DNA from: an uncultured Spirochaetales bacterium
GTDB taxonomy: Bacteria > Spirochaetota > Spirochaetia > Sphaerochaetales > Sphaerochaetaceae
Direction of reading: 5' to 3'
Assembly (NCBI GenBank): GCA_949283235.1
Contig: CASDRY010000007.1
Coordinates: 1 to 43,024 of the forward strand
Length of the DNA: 43,024 bases
Shown piece by piece: positions 1 through 43,024 of the stretch. Within the stretch, counting starts at the first letter, position 1. Each line of letters opens with the position of its first letter. Both the position numbers and the translations under genes were made by a program. The notes beneath the pieces are model-generated. The model saw only the letters and a list, made by a program, of their open reading frames with translations. It was not told the origin of the DNA and made no database searches.

Positions 1-281
1 AAAGTTAAACCAAACGTTAAAAACAATTTTATTAAAAAATTTTTTAACATTTTCAGATTAAGAAAAAGATTCTAAAGTAATTTAAAAGGAAGAAAAATGT
101 TCAGTAGTGAACGCTTTCTCTTATCCAGATGTTATTATCTGTCTTGAAGATGAAGCTTCCAGTATCTAGCCTCTGAGCTTTTTCTGCTTATCTGTTATTT
201 TCCAAGCGCAGAATATTCCAATAACAGGAATATTTTAGAGATGCGGACATGGATCAGACTCTTTGCTGTCAATATAGAGCT
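1..281. other. AT-rich intergenic region, no gene seen
   Basis: No convincing reading frame is visible. The first 60 bases are runs of A and T. An 8-bp perfect inverted repeat (AATATTCC at 212-219, GGAATATT at 227-234, 7-nt loop) lies just past the stop of the leftward IclR gene. It has no T-tract on the minus strand, so it is a poor intrinsic terminator. It could be an operator or chance in AT-rich DNA. Confidence 0.4.
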
Positions 282-1055
282 TCATTTCTCTGGTATATAC
301 CCCAATACCTTTGAGAGCTCGCTTGTTGTTTCTTTTATCTTCTCTGCAGTTTCGAGAAAGCTTTCCTGATTAAAGCGGAACATAGGCCAGGAGACAGACA
401 TCGCTGCAATTATTTTTCCTGTGTAATCCCTGACAGGGGCACCGATGCAGAAGACATTTTCCTCATGCTCCTCATCATCAATGGCCCATCCTCTCTTTCT
501 GGTTCTCTCAAGTTCTTCTTTCAGAGCATGATGAGTTCTTATTGATTTAGGTGTGAATGGTTTTAATGGGTTAGTCCTGAAATAATCCTCAAGTTCTTTC
601 TCTGTCATATCAGAGAGGAATATCTTCCCGATAGCTGTGCAGTATAGTGGGATAACCTTTCCTACGCGAGAGTACATTCTGAGCGTGTAGCTTGATTCCT
701 CTTTCAGCACATATACAGCATTGTCACCTTCGAGAATACCCATATGCACAGTCTCACCAAGATCCTGACAGAGTTTCTTTGCAAATGGTTTTGCTGTGTT
801 TATAAGGTCCATGTGCTTCAAGGATCTGGAGCCGACTGAGAACATCTTCAGAGTAAGATGATACATGTCAGCTCCATCTCTATGCACATATCCCAGGCTT
901 ATAAGGGTGGAGAGAAAACGAAGAAGCGTTGCTTTTGGAAGCTCTGTCGTTCTTGAAAGATTTTCTAGATTGATTCCCTCAACTTCTGAAAGTGCTTCAA
1001 GAATCGATATAGTACGCATTACTGCGCTCATTTGCTTTTCGTCTTCTCTTCCCAT
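282..1055 (-). CDS. IclR family transcriptional regulator
   Basis: A 257-residue one-domain-pair regulator. Residues about 10-70 form the winged helix-turn-helix (a recognisable LENLSRTTELPKATLLRFL segment) and residues about 75-255 form the IclR effector domain (YCTAIGKIFLS, then CIGAPVRDYTGKIIAAMSVS). The family binds small carbon-source metabolites and often represses sugar-acid genes; KdgR, which senses 2-keto-3-deoxygluconate, is the obvious model. It is the last gene of the hexuronate operon, 4 bases after uxaC, so a pathway-specific role is likely (inference). The ATG at 1055 has GAGGG about 9 bases upstream. An in-frame ATG eight codons later is an alternative start. The ligand cannot be read from the sequence. 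Confidence 0.9.
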   Translation of the reverse strand: MGREDEKQMSAVMRTISILEALSEVEGINLENLSRTTELPKATLLRFLSTLISLGYVHRDGADMYHLTLKMFSVGSRSLKHMDLINTAKPFAKKLCQDLGETVHMGILEGDNAVYVLKEESSYTLRMYSRVGKVIPLYCTAIGKIFLSDMTEKELEDYFRTNPLKPFTPKSIRTHHALKEELERTRKRGWAIDDEEHEENVFCIGAPVRDYTGKIIAAMSVSWPMFRFNQESFLETAEKIKETTSELSKVLGYIPEK

Positions 1056-1059
1056 TTAA

Positions 1060-2463
1060 TCAGCCCTCGAAATATCTCTGTGCGTTGTTGAAGGAAATGT
1101 TGCTTACGATTTCTCCGAGCATCTCTGGATCAGCTGGAATTTCTCCATTGTCAGCCCATCCTCCGATTACATTGCAGAGTATCCTTCTGAAATACTCATG
1201 TCTTGAGTAGGAGAGGAAGGATCTTGAATCTGTAAGCATTCCGATGAAGAGTGGAAGTGCACCAAGATTTGCAAGAGTCTTGATCTGGTCTTCCATTCCA
1301 TCTCTATGATCGCAGAACCACCATGCAGAACCAAGCTGGATTCTTCCTCTGACGCCACCTCCCTGGTAGCATCCCATGAGAGTACCAAGAGAGTAGTAAT
1401 CCTTTGGATTGAGAGAGTAAAGGATAGTCTTAGGAACATCATTTGTATCTGTGAGAGCGGAGAAGAATGTAGCAACACCTGCTGAAAGCTCACTGTCATA
1501 TACAGCATCATATCCTGTATCAGGACCAAGTGCCTTATACATCATAGCGTTGTTGTCTCTGATAGCTGCAAAATGGAGCTGCATAGCAACATTATTCTTT
1601 CTGTAAGCTCTTGCAAGAGCTGAAAGGACAAATGTTCTGTAAGCATCAGCTTCAAGAGCGGATACTTCTGCACCATTCATTCTCTTCTGGAATACTTCAT
1701 TGACCTTTCCTGTCTCCCAGAATGTATGAGGACATGTCATGAGAGCATGGTCAGATGCGCGGCATCCCATCTCAACGAAGAATGCAAGTCTCTTCTCGAG
1801 AGCAGCTACAACATCCTCAGCGCTCTTGATCTCAATTCCAGCTGCCTTGCCAAGCTTTTCGATATACTCCGCAAAGTCTGGCTTATCGATATTGAGAGCT
1901 TTGTCAGGACGGAATGAAGGAATGACCTTTGCAGGGCACTTTCCTTCTTCCCTGATAATCTTATGATACTTCAGATCATCAGCTGGATCATCTGTTGTTC
2001 CAACAGCATAAACCTTGAACTTCTTCATGATTCCGAAGACTGAGAGCTCTGGATTTGATTTGAACTGCTCATTAGCCTCATTGTAGATTTTTTTAGCATT
2101 CTTCCTGTTGAGAACATCGTAAATGCCAAAGTATCTCTGCAGCTCAAGGTGTGTCCAATGATAAAGAGGATTTCCGATAAGATTCTCCATAGTCTCTGCC
2201 CATGCAAGGAACTTGTCATATGGATCTGCGTCTCCTGTGATGAGCTTCTCATCGAAACCGCATGTCCTCATCTGTCTCCACTTGTAGTGATCTCCACCGA
2301 GCCATGCATCTGTTATTGTTGTGAATCTCTTATCCTCTGCGATCTGCTGAGGAATAAGGTGGCAGTGATAGTCGAAAATTGGCATATCAGCTGCATATTC
2401 GTGATAAAGAGTCTTTGCCATCTGGCTTTCAAGCAGAAAGTCCTTTCCCATGAATTCGTTCAT
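1060..2463 (-). CDS. uxaC: glucuronate isomerase
   Basis: 467 residues, close to the 470 usual for UxaC. It interconverts glucuronate with fructuronate and galacturonate with tagaturonate, the first cytoplasmic step of hexuronate use. The N-terminal metal-binding segment FDYHCHLIPQQIAED (residues 30-44, His33 and His35) is typical of this amidohydrolase-superfamily enzyme. Later matches are DDPADDLKYH and, near the C-terminus, DSRSFLSYSRHEYFRRILC. The ATG overlaps the uxaA stop as ATGA, so translation is probably coupled. It sits between uxaA and the IclR regulator. Confidence 0.97.
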   Translation of the reverse strand: MNEFMGKDFLLESQMAKTLYHEYAADMPIFDYHCHLIPQQIAEDKRFTTITDAWLGGDHYKWRQMRTCGFDEKLITGDADPYDKFLAWAETMENLIGNPLYHWTHLELQRYFGIYDVLNRKNAKKIYNEANEQFKSNPELSVFGIMKKFKVYAVGTTDDPADDLKYHKIIREEGKCPAKVIPSFRPDKALNIDKPDFAEYIEKLGKAAGIEIKSAEDVVAALEKRLAFFVEMGCRASDHALMTCPHTFWETGKVNEVFQKRMNGAEVSALEADAYRTFVLSALARAYRKNNVAMQLHFAAIRDNNAMMYKALGPDTGYDAVYDSELSAGVATFFSALTDTNDVPKTILYSLNPKDYYSLGTLMGCYQGGGVRGRIQLGSAWWFCDHRDGMEDQIKTLANLGALPLFIGMLTDSRSFLSYSRHEYFRRILCNVIGGWADNGEIPADPEMLGEIVSNISFNNAQRYFEG

Positions 2464-3974
2464 AATACAACTCCGTCCTTGAAGATTGAGATTTCTGTAT
2501 ATCCATTAATCTCATTTTTAGTGTGAGTCTCACCATTCGCGATGGAAATGATGAGCGTTATAAGATCCTCTGTTACTTTCCTTGGATCATCTGTGAGCAT
2601 TGTGGAAGCATCAAAGTCAATCCAATCCTTCTTGTGCTGGGCAAGATCATGATTTGTTGCAATCTTAACAGTCGGGACAGGGGATCCAAGTGGTGTTCCT
2701 CTTCCTGTCGTGAAGAGAATCATATGAGCTCCTGCTGCGCTCTGTGCTGTTGTGGATACAATATCATTGCCTGGACCGGAGAGAAGATTGAGACCAGTCT
2801 CCTTGATCCTGTCTCCATATCCAAGAACAGCTGTAACAGGCGCCCTTCCTCCCTTCTGGACACAGCCAAGGCTCTTATCCTCGAGCGTAGAGATTCCACC
2901 TGCCTTGTTCCCAGGAGAAGGATTCTCGTAGACAACCTGTCCATGAGAAGTGAAGTAATGCTTGAAATCCTGGATAAGCTTTACAGTCTCATTGTAAACA
3001 TCCTCGTTTATGCAGCGATTCATCAGAACCTGTTCCGCACCGAACATCTCCGGAACTTCTGTGAGGATTCCTGTTCCTCCCATTGCTGTAAGTTCATTGC
3101 AGAATCTGCCAACAAGAGGATTTGCTGTGATTCCTGAAAGTCCATCCGAGCCGCCGCATTTGAAGCCGACAATGAGTTTTGACATAGGAACAGCTTCTCT
3201 CTTGTCCTTCTTCATTGCTTCAGCAATCTCAGAAAGAAGACGCTTTCCATCTGCAACCTCATCCTCTGACTCCTGGCAGATTAGGAATTTCACTCTCTCT
3301 GGATTTACTTCACCTACAAGCTCCTTGAATGAATCCATTGTGTTGTTCTCACAGCCAAGACCTATTACGAGAACACCACCTGCATTGGGATGATGAACGA
3401 GATCTGCAAGAATCTTCCTTGTGTTCTCATGATCATCTCCAAGCTGGGAGCAACCGAATGGATGGGTATATGCATGAACTCCGTCTTCCAGTCCAAGATT
3501 CTCATTTCCCCAGCTTTCAAGCTGCATTGAAATCCTGTTTACACAGCCTACAGTCGGGATAATCCAGAGCGAATTCCTGATTCCGATAGCACCATTTTCC
3601 CTGACATATGCCTTGATGGTTGGAACATGATCCTTCCATCTGAGCTTATCAGCTTCAGCTTCCAGCTTTGCTTCCTCTGCTGTCGCTTTGTCGTAGTGGT
3701 ACTCCGCATTCTCATTCAGAAGCGTATGGATATTGAAGGCATGAACATGAGAACCTTTCTTGATATCCTCTTTTGCAGCTCCGATAGGGTAGCCGTATTT
3801 GATTACGCTCTCATCTTTCTTGATATCAGAAAGAGCTACCTTGTGACCTGCCGGAATGTCGGAGAAGACGGTGAATGTTTCACCGTCAACTGTAACGACA
3901 TCGCCCTTCATCAGAGGCTTGATTGCTACTGCGACATTGTCGCGATTGTTAATTCGGATAAGATTGCTAGCCAT
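2460..3974 (-). CDS. uxaA: altronate dehydratase
   Basis: 504 residues from the ATG at 3974, matching full-length UxaA. It dehydrates D-altronate to 2-keto-3-deoxygluconate in the cytoplasm. Residues about 1-90 are the SAF-like N-terminal domain; the remainder is the large catalytic domain with VIGLGCENN, GFKCGGSDGLSGI and LLSGPGNDIVSTT. The frame stays open to a TTG at 3995, but the ATG at 3974 has GAGGAG immediately upstream and lies 7 bases after the uxaB stop, so it is the better start. Together with uxaB and uxaC it completes galacturonate to KDG. KDG kinase and KDPG aldolase are not in the window. Confidence 0.96.
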   Translation of the reverse strand: MASNLIRINNRDNVAVAIKPLMKGDVVTVDGETFTVFSDIPAGHKVALSDIKKDESVIKYGYPIGAAKEDIKKGSHVHAFNIHTLLNENAEYHYDKATAEEAKLEAEADKLRWKDHVPTIKAYVRENGAIGIRNSLWIIPTVGCVNRISMQLESWGNENLGLEDGVHAYTHPFGCSQLGDDHENTRKILADLVHHPNAGGVLVIGLGCENNTMDSFKELVGEVNPERVKFLICQESEDEVADGKRLLSEIAEAMKKDKREAVPMSKLIVGFKCGGSDGLSGITANPLVGRFCNELTAMGGTGILTEVPEMFGAEQVLMNRCINEDVYNETVKLIQDFKHYFTSHGQVVYENPSPGNKAGGISTLEDKSLGCVQKGGRAPVTAVLGYGDRIKETGLNLLSGPGNDIVSTTAQSAAGAHMILFTTGRGTPLGSPVPTVKIATNHDLAQHKKDWIDFDASTMLTDDPRKVTEDLITLIISIANGETHTKNEINGYTEISIFKDGVVL

Positions 3975-3981
3975 TTTCTCC

Positions 3982-5460
3982 TCAGATTCTCTCAATAGCC
4001 TTTGTCATACCATCTGTCCAGATGCTTTCGAGATAGCCCTTGATCTTCTCTTCAAGTCCTGGAACTGCTGTGAGATCCTCTCCCCACCATGAAGTATCTG
4101 AAAGAACACTCTTGGAAAGAGCTGCTGCCTTCTCGCTTACAGATGCGTAGCTTGCGCTGTAAAGCTTCTGGAACTTCTCAAGAACTTCAGGGCTATCCTG
4201 GATGAGATATTTCTCTCCATTTCTTGAACCCTTGAGAGCTGTTCCCTCATACTCTGTTCCCTCGTAGAAGGAGATGAGAGCAGCAAGGGAGAAGGAGAGG
4301 ACATCAGGAAGCTTCCCTTCCTTCTTATAGTATCCGAGAAGTGATGGAAGATCCCTTGTCTTGAACTTTGAAACGCTGTTGAGAGAGATGGAAAGGAGAA
4401 GGTGAACGATATATGGATTAGCAAAACGCTCCAGAACATCTCCTGCATACTCCTCAAGCTGCTTCTTGTCTCCATCCATCGATGGGATGATTTCCTCGAA
4501 AAGACCTCTCTTAGCCATTGGGAAGATAAGAGGACTCTTGATGCATTCCTCCACAGTATTGAGACCTGTCTGGTATGCTGCAAGAACCATCATTGTATGT
4601 GTGCCATTGAGAATTCTGACCTTTCTTGTGCGGTAGAAGGACATATCATCAGTCCAGATTACATTCACGCCGGCCTTTGCTGTAGGAAGCTCATCTTCAT
4701 GTGTCTTTCCATGGCACTCGATAACCCAGAGAAGGAAGATTTCTGCGCTGTCGAGAAGATTATCCTGATAACCAAGCTTCTCGCAGATAGCCTCAGCTTC
4801 TGCTCTCGGATAACCAGGAACGATTCTATCAACAAGGCTGTTGCAGAAATCACAAGCTGTGTCGAGCCAAGTCATGAAGCCATCTTCAAGACCCCATTCC
4901 TCTGCATACTGCTTTACGATTCTCTTGAGGTTATCTCCATTCTTGTCGATAAGCTCACAAGGAATAGCGATGATGCCCTTATCCTGAGCGCCATTAAATG
5001 CCTTATAACGATGGTAGAGGAAAGCACAGACCTTGCCAGGATATGACACCTGAGGCTTGTCGTCGAGCTTATCTCCTTCATGATAAGCAATGCCAGCTTC
5101 TGTTGTGTTGGAAATTATGAATCTCAGGTCTGGATTCTCAGCCTGCTTCATGTACTCGTCATATTCTGTATACGGATTGATACAGCCCTTTACGCTTGTT
5201 ACCTTCCTGAACTCCTCGACTGGCTTTCCGTTCTGGACACCGCGGAGAACAGTTGTATAGACACCGTTCTGGCTGTTGATCATCTCTCCCATACCAGCCT
5301 TCAGTGGCTGGACCATCATGACATCTCCATTGAAATCACCCTTCTCATTGAGAAGATCCACAATCCAATCAACGAAAGCGCGAAGGAAATTTCCTTCTCC
5401 GAACTGGAGTATCCTTACGGGACGCTCTTTCTTGCTGACTGTTTCACTGACATTCTTCAT
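3982..5460 (-). CDS. uxaB: tagaturonate reductase (altronate oxidoreductase)
   Basis: 492 residues, the usual UxaB length, in the long-chain mannitol dehydrogenase family. It reduces tagaturonate to altronate with NADH. The N-terminal nucleotide-binding region reads ILQFGEGNFLRAFVDWIVD (residues 18-36), followed by FIISNTTEAGIAY and, in the catalytic half, RKVRILNGTHTMMVLAAYQTG, the conserved K-x2-LNG-H element of this family. GGAGAG lies 6 bases before the ATG, which overlaps the transporter stop as ATGA. Fructuronate reductase UxuB is a relative, but the uxaA/uxaC neighbours favour UxaB. Confidence 0.95.
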   Translation of the reverse strand: MKNVSETVSKKERPVRILQFGEGNFLRAFVDWIVDLLNEKGDFNGDVMMVQPLKAGMGEMINSQNGVYTTVLRGVQNGKPVEEFRKVTSVKGCINPYTEYDEYMKQAENPDLRFIISNTTEAGIAYHEGDKLDDKPQVSYPGKVCAFLYHRYKAFNGAQDKGIIAIPCELIDKNGDNLKRIVKQYAEEWGLEDGFMTWLDTACDFCNSLVDRIVPGYPRAEAEAICEKLGYQDNLLDSAEIFLLWVIECHGKTHEDELPTAKAGVNVIWTDDMSFYRTRKVRILNGTHTMMVLAAYQTGLNTVEECIKSPLIFPMAKRGLFEEIIPSMDGDKKQLEEYAGDVLERFANPYIVHLLLSISLNSVSKFKTRDLPSLLGYYKKEGKLPDVLSFSLAALISFYEGTEYEGTALKGSRNGEKYLIQDSPEVLEKFQKLYSASYASVSEKAAALSKSVLSDTSWWGEDLTAVPGLEEKIKGYLESIWTDGMTKAIERI

Positions 5461-6464
5461 GTATAGCTCTCCTTTCCATATGAAATCTTTATATCATTCT
5501 TCAGCTTCGTGCCGAAGAGAAAATGCGATGTTGCAGCGGCTGCTGATTGCTGGAATACGATTCCAGATATAACCGGTATAACCGATTCGGGAGGAAAGAA
5601 ATTTATCGCAATCACCATTGCTGCTGATATATTCCTCATTCCCGAGGCAAATACTACAGATACTGAATCCTCCCTTGTTAGGCTGAAAAGCCTTGTTACC
5701 ATATATGATAATCCAAAGCCCGCTATCGTGAATATAAGAGCCATGATGAATGGAGGAAAATAATCGAGGGTTGCGTTATCGATCAGGTAGGAAGCTATCT
5801 GACTTGTATTGATGATGATTACAAAAAGAAGCGCGAGCTTTGTGAAAGGCCTCAGCGAAGGGGAGAGGTGCTCTGTGCATTTTCCCTTGGTGATGAAGTT
5901 GACAGCTATTCCGATAACCGAGGGAATCACAACCATCATCAAAAGAGAGAGCATCATGCCTTTTGTGTCTATCACGATATCGCTTCCTCCAAGAAATTTA
6001 ACTGTAAGTGGTGTTGTGATAGGTGCAAGTAGCGTTCCTATTATAAGAAGAGTCAATGACAGCGCGCCATTTCCATCGTATATTCCGGACCAGACACAGG
6101 CGGCTACAGCGGTTGGTATTGAATACAGTAGCACAAAACCAAGAATTATCTCTGGTTTGTCTTTAAAAAGCAGGGAAGAGGCTATCGTTGCAAGTACGGG
6201 AATGGTTATATATGAAAGGAGTATAAAGATGAGAATAGGCTTGGGCTCTCTTATGACTTTCCCAAAATCCCTTACAGAAACTCCCATACCATTTACAAGC
6301 GTCAGGAAGGCGAAAAGCCAGGTGACCCATGGTTTGAGGGAAATGAACGCAGATGCGAAAAGAAGACCAATGATAACCCCTGTAGGAGTCAGCACTGGCA
6401 TGAAGCGTTCGAAATAGCTGTTTGCTTTCCTTAAAACTGCTTCCGCATCCTGAAATCGGAACAT
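5457..6464 (-). CDS. bile acid:sodium symporter (BASS) family transporter, probable hexuronate uptake
   Basis: 335 residues and almost entirely hydrophobic, with about 9-10 predicted membrane helices after a short basic N-terminus. The segment YSIPTAVAACVWSGIYDGNG and the later GMRNISAAMVIAINFFPPES resemble the two discontinuous core helices of the SBF/BASS fold, which use sodium to drive uptake of organic anions. It is the first gene of the uronate operon and overlaps uxaB by the ATGA junction, so a uronate or oligouronate anion is the most economical substrate (inference). Known hexuronate carriers are mostly ExuT/MFS or TRAP types, so this assignment would be unusual. No Shine-Dalgarno is visible before the ATG. 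Confidence 0.75.
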   Translation of the reverse strand: MFRFQDAEAVLRKANSYFERFMPVLTPTGVIIGLLFASAFISLKPWVTWLFAFLTLVNGMGVSVRDFGKVIREPKPILIFILLSYITIPVLATIASSLLFKDKPEIILGFVLLYSIPTAVAACVWSGIYDGNGALSLTLLIIGTLLAPITTPLTVKFLGGSDIVIDTKGMMLSLLMMVVIPSVIGIAVNFITKGKCTEHLSPSLRPFTKLALLFVIIINTSQIASYLIDNATLDYFPPFIMALIFTIAGFGLSYMVTRLFSLTREDSVSVVFASGMRNISAAMVIAINFFPPESVIPVISGIVFQQSAAAATSHFLFGTKLKNDIKISYGKESYT

Positions 6465-6470
6465 AGTTTC

Positions 6471-6498
6471 AGTTTATACGTTCTTGCTATTATGTCAA
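6471..6498 (-). promoter_or_regulatory. candidate promoter of the hexuronate operon
   Basis: On the minus strand, TTGACA (6493-6498) is followed after 16 bases by TAAACT (6471-6476). The predicted start falls at or beside the A of the transporter ATG at 6464, giving a leaderless message. A TATAAA box overlaps the same area at a shorter 14-base spacing. The 88-bp divergent region is shared with the large AraC-type regulator, which may act here. Confidence 0.4.
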
Positions 6499-6552
6499 AC
6501 AGAAAGAGGTGAAGAGATGGGATAATACCCAGCTCTGTGTTATCATTGAGGC

Positions 6553-9500
6553 ATGGGTAGGAAGACGGGGCTTCTGCTTGCAAATATCTATCAAGGAGCA
6601 AGCAGGGCAATGTGGAGGTATGCTGTTGCGCTTTCTGAAGAGCATCCTGATGATTCCCTGATTATCTTCCCTGGTGGAAGGATAGGATTCCTGGGTTCTA
6701 GCGAGTACCTCAGAAACAGCATCTATGATCTTGTTGATAGCTCCTCGATTGATGGTGCCCTTATCTGGTCGTCTTCCCTCGTTGGCGCTGAGAGCGCTGA
6801 AAGTATTTCGTCCTTTGTGAGAGGTATTGCCAAACACCTTCCAGTAGTTTCTATGTGCATGACCATTCCTGGAATCACATCGGTTAACTTTGATGCATAT
6901 ACAGGAACATATAGCGCTGTGAAGCATTTCATAGAGGTGCACGGTGCAAGGAAAATAGCATTCATAAGAGGGCCTGCAAGCCATATGAGTGCGGAGGCAA
7001 GGTATAATGCTTATCTAGATGCGCTCCGAGATTCCGGAATTGAAATCAATGAGGGTCTTATTACATCTCCTCGTCCATGGGGTGAGGGGGCGGCAGCGGC
7101 AAGGGAGCTCCTGGATGAAAGAAAACTCAAAGCTGGAGATGATTTCACCGCTGTAGTTGCAGCTTCTGATCTTCTTGTTCTTGGAGCTGAACCTGTTTTC
7201 AGGGAACATGGGGTATCAATACCGGATGATATAGGAATTTCCGGTTTCAATGACAATGAGGAGAACCAGCTTCTCGATGTCGAACTTACAACTGTACGCA
7301 TGCCGATAAGAAGAATCCTGGAAACTTCATACTCCCTTCTTTCTGAAGTGGAATATGGGGAGGGGTCGAAGGATCTTTCCGTGCTTCTTCCTTCCGCATT
7401 TCTTATCAGGCGTTCTTGTGGTTGTGATGACAGCCTTGGCGGAATTGAGAAGGCAAGGGAGAGTATAAAGGATTTCGAATCACTTAAGAGTTTTCTCAAG
7501 GATAGTACAGGAGATGATGATTCTTATCGCTACCTTATTGATATACTCTCCTTCCTTTACTTCTCTGATGGTGATGATAACGCAAAAATAGCTGAAGCTG
7601 TCTCTGGTTATTTTGAAAGCAGTTCCGATACTAATCTCATCCTCGAAGCAGTGAAATGGTGTGAGGATATTTTTGGACTGAAAGAGAAAAGCTCAGGAAA
7701 AAGGGATTATCTTCTTTCCCGTATAATTCATGGTAGCAGGAAGCAGTATGCTAGGGAGCAGCAGCGGCTTGGAGAGGTTTCCAGGGTGCTCGATACATTC
7801 AAGACTGAGCTTTTAGCGGCTCGTTCATATACCTCTCTCCCTCTGATAATGCAGACAATCTTCCCATCAATAGGCATTCATGGAGCACTGCTGATGCTCT
7901 ATGATGATTTCCAGTATACGAGGATGATCGGAGGATTCTCCAAGGATAAGCTTTACTCAGAGGACATTAGATTTCCTAGGCGTCGCATCATCCCTGAAAC
8001 ACTTGATTCCTTCATGGATAAAGGAACATTCATCGTTGAGCCGCTTTTCTATGACAAGCAGGAGCTTGGTTACATTCTGATTGCTACTGCCTGGTGTGAA
8101 GGTTATGTTCTGGAGGATATAAGGGCATCCTTGTCATCAGCTATAAAGGGAATAAGTCTTACCGAGGTTGCCCAGAAAGCTGCAGAAGCCGCAGAGGAGG
8201 GGGAGAGAAGAGCAGGAGAGTTCTATGCAAGTGTATCTGAAGCTTTGCAGGGACCTCTTTCTGCGATGCATAAGATGCTCTCTTCTTCTGGGAGCTTCCT
8301 GAGAAGCAGGATGGCGGAAGAGGTAAGGAAAGCTGAACACATGCTTTCCCTTTCCCTCGCTGAATTCGGAGAGCTGGATATGGAAAAGCTCCTTGTCCCT
8401 CTTTCTCATTTCGTGTCCTCTATAAAGAATAAGCTTGGAGCTGTTGTGATCTCTCCAGATGATCTTCCTTCTCTGGAGATCGATACTGAACTCATAACTC
8501 AGGTGATTGCCCTTATTGCTGAGACTTCTCCTGTAGTGGAGATTAAGCTTGAGCCTCGCCATGTGAGATTTTTGATTAAAGGAGGAAGTAAACCTTCTTT
8601 GCAGGCCCTTCAGCTTGCAGCGAAAATCGCTGTCCTTCATTCTGGAGAACTTAAAAAAGAAGAGGATGGAGCAGTTCTGACTCTCCCTTATCCTACACTT
8701 TCGGGGCATCAGGGTTCTTCTTCTGATAATGGCCCTGTTGTCTGGCTTTCCAGCGGTGAGGGGATACCCGAAGCCCTTTCAAACCTTCAGGTAATAACAC
8801 TGAGCGAGAATGATGCCTCTTCGATATATAAAATGGATCCTCCTCCGTCTGCCATAGCCTGGAGAAAAGCAAGCAGTTCACGAAGTGGCGCAGCCTTGCT
8901 CCGCCTCCTCAGAAGCCATAGATTATCAAGGTCTCTTCCTTTCATAGCATTTGGTATTGAAGAGAAAGCAGTCTCTCTTTCCGTTGCACTCGAGTGTGAT
9001 CGTTCTGATTCTGACGATTCCGTGATTCTCTTAATGCCTCGTCTTCCTCAGCTTGAGAAAATCCTCTCCGATTTCGGGCGTGTTGAAGATGGTCTTTCAG
9101 AAGAGGAAATACTAACAGCGCTGAAGGGTATCCCACGCCTTATTGTTTTGGATAATACCGATACAGGCCTGATCTCCGCACTCCGGCATTCAAAACGTTT
9201 TTCTGCTGTTCCTGTGCTTATAGTGAAGGATAGCTTTACAGAGAGGGAGATTGATGCAATTGCAGACTCCCCGAATATTATGATAGCCAACTCCGCTGTT
9301 CTTGATTCCTCAGACTTCATTTCCCGTCTTGTCTCGATACTAGGGGGAGGGGAGCTATTACCACCTCTGACGGGAGCCCTTGTGAAGAGAGCGATAGCTT
9401 TCCTTAACAGGCATCTTTCAAAGCAGATACTCAGATGGCAGCTTGCAGAGAGCGTTAATATTAGCGAGGACTATCTGACAAGGATATTCAGGCGTGAAAT

Positions 9501-9687
9501 GGGGCTTTCCCCCTGGGATTACCTCACAAGGTGCAGGGTTGGTGTCGCTTCATATCTTCTTCTCTCAAGCGGAGCCCCTCTTAGTGAGATAGCCATAGCT
9601 TCCGGATTCCAAGACCAGGCTTATTTCTCGAGGGTGTTCAGACGCATAAAAGGCTGTAGTCCAGGGCAATACAGACAGCGAGACTGA
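6553..9687 (+). CDS. LacI-like sensor / kinase-like / receiver-like / AraC fusion transcriptional regulator
   Basis: 1044 residues. Residues 3-290 are a LacI/periplasmic-binding-protein-like sugar sensor (VAASDLLVLGAEPVFREHGV, then IPDDIGISGFNDNEENQLL, ending at SCGCDD). Residues about 400-530 look like a coil plus GAF-like domain. Residues about 555-700 resemble a histidine kinase with the H-box changed to SEALQGPLSAM, so the phospho-accepting His is absent. Residues about 730-930 contain receiver-like folds without a clear Asp pocket. Residues 945-1044 are a complete AraC double HTH (LAESVNISEDYLTRIFRREM and IAIASGFQDQAYFSRVFRRI). No signal peptide or membrane helix is seen, so it should sense a cytoplasmic ligand. 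Divergence from the uronate operon suggests it controls that operon. A TATCAT box sits 7 bases before the ATG; the SD is weak. Confidence 0.85.
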   Translation: MGRKTGLLLANIYQGASRAMWRYAVALSEEHPDDSLIIFPGGRIGFLGSSEYLRNSIYDLVDSSSIDGALIWSSSLVGAESAESISSFVRGIAKHLPVVSMCMTIPGITSVNFDAYTGTYSAVKHFIEVHGARKIAFIRGPASHMSAEARYNAYLDALRDSGIEINEGLITSPRPWGEGAAAARELLDERKLKAGDDFTAVVAASDLLVLGAEPVFREHGVSIPDDIGISGFNDNEENQLLDVELTTVRMPIRRILETSYSLLSEVEYGEGSKDLSVLLPSAFLIRRSCGCDDSLGGIEKARESIKDFESLKSFLKDSTGDDDSYRYLIDILSFLYFSDGDDNAKIAEAVSGYFESSSDTNLILEAVKWCEDIFGLKEKSSGKRDYLLSRIIHGSRKQYAREQQRLGEVSRVLDTFKTELLAARSYTSLPLIMQTIFPSIGIHGALLMLYDDFQYTRMIGGFSKDKLYSEDIRFPRRRIIPETLDSFMDKGTFIVEPLFYDKQELGYILIATAWCEGYVLEDIRASLSSAIKGISLTEVAQKAAEAAEEGERRAGEFYASVSEALQGPLSAMHKMLSSSGSFLRSRMAEEVRKAEHMLSLSLAEFGELDMEKLLVPLSHFVSSIKNKLGAVVISPDDLPSLEIDTELITQVIALIAETSPVVEIKLEPRHVRFLIKGGSKPSLQALQLAAKIAVLHSGELKKEEDGAVLTLPYPTLSGHQGSSSDNGPVVWLSSGEGIPEALSNLQVITLSENDASSIYKMDPPPSAIAWRKASSSRSGAALLRLLRSHRLSRSLPFIAFGIEEKAVSLSVALECDRSDSDDSVILLMPRLPQLEKILSDFGRVEDGLSEEEILTALKGIPRLIVLDNTDTGLISALRHSKRFSAVPVLIVKDSFTEREIDAIADSPNIMIANSAVLDSSDFISRLVSILGGGELLPPLTGALVKRAIAFLNRHLSKQILRWQLAESVNISEDYLTRIFRREMGLSPWDYLTRCRVGVASYLLLSSGAPLSEIAIASGFQDQAYFSRVFRRIKGCSPGQYRQRD

Positions 9688-9749
9688 TGATTTGTTTTGT
9701 TTGTGTCTCTGTTCATCATCTTGGAAATTAGGCTTTTGTATTTCTTGCG

Positions 9750-11123
9750 CTATTTGTAATCTGCAGGATACGAAACCGAGTAAATGTCTTCTCCTTTTAT
9801 AAGTATTGTGCTGTTCTTTGCTGAGGCGAAGCCTGAGGCGGATACTAGGCCAATTTCTCTTGGTGTAAATGATTTTATGGCTTTGATTTTATTTATTTCA
9901 TCTTCCATGAGGTCTTTGCTCATTTTATCATTAAGGTACTTCACTTCGAAGATGTCGTACCCATCGCCGAACTTTAAAGCAACGTCAGTTTCGCCATTTC
10001 TTTTTGCTTTAGGATCATCGTAATAAAAAGTGCCTATATTCAATATCCCTGGTAGTTGTCCATTCTTTGCCAGCCTTGAGAAGTATTCCTTGGCAATTCC
10101 TTCAAAACGATATGATATGAAAGTATCAAGGCTCTTGCTGATATATGAATCGAAGAAAGTATTACCACCAAGGATTGAGATAACGCTTCTGTTTGGGAAT
10201 ATGTATGCATAGTAAAAACGGAGAAGGTTATCCTTTATTTCGTATCTTGTTTTCTTTTTGTTGTCAGGGGCATTAATCGGGGCAACTTTCTGTACTATTT
10301 CCATCTCTTCAAGTATTGATAGTCGGTCAGCTGCATAACTGTTTGATTTGCCTGTGAGTCTTGATTGGATATCACTATAGCTTCTTTTTCCATTTGTGAT
10401 TATCGATAGAATATCGTTGATCCCGTCAATCTTCTTGATTTCTTTGAATAGTTGATTTTCTATATAATTTCGTGCAGTACTGTCCTGCTCGATTAAAATA
10501 TTCACTATATTTGACTTCAGCCCTTCCTGCGGATTGAGCTTATCGTTTATATAAGGACAGCCACCAAAGACTGCATAGAAAGCTATCTTTTCTCTGATTG
10601 ATAGTTCTTCATAGAATAGGGAAGAGTCTAAATAATCAAATGCATTCAGGTGTATTACAGGATCGAAACGACCAAACAAGGGATTGTCTTTATGCATGAG
10701 TTTTTTCATAGCAGTAACATATGATCCGCATATGATTATTTTCATACCTTTTGGCATCTGGTCGATTGCTACCTGCATCAATGAATCTATATCAGCATCT
10801 GCATCCCCTTTGTTCAGGTTCTGGTATTCATCTATTACAATGATTATCTCTTTGTGTCGATTTCCAAGTTCTATGAAAGCATCAAGGAACGTTGCATAAG
10901 GAAGCGCCGGGTTGATTCCGAATAGTGAGCAGAATAGCCTCAGATTAGTCCTCAAAGAGGCTTCCACGCATTCGTAGTAGAGAAATTTCTTTCCAGATAT
11001 TTCCAGAGTATTCTGTATGAGATAGCTTTTCCCTATGCGTCGTAGCCCATATACCATGCATGCTTTATTCGCACCTGACAGAAATTCCAGCAACTTGTTT
11101 TTCTCTTTTTCTCTTCCTTTCAT
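9750..11123 (-). CDS. AAA-type ATPase with DUF234/PD-(D/E)XK-like C-terminus
   Basis: 457 residues. Walker A is GLRRIGKS (residues about 21-28) and Walker B is IIIVIDEYQ, followed by a sensor-like IIICGSYVTAM. The middle holds a winged-helix segment (SYSDIQSRLTGKSNSYAADR). The C-terminal part has GETDVALKFGDGYDIFEVKY, which keeps the E-x-D and E-V-K spacing of a PD-(D/E)XK nuclease fold. This is the archaeal-type ATPase plus DUF234 architecture common in anaerobes; its biological role is not established. AGGAAG lies 7 bases before the ATG. It sits alone, convergent with the AraC fusion and beside a toxin-antitoxin pair, consistent with an accessory patch. Confidence 0.8.
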   Translation of the reverse strand: MKGREKEKNKLLEFLSGANKACMVYGLRRIGKSYLIQNTLEISGKKFLYYECVEASLRTNLRLFCSLFGINPALPYATFLDAFIELGNRHKEIIIVIDEYQNLNKGDADADIDSLMQVAIDQMPKGMKIIICGSYVTAMKKLMHKDNPLFGRFDPVIHLNAFDYLDSSLFYEELSIREKIAFYAVFGGCPYINDKLNPQEGLKSNIVNILIEQDSTARNYIENQLFKEIKKIDGINDILSIITNGKRSYSDIQSRLTGKSNSYAADRLSILEEMEIVQKVAPINAPDNKKKTRYEIKDNLLRFYYAYIFPNRSVISILGGNTFFDSYISKSLDTFISYRFEGIAKEYFSRLAKNGQLPGILNIGTFYYDDPKAKRNGETDVALKFGDGYDIFEVKYLNDKMSKDLMEDEINKIKAIKSFTPREIGLVSASGFASAKNSTILIKGEDIYSVSYPADYK

Positions 11124-11261
11124 AATTGCTTCCTATTTTTACTAAGTTCAGATTTAGTCAGTTTGCACTTAGTAATATTACAGCACTATATGATGGAAGG
11201 CAATAAATTCTGAAAAGATCTTAAGCGATATAAGTAATGACGACTTCAGAAAAGAGTATTG

Positions 11262-11393
11262 CGTCGTTTTGCAAACTTGACCCAGCCTGAACTTGCCAGA
11301 AAACTTGGAACAAGCAGGCAGGCTATATCGAATATGGAGAATGGGATCAGACCGATAAGCAAGAATAGAGGCAGGATTTTAATTGTATTGTAA
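11262..11393 (+). pseudogene. truncated duplicate of the HigA-like antitoxin HTH
   Basis: Positions 11265-11365 match 11869-11969 at 100 of 101 bases (single difference at 11348, C for A), a constant offset of 604. Read in frame, the relic gives RRFANLTQPELARKL and on through the recognition helix to IRPISKN, then diverges and stops at 11391-11393. It lacks the N-terminal half of the antitoxin and any start with a ribosome-binding site. The near identity points to a recent duplication or a recombination scar of a tandem toxin-antitoxin unit. Confidence 0.8.
11265..11365 (+). repeat. 101-bp direct repeat, copy 1
   Basis: Copy 1 of the direct repeat shared with 11869-11969 (one mismatch). Recombination between the two copies would delete 604 bp containing the whole toxin gene and the antitoxin N-terminal half. 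Confidence 0.9.
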
Positions 11394-11411
11394 TCAATTT
11401 TTTGTTACATT
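11383..11411 (+). promoter_or_regulatory. higB: candidate higBA promoter with internal inverted repeat
   Basis: TTGTAT (11383-11388), a 17-base spacer, then TACATT (11406-11411). The predicted start coincides with the higB ATG at 11418. An inverted repeat TGTAA-N11-TTACA (11389-11409) covers the spacer, the usual place for an autoregulatory XRE antitoxin operator. This is a weak-consensus visual call. Confidence 0.35.
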
Positions 11412-11417
11412 ATATGC

Positions 11418-11687
11418 ATGAGGAAGTATACAGTTCTGATAAGAAGCAAATGTAAAAAGGCCATATCTAAGCTTCCTGAAAGAGATCGGTATACACTCAT
11501 GCGATTAATTAAAAATATTGAGACGAATGGCCCAGTTCAGCCAGGTTTTATGAATTATTCAAAGCTGAGCAGGACAGAGTACCATTGCCATCTTAGCTAT
11601 CATTGGGTAGCTTGCTGGCGATGTAAGGATGGACAATACATCGTTGAGGTATATTATGTTGGTAGTCGTGAATCAGCCCCGTACTAG
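11418..11687 (+). CDS. higB: HigB/RelE-like type II toxin
   Basis: 89 residues, basic, the normal size for a RelE/HigB-fold ribosome-dependent mRNA interferase. The N-terminus reads KYTVLIRSKCKKAISKLPER, the helix pair typical of the fold, and the C-terminal strand is IVEVYYVGSRESAPY, close to the Y-x-G-T/S-R-E-x-A-P-Y ending of this subgroup. It lies upstream of its XRE antitoxin and overlaps it by 32 bases, the toxin-first HigBA order. No Shine-Dalgarno precedes the ATG, so the message may be leaderless. Activity is inferred from family only. Confidence 0.75.
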   Translation: MRKYTVLIRSKCKKAISKLPERDRYTLMRLIKNIETNGPVQPGFMNYSKLSRTEYHCHLSYHWVACWRCKDGQYIVEVYYVGSRESAPY

Positions 11688-12024
11688 TTTCAGAATTGAA
11701 GGAGATATTCCGGCCTCGCTACTTGATTATGTAGATAGGGAATTTGGTAAGCAGAATGTGTCAGTGCATGATGATGAAGGAGAGATTCTCCTTGATCCTC
11801 ATGAAATGGATTGGTTCAAGGAAGCGGAGAAAGAAGAAACTCCTGGCAAGAATCTTCGGATGTATCGGCGTTTTGCAAACTTGACCCAGCCTGAACTTGC
11901 CAGAAAACTTGGAACAAGCAGGCAGGCTATATCGAATATGGAGAATGGGATAAGACCGATAAGCAAGAAAACTGCGAAAGAACTTGCGAAGATTTTCGGT
12001 GTTTCAGTAAGTAACTTCATCTGA
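11656..12024 (+). CDS. higA: HigA-like XRE antitoxin
   Basis: 122 residues from the ATG at 11656. Residues about 62-120 are a Cro/C1-type HTH (LTQPELARKLGTSRQAISNM). The acidic N-terminal half (residues about 10-55) probably contacts the toxin. An upstream in-frame ATG at 11629 adds nine residues but has no spaced ribosome-binding site, whereas GAGG lies about 7 bases before 11656, so I prefer the shorter form. The HTH coding segment is duplicated as a relic upstream of the toxin. Confidence 0.8.
   Translation: MLVVVNQPRTSFRIEGDIPASLLDYVDREFGKQNVSVHDDEGEILLDPHEMDWFKEAEKEETPGKNLRMYRRFANLTQPELARKLGTSRQAISNMENGIRPISKKTAKELAKIFGVSVSNFI
11869..11969 (+). repeat. 101-bp direct repeat, copy 2 (inside antitoxin gene)
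   Basis: Intact copy of the repeat at 11265-11365, encoding the antitoxin HTH core. Confidence 0.9.
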
Positions 12025-12120
12025 CTCTTTTGTTGGAATATTCAGATAAGAAAGCCCAGATTTTGCTTTTCTAGCTTTGGAGACTAATATATCTGAAGTC
12101 GGTATTATACAATGACTGGT

Positions 12121-12150
12121 TTGAATTTTCTTCATTTATGCCTCTAGACT
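12121..12150 (+). promoter_or_regulatory. weak candidate promoter of the rhamnogalacturonan-uptake operon
   Basis: TTGAAT (12121-12126), an 18-base spacer, then TAGACT (12145-12150). The predicted start near 12157 leaves a short leader containing the GAGGT site used by the first permease. Both boxes match consensus at only four of six positions. Confidence 0.25.
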
Positions 12151-12172
12151 GAAAATACGAGGTAGACAGAAT

Positions 12173-13123
12173 ATGAAAAATGAAAAGGCAGTATCAGCTG
12201 TCGCTGATACTAAGAGGAGAAGTAAGCTATTGCGTGAGATAAACAGGCATCGGGCAGTTTATCTTCTGGCTTTGATTCCTCTCATTTACTATATCATCTT
12301 CAAATATATACCAATCTGGAACGCTCAGATCGCTTTTCGTGACTTCAAGGCTGTACAGGGTGTTGTAGGTTCTCCATGGATTGGTCTTGAGAATTTCAGG
12401 GAGTTCTTTAATTCATTCTATTTCTGGTCGCTGATCAGGAATACGATTATGTATTCAGTCGGAAAGCTTCTTATATCGCTTCCCCTCTCGATTATCCTTG
12501 CTATCGCAATCTATGAATGTACCAGACCTGTACTCAGAAAAGTTGTCCAGACCCTTGCTTATCTACCTCACTTCCTTTCCTGGGTTATCATGTATGGTAT
12601 TCTTCTTACCCTTCTCGCGCCTGGTGATGGTGTTTTCAATGACATCATTAAGGTATTCGGTGGAACTCCTATAGACTTCCTTTCCAATACAAAGGCATTC
12701 CCATGGGTTGTTCTTTTCTCAGATGCATGGAAAGAAATGGGATGGTCGGCTATTATCTTCATAGCAGCTCTTATGGGTATAGATGTATCCCTCTTTGAAG
12801 CTGCGATGGTTGAAGGTGCAAGCAGCTGGCAGAGAGTGCGTTATATAACTCTTCCTTCAATTCTTCCTGTTATCGTTACTGTGCTCATTCTCAAGCTTGG
12901 AACGATTCTCGATGCAGGCTTCAATCAGATATTCATGCTCTATTCGCCTCAGGTTTATTCCGTTGCGGACATCATTGATACCTGGGTATACCGTCAGGGA
13001 CTTCTTGAGTTTAAGTTCGGACTCGCTACTGCAGTAGGTCTTTTCAAGGGAGTCTTCGGTATGATTCTCGTCCTCTTCGCAAACTGGATTTCGAAGAAGG
13101 TAACTGACAGTGCATTGTTCTGA
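12173..13123 (+). CDS. carbohydrate ABC transporter permease (LplB/YteP type)
   Basis: 316 residues with six predicted membrane helices. The ATPase-coupling EAA loop reads EAAMVEGASSWQRVRYITLP (residues about 205-224), diagnostic of a CUT1-type sugar permease. The N-terminal helix is RAVYLLALIPLIYYIIFKYIP, with the I-P-x2-Y-Y pattern of LplB/YteP permeases. GAGGT lies about 9 bases before the ATG. It is the first gene of a permease-permease-binding protein-GH105 operon, the same set as Bacillus yteP-ytcP-ytcQ-yteR for rhamnogalacturonan fragments. The ATPase subunit is absent and must be a shared MsmX-type protein encoded elsewhere (inference). Confidence 0.92.
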   Translation: MKNEKAVSAVADTKRRSKLLREINRHRAVYLLALIPLIYYIIFKYIPIWNAQIAFRDFKAVQGVVGSPWIGLENFREFFNSFYFWSLIRNTIMYSVGKLLISLPLSIILAIAIYECTRPVLRKVVQTLAYLPHFLSWVIMYGILLTLLAPGDGVFNDIIKVFGGTPIDFLSNTKAFPWVVLFSDAWKEMGWSAIIFIAALMGIDVSLFEAAMVEGASSWQRVRYITLPSILPVIVTVLILKLGTILDAGFNQIFMLYSPQVYSVADIIDTWVYRQGLLEFKFGLATAVGLFKGVFGMILVLFANWISKKVTDSALF

Positions 13124-13133
13124 GGAGGATGGA

Positions 13134-14054
13134 ATGAAAGGTAAAAAACAGCATTTAAAACCACAGATGCAGAATAAGAAGGTTAAGCTCACAGCAGCTG
13201 ATCATACCTTCAATGTAGTTGTGAATATCTTCATGGTAGTAATCCTCATAGCGATTGTACTTCCGCTCTGGTCTACTATCACACTGTCATTCCGACCTGT
13301 TGATTTCCTTGGCTCCAATCTTGATGGCATGTTCCTAGCTCCTTGGAAATGGTCAACGGCTGCTTATGAATCGCTTCTTGGAAACAATGGCTTCCTTATG
13401 GCTTTCATGAATAGCTTCAAGATTCTTATCGGAGGCGTTATCTGTGCTCTCATACTAACCATTCCTATGGCATATGTGCTGTCGGTGCAGTCCCTTCCAG
13501 GTAAGAAGATCATAAACATGATTGTAATCATCCCATATGTATTCAACGTTGGTATGATTCCAGCCTACCTTCTTGTCAGGGATATCGGGCTTATCAATCA
13601 TCTTCCTGCAGTATTCCTTCCTGGCGCTATATCAACATACAACTGTATCATCATGAGACAGTTCTTCGTTGGTATCCCTGGAGAGCTGAAGGAGTCTGCT
13701 AGAATCGATGGCTGCTCAGAGATGCAGGTTCTTTTCAGAATCATCCTGCCTCTGTCGAAGGCTATCGTAATGACAATCGGTCTGTATTATGGAGTTGCGT
13801 TCTGGAATGACTTCTTCCATGCAATGCTCTACCTCAATGATAGCTATCTCAATCCGCTTCCGATTCTTCTGAGAAACATCCTCATCGGATCTGGAATGAA
13901 TGAGAACCTGGAAGTAACGGCATTCGCCAATGCTCCTATAAATGCTATCAAGGCGGCGTCTGTATTCATGAGTGCCATTCCGATGGTTATCGCATATCCA
14001 TTTATTCAGAAATACTTTACAAAAGGTACTCTTCTTGGTTCTGTCAAAGGCTGA
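13134..14054 (+). CDS. carbohydrate ABC transporter permease (LplC/YtcP type)
   Basis: 306 residues, six predicted helices, with the EAA loop ESARIDGCSEMQVLFRIILP (residues about 186-205). The frame is open to an upstream GTG at 13110, but AGGAGG sits 5 bases before the ATG at 13134, and the GTG lies inside the previous gene. It is the partner permease of the 12173 gene, 10 bases after it, and forms the heterodimeric channel. The C-terminus YFTKGTLLGSVKG is a typical ending of LplC/YtcP proteins. Confidence 0.92.
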   Translation: MKGKKQHLKPQMQNKKVKLTAADHTFNVVVNIFMVVILIAIVLPLWSTITLSFRPVDFLGSNLDGMFLAPWKWSTAAYESLLGNNGFLMAFMNSFKILIGGVICALILTIPMAYVLSVQSLPGKKIINMIVIIPYVFNVGMIPAYLLVRDIGLINHLPAVFLPGAISTYNCIIMRQFFVGIPGELKESARIDGCSEMQVLFRIILPLSKAIVMTIGLYYGVAFWNDFFHAMLYLNDSYLNPLPILLRNILIGSGMNENLEVTAFANAPINAIKAASVFMSAIPMVIAYPFIQKYFTKGTLLGSVKG

Positions 14055-14079
14055 GCCAAAAGATATAAAAGGAGGAAAT

Positions 14080-15669
14080 ATGAAGAAATATCAGCGTGTT
14101 GTTGCTATTCTTCTCATAGCTCTTATGGCTTTCCCTATCTTTGCTAGCGGTAGTGGAGAGAAAACAGCACAGGCTGCTGGAACACCTGAAGATCCAGTTA
14201 CAATCGAACTTTGGTTCGGTGCAGCTATAACAGAAGCAGGAATGATTCCTGATGATTGGGTAGGATATGAGATTATCCGCAACGAGCTTGGTATTGATCT
14301 CAAGCTTTCGATGCTTCCATCAAGCGAATCTGACCAGGATATGAGAATCCAGGCAACAGGTGCTGGAAATGCTCTTCCTGATATCTTCATGGTTCGCCGC
14401 CCTGTTCTCGTAAACCTTGTTAACCAGGGTCTTGTAGCACAGGTTGATGATTGCTTCGAGAAGATGCCTAATCGTACAGCACTTATCTACGATGCAGATG
14501 CTATCAGAAACGCAACAATCGATGGCCATGTCTATGGTTTTGCTTCTCCTGGTGCTATTGCAAAGAACGAAGGTCTTCTTGTCAGAAAGGATTGGCTCGA
14601 TAACCTCGGACTTTCAATCCCTACAACAACAGATGAGCTTCTTGAAGTTCTGAGAGCTTTCACATTTGATGATCCAGATGGAAATGGCCTTGATGATACA
14701 TATGGATATGGTGCATTCGTAGAAACTGATGCAACACTCAAGGGTTATCCAGGATCACGTCTGTGGCCTATCATGGGTGCATTCGGAGTAGAAGGACTTT
14801 GGTGCTTCGATGCTCCTAATCAGGGTCTTAGCATTTACAAGCCGGAGTTCTATGATTTCATGGTATTCCTGAAGCAGATGTGTGATGAAGGTATCATCGA
14901 TCCTAACTGGCTTTCATATAAGAAGGATGATTTCCGCGCTGCATGGAAGCAGGGAAGATTCGGTGTCATGTATGAGCAGAATGCTGCTTATGCTGCCCAG
15001 GCTAACTACGCTCCATTCGATGCTAACTTCCCAGATGGTGAGTGGGTGATTATCGATGCTATCACAGGACCAGAAGGACATGCTTCAATTGGTGCTTATG
15101 ATATGAACTACAGAATCTATGCAGTATCCCAGAGAGCTGCAGATGCTGGTAAGCTCGATAAGATCTGTGAGCTCCTTGAATGGATGAGCAGCGATGAAGG
15201 CTACTACCTCCTTGGTTGGGGTGTTGAGGGTGTAAACTACGTATTCGATGAGAATGGCGTTCCTGTAGCTGGAGATCTTGGAGATAATGCATTCACAGGA
15301 TCCGATGGACAGGTATATACACAGCTCAGAAACCTTGTATTCTACAATGGTGATGTTGAGCTTATTTCCCGCTACCCGACCTATACTTGCGAGGTATCTG
15401 GAAAAGAGATGTCAGCACTTACAGCTCTTCGTGAGATGCAGAGCATGAAGTGGACAAATGCTGTAGGTTCCAGCACACTCCCAACTCCAAGTGCAGATGT
15501 TCAGAGATTCTATGATCAGAGTCTTGCAGAGTTCCTTTCCGGTGCTAAGGCACTTACACCTGAGAACTGGGCTGCATTCATTGAGCAGTTCAACCAGATC
15601 GGTGGAAAGGCATGGAACGATGCAGGCGTCGCAGCTATGGAAGCTGACGGATTGGTGCGCGGAGAATGA
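14080..15669 (+). CDS. extracellular oligosaccharide-binding protein (LplA/YtcQ type)
   Basis: 529 residues from the ATG at 14080, preceded by GGAGGAAAT. An N-terminal signal peptide (MKKYQRVVAILLIALMAF) ends in FASGSGEK, with no lipobox cysteine, so the mature protein should be periplasmic and soluble. The body is a large family-1-type solute-binding protein (GYEIIRNELGIDLKLSML, ALPDIFMVRRPVLVNLVNQG, DPDGNGLDDTYGYG). It delivers its ligand to the two preceding permeases. The GH105 gene downstream suggests rhamnogalacturonan oligosaccharides. A hairpin follows the stop, which would favour high binding-protein yield over the downstream enzyme. Confidence 0.92.
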   Translation: MKKYQRVVAILLIALMAFPIFASGSGEKTAQAAGTPEDPVTIELWFGAAITEAGMIPDDWVGYEIIRNELGIDLKLSMLPSSESDQDMRIQATGAGNALPDIFMVRRPVLVNLVNQGLVAQVDDCFEKMPNRTALIYDADAIRNATIDGHVYGFASPGAIAKNEGLLVRKDWLDNLGLSIPTTTDELLEVLRAFTFDDPDGNGLDDTYGYGAFVETDATLKGYPGSRLWPIMGAFGVEGLWCFDAPNQGLSIYKPEFYDFMVFLKQMCDEGIIDPNWLSYKKDDFRAAWKQGRFGVMYEQNAAYAAQANYAPFDANFPDGEWVIIDAITGPEGHASIGAYDMNYRIYAVSQRAADAGKLDKICELLEWMSSDEGYYLLGWGVEGVNYVFDENGVPVAGDLGDNAFTGSDGQVYTQLRNLVFYNGDVELISRYPTYTCEVSGKEMSALTALREMQSMKWTNAVGSSTLPTPSADVQRFYDQSLAEFLSGAKALTPENWAAFIEQFNQIGGKAWNDAGVAAMEADGLVRGE

Positions 15670-15675
15670 TGTTAA

Positions 15676-15704
15676 AGCGGCTGCCCTTCCGGGTGGCCGT
15701 TTTT
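15676..15704 (+). terminator. intrinsic terminator/attenuator between binding protein and GH105 genes
   Basis: A 9-bp stem (15678-15686 with 15691-15699, including two G-U pairs) with a TTCC loop, followed by TTTTT. It lies inside the operon, so it probably gives partial read-through. Confidence 0.75.
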
Positions 15705-15716
15705 CGGAGGAGATAA

Positions 15717-16808
15717 ATGAATCTACCGCTTTCGCTCAAAATGGCAAAAAGCGTTGAAAGCAGATATCGTCCAGGTATGATGGCCTGGCATTATGAGCAT
15801 GGGCTTGTACTGTATGCATCTCTTCGTAGTGCAGATGTACATGGGGATGAGACAATCTATCCTTGGGTATATTCCATGTATGATCGTCTGATTTCTGCTG
15901 ATGGAAAGATCGATACATACAGGGAGGGAGAATATAACCTTGATCAGATCAATGCGGGAAAGACTCTTTTCGCTCTCTATGATAGAAGCGGAGAGGAGAG
16001 ATTCGCATTGGCTGCTGATAGGCTCCATCATCAGCTTGAACATCACCCTAGATGCAAGTGCGGAGTTTTCTGGCACAAGGAAATCTATCCTTGGCAGATC
16101 TGGCTGGATGGCCTTTATATGGAAGGTCCTTTCACAGCTGAGTACAGCAAGCGTCATAATGACATGTTAGGTCTTGATGATATCACAGAGCAGCTTAAGA
16201 CGACTTTTGACCTTTTGCGTGATCCTGAAACAGGGCTTCTTTATCATGCATATGATGAATCAAGAGGTATGAGATGGTCCAATGAGAAGACAGGCTGTTC
16301 TCCTCACTTCTGGTCTAGATCAATTGGATGGTATCTAATGGCTGCAATTGATGTCCTTGATTTCCTTCCAGAGAATCATAAGAACCGGAATGATGTGATA
16401 GGAATAATCAATCAGTTATCATCAGCTGTTCTCAATTTCCAGGATGAAAGCGGTATGTGGTGGCAGGTGACAGATGAGGGGAAGAGAAGCGGGAACTATC
16501 TCGAGACATCAGGTTCATCGATGTTTGCATACTCCTTTCTCAAAGGATCAAGACTTGGATATCTTGATGACTCTTATGTGGAACCAGCGCTGAAAGCATT
16601 GAATGGTATTCGTGAGAAATATCTTAAAGAAGACGAAAATGGATTCCTCCATCTAGGTGGTATTTGCTCTGTGGCAGGACTTGGGGGTAATCCATATCGT
16701 GATGGATCCTTCAGGTACTATATTTCTGAGAAGATAAAAGTCGATGATTTCAAAGGCGTGGGGCCATTCATTCTGGCTTGTACCGAGGAAGAACTTCGCT
16801 CGAAGTAA
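15717..16808 (+). CDS. GH105 unsaturated rhamnogalacturonyl hydrolase (YteR-like)
   Basis: 363 residues, the usual GH88/GH105 size, an alpha6/alpha6 barrel without signal peptide, hence cytoplasmic. It removes the unsaturated galacturonyl end made by a rhamnogalacturonan lyase. IYPWQIWLDGLYMEGPF (residues 123-139) contains the Asp (131) equivalent to the catalytic acid of YteR, and HFWSRSIGWYLMA carries the conserved Arg and Trp region. GGAGGAG lies 5 bases before the ATG. The released unsaturated uronate could enter central metabolism near the products of the uxa operon. The lyase itself is not in the window. Confidence 0.92.
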   Translation: MNLPLSLKMAKSVESRYRPGMMAWHYEHGLVLYASLRSADVHGDETIYPWVYSMYDRLISADGKIDTYREGEYNLDQINAGKTLFALYDRSGEERFALAADRLHHQLEHHPRCKCGVFWHKEIYPWQIWLDGLYMEGPFTAEYSKRHNDMLGLDDITEQLKTTFDLLRDPETGLLYHAYDESRGMRWSNEKTGCSPHFWSRSIGWYLMAAIDVLDFLPENHKNRNDVIGIINQLSSAVLNFQDESGMWWQVTDEGKRSGNYLETSGSSMFAYSFLKGSRLGYLDDSYVEPALKALNGIREKYLKEDENGFLHLGGICSVAGLGGNPYRDGSFRYYISEKIKVDDFKGVGPFILACTEEELRSK

Positions 16809-16844
16809 TTCTTGGTGTATGTCTATCTCGGAGTCGTAAGGCTC

Positions 16845-16868
16845 AGCGGGCTACGGCCCGCTTTGTTA
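16845..16868 (+). terminator. intrinsic terminator of the rhamnogalacturonan operon
   Basis: A perfect 7-bp GC-rich stem AGCGGGC/GCCCGCT (16845-16851 with 16856-16862) with a TACG loop, followed by a T-rich stretch. Confidence 0.85.
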
Positions 16869-16895
16869 ATTAATAGCAAACGATCTGAAATTTCA

Positions 16896-16924
16896 TTCAT
16901 AAACAGCATAAATAATGTTATTAT
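16896..16924 (+). promoter_or_regulatory. candidate promoter of the poly-G lipoprotein gene
   Basis: TTCATA (16896-16901), 17-base spacer, TATTAT (16919-16924). The predicted start near 16931 would leave a short leader with the GGAGG at 16934-16938. Confidence 0.35.
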
Positions 16925-16943
16925 TGCTTCTGTGGAGGCCAAA

Positions 16944-18772
16944 ATGAAAAGAAATAAAAGGAATTTAGGCTTGCAGATGGGGGGGGTTCTAAATCCTTAA
17001 AAGCTCTCCCTATCTTAGTTCTTGTGATACTCCTTGCATTCACAAGCTGTCAGAATAATGGATACCCAGGATATCCTTTCATCCCACCGACAACAGAAAC
17101 AAAGCTACCTCAGCTTGCTACAGAAAAAGTTGCTTCAGCTCTGGATATTGCTGGTGTAATTGAGGATTTACAGGGATCTCATGAAGGAATGAATGTTTCC
17201 TGGAAAGTTACAGATGCAGTACAGCAGATATTGGCAGTACGCTCAATGTCAGCAAACACAGAAGAAACATCAGGTACACCTGTTACAATCATTGCAACAG
17301 TAACATTCAGTGGTTACTCTGGAAATGGACTGAACAAAGCTTCTGGTATCAGTGAAATCAAGAGTGGTTCAATTGAACTGACATTTAAAGGAACTGTATC
17401 AGGTACAGATACTGTAACAGCAAATCTCAATACATTCACAGCAAAGACAACAACTCCTCTTACACTTGTACAGGAAAGAACTGGATATGTTTCAAATAAC
17501 TACACTGTAAGTGCTGAGAATATGTCTGGAGCTTCTGAAGTTTCTTTCACTTATACAGAACCAACTTCAGGTTCTTCAGAGATTGTGCCATCAAATATTA
17601 TTACTAATGAAGTCGTAATTAACTCTGGATCTTCTATCACAGTTGGATCTAATACCCCTGTTGTTGATAACACATGGAAGGGTGGAGTAGATACATCATG
17701 GTATGATGTGAATTCTTCAGCAACTGAATTTACTATTAGCACCCCTGAAGAATTTGCAGGACTTGCAAAGATTGTTAATGATGGAACTGATGATTTTGCA
17801 GGAGATACTATTATACTCGCAGCTGATATAGATCTTGGAAATATTGAATGGGAGCCTATTGGATATGGAAGAACTGATAACAAAGACCCATATTCATATA
17901 AAGACGATACCTTCAATTGCTTTGCAGGAATTTTTAATGGTGATGATCATACAATTTCAAATCTCTATATGCATAAGGATTCTGCTGCAAACACATGGGA
18001 AAGATCTTATGTTGCACTCTTTGGTTGTGTAAAAACTGGTGCTATTATCAAGAATCTTTCGATTGAAAATGTAGAAATCTACGCAAACTCATTCGTTGGA
18101 GCTTTTGTTGGATATATACCAAGTGGTTCTTCTGAAAGAGGATCTGTTACATTGGAAGGTCTTACAGTAACTGGTAATTTGACAATGGTTGGTCAGTTTA
18201 GTATTGGTGGAATACTGGGAAGAAATGAGACTGGAACTGATTTGGCTATGAGTGATTGTCATGTTTCTGTGAATACAGGAAGTTCTATTACTGGACATGC
18301 ATATGGACAGGTTTCTAATTTTGTAGGTGGAATTTCTGGCTCAAACTACAGCTCTGTCTCTAATACTATTGATAATGTTTCTGTCAAGAACCTTTCAATA
18401 GTAGGTGATACTGAAGGTGTTGGAAGTATTATGGGCCACTTCAATATAGGAACTATCTCTAATGTTACAGTTGAGAATGTTTCATTGGAGATTACAGATC
18501 CTCTTTCTAATGGAGATGCAAAATCAATAGGTGCTATTACTGGACTTGTTGGCGCAGGTTCTGGCGATACAACTAAAGAATTACTGACAATATCAGGTGA
18601 GAATAAATTCTCGAATGTTGTAATGAAATTCCCTATCTCAGGATTTACTCCATTCTGTAATGGACTTGTGGGTACTTATCGTATAGATAGTATTGAAGGA
18701 GTTGATCCTTCCACAGCTTCTGTAATTGGTGTTACAGAGTACTCTGGAATTGAATATATCTTTGCAGAATAA
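16944..18772 (+). CDS. phase-variable GLUG/beta-helix-like surface lipoprotein, out of frame (OFF) here
   Basis: The ATG at 16944 has GGAGG (16934-16938) at ideal spacing but reads only 18 codons to a TAA at 16998-17000, because the G8 run at 16979-16986 is one base short. With nine (or six) Gs the same ATG reads 609 residues: a basic N-terminus, hydrophobic core ALPILVLVILLAF and lipobox FTSC (Cys36), then a Pro-rich linker, a beta-rich domain (about 60-240) and GLUG-like repeats (FAGIFNGDDHTISNLYM, VALFGCVKTGAIIKNLSIEN). The long frame as it stands opens only at a GTG at 17024 with no ribosome-binding site, which would lose most of the signal peptide. Ser/Thr/Asn-rich composition fits an exposed protein. 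A sequencing error in the run is the alternative; function is unknown. Confidence 0.8.
16979..16986 (+). repeat. G8 homopolymer, translational phase switch
   Basis: Eight consecutive Gs in codons 12-15 of the lipoprotein gene. A change of +1 or -2 restores the frame between the SD-bearing ATG and the lipoprotein body. Confidence 0.9.
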
Positions 18773-18787
18773 AACGACATCCGGATT

Positions 18788-18824
18788 TTATGGGGAGTTG
18801 GTTAGGGCTCCCCATAATTTTGTT
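18788..18824 (+). terminator. intrinsic terminator of the lipoprotein gene
   Basis: A perfect 10-bp stem TTATGGGGAG/CTCCCCATAA (18788-18797 with 18808-18817), 10-nt loop, then TTTTGTT. Confidence 0.85.
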
Positions 18825-18831
18825 CATAATA

Positions 18832-18910
18832 TCAAGAAAAGTGTTGAGTTTGGCTGAAAGTTCATCAAGAAAAGTGTGATAATACTGTTGAAGATCGTCA
18901 AGAAAAGTGT
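18832..18910 (+). repeat. three 13-bp direct repeats at exact 33-bp spacing
   Basis: TCAAGAAAAGTGT occurs identically at 18832-18844, 18865-18877 and 18898-18910, with unrelated DNA between. The spacing is about three helical turns, so all copies face the same side of the DNA. The last copy runs into the candidate -10 region of the ATPase gene at 18922. The array looks like a cooperative operator. Confidence 0.9.
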
Positions 18911-18915
18911 AAAGT
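18888..18915 (+). promoter_or_regulatory. candidate promoter of the DUF4143 ATPase gene
   Basis: TTGAAG (18888-18893), 16-base spacer, TAAAGT (18910-18915). The third 13-bp repeat lies in the spacer. The predicted start coincides with the ATG at 18922, implying a leaderless message. Confidence 0.3.
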
Positions 18916-18921
18916 CTAGAT

Positions 18922-20229
18922 ATGGAACGATTCTTGTATCAGGATTTGAAAGCATGGAAGACTAAGAAAGATAGAAAGCCTCTTGTCCTTGAAGGTGCAA
19001 GGCAGACTGGAAAAACATGGCTTCTGAAAGAGTTTGGCAGAAGAGAATATACCTCCCTTGCATATATCAACTGTGATAACAATCCGCAGATGAATATCCT
19101 GTTTTCAGATTTCGATACAAAAAGGTTGCTCAGAGGCTTTTCTGCTATTACAGGTGTTGCAATCAAACCAGAAGAAACTCTTATCGTTCTTGATGAGATA
19201 CAGGAAATTCCTCTGGCGCTTACTTCTTTGAAATACTTTCAGGAAGAAGCTCCTGAATATCATATTGCTGTTGCAGGTTCTTTCCTTGGCCTTCTTATGC
19301 ATGAAGGTTCTGGTTTTCCTGTCGGGAAGACAGACTCCCTGACATTGTATCCTGTTTCATTTTCTGAATTCCTTTTAGCAAATGGTAAGGAAGTTATCCT
19401 TAAGGCAGCAAGAGAAGGGCGTTTTGAGGAATTGAATGTTGTTCATTCGCAACTTACCGAACTTCTTAGACAGTATTATTTCACTGGAGGATTACCAGAG
19501 GTCGTGGATTTGTATCTTAGTACTCAGGATCTTAATGCTGTCAGAAAACTGCAGAAAGAACTGATTAAAGATTACGAAAAAGACTTTTCAAAACATGTCC
19601 CTGAGAAGGATATCGGTAGAGTTATTGCTGTCTGGAATAGTATTCCAAGTCAGCTTGCGAAGGAGAATAAAAAGTTTATCTATGGTGCAATAAGAAAAGG
19701 GGCAAGAGCAAAGGACTATGAAATTGCTATCGAATGGCTTCGGAAAATGGGACTTGTATACAGAGTTTCCAGGGTAAAGAGTCTAGAGAAGCCTCTGAAG
19801 TTTTATGAGGATCTCGATTGCTTTAAGCTCTTCATGCTTGATATCGGAATACTGGGAGCTATGGTTGATGCAAGGCCGGATGAAATTCTTATAGGGGATA
19901 ATGTCTTTTCTACATATAAGGGAAGTTTTACAGAGTTGTATGTGGCAGGACAATTCTTCTCTGTATGCAATGATAAAAAGCTATATTATTACACCAATGA
20001 TGATTCGACATTAGAACTTGATTTCATAATTGAGAGTAATGATGTTTATCCGATAGAAGTTAAAGCTGAAGTTAACCCCAGGTCTAAAAGCCTTTCTACT
20101 GTTTTAAAGAAACATGAAGGTATGAAAGGAATTAGATTCTCAATGATGCCTTACAAAGAGCAAGAGAGAATAGTGAATGTTCCTTTACCTTTAGCAGGAG
20201 AGTACATGAGAACTTTGTTGCTTTTGTAG
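18922..20229 (+). CDS. AAA_14/DUF4143 ATPase
   Basis: 435 residues. Walker A is GARQTGKT (residues about 25-32) and Walker B LIVLDEIQEIP, followed by AVAGSFLGLL and the SLTLYPVSFSEFLLANG segment characteristic of AAA_14. The DUF4143 half contains TGGLPEVVDLYL and, near the C-terminus, LELDFIIESNDVYPIEVKA, which keeps the D and E-V-K elements of a PD-(D/E)XK fold. These proteins are numerous in anaerobes but their role is unknown. No Shine-Dalgarno precedes the ATG. The gene is monocistronic and preceded by the 33-bp-spaced repeats. It is similar in design to the 9750-11123 ATPase but belongs to a different subfamily. Confidence 0.9.
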   Translation: MERFLYQDLKAWKTKKDRKPLVLEGARQTGKTWLLKEFGRREYTSLAYINCDNNPQMNILFSDFDTKRLLRGFSAITGVAIKPEETLIVLDEIQEIPLALTSLKYFQEEAPEYHIAVAGSFLGLLMHEGSGFPVGKTDSLTLYPVSFSEFLLANGKEVILKAAREGRFEELNVVHSQLTELLRQYYFTGGLPEVVDLYLSTQDLNAVRKLQKELIKDYEKDFSKHVPEKDIGRVIAVWNSIPSQLAKENKKFIYGAIRKGARAKDYEIAIEWLRKMGLVYRVSRVKSLEKPLKFYEDLDCFKLFMLDIGILGAMVDARPDEILIGDNVFSTYKGSFTELYVAGQFFSVCNDKKLYYYTNDDSTLELDFIIESNDVYPIEVKAEVNPRSKSLSTVLKKHEGMKGIRFSMMPYKEQERIVNVPLPLAGEYMRTLLLL

Positions 20230-20348
20230 TATCCTTTTCCACACTTTGAATTATCTGTTGAAAAGGACTTTACAATATCGTTATTGTAATTTTCTATACA
20301 ATATATATTTATATTGATTAAATAGAATTAACTTCCTGCATTCTCTGT

Positions 20349-20377
20349 TTGACAGCACAGTAGACTACAAGTAAAAT
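20349..20377 (+). promoter_or_regulatory. sigma-70-type promoter of the nucleoside importer operon
   Basis: TTGACA (20349-20354), a 17-base spacer and TAAAAT (20372-20377), eleven of twelve consensus positions. The predicted start near 20384 leaves a leader of about 25 bases with AAGGAG before the ATG. Confidence 0.7.
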
Positions 20378-20408
20378 GACGCTATAACATCCTAATAAGG
20401 AGAAACCA

Positions 20409-21467
20409 ATGAAGAAAACCCTTGCTGTTCTGCTTATGGCAGTTCTTTCTCTGGCAGTTTTTGCTTCTGGCTCTAATGAGTCAGCAGGAAGCGGAGAGCT
20501 TATGCTCGGAATGGTTACAGACTCTGGAACCATCGATGACCGCTCATTCAATCAGGGAACATATGAAGGTGTAGCACAGGCTGCAGAGGAACTCGGACTC
20601 CAGTGCACATATCTCAGGCCATCCGGAACAACTACAACGGATTACCTTACAGCCATCTCCGACCTCTATGATAATGGTTACAGATTCATAGCTTGCCCTG
20701 GCTATCTCTTTGCAGAAGCTGTTTCCCAGGCTCAGGAAATGTATCCAGACCTCATGCTTATCATCATCGATGATGCGCTTGCATCCGGTATCGGAGAGAA
20801 CACAGTAGCTATCACATTTAAGGAGCAGGAAGCAGGCTTCATGGCTGGTCTTGCTACAGCACTCAAGCTCCAGACAGGTGATGTAGGTTTTGTTGGTGGT
20901 CTTGAAATTCCAGCTGTTCAGAAGTTCAACTGGGGATTCCAGCAGGGAGTTACTTATGCCAATGAGAACTTTGGAACCACAATCTCAATGGATCCTTCCA
21001 ATTTTGTTTATCAGGGATCATTTGCAGACCTTGCAGGTGGTCAGCAGCTTGCAGTCGCTATGTATGACAAAGGCGTAGATGCAATCTTCGCAGCAGCAGG
21101 TGGTACAGGTGTTGGTGTTATAAATGAAGCTAAGAACCGCCGTCTTGCTGGAGAGGATGTCTGGGCAGTTGGAGTTGATGTAGACCAGTATTCAGTTGGT
21201 GATATGGGCAATGGCGAATCCTGTATTCTCACATCTGCTATGAAGGATGTAACAGGTGTTGCTTATGATCAGGCAATGGCGGCTGCTAATGGTACATTCG
21301 AGGGTGGAAGGCATATCGTCCTTGGTGTTGCAGAGGGAAGAGCAGGTATTCCTGCAACTAATCCGAATCTCACACCTGAGATTGAAGAGACTGTCGCATC
21401 AGTTGCTGAGCTTATAAAGAATGGAACACTTGTCGTTCAGGATACAGCTGACGGCCTTATTCCATAA
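20409..21467 (+). CDS. BMP/PnrA-type nucleoside-binding protein
   Basis: 352 residues in the BMP family whose spirochaete member PnrA (Treponema TmpC) binds purine nucleosides. After a signal peptide ending AVFASGSNES (no lipobox Cys), the BMP hallmark GMVTDSGTIDDRSFNQGTYE appears at residues 36-55, then AITFKEQEAGFMAGLATAL and AAGGTGVGVINEAKN. AAGGAG lies 6 bases before the ATG. It is followed by an attenuator hairpin, then an ATPase, two permeases and a purine nucleoside phosphorylase, which supports a purine nucleoside ligand (inference from operon plus family). Confidence 0.93.
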   Translation: MKKTLAVLLMAVLSLAVFASGSNESAGSGELMLGMVTDSGTIDDRSFNQGTYEGVAQAAEELGLQCTYLRPSGTTTTDYLTAISDLYDNGYRFIACPGYLFAEAVSQAQEMYPDLMLIIIDDALASGIGENTVAITFKEQEAGFMAGLATALKLQTGDVGFVGGLEIPAVQKFNWGFQQGVTYANENFGTTISMDPSNFVYQGSFADLAGGQQLAVAMYDKGVDAIFAAAGGTGVGVINEAKNRRLAGEDVWAVGVDVDQYSVGDMGNGESCILTSAMKDVTGVAYDQAMAAANGTFEGGRHIVLGVAEGRAGIPATNPNLTPEIEETVASVAELIKNGTLVVQDTADGLIP

Positions 21468-21485
21468 TAGTATAACTGATTAGTT

Positions 21486-21512
21486 AGGCCGCCTGATCCT
21501 GGCGGCCTTTTC
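21486..21512 (+). terminator. intrinsic terminator/attenuator after the BMP gene
   Basis: Perfect 8-bp stem AGGCCGCC/GGCGGCCT (21486-21493 with 21501-21508), 7-nt loop, then a short T run. It is internal to the operon, so partial read-through is expected. Confidence 0.75.
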
Positions 21513-21553
21513 TGAAATGCACCATAGCGTGCCCTCTTAGATGGGAGAATCCA

Positions 21554-23071
21554 TTGAATTACGTAATTGAAATGCTTGATATCTGGAAGGAATTCCCTGG
21601 CATCATTGCCAATGGAGGAATTACCTTGCAGGTGGAAGAAGGGGAGATTCATGCAATCCTCGGAGAGAATGGAGCTGGTAAATCAACGCTCATGAGTATT
21701 CTCTTTGGTTTGTATCATGCAGATAAAGGTATCATCAAAGTAAGAGGCAAGGAAGTTAGTATGAAAAGTCCGAATGATGCCTTTGATCTTGGTATTGGAA
21801 TGGTGCATCAGCACTTCCAGCTCGTTCACAACTTCACAGTTGCAGAGAATATCATCATGGGAAAGGAAGGAGGCTTTGTTTATGATATCAAGAAAGCTTC
21901 CAAGAAGATAAAGGAGATATCAGAACGTTATGGTCTTTCTATTGAACCTGATATGGTTATAGAAGACATAACTGTTGGTATGCAGCAGAGGGTGGAGATC
22001 CTTAAGATGCTTTATCGCGATGCTGATATCCTCATCTTTGATGAACCCACAGCTGTACTTACTCCGCAGGAGATTGATGAGCTGATGCAGATCATGAGGA
22101 ATCTTGCAGCAGAGGGAAAATCCATTATTCTCATCACTCATAAGCTGGATGAGATAAAGGCTGTGGCTAAGCACTGCACAATCATCAGACGGGGAAAGCT
22201 TATTGACGTTGTAGATGTCGATAAAGCAAGTGTCAGCGAGATGGCTGCTGCTATGGTCGGTCGTCCTGTTTCCTTCAAAGTTGATAAAGCACCATCGCAT
22301 CCTGGCAAACCTATTCTTGAAATCGAGAATCTCTCTGTTATGAACAGCAAGAAGGTTTTGGGAGTGAAGAATTTTTCCCTTACAGTTCATGGAGGAGAGA
22401 TAATTGGTCTTGCTGGTGTGGATGGCAATGGTCAGACAGAACTTGTCGAGGCGATTACAGGCCTCAGAAAAGCAGAAAGCGGCATTATAAAATTCAATGG
22501 GAAAGATATAACAAGTCTTTCGATTGCTGAACGCAATGCAATGGGGCTTGGGCATATCCCTGAGGATAGACAGAAAAGAGGTCTTATTCTCAATGCTCCA
22601 CTGACTTCGAACATGGTAATAAAGAAGTTCACCGAAGAACCTTTCTCAAAGCATGGTCTTCTTAATTATCCCGCGATAATGAGCTATACCGAGGATATAA
22701 TCAAGAAGTTTGATGTGCGTTCAGGAGAAGGAGCTGAATCCCTTGCTGGAAAGCTATCTGGAGGTAATCAGCAGAAGGCTATAATCGGGCGCGAGATTAC
22801 CGCAGATCCAGATCTCCTTATTGCAGTTCAGCCAACAAGAGGTCTCGATGTTGGTGCTATTGAATACATTCATAAGCAGCTTGTTGAGGAAAGAGACAGA
22901 GGCAAGGCTATTCTTCTTGTCTCGTTTGAGCTCGATGAGATCTTTAATCTCTCCGATAAGATTGCTGTAATATCAGGGGGAGAGCTTATTGATATCGTGG
23001 ACACATCAAGTACCGATGAACATGCGGTAGGTCTTATGATGGCCGGAATAAGAAAAGGGGAGGAAGCATGA
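21554..23071 (+). CDS. nucleoside ABC transporter, duplicated ATP-binding subunit (NupA/YufO type)
   Basis: 505 residues with two nucleotide-binding domains. The first has GENGAGKST, signature ITVGMQQR and ILIFDEPTAVLT. The second has a degenerate Walker A (GVDGNGQTE), signature LSGGNQQK and LLIAVQPTRGLDVG, where Asp-Glu of Walker B is replaced. This pattern is normal for the nucleoside and CUT2 type. The start is a TTG at 21554 with GGGAGA about 6 bases upstream; the ATG six codons on has no ribosome-binding site. It energises the two permeases that follow. Confidence 0.93.
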   Translation: MNYVIEMLDIWKEFPGIIANGGITLQVEEGEIHAILGENGAGKSTLMSILFGLYHADKGIIKVRGKEVSMKSPNDAFDLGIGMVHQHFQLVHNFTVAENIIMGKEGGFVYDIKKASKKIKEISERYGLSIEPDMVIEDITVGMQQRVEILKMLYRDADILIFDEPTAVLTPQEIDELMQIMRNLAAEGKSIILITHKLDEIKAVAKHCTIIRRGKLIDVVDVDKASVSEMAAAMVGRPVSFKVDKAPSHPGKPILEIENLSVMNSKKVLGVKNFSLTVHGGEIIGLAGVDGNGQTELVEAITGLRKAESGIIKFNGKDITSLSIAERNAMGLGHIPEDRQKRGLILNAPLTSNMVIKKFTEEPFSKHGLLNYPAIMSYTEDIIKKFDVRSGEGAESLAGKLSGGNQQKAIIGREITADPDLLIAVQPTRGLDVGAIEYIHKQLVEERDRGKAILLVSFELDEIFNLSDKIAVISGGELIDIVDTSSTDEHAVGLMMAGIRKGEEA

Positions 23072-24285
23072 AGAAGAGAGTCATAAATAAACCCCTTGAA
23101 GCGAGAAAGGCATCGCCTCTTCTTGTCTCTCTTTCAGCGGTATTCCTGGGAATAGTTGCGGGATGTATCTTCATCCTTTGTATCGGAAAGAATCCATTTG
23201 CTGGTTTTGAAAGAATTCTGTTTGGAGCGCTTTCCAATACAAGACGAATAGGAAATACACTTGGAATGTCTACTCAGCTTATATTAATAGGCTTATCAGT
23301 AGCATTTGCATTCAAGACAGGTCTTTTTAATATCGGAGCATCGGGGCAGATGCTTATCGGAGGAATAACAGGGTCCATTCTTGCTTTCTATCTGCCAATG
23401 GATATGCCTCGTGTAATTTATCTCCCGATAATAATCATAGCTTCCATGATCGCAGGAGCATTCTGGGGATTCCTCTCAGGTCTGCTGAAGGCTAAATTCA
23501 ATGTGCATGAAGTTGTTTCAACAATCATGCTCAATTGGATAGCTTATTGGATCTGCTATGATTTCATTCCACGCTTCATTATTGATCCGACTATTTCCGT
23601 AAAATCAAAGCCAATCGAAACTGTACATACTCTTCGTGCTGACTGGCTGACTAGCCTCACGTCTTTCTCAACGATGAACTATGGTTTCTTTATCGCAATC
23701 ATCATGTGTGTTGTTGTATGGTTCATTCTCCAGAAAACAACACTTGGCTTCAATCTTAAGGCAGTTGGCTCAAACAGATTCTGTGCTGAGTATGCAGGTA
23801 TCAAGGTGAACAGGTCCATCATGATCTCGATGGCAGTTGCTGGTGCGCTTGCAAGTCTTGCAGGACTTACCTATTATTGCGGCTATTCGAATATCATGGA
23901 GATGGGAAAGATGCCTAATGAGGGCTTTGATGGAATTGCCGTTGCACTCCTTGGCAACTGCTCACCGATAGGTATATTCTTCTCCGCAATCTTCTTTGGC
24001 ATTCTGAAGATGGGAAGAGGCTCTCTTGCCGCTACAGGAATACCTACAGAAATCGCAGATACGATTATTGCAACCATTATCTACTTCACGGCAACAAACG
24101 TAATTCTCGCTTCATTCTGGAATAGGATATTCCACTCACGCTTTGCGAAGAAGGAAGAAGCAGCTATTGCGGCTATGAAGAAGAAGGGTATAACAACACC
24201 GATTGCAGAGCTTTCCAAAGAGGAATTCAAAGCTTATGCGAAAGAAGGTAAAACTCTTGTTATGAAATCGAAGGAGGAAAGGTAA
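23068..24285 (+). CDS. nucleoside ABC transporter permease 1 (NupB/YufP type)
   Basis: 405 residues with about nine predicted helices of the BPD_transp_2 family. FNIGASGQMLIGGITGSILAF and the later FDGIAVALLGNCSPIGI are the conserved glycine-rich helices of this family. An extended basic C-terminal tail (residues about 350-405) is longer than usual. The ATG overlaps the ATPase stop (ATGA), and a GGGGAGG stretch precedes it. Confidence 0.92.
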   Translation: MKKRVINKPLEARKASPLLVSLSAVFLGIVAGCIFILCIGKNPFAGFERILFGALSNTRRIGNTLGMSTQLILIGLSVAFAFKTGLFNIGASGQMLIGGITGSILAFYLPMDMPRVIYLPIIIIASMIAGAFWGFLSGLLKAKFNVHEVVSTIMLNWIAYWICYDFIPRFIIDPTISVKSKPIETVHTLRADWLTSLTSFSTMNYGFFIAIIMCVVVWFILQKTTLGFNLKAVGSNRFCAEYAGIKVNRSIMISMAVAGALASLAGLTYYCGYSNIMEMGKMPNEGFDGIAVALLGNCSPIGIFFSAIFFGILKMGRGSLAATGIPTEIADTIIATIIYFTATNVILASFWNRIFHSRFAKKEEAAIAAMKKKGITTPIAELSKEEFKAYAKEGKTLVMKSKEER

Positions 24286-25238
24286 TGGAATTCTGGAATG
24301 TAGTTACAAGTATCATACCATCAGCAATAGCATATACCGTACCTCTTCTGATGGGAGCTCTAGGTGGTTTGTATTCAGAACGCTCTGGTGTCACCAATCT
24401 TTGTATTGAAGGCTTGATGCTCTTCGGAGTTTTCTCATCAGCTGCTACTATAGTGAAGCTGCAGAGTATTCCTGGTTTCAGCTTCACCCTCGCGATAGTG
24501 ATAGGTATTATCGTGGCAATGGTTGCTTCAATGCTCCTCTCTGTGCTGCATGCATTTGCCGCAATTAATCTGAAAGCTAATCAGGTTATATCAGGAACAG
24601 CTATAAACATGCTTTCAACCGCTGTAACGCTTTTCCTTGCCCAGACAATCACAGGTAGCGGTAATATAACGATTGTAAGAGGAGTAATCAGGCAGAATGT
24701 ACCTGTACTCTCAAAGATTCCTATCATAGGGGAGCTGTTTTTCAAAAGCACCTACTGGACAACCTGGATTTGTCTTCTTCTCTGGGGATTATCGTGGTTC
24801 CTGCTTTACAAGACATCATTTGGACTTCGTCTCCGCGCATGTGGTGAGCATCCATCGGCAGTTGCCTCTGCAGGTGTCAATGTTCATAAGATGAGATACA
24901 TAGGCGTTCTTGCTTCTGGTCTTCTTTCAGGTATCGGAGGGGCTTGTATTCTCGTTACATATGCAGGTGAGTATAATGCGGGAAGCGGAATCAATGGTCT
25001 GGGATTCCTTGCTATAGCGGCTCTTATCTTCGGACAGTGGAAGCCATTGGGAATTCTCGGATCGACATTCTTCTTCGGCCTTTGCATGACAATAGCGAAT
25101 ATGGGTAAAGTATTCCCGATATTCCAGAGCATTCCTACAGGATATCTTGGAATGTTCCCATATGTGGCAACACTCATTGCTTTGATCTTCTCCAGCAGGA
25201 AGAGCGCTGCTCCTCTTGCTTCAGGAGAACCATTCTAG
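24285..25238 (+). CDS. nucleoside ABC transporter permease 2 (NupC/YufQ type)
   Basis: 317 residues, BPD_transp_2 family, pairing with the preceding permease. YSERSGVTNLCIEGLMLFG (residues 29-47) is the signature amphipathic entry of YufQ-like permeases, and GLGFLAIAALIFGQWKPLGIL is the matching C-terminal helix. The start overlaps the previous stop by one base (TAATG), with AGGAGG upstream. Confidence 0.92.
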   Translation: MEFWNVVTSIIPSAIAYTVPLLMGALGGLYSERSGVTNLCIEGLMLFGVFSSAATIVKLQSIPGFSFTLAIVIGIIVAMVASMLLSVLHAFAAINLKANQVISGTAINMLSTAVTLFLAQTITGSGNITIVRGVIRQNVPVLSKIPIIGELFFKSTYWTTWICLLLWGLSWFLLYKTSFGLRLRACGEHPSAVASAGVNVHKMRYIGVLASGLLSGIGGACILVTYAGEYNAGSGINGLGFLAIAALIFGQWKPLGILGSTFFFGLCMTIANMGKVFPIFQSIPTGYLGMFPYVATLIALIFSSRKSAAPLASGEPF

Positions 25239-25246
25239 GAGGATTT

Positions 25247-26083
25247 ATGGATCTTATGGAAATGCTTTCGGAATCGAAAGCATATATAGAATCGAAACTT
25301 GGCGGTAGAAAACCCCAGATTGGGCTTGTGCTTGGTTCTGGCCTTGGTGATATGGCTGATTCAATCGAGGATGCTGTGATTATTGATTATCATGACATTC
25401 CCCATTTCCCTGTCTCCACTGTACCTGGACACAAGGGTAGGCTAGTAATCGGGAAACTTGAAGGAAAGCTGGTCCTTTGCATGCAGGGAAGATTCCACTA
25501 CTACGAAGGCTATTCGATGGATGAGGTTGTCTATCCGATTCGCACGATGAAGATGCTTGGGATTAATGGCCTTTTCCTTACAAATGCAGCAGGATGCGTG
25601 AATACAGAATGGAGACCAGGAGATCTGATGCTTATCTCTGATCATATTAAGCTGATTGCTGATAATCCTCTCAGGGGAAAGAATCCAGATGAGCTTGGTG
25701 CTCGCTTCTTTGATATGACACAAGCTTATGATAAGAATCTGCTTTCAATTGCAGAGAAAGCTGCGGAGGATATCAAAATAGGAGTTAGAAAGGGTGTTTA
25801 TATGCTCTTTACAGGCCCATCCTTCGAGACAGCTGCAGAGGTAAGATTCGCACGTCTTGCAGGTGCAGATGCAGTTGGAATGTCCACAGTTCCTGAGGCA
25901 ATAGCAGCCTCCCATATGAGGATGCATACAATAGGAATAAGCTGTCTGACAAACATGGCAGCTGGAATTCTTGATCAGCCTCTTAATCATGAGGAAGTTC
26001 TTGAAACAGGCGAGAGAGTAAAGAAGACATTCTCAGCACTAGTAAGAGAAGTCGTAAAACGCTGGCCTGAAGAATTGCTGTAA
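25247..26083 (+). CDS. punA: purine nucleoside phosphorylase
   Basis: 278 residues, the size of the trimeric high-molecular-specificity class that splits inosine and guanosine with phosphate. IGLVLGSGLGDMAD (residues 25-38) holds the phosphate-binding Gly-Ser loop, VPGHKGRLVIG and CMQGRFHYYEGYSM follow, and the family motif is TGPSFETAAEVRFARLAGAD. CLTNMAAGI is the usual active-site segment near the C-terminus. AGGAGG precedes the ATG. As the last gene of the importer operon it processes the imported nucleosides to base and ribose 1-phosphate. Confidence 0.95.
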   Translation: MDLMEMLSESKAYIESKLGGRKPQIGLVLGSGLGDMADSIEDAVIIDYHDIPHFPVSTVPGHKGRLVIGKLEGKLVLCMQGRFHYYEGYSMDEVVYPIRTMKMLGINGLFLTNAAGCVNTEWRPGDLMLISDHIKLIADNPLRGKNPDELGARFFDMTQAYDKNLLSIAEKAAEDIKIGVRKGVYMLFTGPSFETAAEVRFARLAGADAVGMSTVPEAIAASHMRMHTIGISCLTNMAAGILDQPLNHEEVLETGERVKKTFSALVREVVKRWPEELL

Positions 26084-26087
26084 ACGC

Positions 26088-26115
26088 AGGTCGCCTTCGG
26101 GCGGCCTTAATTTTT
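26088..26115 (+). terminator. intrinsic terminator of the nucleoside importer operon
   Basis: An 8-bp stem (26088-26095 with 26100-26107, one G-U pair) closed by a stable TTCG tetraloop, then TAATTTTT. Confidence 0.85.
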
Positions 26116-26136
26116 ACCAGCAGAGTATCTTTTGTA

Positions 26137-26164
26137 TTGACAAACTACTGGGGGGGGGTATCTT
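26137..26164 (+). promoter_or_regulatory. promoter with a poly-G spacer (transcriptional phase switch)
   Basis: Perfect TTGACA (26137-26142) and TATCTT (26159-26164) separated by 16 bases, nine of which are the G run at 26150-26158. Gain of one G would give the optimal 17-base spacing; loss would weaken it. The predicted start is about 26171, at the beginning of the GGAGG site. Confidence 0.7.
26150..26158 (+). repeat. G9 homopolymer in promoter spacer
   Basis: Nine consecutive Gs between the -35 and -10 boxes of the lipoprotein gene at 26182. Confidence 0.92.
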
Positions 26165-26181
26165 AGAGACGGAGGCTTTCT

Positions 26182-27561
26182 ATGAAGAAAACGTTCGTCA
26201 TAGCATTATCGATTCTGATGCTATTCTCATTTGTTGCATGTAACAATAATTCTCTTCCAGGAGGAATGATACCGCCTGGAGTTATCGGACCAACACCGGG
26301 TGGTGGAGATTCTTCAACCGAGAGTGTAAATACAGCTCAGAACCTTTTATCTGCTCTGGCTGATACTTCTGTTAAAACAATAAATATGACAGGGGATATA
26401 GATATTCCAGCAGATGGTCTTGCAATAGATAACAATAAGTCTTTCACTGGTGCTGGAAGTCTTGTTTTCAATTCTAATTCTGGAACAATTGTTATTGAAA
26501 ATGGTTCTGATGTTTCAGGTTTGAAGCTTGAAATTGGAAGTGATAATGTATCTCTTCTTTCAAGTACAGAGGAAAGTGAGAATATCCTAAAAGTAATTTC
26601 AGTAACAGGAAACAATACAACAATGTCAAATGTTGTAATTAATGTAGGTGCTGTTTCGGGGGCAAAATACAACATAATAACAGTAGAGCCAACTGCAAGT
26701 AATTTCACGCTTACAAATAGCACTATTACTGGAGATATCAAGGATTTTACATCAATTAATGACTATACAGCCAATATTGCAGTAGCAGTTAGCAGCGGAT
26801 CAAGTGCAACTATTTCTAACAGTACAATTACTGGTTGCTATACTCCTGTTTATGCATCAACAAGCAATATTGTTATTGATGGTTTGCATTTTGAGTCGGG
26901 AATTCAGCTTGATACAGTCAGTGCGTCAACTGTTGTAAAGAATTCTTTTGATGTAGAAGGTTGTTATAGAGCCAAGGTTGATATCATGGCAGGCGCTGGT
27001 GAGGCGGAATTAGTAAAATCCAAAATTATCGAGTTTGTTAAGAATAACAACAATGTTTATATAACATCAGAGGGAAAGGAGCCTAACGATATCCTTACTG
27101 CATATCTTTTAAATGCCAGCTTTGGATCATTGCGCCTTTTCAATAATCTCTTTGGTGTTGCCAAAGGAGATAATGCCGCAGGATTTACAACAGTTACTCC
27201 GAAGGTTGAAAGTACACAGATTGTGTTCGAAGGTATTCAGCTTGATGGTTATGGATACGGAAAAGAAGGTATCACAGCTTCTGGAATAGTTGATGTTACA
27301 TTGACAGGTGAAATGAATACATCAACCTTTGTTGTAAATAGTGTAACAATATCTTCTGATGATCTGACAGTTGAAGGAGCTTCTCCATCTATTGTATATC
27401 TGAGTGGATTTGATGTAACGACAGGTCTTAGCAGTAATTTGTCCATTCCAGTAGAAGGAAATGAGCTTAAATATACATCAGATTGCTATGATAACAATAA
27501 ACTCACAGCCCCAACTTCAGTTCCTACAGGAACTACAGTAAATGGCTGGATTGTAAAGTAA
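26182..27561 (+). CDS. beta-helix-like surface lipoprotein under a poly-G promoter
   Basis: 459 residues. The signal peptide ends in the lipobox-like FVAC (Cys20), followed by Asn residues and a Gly/Pro-rich linker (residues 21-45), as in the 16944 lipoprotein. The body is Ser/Thr/Asn/Val-rich with short repeating beta-rungs (IVIENGSDVSGLKLEIGSD, TISNSTITGCY, NIVIDGLHFESGI) resembling a right-handed parallel beta-helix of the pectate-lyase type, without catalytic residues I can identify. GGAGG (26171-26175) lies 6 bases before the ATG. Function unknown; an exposed adhesin or binding protein is plausible (inference). Confidence 0.85.
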   Translation: MKKTFVIALSILMLFSFVACNNNSLPGGMIPPGVIGPTPGGGDSSTESVNTAQNLLSALADTSVKTINMTGDIDIPADGLAIDNNKSFTGAGSLVFNSNSGTIVIENGSDVSGLKLEIGSDNVSLLSSTEESENILKVISVTGNNTTMSNVVINVGAVSGAKYNIITVEPTASNFTLTNSTITGDIKDFTSINDYTANIAVAVSSGSSATISNSTITGCYTPVYASTSNIVIDGLHFESGIQLDTVSASTVVKNSFDVEGCYRAKVDIMAGAGEAELVKSKIIEFVKNNNNVYITSEGKEPNDILTAYLLNASFGSLRLFNNLFGVAKGDNAAGFTTVTPKVESTQIVFEGIQLDGYGYGKEGITASGIVDVTLTGEMNTSTFVVNSVTISSDDLTVEGASPSIVYLSGFDVTTGLSSNLSIPVEGNELKYTSDCYDNNKLTAPTSVPTGTTVNGWIVK

Positions 27562-27589
27562 AGAAACATTGTTTCTTCAATATTCCATT

Positions 27590-27626
27590 TCGGGTCGTAC
27601 CATTTATGCGACCCGATTAATTTTTA
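27590..27626 (+). terminator. intrinsic terminator of the second lipoprotein gene
   Basis: Perfect 8-bp stem TCGGGTCG/CGACCCGA (27590-27597 with 27609-27616), 11-nt loop, then TTAATTTTT. Confidence 0.85.
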
Positions 27627-27662
27627 TAGGGTTCTGATTATTTTTAAGTAACTACAAAATAT

Positions 27663-27691
27663 TTGTATCTATACTCCTGTAGATATATACT
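27663..27691 (+). promoter_or_regulatory. candidate promoter and operator of the DUF3990/XRE pair
   Basis: TTGTAT (27663-27668), 17-base spacer, TATACT (27686-27691). An inverted repeat TATCTA/TAGATA (27666-27671 and 27680-27685) fills the spacer, a likely site for the XRE partner. The predicted start coincides with the ATG at 27698 and no SD is present. Confidence 0.4.
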
Positions 27692-27697
27692 ATCGTT

Positions 27698-28372
27698 ATG
27701 AAGCATGTTCTTTATCATGGTTCCAATAGTATCATCGAGTGCCCTGAGTATGGTTTAGGTAAGGTTCATAATGATTATGGGCTTGGGTTTTATTGCACTT
27801 TTGATTTAGAACTTGCTAAGGAATGGTCTGTAAGAAGCCTTGGCAAAGATGGGTTTGTTAATGTTTATAGCTTCGATGATGAAGGACTTAATGTTCTTAA
27901 TCTTGATGATAATAATGTTCTTTGTTGGATTTCCATTCTGCTGAATAATAGTACATTCGGAATAAAGGGAGAGCTTGCAAGTGCTGCTATCTCTTATCTC
28001 AATGAATATTTTTCATTTGATTATTCCATTTATGATGTAATTCAAGGGTGGCGTGCTGATGATAGCTATTTTGCATATGCTAATGATTTCATCAATGGAA
28101 CAATTTCCTTGCAAAGACTCGGGAGAGCTATGGAGCTTGGAAATCTTGGATTGCAATATGTTCTGAAGAGCAGATTAGCTTTTGAACGTATTTCCTTCAA
28201 AGAGGCAATCCCCGTTTCTGCAGAGGAGTGTTATCCAAAGCGTATGAAAAGAGATAGTGAGGCTCGTGAGAAATACCTTCATGGAGAAAGATTTTCATTG
28301 GATAAAGATGATCTTTGCATCATTGATATCATTAGAGAGGAGATAGGTCCCGATGATTCACGCTTACAATGA
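27698..28372 (+). CDS. DUF3990 protein, putative ADP-ribosyltransferase-fold toxin
   Basis: 224 residues. The N-terminus LYHGSNSIIECPEYGLGKVH followed by DYGLGFYCTFDLELAKEWS is the DUF3990 signature; the HGS and GFYxT elements resemble the His and Tyr of H-Y-E ADP-ribosyltransferases. A conserved middle block is WRADDSYFAYANDFINGTIS and a second is LGNLGLQYVLKS. No signal peptide. It overlaps the downstream XRE gene by 20 bases and has an inverted repeat in its promoter, so I read it as the toxin of a toxin-antitoxin unit. Catalysis and target are unproven. Confidence 0.75.
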   Translation: MKHVLYHGSNSIIECPEYGLGKVHNDYGLGFYCTFDLELAKEWSVRSLGKDGFVNVYSFDDEGLNVLNLDDNNVLCWISILLNNSTFGIKGELASAAISYLNEYFSFDYSIYDVIQGWRADDSYFAYANDFINGTISLQRLGRAMELGNLGLQYVLKSRLAFERISFKEAIPVSAEECYPKRMKRDSEAREKYLHGERFSLDKDDLCIIDIIREEIGPDDSRLQ

Positions 28373-29009
28373 AATCTATGTAGACCTTGCACAGCAAAAT
28401 CTTGGTTCGATGCTTGATTATGCTGTTTATGACCTTGATTTCAATATTGATGATTTCTTCTCCTTGTTCATTACAAGCGGTATTGCAGATAGCTTCGGGA
28501 AGGGGGATTTCCGATATCTTTCCGGGATGTCTGGGATAGAGGTTGCAAACACTGTTCTTGAAGCCGTTGGCCTTGATGATAAAATAACTGCTTCAGTACC
28601 ACGATATGATAAAACTCCAGAATTCTGGACAGGATGGGTACTTGCTTATTATCAGTGGTGGAGCAATCTTGATTTTGAAGAAATTAAAAATCAGATAAAA
28701 CCAAGTGAGATTATGGCTTTGTATCATCCATATCATGAAATGGATATCTTAGCGATTATTGAAAGACTCGATGAAAGCTGTAGGGGAAAGACACGTCTCA
28801 AGAATAGAAGAGAGTGGAGGGGATTATCACAGTCGCAGCTTGCTTCACTTTCCGGTGTTCCTGTTAGGACGATCCAGCAATATGAACAAAGAGAACGCGA
28901 CATAAACTCAGCTAAGGCTATTACAGTTGAGTCTCTTGCGAAAGCTCTGGGGACAGATAGTCAGTATTTACTTGAGCTGGGCTCTTTTCAAAAAAGCAAA
29001 TCTTCATGA
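28353..29009 (+). CDS. XRE-family regulator, putative antitoxin of DUF3990 toxin
   Basis: 218 residues. Residues about 145-205 are a Cro/C1 HTH (LSQSQLASLSGVPVRTIQQY). The N-terminal 135 residues form an acidic helical domain that I recognise only as recurrent beside DUF3990-type genes, probably the toxin-binding part. It overlaps the toxin by 20 bases, with GGAGAT about 9 bases before its ATG, so translation is likely coupled. Control of the promoter at 27663-27691 is inferred. Confidence 0.75.
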   Translation: MIHAYNEIYVDLAQQNLGSMLDYAVYDLDFNIDDFFSLFITSGIADSFGKGDFRYLSGMSGIEVANTVLEAVGLDDKITASVPRYDKTPEFWTGWVLAYYQWWSNLDFEEIKNQIKPSEIMALYHPYHEMDILAIIERLDESCRGKTRLKNRREWRGLSQSQLASLSGVPVRTIQQYEQRERDINSAKAITVESLAKALGTDSQYLLELGSFQKSKSS

Positions 29010-29032
29010 TAATCTTGGCAGATTATGAAGAT
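29000..29032 (+). promoter_or_regulatory. hairpin covering a stop-start junction
   Basis: ATCTTCAT (29000-29007) pairs with ATGAAGAT (29025-29032), and inside it AATCT (29011-29015) pairs with AGATT (29020-29024) around a TGGC loop. The stem contains the stop region of the XRE gene and the start codon of the metallophosphoesterase, so it could hide the start until the upstream ribosome opens it. Confidence 0.35.
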
Positions 29033-29726
29033 CCTATGCATTTCTGATGCGACAGATACTTTGATATATTCCTCAGTTGCCCCTGAGCTTTACAGGGATG
29101 TCGATTGTGTCATCTCTGCAGGCGATCTTCCTCTCAGATACTACGATTATATTCAGACGATGCTTAAAAAAGATGTCTGGTATGTCTATGGAAATCATAA
29201 TCTTGAGGAATTCGGAAGAATGATGAAAGGGACTTCCAGGGATGGCTTCATGCGGGGAGTAGATGTCCATGAACCGCATACTCTTCCCGCATTTGGCGGA
29301 TGCTTTGTAGATGGAAAGTGTGTTTATGATAAGAACCATGACCTCATCATCATGGGACTTGGCGGTTCGATGCTCTATAACAATGGAGATAGCCAGTATA
29401 CAGAGCGCCAGATGCAGTGGAGAATAAACAGGCTTGTTCCGCGTCTTATGTATAATAAGAAACGCTATGGGCGTGCTCTCGATATCCTCATAACTCATGC
29501 TCCTCCCAGAGGAATGGGGGATGGTGAGGATCTTTGTCATAAAGGCTTTGATTGCTTTCTGCAGTTCATGGAGAAGTATAAGCCGCGTTATCTTCTTCAT
29601 GGTCATGTGCATCTTGATGATATCAATGCACCTCGTGTATCTGAATTCTGCGACACGAAAGTGATCAATATATATAAGAATTACATCCTTGAGGATGATA
29701 CATTAGGAAAGAGTTATGGCAATTGA
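29025..29726 (+). CDS. calcineurin-like metallophosphoesterase
   Basis: 233 residues with the metallophosphoesterase motifs in order: CISDATD (the first D-x-H is altered, His replaced), ISAGDLP, VYGNHNLEEF, ITHAPPRGMGD and LLHGHVHLD. The missing first-motif His may change metal site 1 but the second site is intact. Substrate unknown. It starts 15 bases after the XRE gene and overlaps the following ParB-like gene by 11 bases, so the two downstream genes probably work together. Confidence 0.85.
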   Translation: MKILCISDATDTLIYSSVAPELYRDVDCVISAGDLPLRYYDYIQTMLKKDVWYVYGNHNLEEFGRMMKGTSRDGFMRGVDVHEPHTLPAFGGCFVDGKCVYDKNHDLIIMGLGGSMLYNNGDSQYTERQMQWRINRLVPRLMYNKKRYGRALDILITHAPPRGMGDGEDLCHKGFDCFLQFMEKYKPRYLLHGHVHLDDINAPRVSEFCDTKVINIYKNYILEDDTLGKSYGN

Positions 29727-30621
29727 TTCAACAGCAATGGAAGATTTTACACGAGCAAAACGCAAGGCAAAGTTCCAAGGAATTCTGTCTGCTTTGACGT
29801 GGAAGAATAATAACCTTCTTTCATTATATGAAGTCACATCCATAATAAAACCTAAATCCGAGACATATCTTGGAATGAGGACCATTCCTGTAAAGAAAAT
29901 CATCGGATCGGAAGGACGTTATCATGATTTCTCTTCTGCATTCTATCCCAAGAGGGAGCAGCTCAGATCCAGATGGTGCAGTGTTGATAACGCGGTAATC
30001 AATGATGTGATTCTTCCTCCAATCTCTGTGTACAGCCTTGGGGGGTTCTACTTTGTCAGGGATGGAAACCATAGGGTATCTGTCGCGAAAGCGCAGGGTG
30101 TTGAATACATCGATGCTGAAGTTGTTGAGCTCGATACCGAGATACCTCTCAGACCTGGAATGACCATGAAAGAGCTGAAGGATAAGGTTGTTGATTATGA
30201 GCGCAATATGTTCATAAGCCAGTATAAGCCTTCATACCTTCCTATGGGTGATATTGTCTTCACAACACCTGGTTCCTATCCGGAGATGGTTAATCATATT
30301 CTTGTGCATAAGTATTACATCAACCAGAACATCGATCATGAGATAAGCTTCGAGGAAGCAGCTAAAAGCTGGTATAAGAATGTCTATTCCCCTATAGTCC
30401 AGGAAATCAGGGCAGAGCATCTTCTTGCAGCATTCCCTGGGCAGACCGAAGGCGATATGTACATGTGGCTTGTCCGCAGATGGGATGAATATAAGAGAAA
30501 GGATGGAAGCATCAGCGCAGCCGAAGCTGTCAGAAAGGCAGGAAAAGAGCGGGGGAAGGGAATCTTCCACCGCTTGGAACGTTACATCGCCTATTATCTT
30601 GGAAAGATGTCAAAATCCTAA
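29716..30621 (+). CDS. ParB/sulfiredoxin-fold-like protein of unknown function
   Basis: 301 residues. The only clear motif is FYFVRDGNHRVSVAKAQGVE (residues about 112-131), which resembles the nucleotide-binding GxxR/GNHR box of ParB/Srx-like domains. The remainder (helical, SFEEAAKSWYKNVYSPIVQ, then a basic C-terminus) is not recognised. No HTH is evident, so a partition role is not supported. AGGAAAGAG precedes the ATG and the start overlaps the metallophosphoesterase by 11 bases. A G6 run at 30040-30045 is inside the coding region. Its end overlaps the convergent flavodoxin gene by 12 bases. Confidence 0.6.
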   Translation: MAIDSTAMEDFTRAKRKAKFQGILSALTWKNNNLLSLYEVTSIIKPKSETYLGMRTIPVKKIIGSEGRYHDFSSAFYPKREQLRSRWCSVDNAVINDVILPPISVYSLGGFYFVRDGNHRVSVAKAQGVEYIDAEVVELDTEIPLRPGMTMKELKDKVVDYERNMFISQYKPSYLPMGDIVFTTPGSYPEMVNHILVHKYYINQNIDHEISFEEAAKSWYKNVYSPIVQEIRAEHLLAAFPGQTEGDMYMWLVRRWDEYKRKDGSISAAEAVRKAGKERGKGIFHRLERYIAYYLGKMSKS

Positions 30622-31161
30622 ATCTGGAAGAGTTGCCATCTCTGAAAGACGTTCAGCAACTGTATCTATCATGTCAGATGGGCGCTGAGGCATCATCTCG
30701 CTTTCAATATGAACATATGGTTCGTAAGGAACTGGAGATAGCTTCATCATCTCTGCCCATTTATAAAGACCAGCTACTGCTCTAAGCCCATCTTCATATC
30801 CAACTGTTGATGATGAATAAGCATAGAATTTCTTTCCTTTGAGCACTTCCTTAAGATACATCTGCCAGGTTGAATCGATGAAAGCTTTCATTTCTGCAGT
30901 AGGCATTCCGAAACGTGATGGTGTTCCCAGGATTATGATATCTGCAGAGTTGAGCTTCTCCGTTGTTGCCTCTGGCAGTGCAGTGATTTCCTCGTAGTAT
31001 TCAATAGCTTCTGTCTTCTCATTTGCAGCAAGGTGAAGATCCGGGTCAGATACCCTGTAAATCCTTGCATCAATTCCACGCTGCCTGAGCTTTTCCGCAA
31101 AAGTGTTCGCAATCAGATAAAGATTGCCCGAAATGGAGTGTATTATGATATTAGCTCGCAT
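30610..31161 (-). CDS. flavodoxin-family NAD(P)H:quinone oxidoreductase-like protein
   Basis: 183 residues with a flavodoxin fold: IIHSISGNLYLIANTFAEKL at the N-terminus is the FMN phosphate-binding loop, and IIILGTPSRFGMPTAEMKAF is the WrbA-like second FMN loop with PSRFG. This fits WrbA/NQO-type enzymes that reduce quinones with two electrons. GGAGGAG lies 2-7 bases upstream of the ATG. It follows the Gfo/Idh gene by 54 bases and may be its operon partner. Confidence 0.85.
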   Translation of the reverse strand: MRANIIIHSISGNLYLIANTFAEKLRQRGIDARIYRVSDPDLHLAANEKTEAIEYYEEITALPEATTEKLNSADIIILGTPSRFGMPTAEMKAFIDSTWQMYLKEVLKGKKFYAYSSSTVGYEDGLRAVAGLYKWAEMMKLSPVPYEPYVHIESEMMPQRPSDMIDTVAERLSEMATLPDLGF

Positions 31162-31215
31162 AGCTCCTCCTTCGTTTTGATTATACCCGAGAAGAGGAGC
31201 TTTCTGTGGTTAAAT

Positions 31216-32382
31216 TCACTTTGAAGCGCTTCCGAGCGTCATATTTCCTTTCTGGCTTTCTGTGCTTATCGTTTTCTTGAAGAATTTGGGCATCGTGCTG
31301 ACAAGACCTTCCTTTGTGTAAACAGGTGAGTCCTTGCCAAGTGGAATATTCACTCTCTCCTCTGTAGCTGCTGAAAGATAGAACGCATCGATGAATTCTG
31401 TAGCATTCCTTCCGTCAAGGCTTGTCGCATCTGGCTCGGTGCCATTATCTACAGCATCAACAAAGCTTGATACAGCTTTATCATGCCCAACTTTCTCATC
31501 TACCGGGATGGAATCAAAGATTCTCTGCAGCCTTTCCGCTTCCTCCTTATCCTCTTCAGGATAGCCATTAGGCTGTGGTTTCTTCACGCTAAGCGACCAT
31601 GAAGGAATAGTGAAAGCAGCTTTCTCGCACTGGAATCTGAACCCCTGGAACTCATTCATATCCGAAAGGGAGAAGGTGAGAGAACCGAGTGCTTTTCCTG
31701 GGAAGCGCATAAAAGCCATGCCCTCATCCTCTGTTTCGCTATTGGTATGGGTTCTGTTATCCATTGTTCCCGTGATGCTCTCAGGAAGACTCCCCATGAA
31801 CCAGAGAAGCATATCCACCTGATGCACTCCCTGGCTTGTAAGACAGCCACCGCCCTCGCTTGCCCATGTGCCTCGCCAGTATAGATTATGGTAGTTAGCG
31901 CCTCTGAACCAGTGCGATGTGACATCTACAGATAACACCTTCCCGAAATAGCCTTCACTGAGCATTTTCTTTGCTCTCTGGATATCGTGGTAATACCTAT
32001 TCTGGAAGATTATCCCAAGCTTCCTTCCGCTCTCCCTTTCCGCCGCAATCATCTCATCCTCTTCCTCAAGGGTAAGCGCCATAGGCTTTTCAAGAAGAAC
32101 ATCCTTTCCGCTTTTCAGGAATGCTATAGTAACTTCTTTGTGAAGTGCAGGAGGAAGAGCTATTGAGACTATATCAATATCCTTACGATCCAGAAGAGTA
32201 TGCCAGTCATCAGTGATTGTTATCTCATCCTTTCTTTCCGGCATGAGCGATGAGATAATCTCCTCACACTTTGATGTAGTCCTGCTGCAGAGAGCCACGA
32301 CACGGCATCTTTCATCTTTCATGAAAGCTTCTACGTGGACTTTTCCTATGGATCCTGTTCCTATTATTGCTACTGAGTGCAT
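31216..32382 (-). CDS. Gfo/Idh/MocA-family oxidoreductase
   Basis: 388 residues. The Rossmann motif AIIGTGSIGKVHVEAF is at residues 5-20, and the family EKP signature is VLLEKPMALTLEEED (residues about 95-109), giving the catalytic Lys. The C-terminal alpha/beta domain carries YWRGTWASEGGGCLTSQGVH, with the conserved Asp/His region following. It probably oxidises or epimerises a sugar or inositol derivative with NAD(P); the substrate is not readable. AGGAGG precedes the ATG. It is cotranscribed 12 bases after the ABC ATPase. Confidence 0.9.
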   Translation of the reverse strand: MHSVAIIGTGSIGKVHVEAFMKDERCRVVALCSRTTSKCEEIISSLMPERKDEITITDDWHTLLDRKDIDIVSIALPPALHKEVTIAFLKSGKDVLLEKPMALTLEEEDEMIAAERESGRKLGIIFQNRYYHDIQRAKKMLSEGYFGKVLSVDVTSHWFRGANYHNLYWRGTWASEGGGCLTSQGVHQVDMLLWFMGSLPESITGTMDNRTHTNSETEDEGMAFMRFPGKALGSLTFSLSDMNEFQGFRFQCEKAAFTIPSWSLSVKKPQPNGYPEEDKEEAERLQRIFDSIPVDEKVGHDKAVSSFVDAVDNGTEPDATSLDGRNATEFIDAFYLSAATEERVNIPLGKDSPVYTKEGLVSTMPKFFKKTISTESQKGNMTLGSASK

Positions 32383-32394
32383 CTTTTCCTCCTT

Positions 32395-33171
32395 TTAACA
32401 AAATGCTGTATAAATTCCATCTGCCTCAGCGATGTGAACCTTCCTTGAATACAGATCGGAAAGGATATCTTCCCTGAGTGTATCTTCCTTTGTTCCATCC
32501 ATTACGATTTTCCCATTCTTCATCAGGATAATCCTGTTTATTGCAGGGATTATCTCCGAAAGCTCATGTGTAACCATGACTATGGTTCTCTTTTCTGTAG
32601 CGTATCCTGAGATGGTGTTTCTTAAATCAGCCCTTGATGGAAAATCGAGGCCAGCTGTTGCTTCATCAAGAAGAAGAATGGAAGGGGAGGTTATAGCGGC
32701 ACGCGCGAGAAGGACTCTTCTCATTTCTCCTGTTGAGAGCGTATTCATTGTCCTGTCTTTCTTATCAAGCATCGAAACTTTCTCAAGTTCTTCATCAGCT
32801 CTTTCCCAATCTGTCGGATCAATCGTGTGATGGAAATCGAAACCGAGAGAGGCATGAAGCCCTGAAGCCACTATTTCCCGAGCCGTATATGTCGTCCTGA
32901 AGAAATCATCCTGTCCAGGGGATACATGTCCGATCTTTATCCTCAGCTCCGAGACGATCCATCTCTCTTCGCCAAAAAGAGATGATCTGTATCGATCTGT
33001 AGCTAGCGGATAGACCCTTCTATCGATTACATCGACAAGTGTTGATTTCCCCGCCCCGTTTGGACCGATTATAGCTATATGTTCCCCGATTTCTGCTTTT
33101 ATCGAGACATCGGAGAGTATGTATTTCCCATCTCTCCTCACATCTGCATGCTCGATTCTGAATGCTTCCAT
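32395..33171 (-). CDS. stand-alone ABC ATP-binding protein (YlmA/ModF-like)
   Basis: 258 residues, one nucleotide-binding domain. Walker A is GPNGAGKST, the signature motif is LSTGEMRR instead of LSGGQ, Walker B is ILLLDEATAGLD, and the switch His lies in VTHELSEI. No permease or binding protein is adjacent, which is usual for the YlmA-like group of unknown function. There is no Shine-Dalgarno before the ATG, and a TATTAT box lies 6 bases upstream, so the message may be leaderless. Confidence 0.85.
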   Translation of the reverse strand: MEAFRIEHADVRRDGKYILSDVSIKAEIGEHIAIIGPNGAGKSTLVDVIDRRVYPLATDRYRSSLFGEERWIVSELRIKIGHVSPGQDDFFRTTYTAREIVASGLHASLGFDFHHTIDPTDWERADEELEKVSMLDKKDRTMNTLSTGEMRRVLLARAAITSPSILLLDEATAGLDFPSRADLRNTISGYATEKRTIVMVTHELSEIIPAINRIILMKNGKIVMDGTKEDTLREDILSDLYSRKVHIAEADGIYTAFC

Positions 33172-33177
33172 GACTAG

Positions 33178-33206
33178 ATAATACTCATTTTGCCAGGTAT
33201 AGAGAA
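33178..33206 (-). promoter_or_regulatory. weak candidate promoter of the ABC/Gfo/flavodoxin genes
   Basis: Minus-strand TATTAT (33178-33183) with a poor -35 TTCTCT (33201-33206) at 17-base spacing. The predicted start coincides with the ATG at 33171. Confidence 0.25.
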
Positions 33207-33261
33207 CTTCCAGAATCTCTGTATTTCCCTACGATTACCATAATGTTAAATAGCTGTTAAT

Positions 33262-33279
33262 ATTTTACTTAATTTTACT
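33262..33279 (+). repeat. tandem ATTTTACT repeat upstream of the LacI gene
   Basis: ATTTTACT occurs at 33262-33269 and 33272-33279, a 10-base period, ending 7 bases before the -35 box. One helical turn spacing suggests a regulator site, but AT-rich chance is possible. Confidence 0.4.
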
Positions 33280-33286
33280 AAAGTAT

Positions 33287-33315
33287 TTGACAGTATTTAT
33301 TCTTCATTGTCTAAT
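33287..33315 (+). promoter_or_regulatory. promoter of the LacI-phn operon
   Basis: TTGACA (33287-33292), 17-base spacer, TCTAAT (33310-33315). The predicted start is about 33322, three bases before the ATG at 33325, so the message would be nearly leaderless. Confidence 0.55.
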
Positions 33316-33324
33316 ACAGATGGA

Positions 33325-34257
33325 ATGGCTGGTATAAAGGACATTGCAAAGAGCTGTGGAGTTTCGACAGCAACTGTATCAAGGGTCCTGAATGAGGATC
33401 CAACGCTTTCTGTTTCCTTTGAGGTCAGGGCAGCAATCGAAGCTGAGGCTCTGAGAGTTGGCTATAAAACGCCAAGACAGAGGAAAAGCCTTCAAAGCAA
33501 GGTAATGCTTTCTCTTTCCCCTATTGATAAACCGGGATTTGAGGAAAAGCTTCTTGCCTATCTTGAACCAAGCGCGAGAATGAGTGGCTTTCAGCTTACA
33601 TTATCTCCAGAGGGTGCGGAGGGAGTTATAGCACTGGGGGAGTTCTCTTCCGATGAGATTTCTTATTTCCAGAGCATTTCAGATAGCCTTCTTCTTATCA
33701 ATAACCTCGGTTCTGATTACAAATATGACTCCATCATGATTGACTACAGCAACGCTGAGAAGCAGGTTATTGATTATTTCCTTTCAAGAAATATAAAGAG
33801 TGCTGGATACATCGGGGGACTCTATAGAAGAGCATCAGCTGTAATCGGGAAGAGGAGGGCGGATGAGTTCCGTAATCTTCTTGATAAGAACAATCTGCTC
33901 CGGTCCCAGTGGTTCCGTATAGGCACGATGGATGAGATTTCAGGCTATAGGGAGACTATGGCTATGGAGACAATTCCAGAGGGAATCATTATCTCGGATC
34001 CAGATACCGCAAGAGGTGTTTTCCGTGCTCTCGAGGAAAGACATGAGAGCCCGATTACAGTTACATACAATAATTTCTTCCCTGAAGCTGTTGAAGATGG
34101 CCTTGAGCTGAGAATCTTTACAGACGATGTCTGGCATACAGCTTTCAGGATGATTTCAGAGAAGATGAAAGGTGAGAGGCAGCAGAGCATGAATGTTTTC
34201 TGCCCAGCTCGCCTTTCTGATAATACAGCTTCATTGAAGCAAGGAGAAAACCAATGA
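33325..34257 (+). CDS. LacI family transcriptional regulator
   Basis: 310 residues from the ATG at 33325. The N-terminal HTH reads GIKDIAKSCGVSTATVSRVL (residues 3-22), a textbook LacI headpiece, followed by a periplasmic-binding-like effector domain of the EbgR type (VIDYFLSRNIKSAGYIGGLY, GIIISDPDTARGVFRAL). The frame extends to a TTG at 33307, but that lies upstream of the -10 box, so the ATG is preferred. Its stop overlaps the phnD start (ATGA). Control of a PhnDCE-type importer by a LacI protein, not by PhoB, suggests induction by an organic ligand. Confidence 0.9.
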   Translation: MAGIKDIAKSCGVSTATVSRVLNEDPTLSVSFEVRAAIEAEALRVGYKTPRQRKSLQSKVMLSLSPIDKPGFEEKLLAYLEPSARMSGFQLTLSPEGAEGVIALGEFSSDEISYFQSISDSLLLINNLGSDYKYDSIMIDYSNAEKQVIDYFLSRNIKSAGYIGGLYRRASAVIGKRRADEFRNLLDKNNLLRSQWFRIGTMDEISGYRETMAMETIPEGIIISDPDTARGVFRALEERHESPITVTYNNFFPEAVEDGLELRIFTDDVWHTAFRMISEKMKGERQQSMNVFCPARLSDNTASLKQGENQ

Positions 34258-35297
34258 AAAAGGCTTTAATGGTCTTCGCTGTTGCGCTTATGGCGCTCAG
34301 CCTGTTTGCACAGGGTGGTTCTGAGTCTGCAGTATCTGAGTCAGGGAACACCATCATCCGCGATCTGAACATCATGTATGTTCCTTCCCGTGAGCCTAGT
34401 GAGATTATCATGGTTACAGAACCATTGAAGAACCTCCTGACAACAGAGCTTGCCTCCCTTGGCTACGATGTTGAGAATGTGAACATCTCTGTCGGAACAA
34501 ACTATGAGGCTGTAGGTATTGCACTTTCAGCAGGAACTGCAGATGTCGCTGTTGGTATGCCTGCAAATACATACATCCTCTATGAAGATGGCTGCGATGT
34601 TATACTCACTGCAACTCGTGATGGTCTTTCAGTTGATAGCGATGATCCAAGAGATTGGAACAACAATGAACCTATAACAGCTAGCCAGAACCAGGCAGTT
34701 GGATATCGCGCCCTTATTATCGCAGGACCTTCTGCAAAGGGACAGGAACTTGCTGCTAAGGTTAATGCAGGTGAAGCTCTCACATGGGATGATCTCAATT
34801 CAGCTAACTGGGCTGTGATGAGCTCAACAAGCTCTGCAGGCTATGTTTATCCGACAATTTGGCTCATGGAGAACTACGAGGGAAAGACAATCGGAGACCT
34901 GCAGCACACTGTTCAGGTAGATTCCTATCCATCAGCATTCGCTCGTCTCGCTTCTGGCCAGGTCGATGTTCTCTGCACATTCGCAGATGCAAGAAGAGAC
35001 TATGAAGAGGACTGGGTAACAACATTCGGACGCACTGCGGATATCTGGACAGAGACAGATCTTATCGGTGTTACTCCAATGATCTATAACGATACTGTAT
35101 GTGTATCGAAGACAAGCAAGACTATTACACCGGAGTTCGTTTCAGTTCTGCAGACAGCTTTCATGAATCTCAATAAGACTGAGGAAGGAAGAGCTGTAAT
35201 CGCAATATACAGCCACACAGGTTATCTTCCGGCAACATCCTCTGATTATGACAATGAGAGAATTGCTCAGGAAATCATGAGGAATACTGGCGTATAA
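34254..35297 (+). CDS. phnD: PhnD-like phosph(on)ate-type ABC substrate-binding protein
   Basis: 347 residues. The signal peptide ends LFAQGGSES with no lipobox Cys, matching the other two binding proteins here. The PhnD family pattern is clear: NIMYVPSREPSEIIMVTEPL at residues about 39-58 and SSTSSAGYVYPTIWLMEN, with the Ser-Thr-Ser-Ser-Ala-Gly loop that binds the phosphonate/phosphate group, then FARLASGQVDVLCTFADARR. GGAG lies upstream of the ATG, which overlaps the LacI stop. Ligand may be a phosphonate, phosphite or phosphate ester. Confidence 0.88.
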   Translation: MKKALMVFAVALMALSLFAQGGSESAVSESGNTIIRDLNIMYVPSREPSEIIMVTEPLKNLLTTELASLGYDVENVNISVGTNYEAVGIALSAGTADVAVGMPANTYILYEDGCDVILTATRDGLSVDSDDPRDWNNNEPITASQNQAVGYRALIIAGPSAKGQELAAKVNAGEALTWDDLNSANWAVMSSTSSAGYVYPTIWLMENYEGKTIGDLQHTVQVDSYPSAFARLASGQVDVLCTFADARRDYEEDWVTTFGRTADIWTETDLIGVTPMIYNDTVCVSKTSKTITPEFVSVLQTAFMNLNKTEEGRAVIAIYSHTGYLPATSSDYDNERIAQEIMRNTGV

Positions 35298-35307
35298 GAA
35301 TAAGCAT

Positions 35308-35329
35308 GAGAGGGGAGTTTTCCCCTCTC
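35308..35329 (+). other. perfect hairpin between phnD and phnC
   Basis: A perfect 9-bp stem GAGAGGGGA/TCCCCTCTC (35308-35316 with 35321-35329) with a GTTT loop, followed by only a few Ts. It may be an attenuator or mRNA-stabilising element favouring the binding-protein message. Confidence 0.7.
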
Positions 35330-35341
35330 TTCTGGAGAAAG

Positions 35342-36094
35342 ATGATAGTTTTCAAAGATGTCACTAAGGTCTATCCGAATGGCACAGTCGGCTTGAAGGA
35401 TGTGAACCTAACAATTACAGATGGGGAATTCGTAGCGATAATAGGCCTTTCCGGTGCTGGCAAATCAACACTTATCAGGGCCATAAACAGGATGCACCCG
35501 ATTTCAGAGGGATTACTCACAGTAGACGGAACCGATGTCAGCAAGCTTTCAGGGAAGGGGCTTAGAAAGCTCAGAAGAAAAATCGGTATGATATTCCAGT
35601 CATTCAACCTTGTTACTCGAACAACAGTTATTCGTAATGTGCTTACCGCTTTTGTTCCAGACCTTCCTTTATGGAGAAGAGTTCTTGGTATTTTCCCCAG
35701 AAGCGCTAAGCTTAAAGCACTTGAAGCCCTGGATAAAGTAGGGATTCTCGAGAAAGCATATACAAGAGTCGATCAGCTTTCAGGTGGACAGCAGCAGAGA
35801 GTAGCGCTTGCCCGTACATTGGCCCAGAATCCCTCGATAATCCTCGCAGATGAGCCTGTAGCAGCACTCGATCCTGTTACGGCGAAAGCTGTAATGGATG
35901 ATTTCCGCAATATAAACAAGAATATGGGAATTACTGTTCTCATCAACATACATCATGTGGAGCTTGCCCTTGAATATTGTGATAGGGTAATAGGTGTAAG
36001 AGCGGGGCAGGTAGTCTTCGATGGCCCTGCAAGTGATGTCGATAAATCTGTTCTTGCATCGATATATGGGGATGAAAGCTATGAAGCGGTCTGA
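35342..36094 (+). CDS. phnC: PhnC-like ABC transporter ATP-binding protein
   Basis: 250 residues from the ATG at 35342, which has GGAG 5 bases upstream; the frame continues to 35306 through the hairpin but without support. Walker A is GLSGAGKST, signature LSGGQQQR, Walker B IILADEPVAALDP, switch His in INIHHVELAL. IGMIFQSFNLVTRTTVIRNV is the PhnC-type Q-loop region. It pairs with two PhnE-type permeases downstream. Confidence 0.92.
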   Translation: MIVFKDVTKVYPNGTVGLKDVNLTITDGEFVAIIGLSGAGKSTLIRAINRMHPISEGLLTVDGTDVSKLSGKGLRKLRRKIGMIFQSFNLVTRTTVIRNVLTAFVPDLPLWRRVLGIFPRSAKLKALEALDKVGILEKAYTRVDQLSGGQQQRVALARTLAQNPSIILADEPVAALDPVTAKAVMDDFRNINKNMGITVLINIHHVELALEYCDRVIGVRAGQVVFDGPASDVDKSVLASIYGDESYEAV

Positions 36095-36920
36095 TTCCCT
36101 AAGTCTATATGATAGGATATTCAAGCCATATAGCTACACTCTGGAGAATGGGAAGAAGGTAGATGAGAAACGTTCCCGCTTGCCGCTTATCCTTCTTATT
36201 CTGCTTGCTGCCACAATAATCTCGGGAGAGATCACAGGATTCTCGTTCTCGACTCTCATCATGAGGATCAATTACTTCTTTGTGATGCTCCTAGATATGT
36301 TTCCACCAGATTGGTCCTATATGTCCCAGGTCTGGACACCGCTTTGGGATACTATAAAGATGAGCCTCCTTGGTTCTGTAATAGGAGCTCTTCTATGTAT
36401 TCCTTTCGCAGTCCTCTCCAGCGGCAACCTTGTCAGGAACAAAGCAGTTACTGCGTTCTTCAAGTTCTTCTTCTCCGTTGTCAGGACTCTCCCGACACTT
36501 GTAGTCGCTCTTATAGCTACATATGTCTTCGGACTTGGAACGCTTGCAGGAACAGTTGCTATAGCGGTCTTCACATTCGCTTACTGTGGCAAGATTCTCT
36601 ATGAACAGATAGAGACTGTTGATATGGGTGCACATGAGGCATTGGAAGCACTTGGAGTCGGGAAGCTGTCAGCAATACGTTATTCGGTATGGCCACAGGT
36701 TCTTCCTTCATTCCTTTCAACTGTACTTTTCTGTTTTGAAGGAAATGTGCGCTACGCATCGATTCTAGGTTATGTAGGTGCGGGAGGTCTTGGACTCATC
36801 CTCAATGAGAAGATCGGATGGAGGGAGTATCCAAGAGTCGGAATGATACTCATCGCGCTCTTTGTAGCTGTAGTGGCTATCGAATCGCTGAGCTCATGGC
36901 TCAGAAGCAAGCTAACTTAG
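36081..36920 (+). CDS. phnE: PhnE-like ABC transporter permease 1
   Basis: 279 residues from the ATG at 36081, overlapping phnC by 14 bases; in-frame ATGs at 36066 and 36072 are alternatives, and a GGGGA stretch lies about 10 bases before 36081. Six predicted helices. The EAA-type loop is EALEALGVGKLSAIRYSVWP, and FEGNVRYASILGYVGAGGLG is the conserved PhnE C-terminal motif. SVVRTLPTLVVALIATYVFG matches the family's central helix. Confidence 0.88.
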   Translation: MKRSDSLSLYDRIFKPYSYTLENGKKVDEKRSRLPLILLILLAATIISGEITGFSFSTLIMRINYFFVMLLDMFPPDWSYMSQVWTPLWDTIKMSLLGSVIGALLCIPFAVLSSGNLVRNKAVTAFFKFFFSVVRTLPTLVVALIATYVFGLGTLAGTVAIAVFTFAYCGKILYEQIETVDMGAHEALEALGVGKLSAIRYSVWPQVLPSFLSTVLFCFEGNVRYASILGYVGAGGLGLILNEKIGWREYPRVGMILIALFVAVVAIESLSSWLRSKLT

Positions 36921-36928
36921 GAGGAGCA

Positions 36929-37747
36929 ATGCCAGATATTAAACTAACACCTGCGGAAACTCTCTCCAAAGAACCTAAGAAGTGGATATCAACACTTATA
37001 ATAGCGCTTATCTGTGTCTTTCTTATCGCATGGTCAGGAAGTGCGCTTGAATCGAATTCAACAGGAGGTTCCGGGCTATCAGTTGCAAAAGGGATAGTGC
37101 TGGGCATTCTTCATCCTACTGCAGATATCCTCTTCACACTTGGAAAGAATGGCGTTCCGTATCTTCTTTTAGAGACAATGTGTATCGCATTCCTTGGTAC
37201 ACTTGTAGGATCTGTTATTTCCATTCCTCTCGCATTCTTTGGAGCTGGAAATATCGTTCCAAAACCTATTGCTGTCATATTCAGAGTGCTTGTCATGGCT
37301 ATAAGAACGATACCTTCATTCGTCTATGGCCTCATGTTCATCATGGTGACAGGACCTGGAGCGTTTGCAGGTCTTCTTACCATGTCTGTCTGCTCGATAG
37401 GAATGCTTTCGAAGATGTTCATCGAAACGATAGAGGATCTCGATAAAGGTATTCTTGAGTCTTTGTCAGCAGCAGGGTGCTGTACTTTCGACAAGATAAG
37501 ATATGGCATCATTCCACAGCTCATGCCATCTTTTACCTCAACGCTGATCTATCGTTTTGATATGAATCTCAGGGATGCCACAGTGCTTGGTATTGTTGGA
37601 GCTGGCGGTATTGGTGCACCTCTTATCTTTGCTATGAACTCGTACAGATGGAATGATGTAGGAGCAATCCTTCTTGGTCTTGTCGTCCTTGTCCTTATTG
37701 TTGAGTGGTTCTCTTCAAAGCTTCGCACAGCACTCATGAGGGGATGA
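36929..37747 (+). CDS. phnE: PhnE-like ABC transporter permease 2
   Basis: 272 residues from the ATG at 36929, which has GGAGGAG 5 bases upstream; the longer frame reads into the previous gene. Six predicted helices, loop ESLSAAGCCTFDKIRYGIIP and FDMNLRDATVLGIVGAGGIG, the PhnE signature. Two distinct PhnE copies in tandem are known in several phosphonate loci and probably form a heterodimer. RTIPSFVYGLMFIMVTGPG matches the family. Confidence 0.9.
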   Translation: MPDIKLTPAETLSKEPKKWISTLIIALICVFLIAWSGSALESNSTGGSGLSVAKGIVLGILHPTADILFTLGKNGVPYLLLETMCIAFLGTLVGSVISIPLAFFGAGNIVPKPIAVIFRVLVMAIRTIPSFVYGLMFIMVTGPGAFAGLLTMSVCSIGMLSKMFIETIEDLDKGILESLSAAGCCTFDKIRYGIIPQLMPSFTSTLIYRFDMNLRDATVLGIVGAGGIGAPLIFAMNSYRWNDVGAILLGLVVLVLIVEWFSSKLRTALMRG

Positions 37748-37748
37748 T

Positions 37749-39233
37749 ATGGCTGACCTGTATTTCACCAGCGATACGCATTCGTATCTTTATCCTACTG
37801 ATTACATCTCTCCAGATAGAAAGAATATGGGATACATCTCCCTTTCTTCACTATTTAAGGATGGGGCCATAATAGCAGATGGGGGAGATGTCCTTCAGGG
37901 ATCTCCTCTTGTCAGATATGAGATCAGAAATGGAATAAGGCCTTTTCTCTCATCCGATGTCTTCAATAGGGCGGGACTCTCTATCTATGTTCCTGGAAAT
38001 CATGATTTCAATTTCGGCTATGAAACTCTTTGTTCATTCCTTAAGTCTCTAAAGGCTGAGAAACTTGCTGCGAATCTTGTCGATGAGAGGGGAGAGCTTG
38101 GAGTTAAGCCATATACCATAAGGGAGACAGAAGATGGTCTCAGACTTCTCTTTGTAGGGGTTATTACGGATTATGTGAATATCTGGGAGAAGAAGGAGAA
38201 TCTCGAAGGCTTGAAGATCACAGACTCCGTGAAGGCTGCAGAAGAAGCATTGAAAGAGGGAATGAAAGCTTCTCCGGATTTCACAATCTGCATCTACCAT
38301 GGAGGCTTCGGAGAGGAAGAGGGTGAGATAAAGGAGAACAGGGGAGCAGAACTTGCCGCTCTAGGCTTCGATGTCCTTCTTACAGCTCATCAGCATGCTA
38401 TAATCGAGCCAAAGCATATAGGAAAGACTCTTACGCTTCAGGTTGGGGCTAAGGCTATGCATTTAGCTCATCTGACTTTCAGCAAGGATGGCATGATCGA
38501 TGCGGAGATTCTGGCAACAGATGCCTCTCTTCCATTGAAAGACTCAATGAAATCCATTCCATACGACAGGGAGAAAGAGGTTCTCTCATCGCTTTCAGAA
38601 CCCATAGGCAGGATTGAGGGAACGCTTCAGGATCTTTCAAAGCTTGAGAGTGCGGTACATGGTTCCTCGCTTGCGGATTTCTTCAACGATGTTCAGCTAG
38701 AGGCAACTGGTTCGGATGTCTCGGCAGTATCCCTTTTCAATGATCCTGTTTCACTCGGACCGGAAGTTACATTGGGTTCTCTTCTTGCGTCTTATCCATT
38801 CTCAAACACGCTTCTGAAGCTGAGGATAAATGGGCGCATGCTTAAAGCTGCGATGGAGCGTTCTGCATCATACTTTGATATGGAAGAGGGGAAGGTGATA
38901 ATCAGCGATAGATTCATCATCCCCAAGGAGGAGCATTATAACTACGACTTCTACCGCGGTGTTTCCTACTCTTTTGATATCAAGAAACCACTTGGAGAAA
39001 GGGTTGTAAGACTACTATTCAATGATGTGGATCTTCTTAAAAACCCTGATTACGAGCTTTCAATAGTCCTCAATAGCTATAGAGCAACAGGTACCGGAGG
39101 CTATGGAATCTATCGAAACGCTGAAGTACTTGAGCGCTATAGCGAGGAAGTTCAGGATATCCTTATTGATAAATTTGAAAGCGGAAATGTTATAAGAATC
39201 CCGGAAAAGACAGATTTCCTTCTCATCCTGTAA
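37749..39233 (+). CDS. 5'-nucleotidase/cyclic phosphodiesterase-like metallophosphatase, cytoplasmic
   Basis: 494 residues in the UshA/CpdB family. Metal motifs: FTSDTHSYL (D-x-H, residues 6-14), IIADGGDVLQGSP, VPGNHDFNFG, CIYHGGFGEEE and TAHQHAIIE. The C-terminal nucleotide-specificity domain begins near residue 300 (VHGSSLADFFNDVQLEATGS) and contains RATGTGGYGIY. Family members are normally exported, but this one has no signal peptide, so it should act on imported substrate. GAGGGG precedes the ATG, one base after phnE. It suggests the importer brings in a phosphate ester that is dephosphorylated inside. Its end overlaps the convergent ECF gene by 11 bases. Confidence 0.85.
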   Translation: MADLYFTSDTHSYLYPTDYISPDRKNMGYISLSSLFKDGAIIADGGDVLQGSPLVRYEIRNGIRPFLSSDVFNRAGLSIYVPGNHDFNFGYETLCSFLKSLKAEKLAANLVDERGELGVKPYTIRETEDGLRLLFVGVITDYVNIWEKKENLEGLKITDSVKAAEEALKEGMKASPDFTICIYHGGFGEEEGEIKENRGAELAALGFDVLLTAHQHAIIEPKHIGKTLTLQVGAKAMHLAHLTFSKDGMIDAEILATDASLPLKDSMKSIPYDREKEVLSSLSEPIGRIEGTLQDLSKLESAVHGSSLADFFNDVQLEATGSDVSAVSLFNDPVSLGPEVTLGSLLASYPFSNTLLKLRINGRMLKAAMERSASYFDMEEGKVIISDRFIIPKEEHYNYDFYRGVSYSFDIKKPLGERVVRLLFNDVDLLKNPDYELSIVLNSYRATGTGGYGIYRNAEVLERYSEEVQDILIDKFESGNVIRIPEKTDFLLIL

Positions 39234-40902
39234 ATGTGCAGGATGAGAGGAATTCCTTATCTGTTAGCTTAATGCCATCATCTCCAAGAGCTTTTGCAAG
39301 GGATGCAATATGCGGAAGTTCAAGACCTGCTTTCTCCAGAGCACTTTCATCTGCAAAGACCTCTCTGGGGCTTCCATCCCTGACAACCTCGCCATGTGCC
39401 ATTACTATGACTCTATCGAAAGAGGAGGCGACCAGATCCATATCGTGGAGTATTGAGACAACAAGCATCCCGCGCTCATGGAGCTCCTTTATTATTCCCT
39501 GAATCATTTTTTTGCCATCATCGTCCTGGGCAATTGTCGGCTCGTCAAGGATTATGGCTTTAGGCTCCATTGCTATGACAGAAGCTAGTGCGACCATCTT
39601 TCTTTCATGAAGATCCAGATCATATGGATTCCTGTCCTTAGCCCATTCAAGCTTTACAAGACGGAGTGCTTCTAGTGCTTTTTCCTTTGCTGCAGTGCTA
39701 TCCATCCCGATGTTGACCGGACCGAACATGACCTCATCCAGAACCCTTGGTTTGAATATCTGATCATCTGGATTCTGGAAGACATAGCCTATTGAAGAGG
39801 CAAGAGAGGCAGCTGTCGCATTGCCTGTATCCTTACCGCGGAATATGATTCTTCCTTCCGTTGGCTTCAGAAGCCCTTTCATCAGCTTAGCTAGCGTGGT
39901 CTTTCCAGCTCCGTTCTGGCCTATTATTGCTGTCGGATGGTTGTCAAAGGAGAGGTTCACGTTCTTCAATACATCTGTTCCTTCAGTGTAATGAAAGGAT
40001 AGATTCTCAATCCTGAAGTATTCTTCCCCTCTCTCTTCTCTCTTATCTTCGATAGCATGGAAGGAAAGCTTCCCATTTAATAGGCTTTCCGCTTCGCTGA
40101 GGTTTATCGGGTAAGTGCCATCATCCTTCTTTGTATCCAGATTCTTGGATATCCTTGTGACAGCAGGAGGAATGACACCATGCTCTTCGAGATCAGCTCT
40201 TGAGAGAATCTCAGAAGGGGAGCCATAGGCTATCATATGGCCATTATCTAGAAGAAGAATCGAATCGGAATAGCTTGCTATCTTATCGATCTTCTGTTCT
40301 ATCATGATTACTGTAATGCCACTTGCTCTCAAAGCTTCCACGACTTTGAAGACCTCTTCAGAACCTGCAGGGTCAAGCTGGCTTGTAGGCTCGTCAAGGA
40401 TTATGACATCTGGGTTGAGAACAAGAATCGATGCAATAGCGACTCGTTGCATCTGCCCGCCCGAGAGATCAAAAGGATTTCTATCCCTGAATTCATATAT
40501 TCCAAGCCTTTTGAGGATATCATCAGCTCGCTTTCTCATCTCCTCAGGAGGAATTGAGAAGTTCTGCATTCCAAAGCAGACTTCATCGTAAACCTTATCC
40601 TTTGCCCCAGAAAGCTGGTTGAACGGATTCTGGAAGACAAGGCCTACCTTCTTTGCAAGTTCTGAAACAGGAACTTTTGAGGCATCGAGGTTGTCAACCT
40701 TAACACTTCCTCCATATGCTCCCTTATAGAACTGAGGGACAAGCCCTATAATCGCGCTTGCAAGCGTTGATTTTCCAGAGCCGTTTCTGCCTATTATTCC
40801 TACAAAGCTTCTTTTCTCTATCGAGAGAGTTATCCCATCCAGGGCCAGATTCTTTGTTTTAGGATATCTGTATTTAAGATTCTCAATCTCTATATAAGCC
40901 AT
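39223..40902 (-). CDS. ECF transporter fused ATPase (EcfA1-EcfA2 type)
   Basis: 559 residues with two nucleotide-binding domains fused head to tail. Domain 1: GRNGSGKST, Q-loop VFQNPFNQL, signature LSGGQMQR, VIILDEPTSQLDP. Domain 2: GQNGAGKTT, VFQNPDDQIF, a degenerate signature LHERKMVALA in place of LSGGQ, and AIILDEPTIAQD. The missing second signature makes one ATP site likely inactive. GGAGAG lies 7 bases before the ATG, which overlaps the EcfT gene by 13 bases. Fused A components are less common than separate EcfA and EcfA'. Confidence 0.92.
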   Translation of the reverse strand: MAYIEIENLKYRYPKTKNLALDGITLSIEKRSFVGIIGRNGSGKSTLASAIIGLVPQFYKGAYGGSVKVDNLDASKVPVSELAKKVGLVFQNPFNQLSGAKDKVYDEVCFGMQNFSIPPEEMRKRADDILKRLGIYEFRDRNPFDLSGGQMQRVAIASILVLNPDVIILDEPTSQLDPAGSEEVFKVVEALRASGITVIMIEQKIDKIASYSDSILLLDNGHMIAYGSPSEILSRADLEEHGVIPPAVTRISKNLDTKKDDGTYPINLSEAESLLNGKLSFHAIEDKREERGEEYFRIENLSFHYTEGTDVLKNVNLSFDNHPTAIIGQNGAGKTTLAKLMKGLLKPTEGRIIFRGKDTGNATAASLASSIGYVFQNPDDQIFKPRVLDEVMFGPVNIGMDSTAAKEKALEALRLVKLEWAKDRNPYDLDLHERKMVALASVIAMEPKAIILDEPTIAQDDDGKKMIQGIIKELHERGMLVVSILHDMDLVASSFDRVIVMAHGEVVRDGSPREVFADESALEKAGLELPHIASLAKALGDDGIKLTDKEFLSSCTFTG

Positions 40903-41666
40903 GTGATAACTCTCCAGATAATAACAGCTGCAGTGAATGCTATCAGTATGATTGTGATAGCTCTGTCCCCTTTATGCTTCTGCCATGAATTGAGGTAGCT
41001 TCTCTTTCCCTTGCCTCCAAAACCTCTCACTTCAAGAGCGATTGCCCTCTCCCTTGTGTTTATCAAAGAACTTGTCACTACCGGGGTTATAAGCGGAATG
41101 AACGCTTTCATTCTCTTTCCGAGGCTTCCTTCTGTTTCCATGCCCCTGCTTCTCTGTGCATCTGTTATTGTATCCATCGTTCCCATCATCTGTGGAATGA
41201 TGCTGAATACAGATGAGATTACATAACTCAGGCGAGGAGAGAAGCCATGTCTCTCCATCTCATCAGCTATATCCTCGGGTTTTGTCGTGAGGACGAGAAT
41301 CGAGAAGGACAGGAGCATGTTTATGATTACAGCTCCTGTTCTCAGTGCCTTCATCAATCCTTCCTTGTAGAATACGGCAGGACCTATTGAGAAGACTTCC
41401 GTCACGTTATCTGAATCAAAAAGTCCTTTGATCAGGAATATCGTGAGAATGATAGTGAACGAGAAGATTATGAGAGCTCTTGCGCGTTTCAGAGATTTCC
41501 CGCTTATGAGAATCAGGATATCAATCAGGATTGCAGCAGCGTATGCCCATAAGGATCCTATGAGAGGAGGGCAGAGAATAGCCGCTACAATATACATAAG
41601 CTTTGTGAAGGGGTGGACGTGACACAGCCACGTCCCGTTATCCCTATAGAGGCTGATGCTTTTCAC
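40890..41666 (-). CDS. ecfT: ECF transporter transmembrane component EcfT
   Basis: 258 residues, CbiQ/EcfT family, about five to six helices. The coupling helices carry the two Ala-Arg-Gly-type motifs, here AQRSRGMETEG and ALEVRGFGGKG, which contact the ATPases. The start is a GTG at 41666 sharing one base with the S-component stop (TAGTG) with GGAGAG about 9 bases upstream. It couples the fused ATPase to the substrate-binding S subunit. Confidence 0.92.
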   Translation of the reverse strand: MKSISLYRDNGTWLCHVHPFTKLMYIVAAILCPPLIGSLWAYAAAILIDILILISGKSLKRARALIIFSFTIILTIFLIKGLFDSDNVTEVFSIGPAVFYKEGLMKALRTGAVIINMLLSFSILVLTTKPEDIADEMERHGFSPRLSYVISSVFSIIPQMMGTMDTITDAQRSRGMETEGSLGKRMKAFIPLITPVVTSSLINTRERAIALEVRGFGGKGKRSYLNSWQKHKGDRAITIILIAFTAAVIIWRVITWLI

Positions 41667-42274
41667 TAGTCAAGTCTCTCCACTTCATCGCTTGCATCGT
41701 AGAGGGCTGTAAGCTTATCAGGGAGTGCTTTCAGTATGATGAAGGTGAGAATGAGTGTGATTATCTTATCTGGAACATCCACTATGATTTCATCAAAAAG
41801 CGATGAAAGCCAGAGAGGAAGTGAAGCTGCCTGAGATGCTGCAAATACTGCGTCTCCCCATACATTTCCAGTCTGTCCGCCCCAGAATATGATATTGAGA
41901 GGTGTCGAGACCACAATTGCTGCAGCTCCTGCTACAAGTGCTGTGAGCAGGGATTTCGGGAAGCTCTTCATGAATCCAGCTCTTGCCATGATTCCTACAA
42001 AGAAACCGATGAAGAAACTGGTCAAGGCATAAATCAGGGTGATCGAATCTCCTGTTGTCAGACCATAAATCAGGTTGTTTGCCGCACCGCAGATACCTCC
42101 GATGATAGGGCCTCCGAGACATGCACCAAGACAGGTTCCGATTGAATCCAGCCAGAGAGGAAGCTTCAGTGCACTAGCAAATAGCTTTCCTATGTAGTTG
42201 ATACCAATACAAGCTGGTATAAGAACAATCGATGCTACATCGAATTTCGTCCTGAAGATACTCTTACCTTCCAT
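41666..42274 (-). CDS. ECF transporter S component, probable nucleoside specificity
   Basis: 202 residues with six predicted helices. LPLWLDSIGTCLGACLGGP (residues 38-56) and GAANNLIYGL are typical of the S-component group that includes the CD3073-like proteins. GGAG lies 6 bases before the ATG. The uridine phosphorylase gene overlaps it upstream by 11 bases, so a pyrimidine nucleoside is the most likely ligand (inference from operon only); the sequence alone does not name the substrate. Confidence 0.85.
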   Translation of the reverse strand: MEGKSIFRTKFDVASIVLIPACIGINYIGKLFASALKLPLWLDSIGTCLGACLGGPIIGGICGAANNLIYGLTTGDSITLIYALTSFFIGFFVGIMARAGFMKSFPKSLLTALVAGAAAIVVSTPLNIIFWGGQTGNVWGDAVFAASQAASLPLWLSSLFDEIIVDVPDKIITLILTFIILKALPDKLTALYDASDEVERLD

Positions 42275-43007
42275 TTCCGACTCCTTTCAGTGCTTCAAGA
42301 GCAATGATTATCTCGTTTTCTTCTCCCATCATCGAGAGCTTTTCCTCATCGGCATACTTTCCTACAGAGGTCGGTACGTCGCTTTGGAATCCTGATACAG
42401 TATTCAGAACAGAAGCTGCATGAACACCTCTGAGCATTGCCACCGTGAGAACTGTTGCAGTTTCCATATCCGAAGCCAATGCTGGAGTTTTCGACCATTT
42501 CCTGTATAGCTCCGGATTCCTGTCACTATACATTGTATCATGGCTTCTGCAGATTCCGAGATAGTGGCTTATGCCAGCCTTTTCTGCTTTTTCCTTAAGA
42601 AGGGAGAGAAGGGTGTAATCTGCAATTGCAGGGAATTCCGGTTCAATATACCCACGGCTTGTTCCATCATCCCTTATAGCACCTGTAACGAGAACAAGAT
42701 CTCCTACATGCACATCTTCCTTAAGGGAACCGGAGCTTCCTATTCTTATCATCCACTCAACGCCTATTTTCTTCAGCTCTTCGACAGCTATCGCAGCAGA
42801 GGGACCACCCATTCCTGTAGAGATTGCAAGGATTCTTGTTCCTTTGTAATTTCCAGCAATGCTTCTATATTCACGCGCCATGCCATAGTCGGTTATGTCT
42901 GTGAAATGACCAGCTATGCGTTCAACTCTTCCTGGATCTCCTGGGAGAATCGCGAGCTTGGTTCCTATACTATCATCCAGCCTAATATGTGGCATCTTAG
43001 AACTCAT
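42264..43007 (-). CDS. udp: uridine phosphorylase-like nucleoside phosphorylase
   Basis: 247 residues, hexameric NP-I family. AILPGDPGRVERIAGHF (residues about 18-34) holds the phosphate-binding GDPGR loop, ISTGMGGPSAAIAVEEL and IGSSGSL follow, and SDMETATVLTVAMLRGVHAA holds the ribose-binding Met-Glu. These match uridine phosphorylases more closely than DeoD. It is the first gene of the ECF operon in the window; its promoter lies at or beyond the right edge. Confidence 0.88.
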   Translation of the reverse strand: MSSKMPHIRLDDSIGTKLAILPGDPGRVERIAGHFTDITDYGMAREYRSIAGNYKGTRILAISTGMGGPSAAIAVEELKKIGVEWMIRIGSSGSLKEDVHVGDLVLVTGAIRDDGTSRGYIEPEFPAIADYTLLSLLKEKAEKAGISHYLGICRSHDTMYSDRNPELYRKWSKTPALASDMETATVLTVAMLRGVHAASVLNTVSGFQSDVPTSVGKYADEEKLSMMGEENEIIIALEALKGVGNGR

Positions 43008-43024
43008 ATTTATTCGCCTTCTGC

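What the first reader, a model, noticed from the sequence alone, without database searches (positions are those of the whole stretch)
16934..17060. Surface lipoprotein gene switched OFF by a G8 tract in its signal-peptide codons
The only start with a good ribosome-binding site (ATG 16944, GGAGG 16934-16938) is out of frame with the 580-residue lipoprotein body by one base, and the single place where they meet is a run of eight Gs (16979-16986). One extra G gives a complete lipoprotein signal peptide ending FTSC and a 609-residue protein. This is classic slipped-strand translational phase variation. The OFF state explains why the long frame seems to begin without a start or SD.
Basis: partly seen in the sequence, partly recalled or inferred. 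Interest (0 to 1): 0.9.

Follow-up and report, generated by a model that had tools for sequence, protein, structure and literature searches.

The report
Slip-prone G-run switching a lipoprotein gene
In a likely gut-dwelling spirochaete, a run of eight Gs just after the start of a predicted surface-lipoprotein gene leaves that gene out of frame; sister genes carry the same kind of run at other lengths and in other frames, so it is likely a random on/off switch, one of 18 G-runs at predicted lipoprotein gene starts in this genome.

Summary
ATG 16944 has a good ribosome-binding site, but its frame stops after 18 codons; the intact 582-codon lipoprotein body lies in another frame, and G8 (16979-16986) lies where they meet. 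No reads were available, so switching at this exact locus is inferred. Comparative evidence is strong: (1) the syntenic orthologue in a sister MAG has the same ribosome-binding site and ATG, a G8, and one continuous frame; (2) in 35 distinct predicted lipoprotein genes of the genus with a G6-G11 run before or in the signal-peptide core, the body is in frame with the start in 12, shifted by one in 10 and by two in 13, as random slippage predicts and programmed frameshifting does not; (3) same-flank copies in one genome have 9, 9, 10 and 11 Gs; (4) out-of-frame bodies stay open. Beyond the finding, 18 of the genome's 23 runs of 8 or more Gs lie at predicted lipoprotein gene starts, 15 of them directly before a promoter -10-like box, one in this window (G9, 26150-26158). 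The mechanism is known (T. pallidum tp0126, Neisseria porA); the lineage, the scale and the two placements on one gene class appear new. MutS and MutL are present, and no length change within one species was seen.

The parts
16845..16862 (+). terminator-like hairpin after the GH88 gene
   Evidence: consensus scan, (2 terminator-like sites found in the region, 0.3 expected)
16896..16924 (+). promoter-like site TTCATA-17-TATTAT, without a G-run
   Evidence: consensus scan, (1 found, 0.5 expected; weak)
16934..16938 (+). ribosome-binding site GGAGG
   Evidence: same sequence in orthologue L094
16944..17000 (+). 18-codon frame from the ATG, as assembled (start of the gene in the wrong frame for the body)
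16979..16986 (+). G8 run, the proposed switch
16988..17050 (+). hydrophobic signal-peptide core and lipobox FTSC in the body frame (Cys at 17048-17050)
   Evidence: sequence; lipobox by motif only
17024..18772 (+). intact lipoprotein body, 582 codons from GTG 17024
26137..26164 (+). second switch in the window: TTGACA, spacer of 16 bases holding G9 (26150-26158), TATCTT
26182..27561 (+). lipoprotein gene behind the second switch (Pfam Pectate_lyase_5, adhesive domain)

Best explanation
The G8 run at 16979-16986 leaves the only start with a ribosome-binding site out of frame with an intact lipoprotein body, and is likely a contingency switch in which replication slippage changes the run length and so would turn translation of the lipoprotein on or off. 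Shown: the two frames, the intact body, the in-frame orthologue, the even spread over frames and the different run lengths in sister genes. Inferred: that the length changes within this population, that in-frame cells make and export the lipoprotein, and that it is displayed at the surface. It belongs to a genome-wide set in which most members carry the run in the promoter spacer, where its length would tune transcription; each cell would then show a random subset of these lipoproteins.
For: Syntenic orthologue L094 with the same GGAGGCCAAAATGAA, G8, continuous frame of 623 codons. 35 distinct lipoprotein sites in the genus: 12 in frame, 10 shifted by one, 13 by two (L034 removed; chi-square against even p = 0.82). 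Same flanks, different lengths: G034 copies 10 (in frame), 11, 9, 9; G016 G10 (out) against G002 G9. Bodies stay open: no stop inside any of the 24 matches. 18 of 23 long G-runs of the genome at predicted lipoprotein starts. The G7 coding pattern has 41 distinct sites in 23 of 48 genomes, the same pattern with C7 has 12 in 11 of 48. The layout recurs in Treponema-like genomes.
Against: No reads: a length mixture at this locus was not seen. The nearest relative, P0001 (96% identical), begins after the run (out-of-frame copy or cut contig; not told apart), so no in-frame copy of this very gene was seen. MutS1 and MutL are present in the genus (46 of 48 and 48 of 48 over cut-off), so slippage is not raised by lost repair. 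Of 24 homologous loci, 10 show no G or C run near the start that I can assign (at least 3 of these have the start outside the locus). The 35 sites are not independent (five are paralogues in G034). dN/dS of two out/in pairs is 0.45 and 0.58, of one in/in pair 0.18: below 1, but higher when one copy is out of frame.
Confidence: 0.87

Rival explanations
1. Programmed ribosomal frameshifting or transcriptional slippage at the G-run makes the lipoprotein constantly at a set ratio, without any change of DNA.
For: G-runs of this length are slippery, and some leakage of this kind is likely even in a DNA switch (general knowledge).
Against: A fixed site would need one fixed offset; the genus shows 12, 10 and 13 sites over the three offsets, and lengths differ between same-flank copies.
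Confidence: 0.05
2. The gene is a decaying pseudogene, or the run length is a one-base assembly error.
For: A single metagenome-like assembly without reads; homopolymers are error-prone; some relatives lack the gene (GH88 to BMP gap of about 180-290 bases in L096-L099).
Against: The 582-codon body has no other stop or shift; an error would have to recur in 23 of 35 independent assemblies' sites, with the error always at this place; the own-genome paralogue on C59 is also out of frame at a G6.
Confidence: 0.07
3. Translation simply starts at GTG 17024, and the G-run has no role.
For: It is the only in-frame start before the lipobox, and the gene call of P0001 begins at the same place.
Against: No Shine-Dalgarno before it, no charged n-region and eight residues to the Cys; orthologues P0003-P0005 start at the ATG before the run.
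Confidence: 0.01

Closest known systems
Treponema pallidum poly-G loci (tp0126, tprE/G/J, tprL)
   Same: Spirochaete outer-membrane-protein genes with G-runs of about 7-11; in tp0126 the run lies between -35 and -10 with an optimum at 17 bases, as in the promoter-type loci here (PMC7864442, passages).
   Different: T. pallidum runs act on OmpW- and Tpr-type proteins; here they sit on many unrelated lipoproteins, and the finding's own run is in the coding start.
Neisseria poly-G contingency loci (porA, opc, lgtA and others)
   Same: Poly-G/C runs in promoters or coding frames; 15-19 poly-G tracts per genome in meningococcus, gonococcus and N. lactamica, modal length 9 or 10 (PMC5953494, passages; porA and opc as told in PMC7864442).
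   Different: Those act on mixed functions; here 18 of 23 long G-runs sit on one gene class.
Neisseria opa genes (repeat inside the signal-peptide codons; recalled)
   Same: A repeat within signal-peptide codons switches a surface protein by frame.
   Different: Pentamer repeat and an outer-membrane barrel there, G-run and lipoproteins here.

Membership tests
Translational poly-G contingency locus (slipped-strand phase variation) | homopolymer run inside the 5' coding part, with start and body in frame or out of frame according to its length | tested here: met
Translational poly-G contingency locus (slipped-strand phase variation) | run length differs between copies with the same flanks | tested here: met
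   met for sister genes (G034; G016 against G002); for this very gene no second copy with readable flanks was found
Translational poly-G contingency locus (slipped-strand phase variation) | both states coexist in one population and switch reversibly | not testable with these tools
   no reads held
Promoter-spacer poly-G switch (tp0126/porA type), for window 26137-26164 only | G-run between -35 and -10 boxes at a spacing near 17 | tested here: met
   TTGACA-16-TATCTT with G9; promoter activity untested
Bacterial lipoprotein | charged start, hydrophobic core, lipobox with Cys | tested here: met
   by motif only, FTSC in the body frame; no trained predictor run; lipidation untested
GLUG-motif proteins (Pfam PF07581) | Pfam Glug match | tested here: not met
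   no match for the window protein; 6 of the 12 aligned sequences match at E up to 0.01

The most novel reading that the evidence does not exclude
Ornithospirochaeta-type spirochaetes wear a combinatorial lipoprotein coat: most long G-runs of the genome are dedicated lipoprotein switches, set either in the promoter spacer (graded transcription) or before the signal-peptide core (all-or-none translation), so one clone can show thousands of surface states; the same two placements recur in Treponema-like genomes, making this a class-wide lipoprotein strategy of spirochaetes.
Probability: 0.6. Interest if true: 0.72.

Novelty: new member of a known kind. Interest (0 to 1): 0.58.

Why it matters
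Phase variation is studied mostly in pathogens. A whole uncultured spirochaete genus appears to carry a large switch set devoted to lipoproteins, and its states could be read from existing metagenome reads, so surface diversification in gut spirochaetes becomes testable without culture. It also warns annotators: such genes look truncated or start-less in assemblies.

Tried and rejected
Programmed frameshifting was tested by the spread over frames and rejected. Loss of mismatch repair as the cause was tested and not found. The reversed-pattern control (53 raw, overlapping matches by my sum) is not a usable null: in the fetched loci (those left out) the reversed coding pattern hit 3 sites, all promoter-type; I used the C-run version instead. 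The reversed control is of the same size as its signal, so I draw no count, only the loci read. Naming a function for the body failed: no Pfam match, no PDB sequence match, a model of mean pLDDT 70 confident mainly at residues 221-550, and only weak fold matches, best E 4e-3, to the IgA1 protease, phage tailspikes and polysaccharide lyases and hydrolases; I claim only a beta-rich, probably beta-helical domain. Protease motifs were not looked for. The dN/dS comparison of three pairs is too small to settle selection. In one search the printed run lengths are one too low, because the pattern took one G into the flank; searches give the right ones. In one search, loci brought in have TA behind the run and a spacer of at most 18 by construction; the unselected subset is given in the report.

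Accounting of the 41 distinct sites (my count of its listing): 32 are in the 35-site set (the other three, L001, L047 and L049, came); L217 was collapsed by the script as identical in flanks and length to L046 (also in frame); L215 is cut by the contig end; 4 have no lipobox (L174, L175, L204, L212); 2 have no open frame of 30 codons (L187, L216); 1 is promoter-type and was not fetched (G069:C113). L034, L079 and L091 were removed as promoter-type.

Full report
What is there. ATG 16944 follows GGAGG 16934-16938 and a promoter-like site TTCATA-17-TATTAT at 16896-16924; a terminator-like hairpin at 16845-16862 lies after the GH88 gene upstream (consensus scans only). The ATG frame ends at 16998-17000 after 18 codons. 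The lipoprotein frame is open from 16958 to 18772, and its only ATG/GTG/TTG before the lipobox FTSC is GTG 17024, without a Shine-Dalgarno. The two frames overlap around G8 16979-16986.

Where it is. The window is contig C7 of a 2.21 Mb assembly in 147 contigs, 85% complete. Its purine phosphorylase is 91% identical at best to an unnamed Spirochaetaceae MAG and 87% to two Candidatus Ornithospirochaeta MAGs (a third, stercorigallinarum, 71%), so I place it in or next to that genus; gut habitat is inferred from these relatives (PMC8035907, chicken gut, seen only as a search listing).

The orthologue. Of the named loci fetched around the purine phosphorylase, L094 (CALXLD010000022.1) alone matched the lipoprotein body; it keeps the order GH88, lipoprotein, BMP-type protein (45 loci searched). 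Its lipoprotein (41% identical) has the same GGAGGCCAAAATGAA, a G8 run at L094:2790-2797, and one continuous frame of 623 codons. P0003 and P0004 from metagenomes have a similar N-terminus in frame; P0005 is the L094 protein; P0001, 96% identical to the window's body, begins only after the run, from an out-of-frame copy or a cut contig, which I could not tell apart. In the genus, 14 of 35 relatives searched have a homologue.

Coding-type runs in the genus. The pattern SD-ATG-N10-40-G7 gave 41 distinct sites in 23 of 48 genomes (sites counted by me from the listing); the same pattern with C7 gave 12 in 11 of 48. Reading all fetched G-handle loci then in hand gave 36 sites with a lipobox frame behind the run; one (L034) is a promoter-type site with an interrupted run and was removed, leaving 35 distinct predicted lipoprotein sites. 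The body is in frame with the start in 12, shifted by one in 10, by two in 13 (p = 0.82 against an even spread; the sites are not fully independent, five being paralogues in one genome). This is what slippage over many generations gives; a programmed frameshift would give one shift, and a run without a switching role would stay in frame. In genome G034 copies with the same flanks have 10 Gs (in frame), 11, 9 and 9 (out of frame); the L210 copy is cut by the contig end. G016 and G002 have near-identical 5' ends with 10 Gs (out) and 9 Gs. Lipoboxes were called by a permissive regular expression of mine, not by a trained predictor.

Promoter-type runs. The own genome has 23 runs of at least 8 Gs (41 overlapping matches; runs counted by me). 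By my reading lie directly before a TANNNT box of a predicted lipoprotein gene (14 of them with TTGAC upstream; L029 without), and 3 lie in lipoprotein coding starts (this one; L001, out of frame; L014, just behind the lipobox, in frame). Five are elsewhere (L015, L021, L024, L030, L056); L024 is the other strand of a C9 run just behind the lipobox of a further lipoprotein, in frame. One search read 52 sites with TTGAC close upstream: a lipobox frame follows in 45, TANNNT directly behind the run in 50, spacer 16-19 in 49. Part of this is by construction, because loci were chosen by TA and a short spacer; of the 20 sites not chosen that way, 19 have TANNNT, a spacer of 16-20 and a lipobox frame (the other is L128, with an 8-base spacer). 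TTGAC-N7-12-G7-TA had 100 matches (my sum) in 34 of 48 genomes of the genus, the reversed pattern 1. The window holds one: 26137-26164, before the lipoprotein at 26182.

Beyond the genus. TTGAC-N6-13-G7-TANNNT occurs in 58 of 297 genomes of the class and 24 of 112 genera, with 4 matches (my sum) for the reversed pattern. It is frequent in a family that I take for Treponemataceae, because one of its genomes has a contig of 2,843,201 bases, the size of T. denticola ATCC 35405 in PMC8049484 (section 6 read). Of 15 promoter-type sites read there, 8 precede a lipoprotein-like N-terminus by my reading (L257, L259, L261-L264, L267, L268), 4 precede other frames, 3 none. The coding type is there too: nine sites read, eight with a lipoprotein-like body, one of them in frame; in one 2.8-Mb contig five copies have G8, G8, G8, G8 and G11, all out of frame. 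No count is drawn from the class-wide coding search, whose reversed control is as large.

Mechanism. Slipped-strand length change would move the ribosome into or out of the lipoprotein frame before the hydrophobic core is made, so out-of-frame cells would make only an 18-residue peptide. MutS1 and MutL are present in the genus (46 of 48 and 48 of 48 over cut-off), so rates need not be extreme. In promoter-type loci the length would set the -35/-10 spacing, as published for T. pallidum tp0126 and Neisseria porA (PMC7864442, passages).

The protein. The body has no Pfam match; 6 of the 12 aligned sequences match the GLUG motif. The model (mean pLDDT 70) is confident mainly in residues 221-550 and beta-rich; PDB fold matches are weak, mostly beta-helix proteins. 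A role in binding is a guess.

Novelty. Poly-G phase variation is well known (PMC11868660 and PMC5953494, passages). Searches: Sphaerochaeta with phase variation, 0 papers; Ornithospirochaeta, 3 papers, none on this subject by title or the part of the abstract shown; poly-G, lipoprotein, spirochaete and signal-peptide combinations, where none of the papers listed (at most 15 per search) is on poly-G runs in spirochaete lipoprotein signal peptides by title or shown abstract. PMC8049484 counts G and C runs in treponemes (section 6). The library lacks most subscription papers. I file the locus as a new member of a known kind, of unusual scale and with two placements.

Limits. Evidence against is listed with the best explanation.

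Noticed in passing
window 16809-20408: The lipoprotein and an AAA/DUF4143 ATPase gene (18922-20229) sit between GH88 and a BMP-type gene; in L096-L099 that gap is only about 180-290 bases, and in L094 it holds a lipoprotein and a different 163-codon gene: a variable spot.
   Followed up: partly
window 26137-26164: G9 run in the spacer of TTGACA-16-TATCTT before a second lipoprotein gene with a Pectate_lyase_5 adhesive domain.
   Followed up: yes
L061/L049 (G000:C59, near 7692-8303, minus strand): Paralogue of the finding's gene (30% identical over part) with G6 at the same place, also out of frame.
   Followed up: partly
G012:C10:6036-6081 and G005:C164:48-87: C-runs (C12 and C8) behind a nearly identical start in two genomes: probably the same kind of switch with C.
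   Followed up: no
L042 (G025:C22): C8 run between TTGACA and TAGGCT before a lipoprotein homologous to the finding's: promoter-spacer type with C.
   Followed up: no
L246, L252-L255 (G208, one 2.8-Mb contig, Treponema-like): Five lipoprotein genes with a similar leader and G8 or G11 before the signal-peptide core, all out of frame in the assembly.
   Followed up: partly
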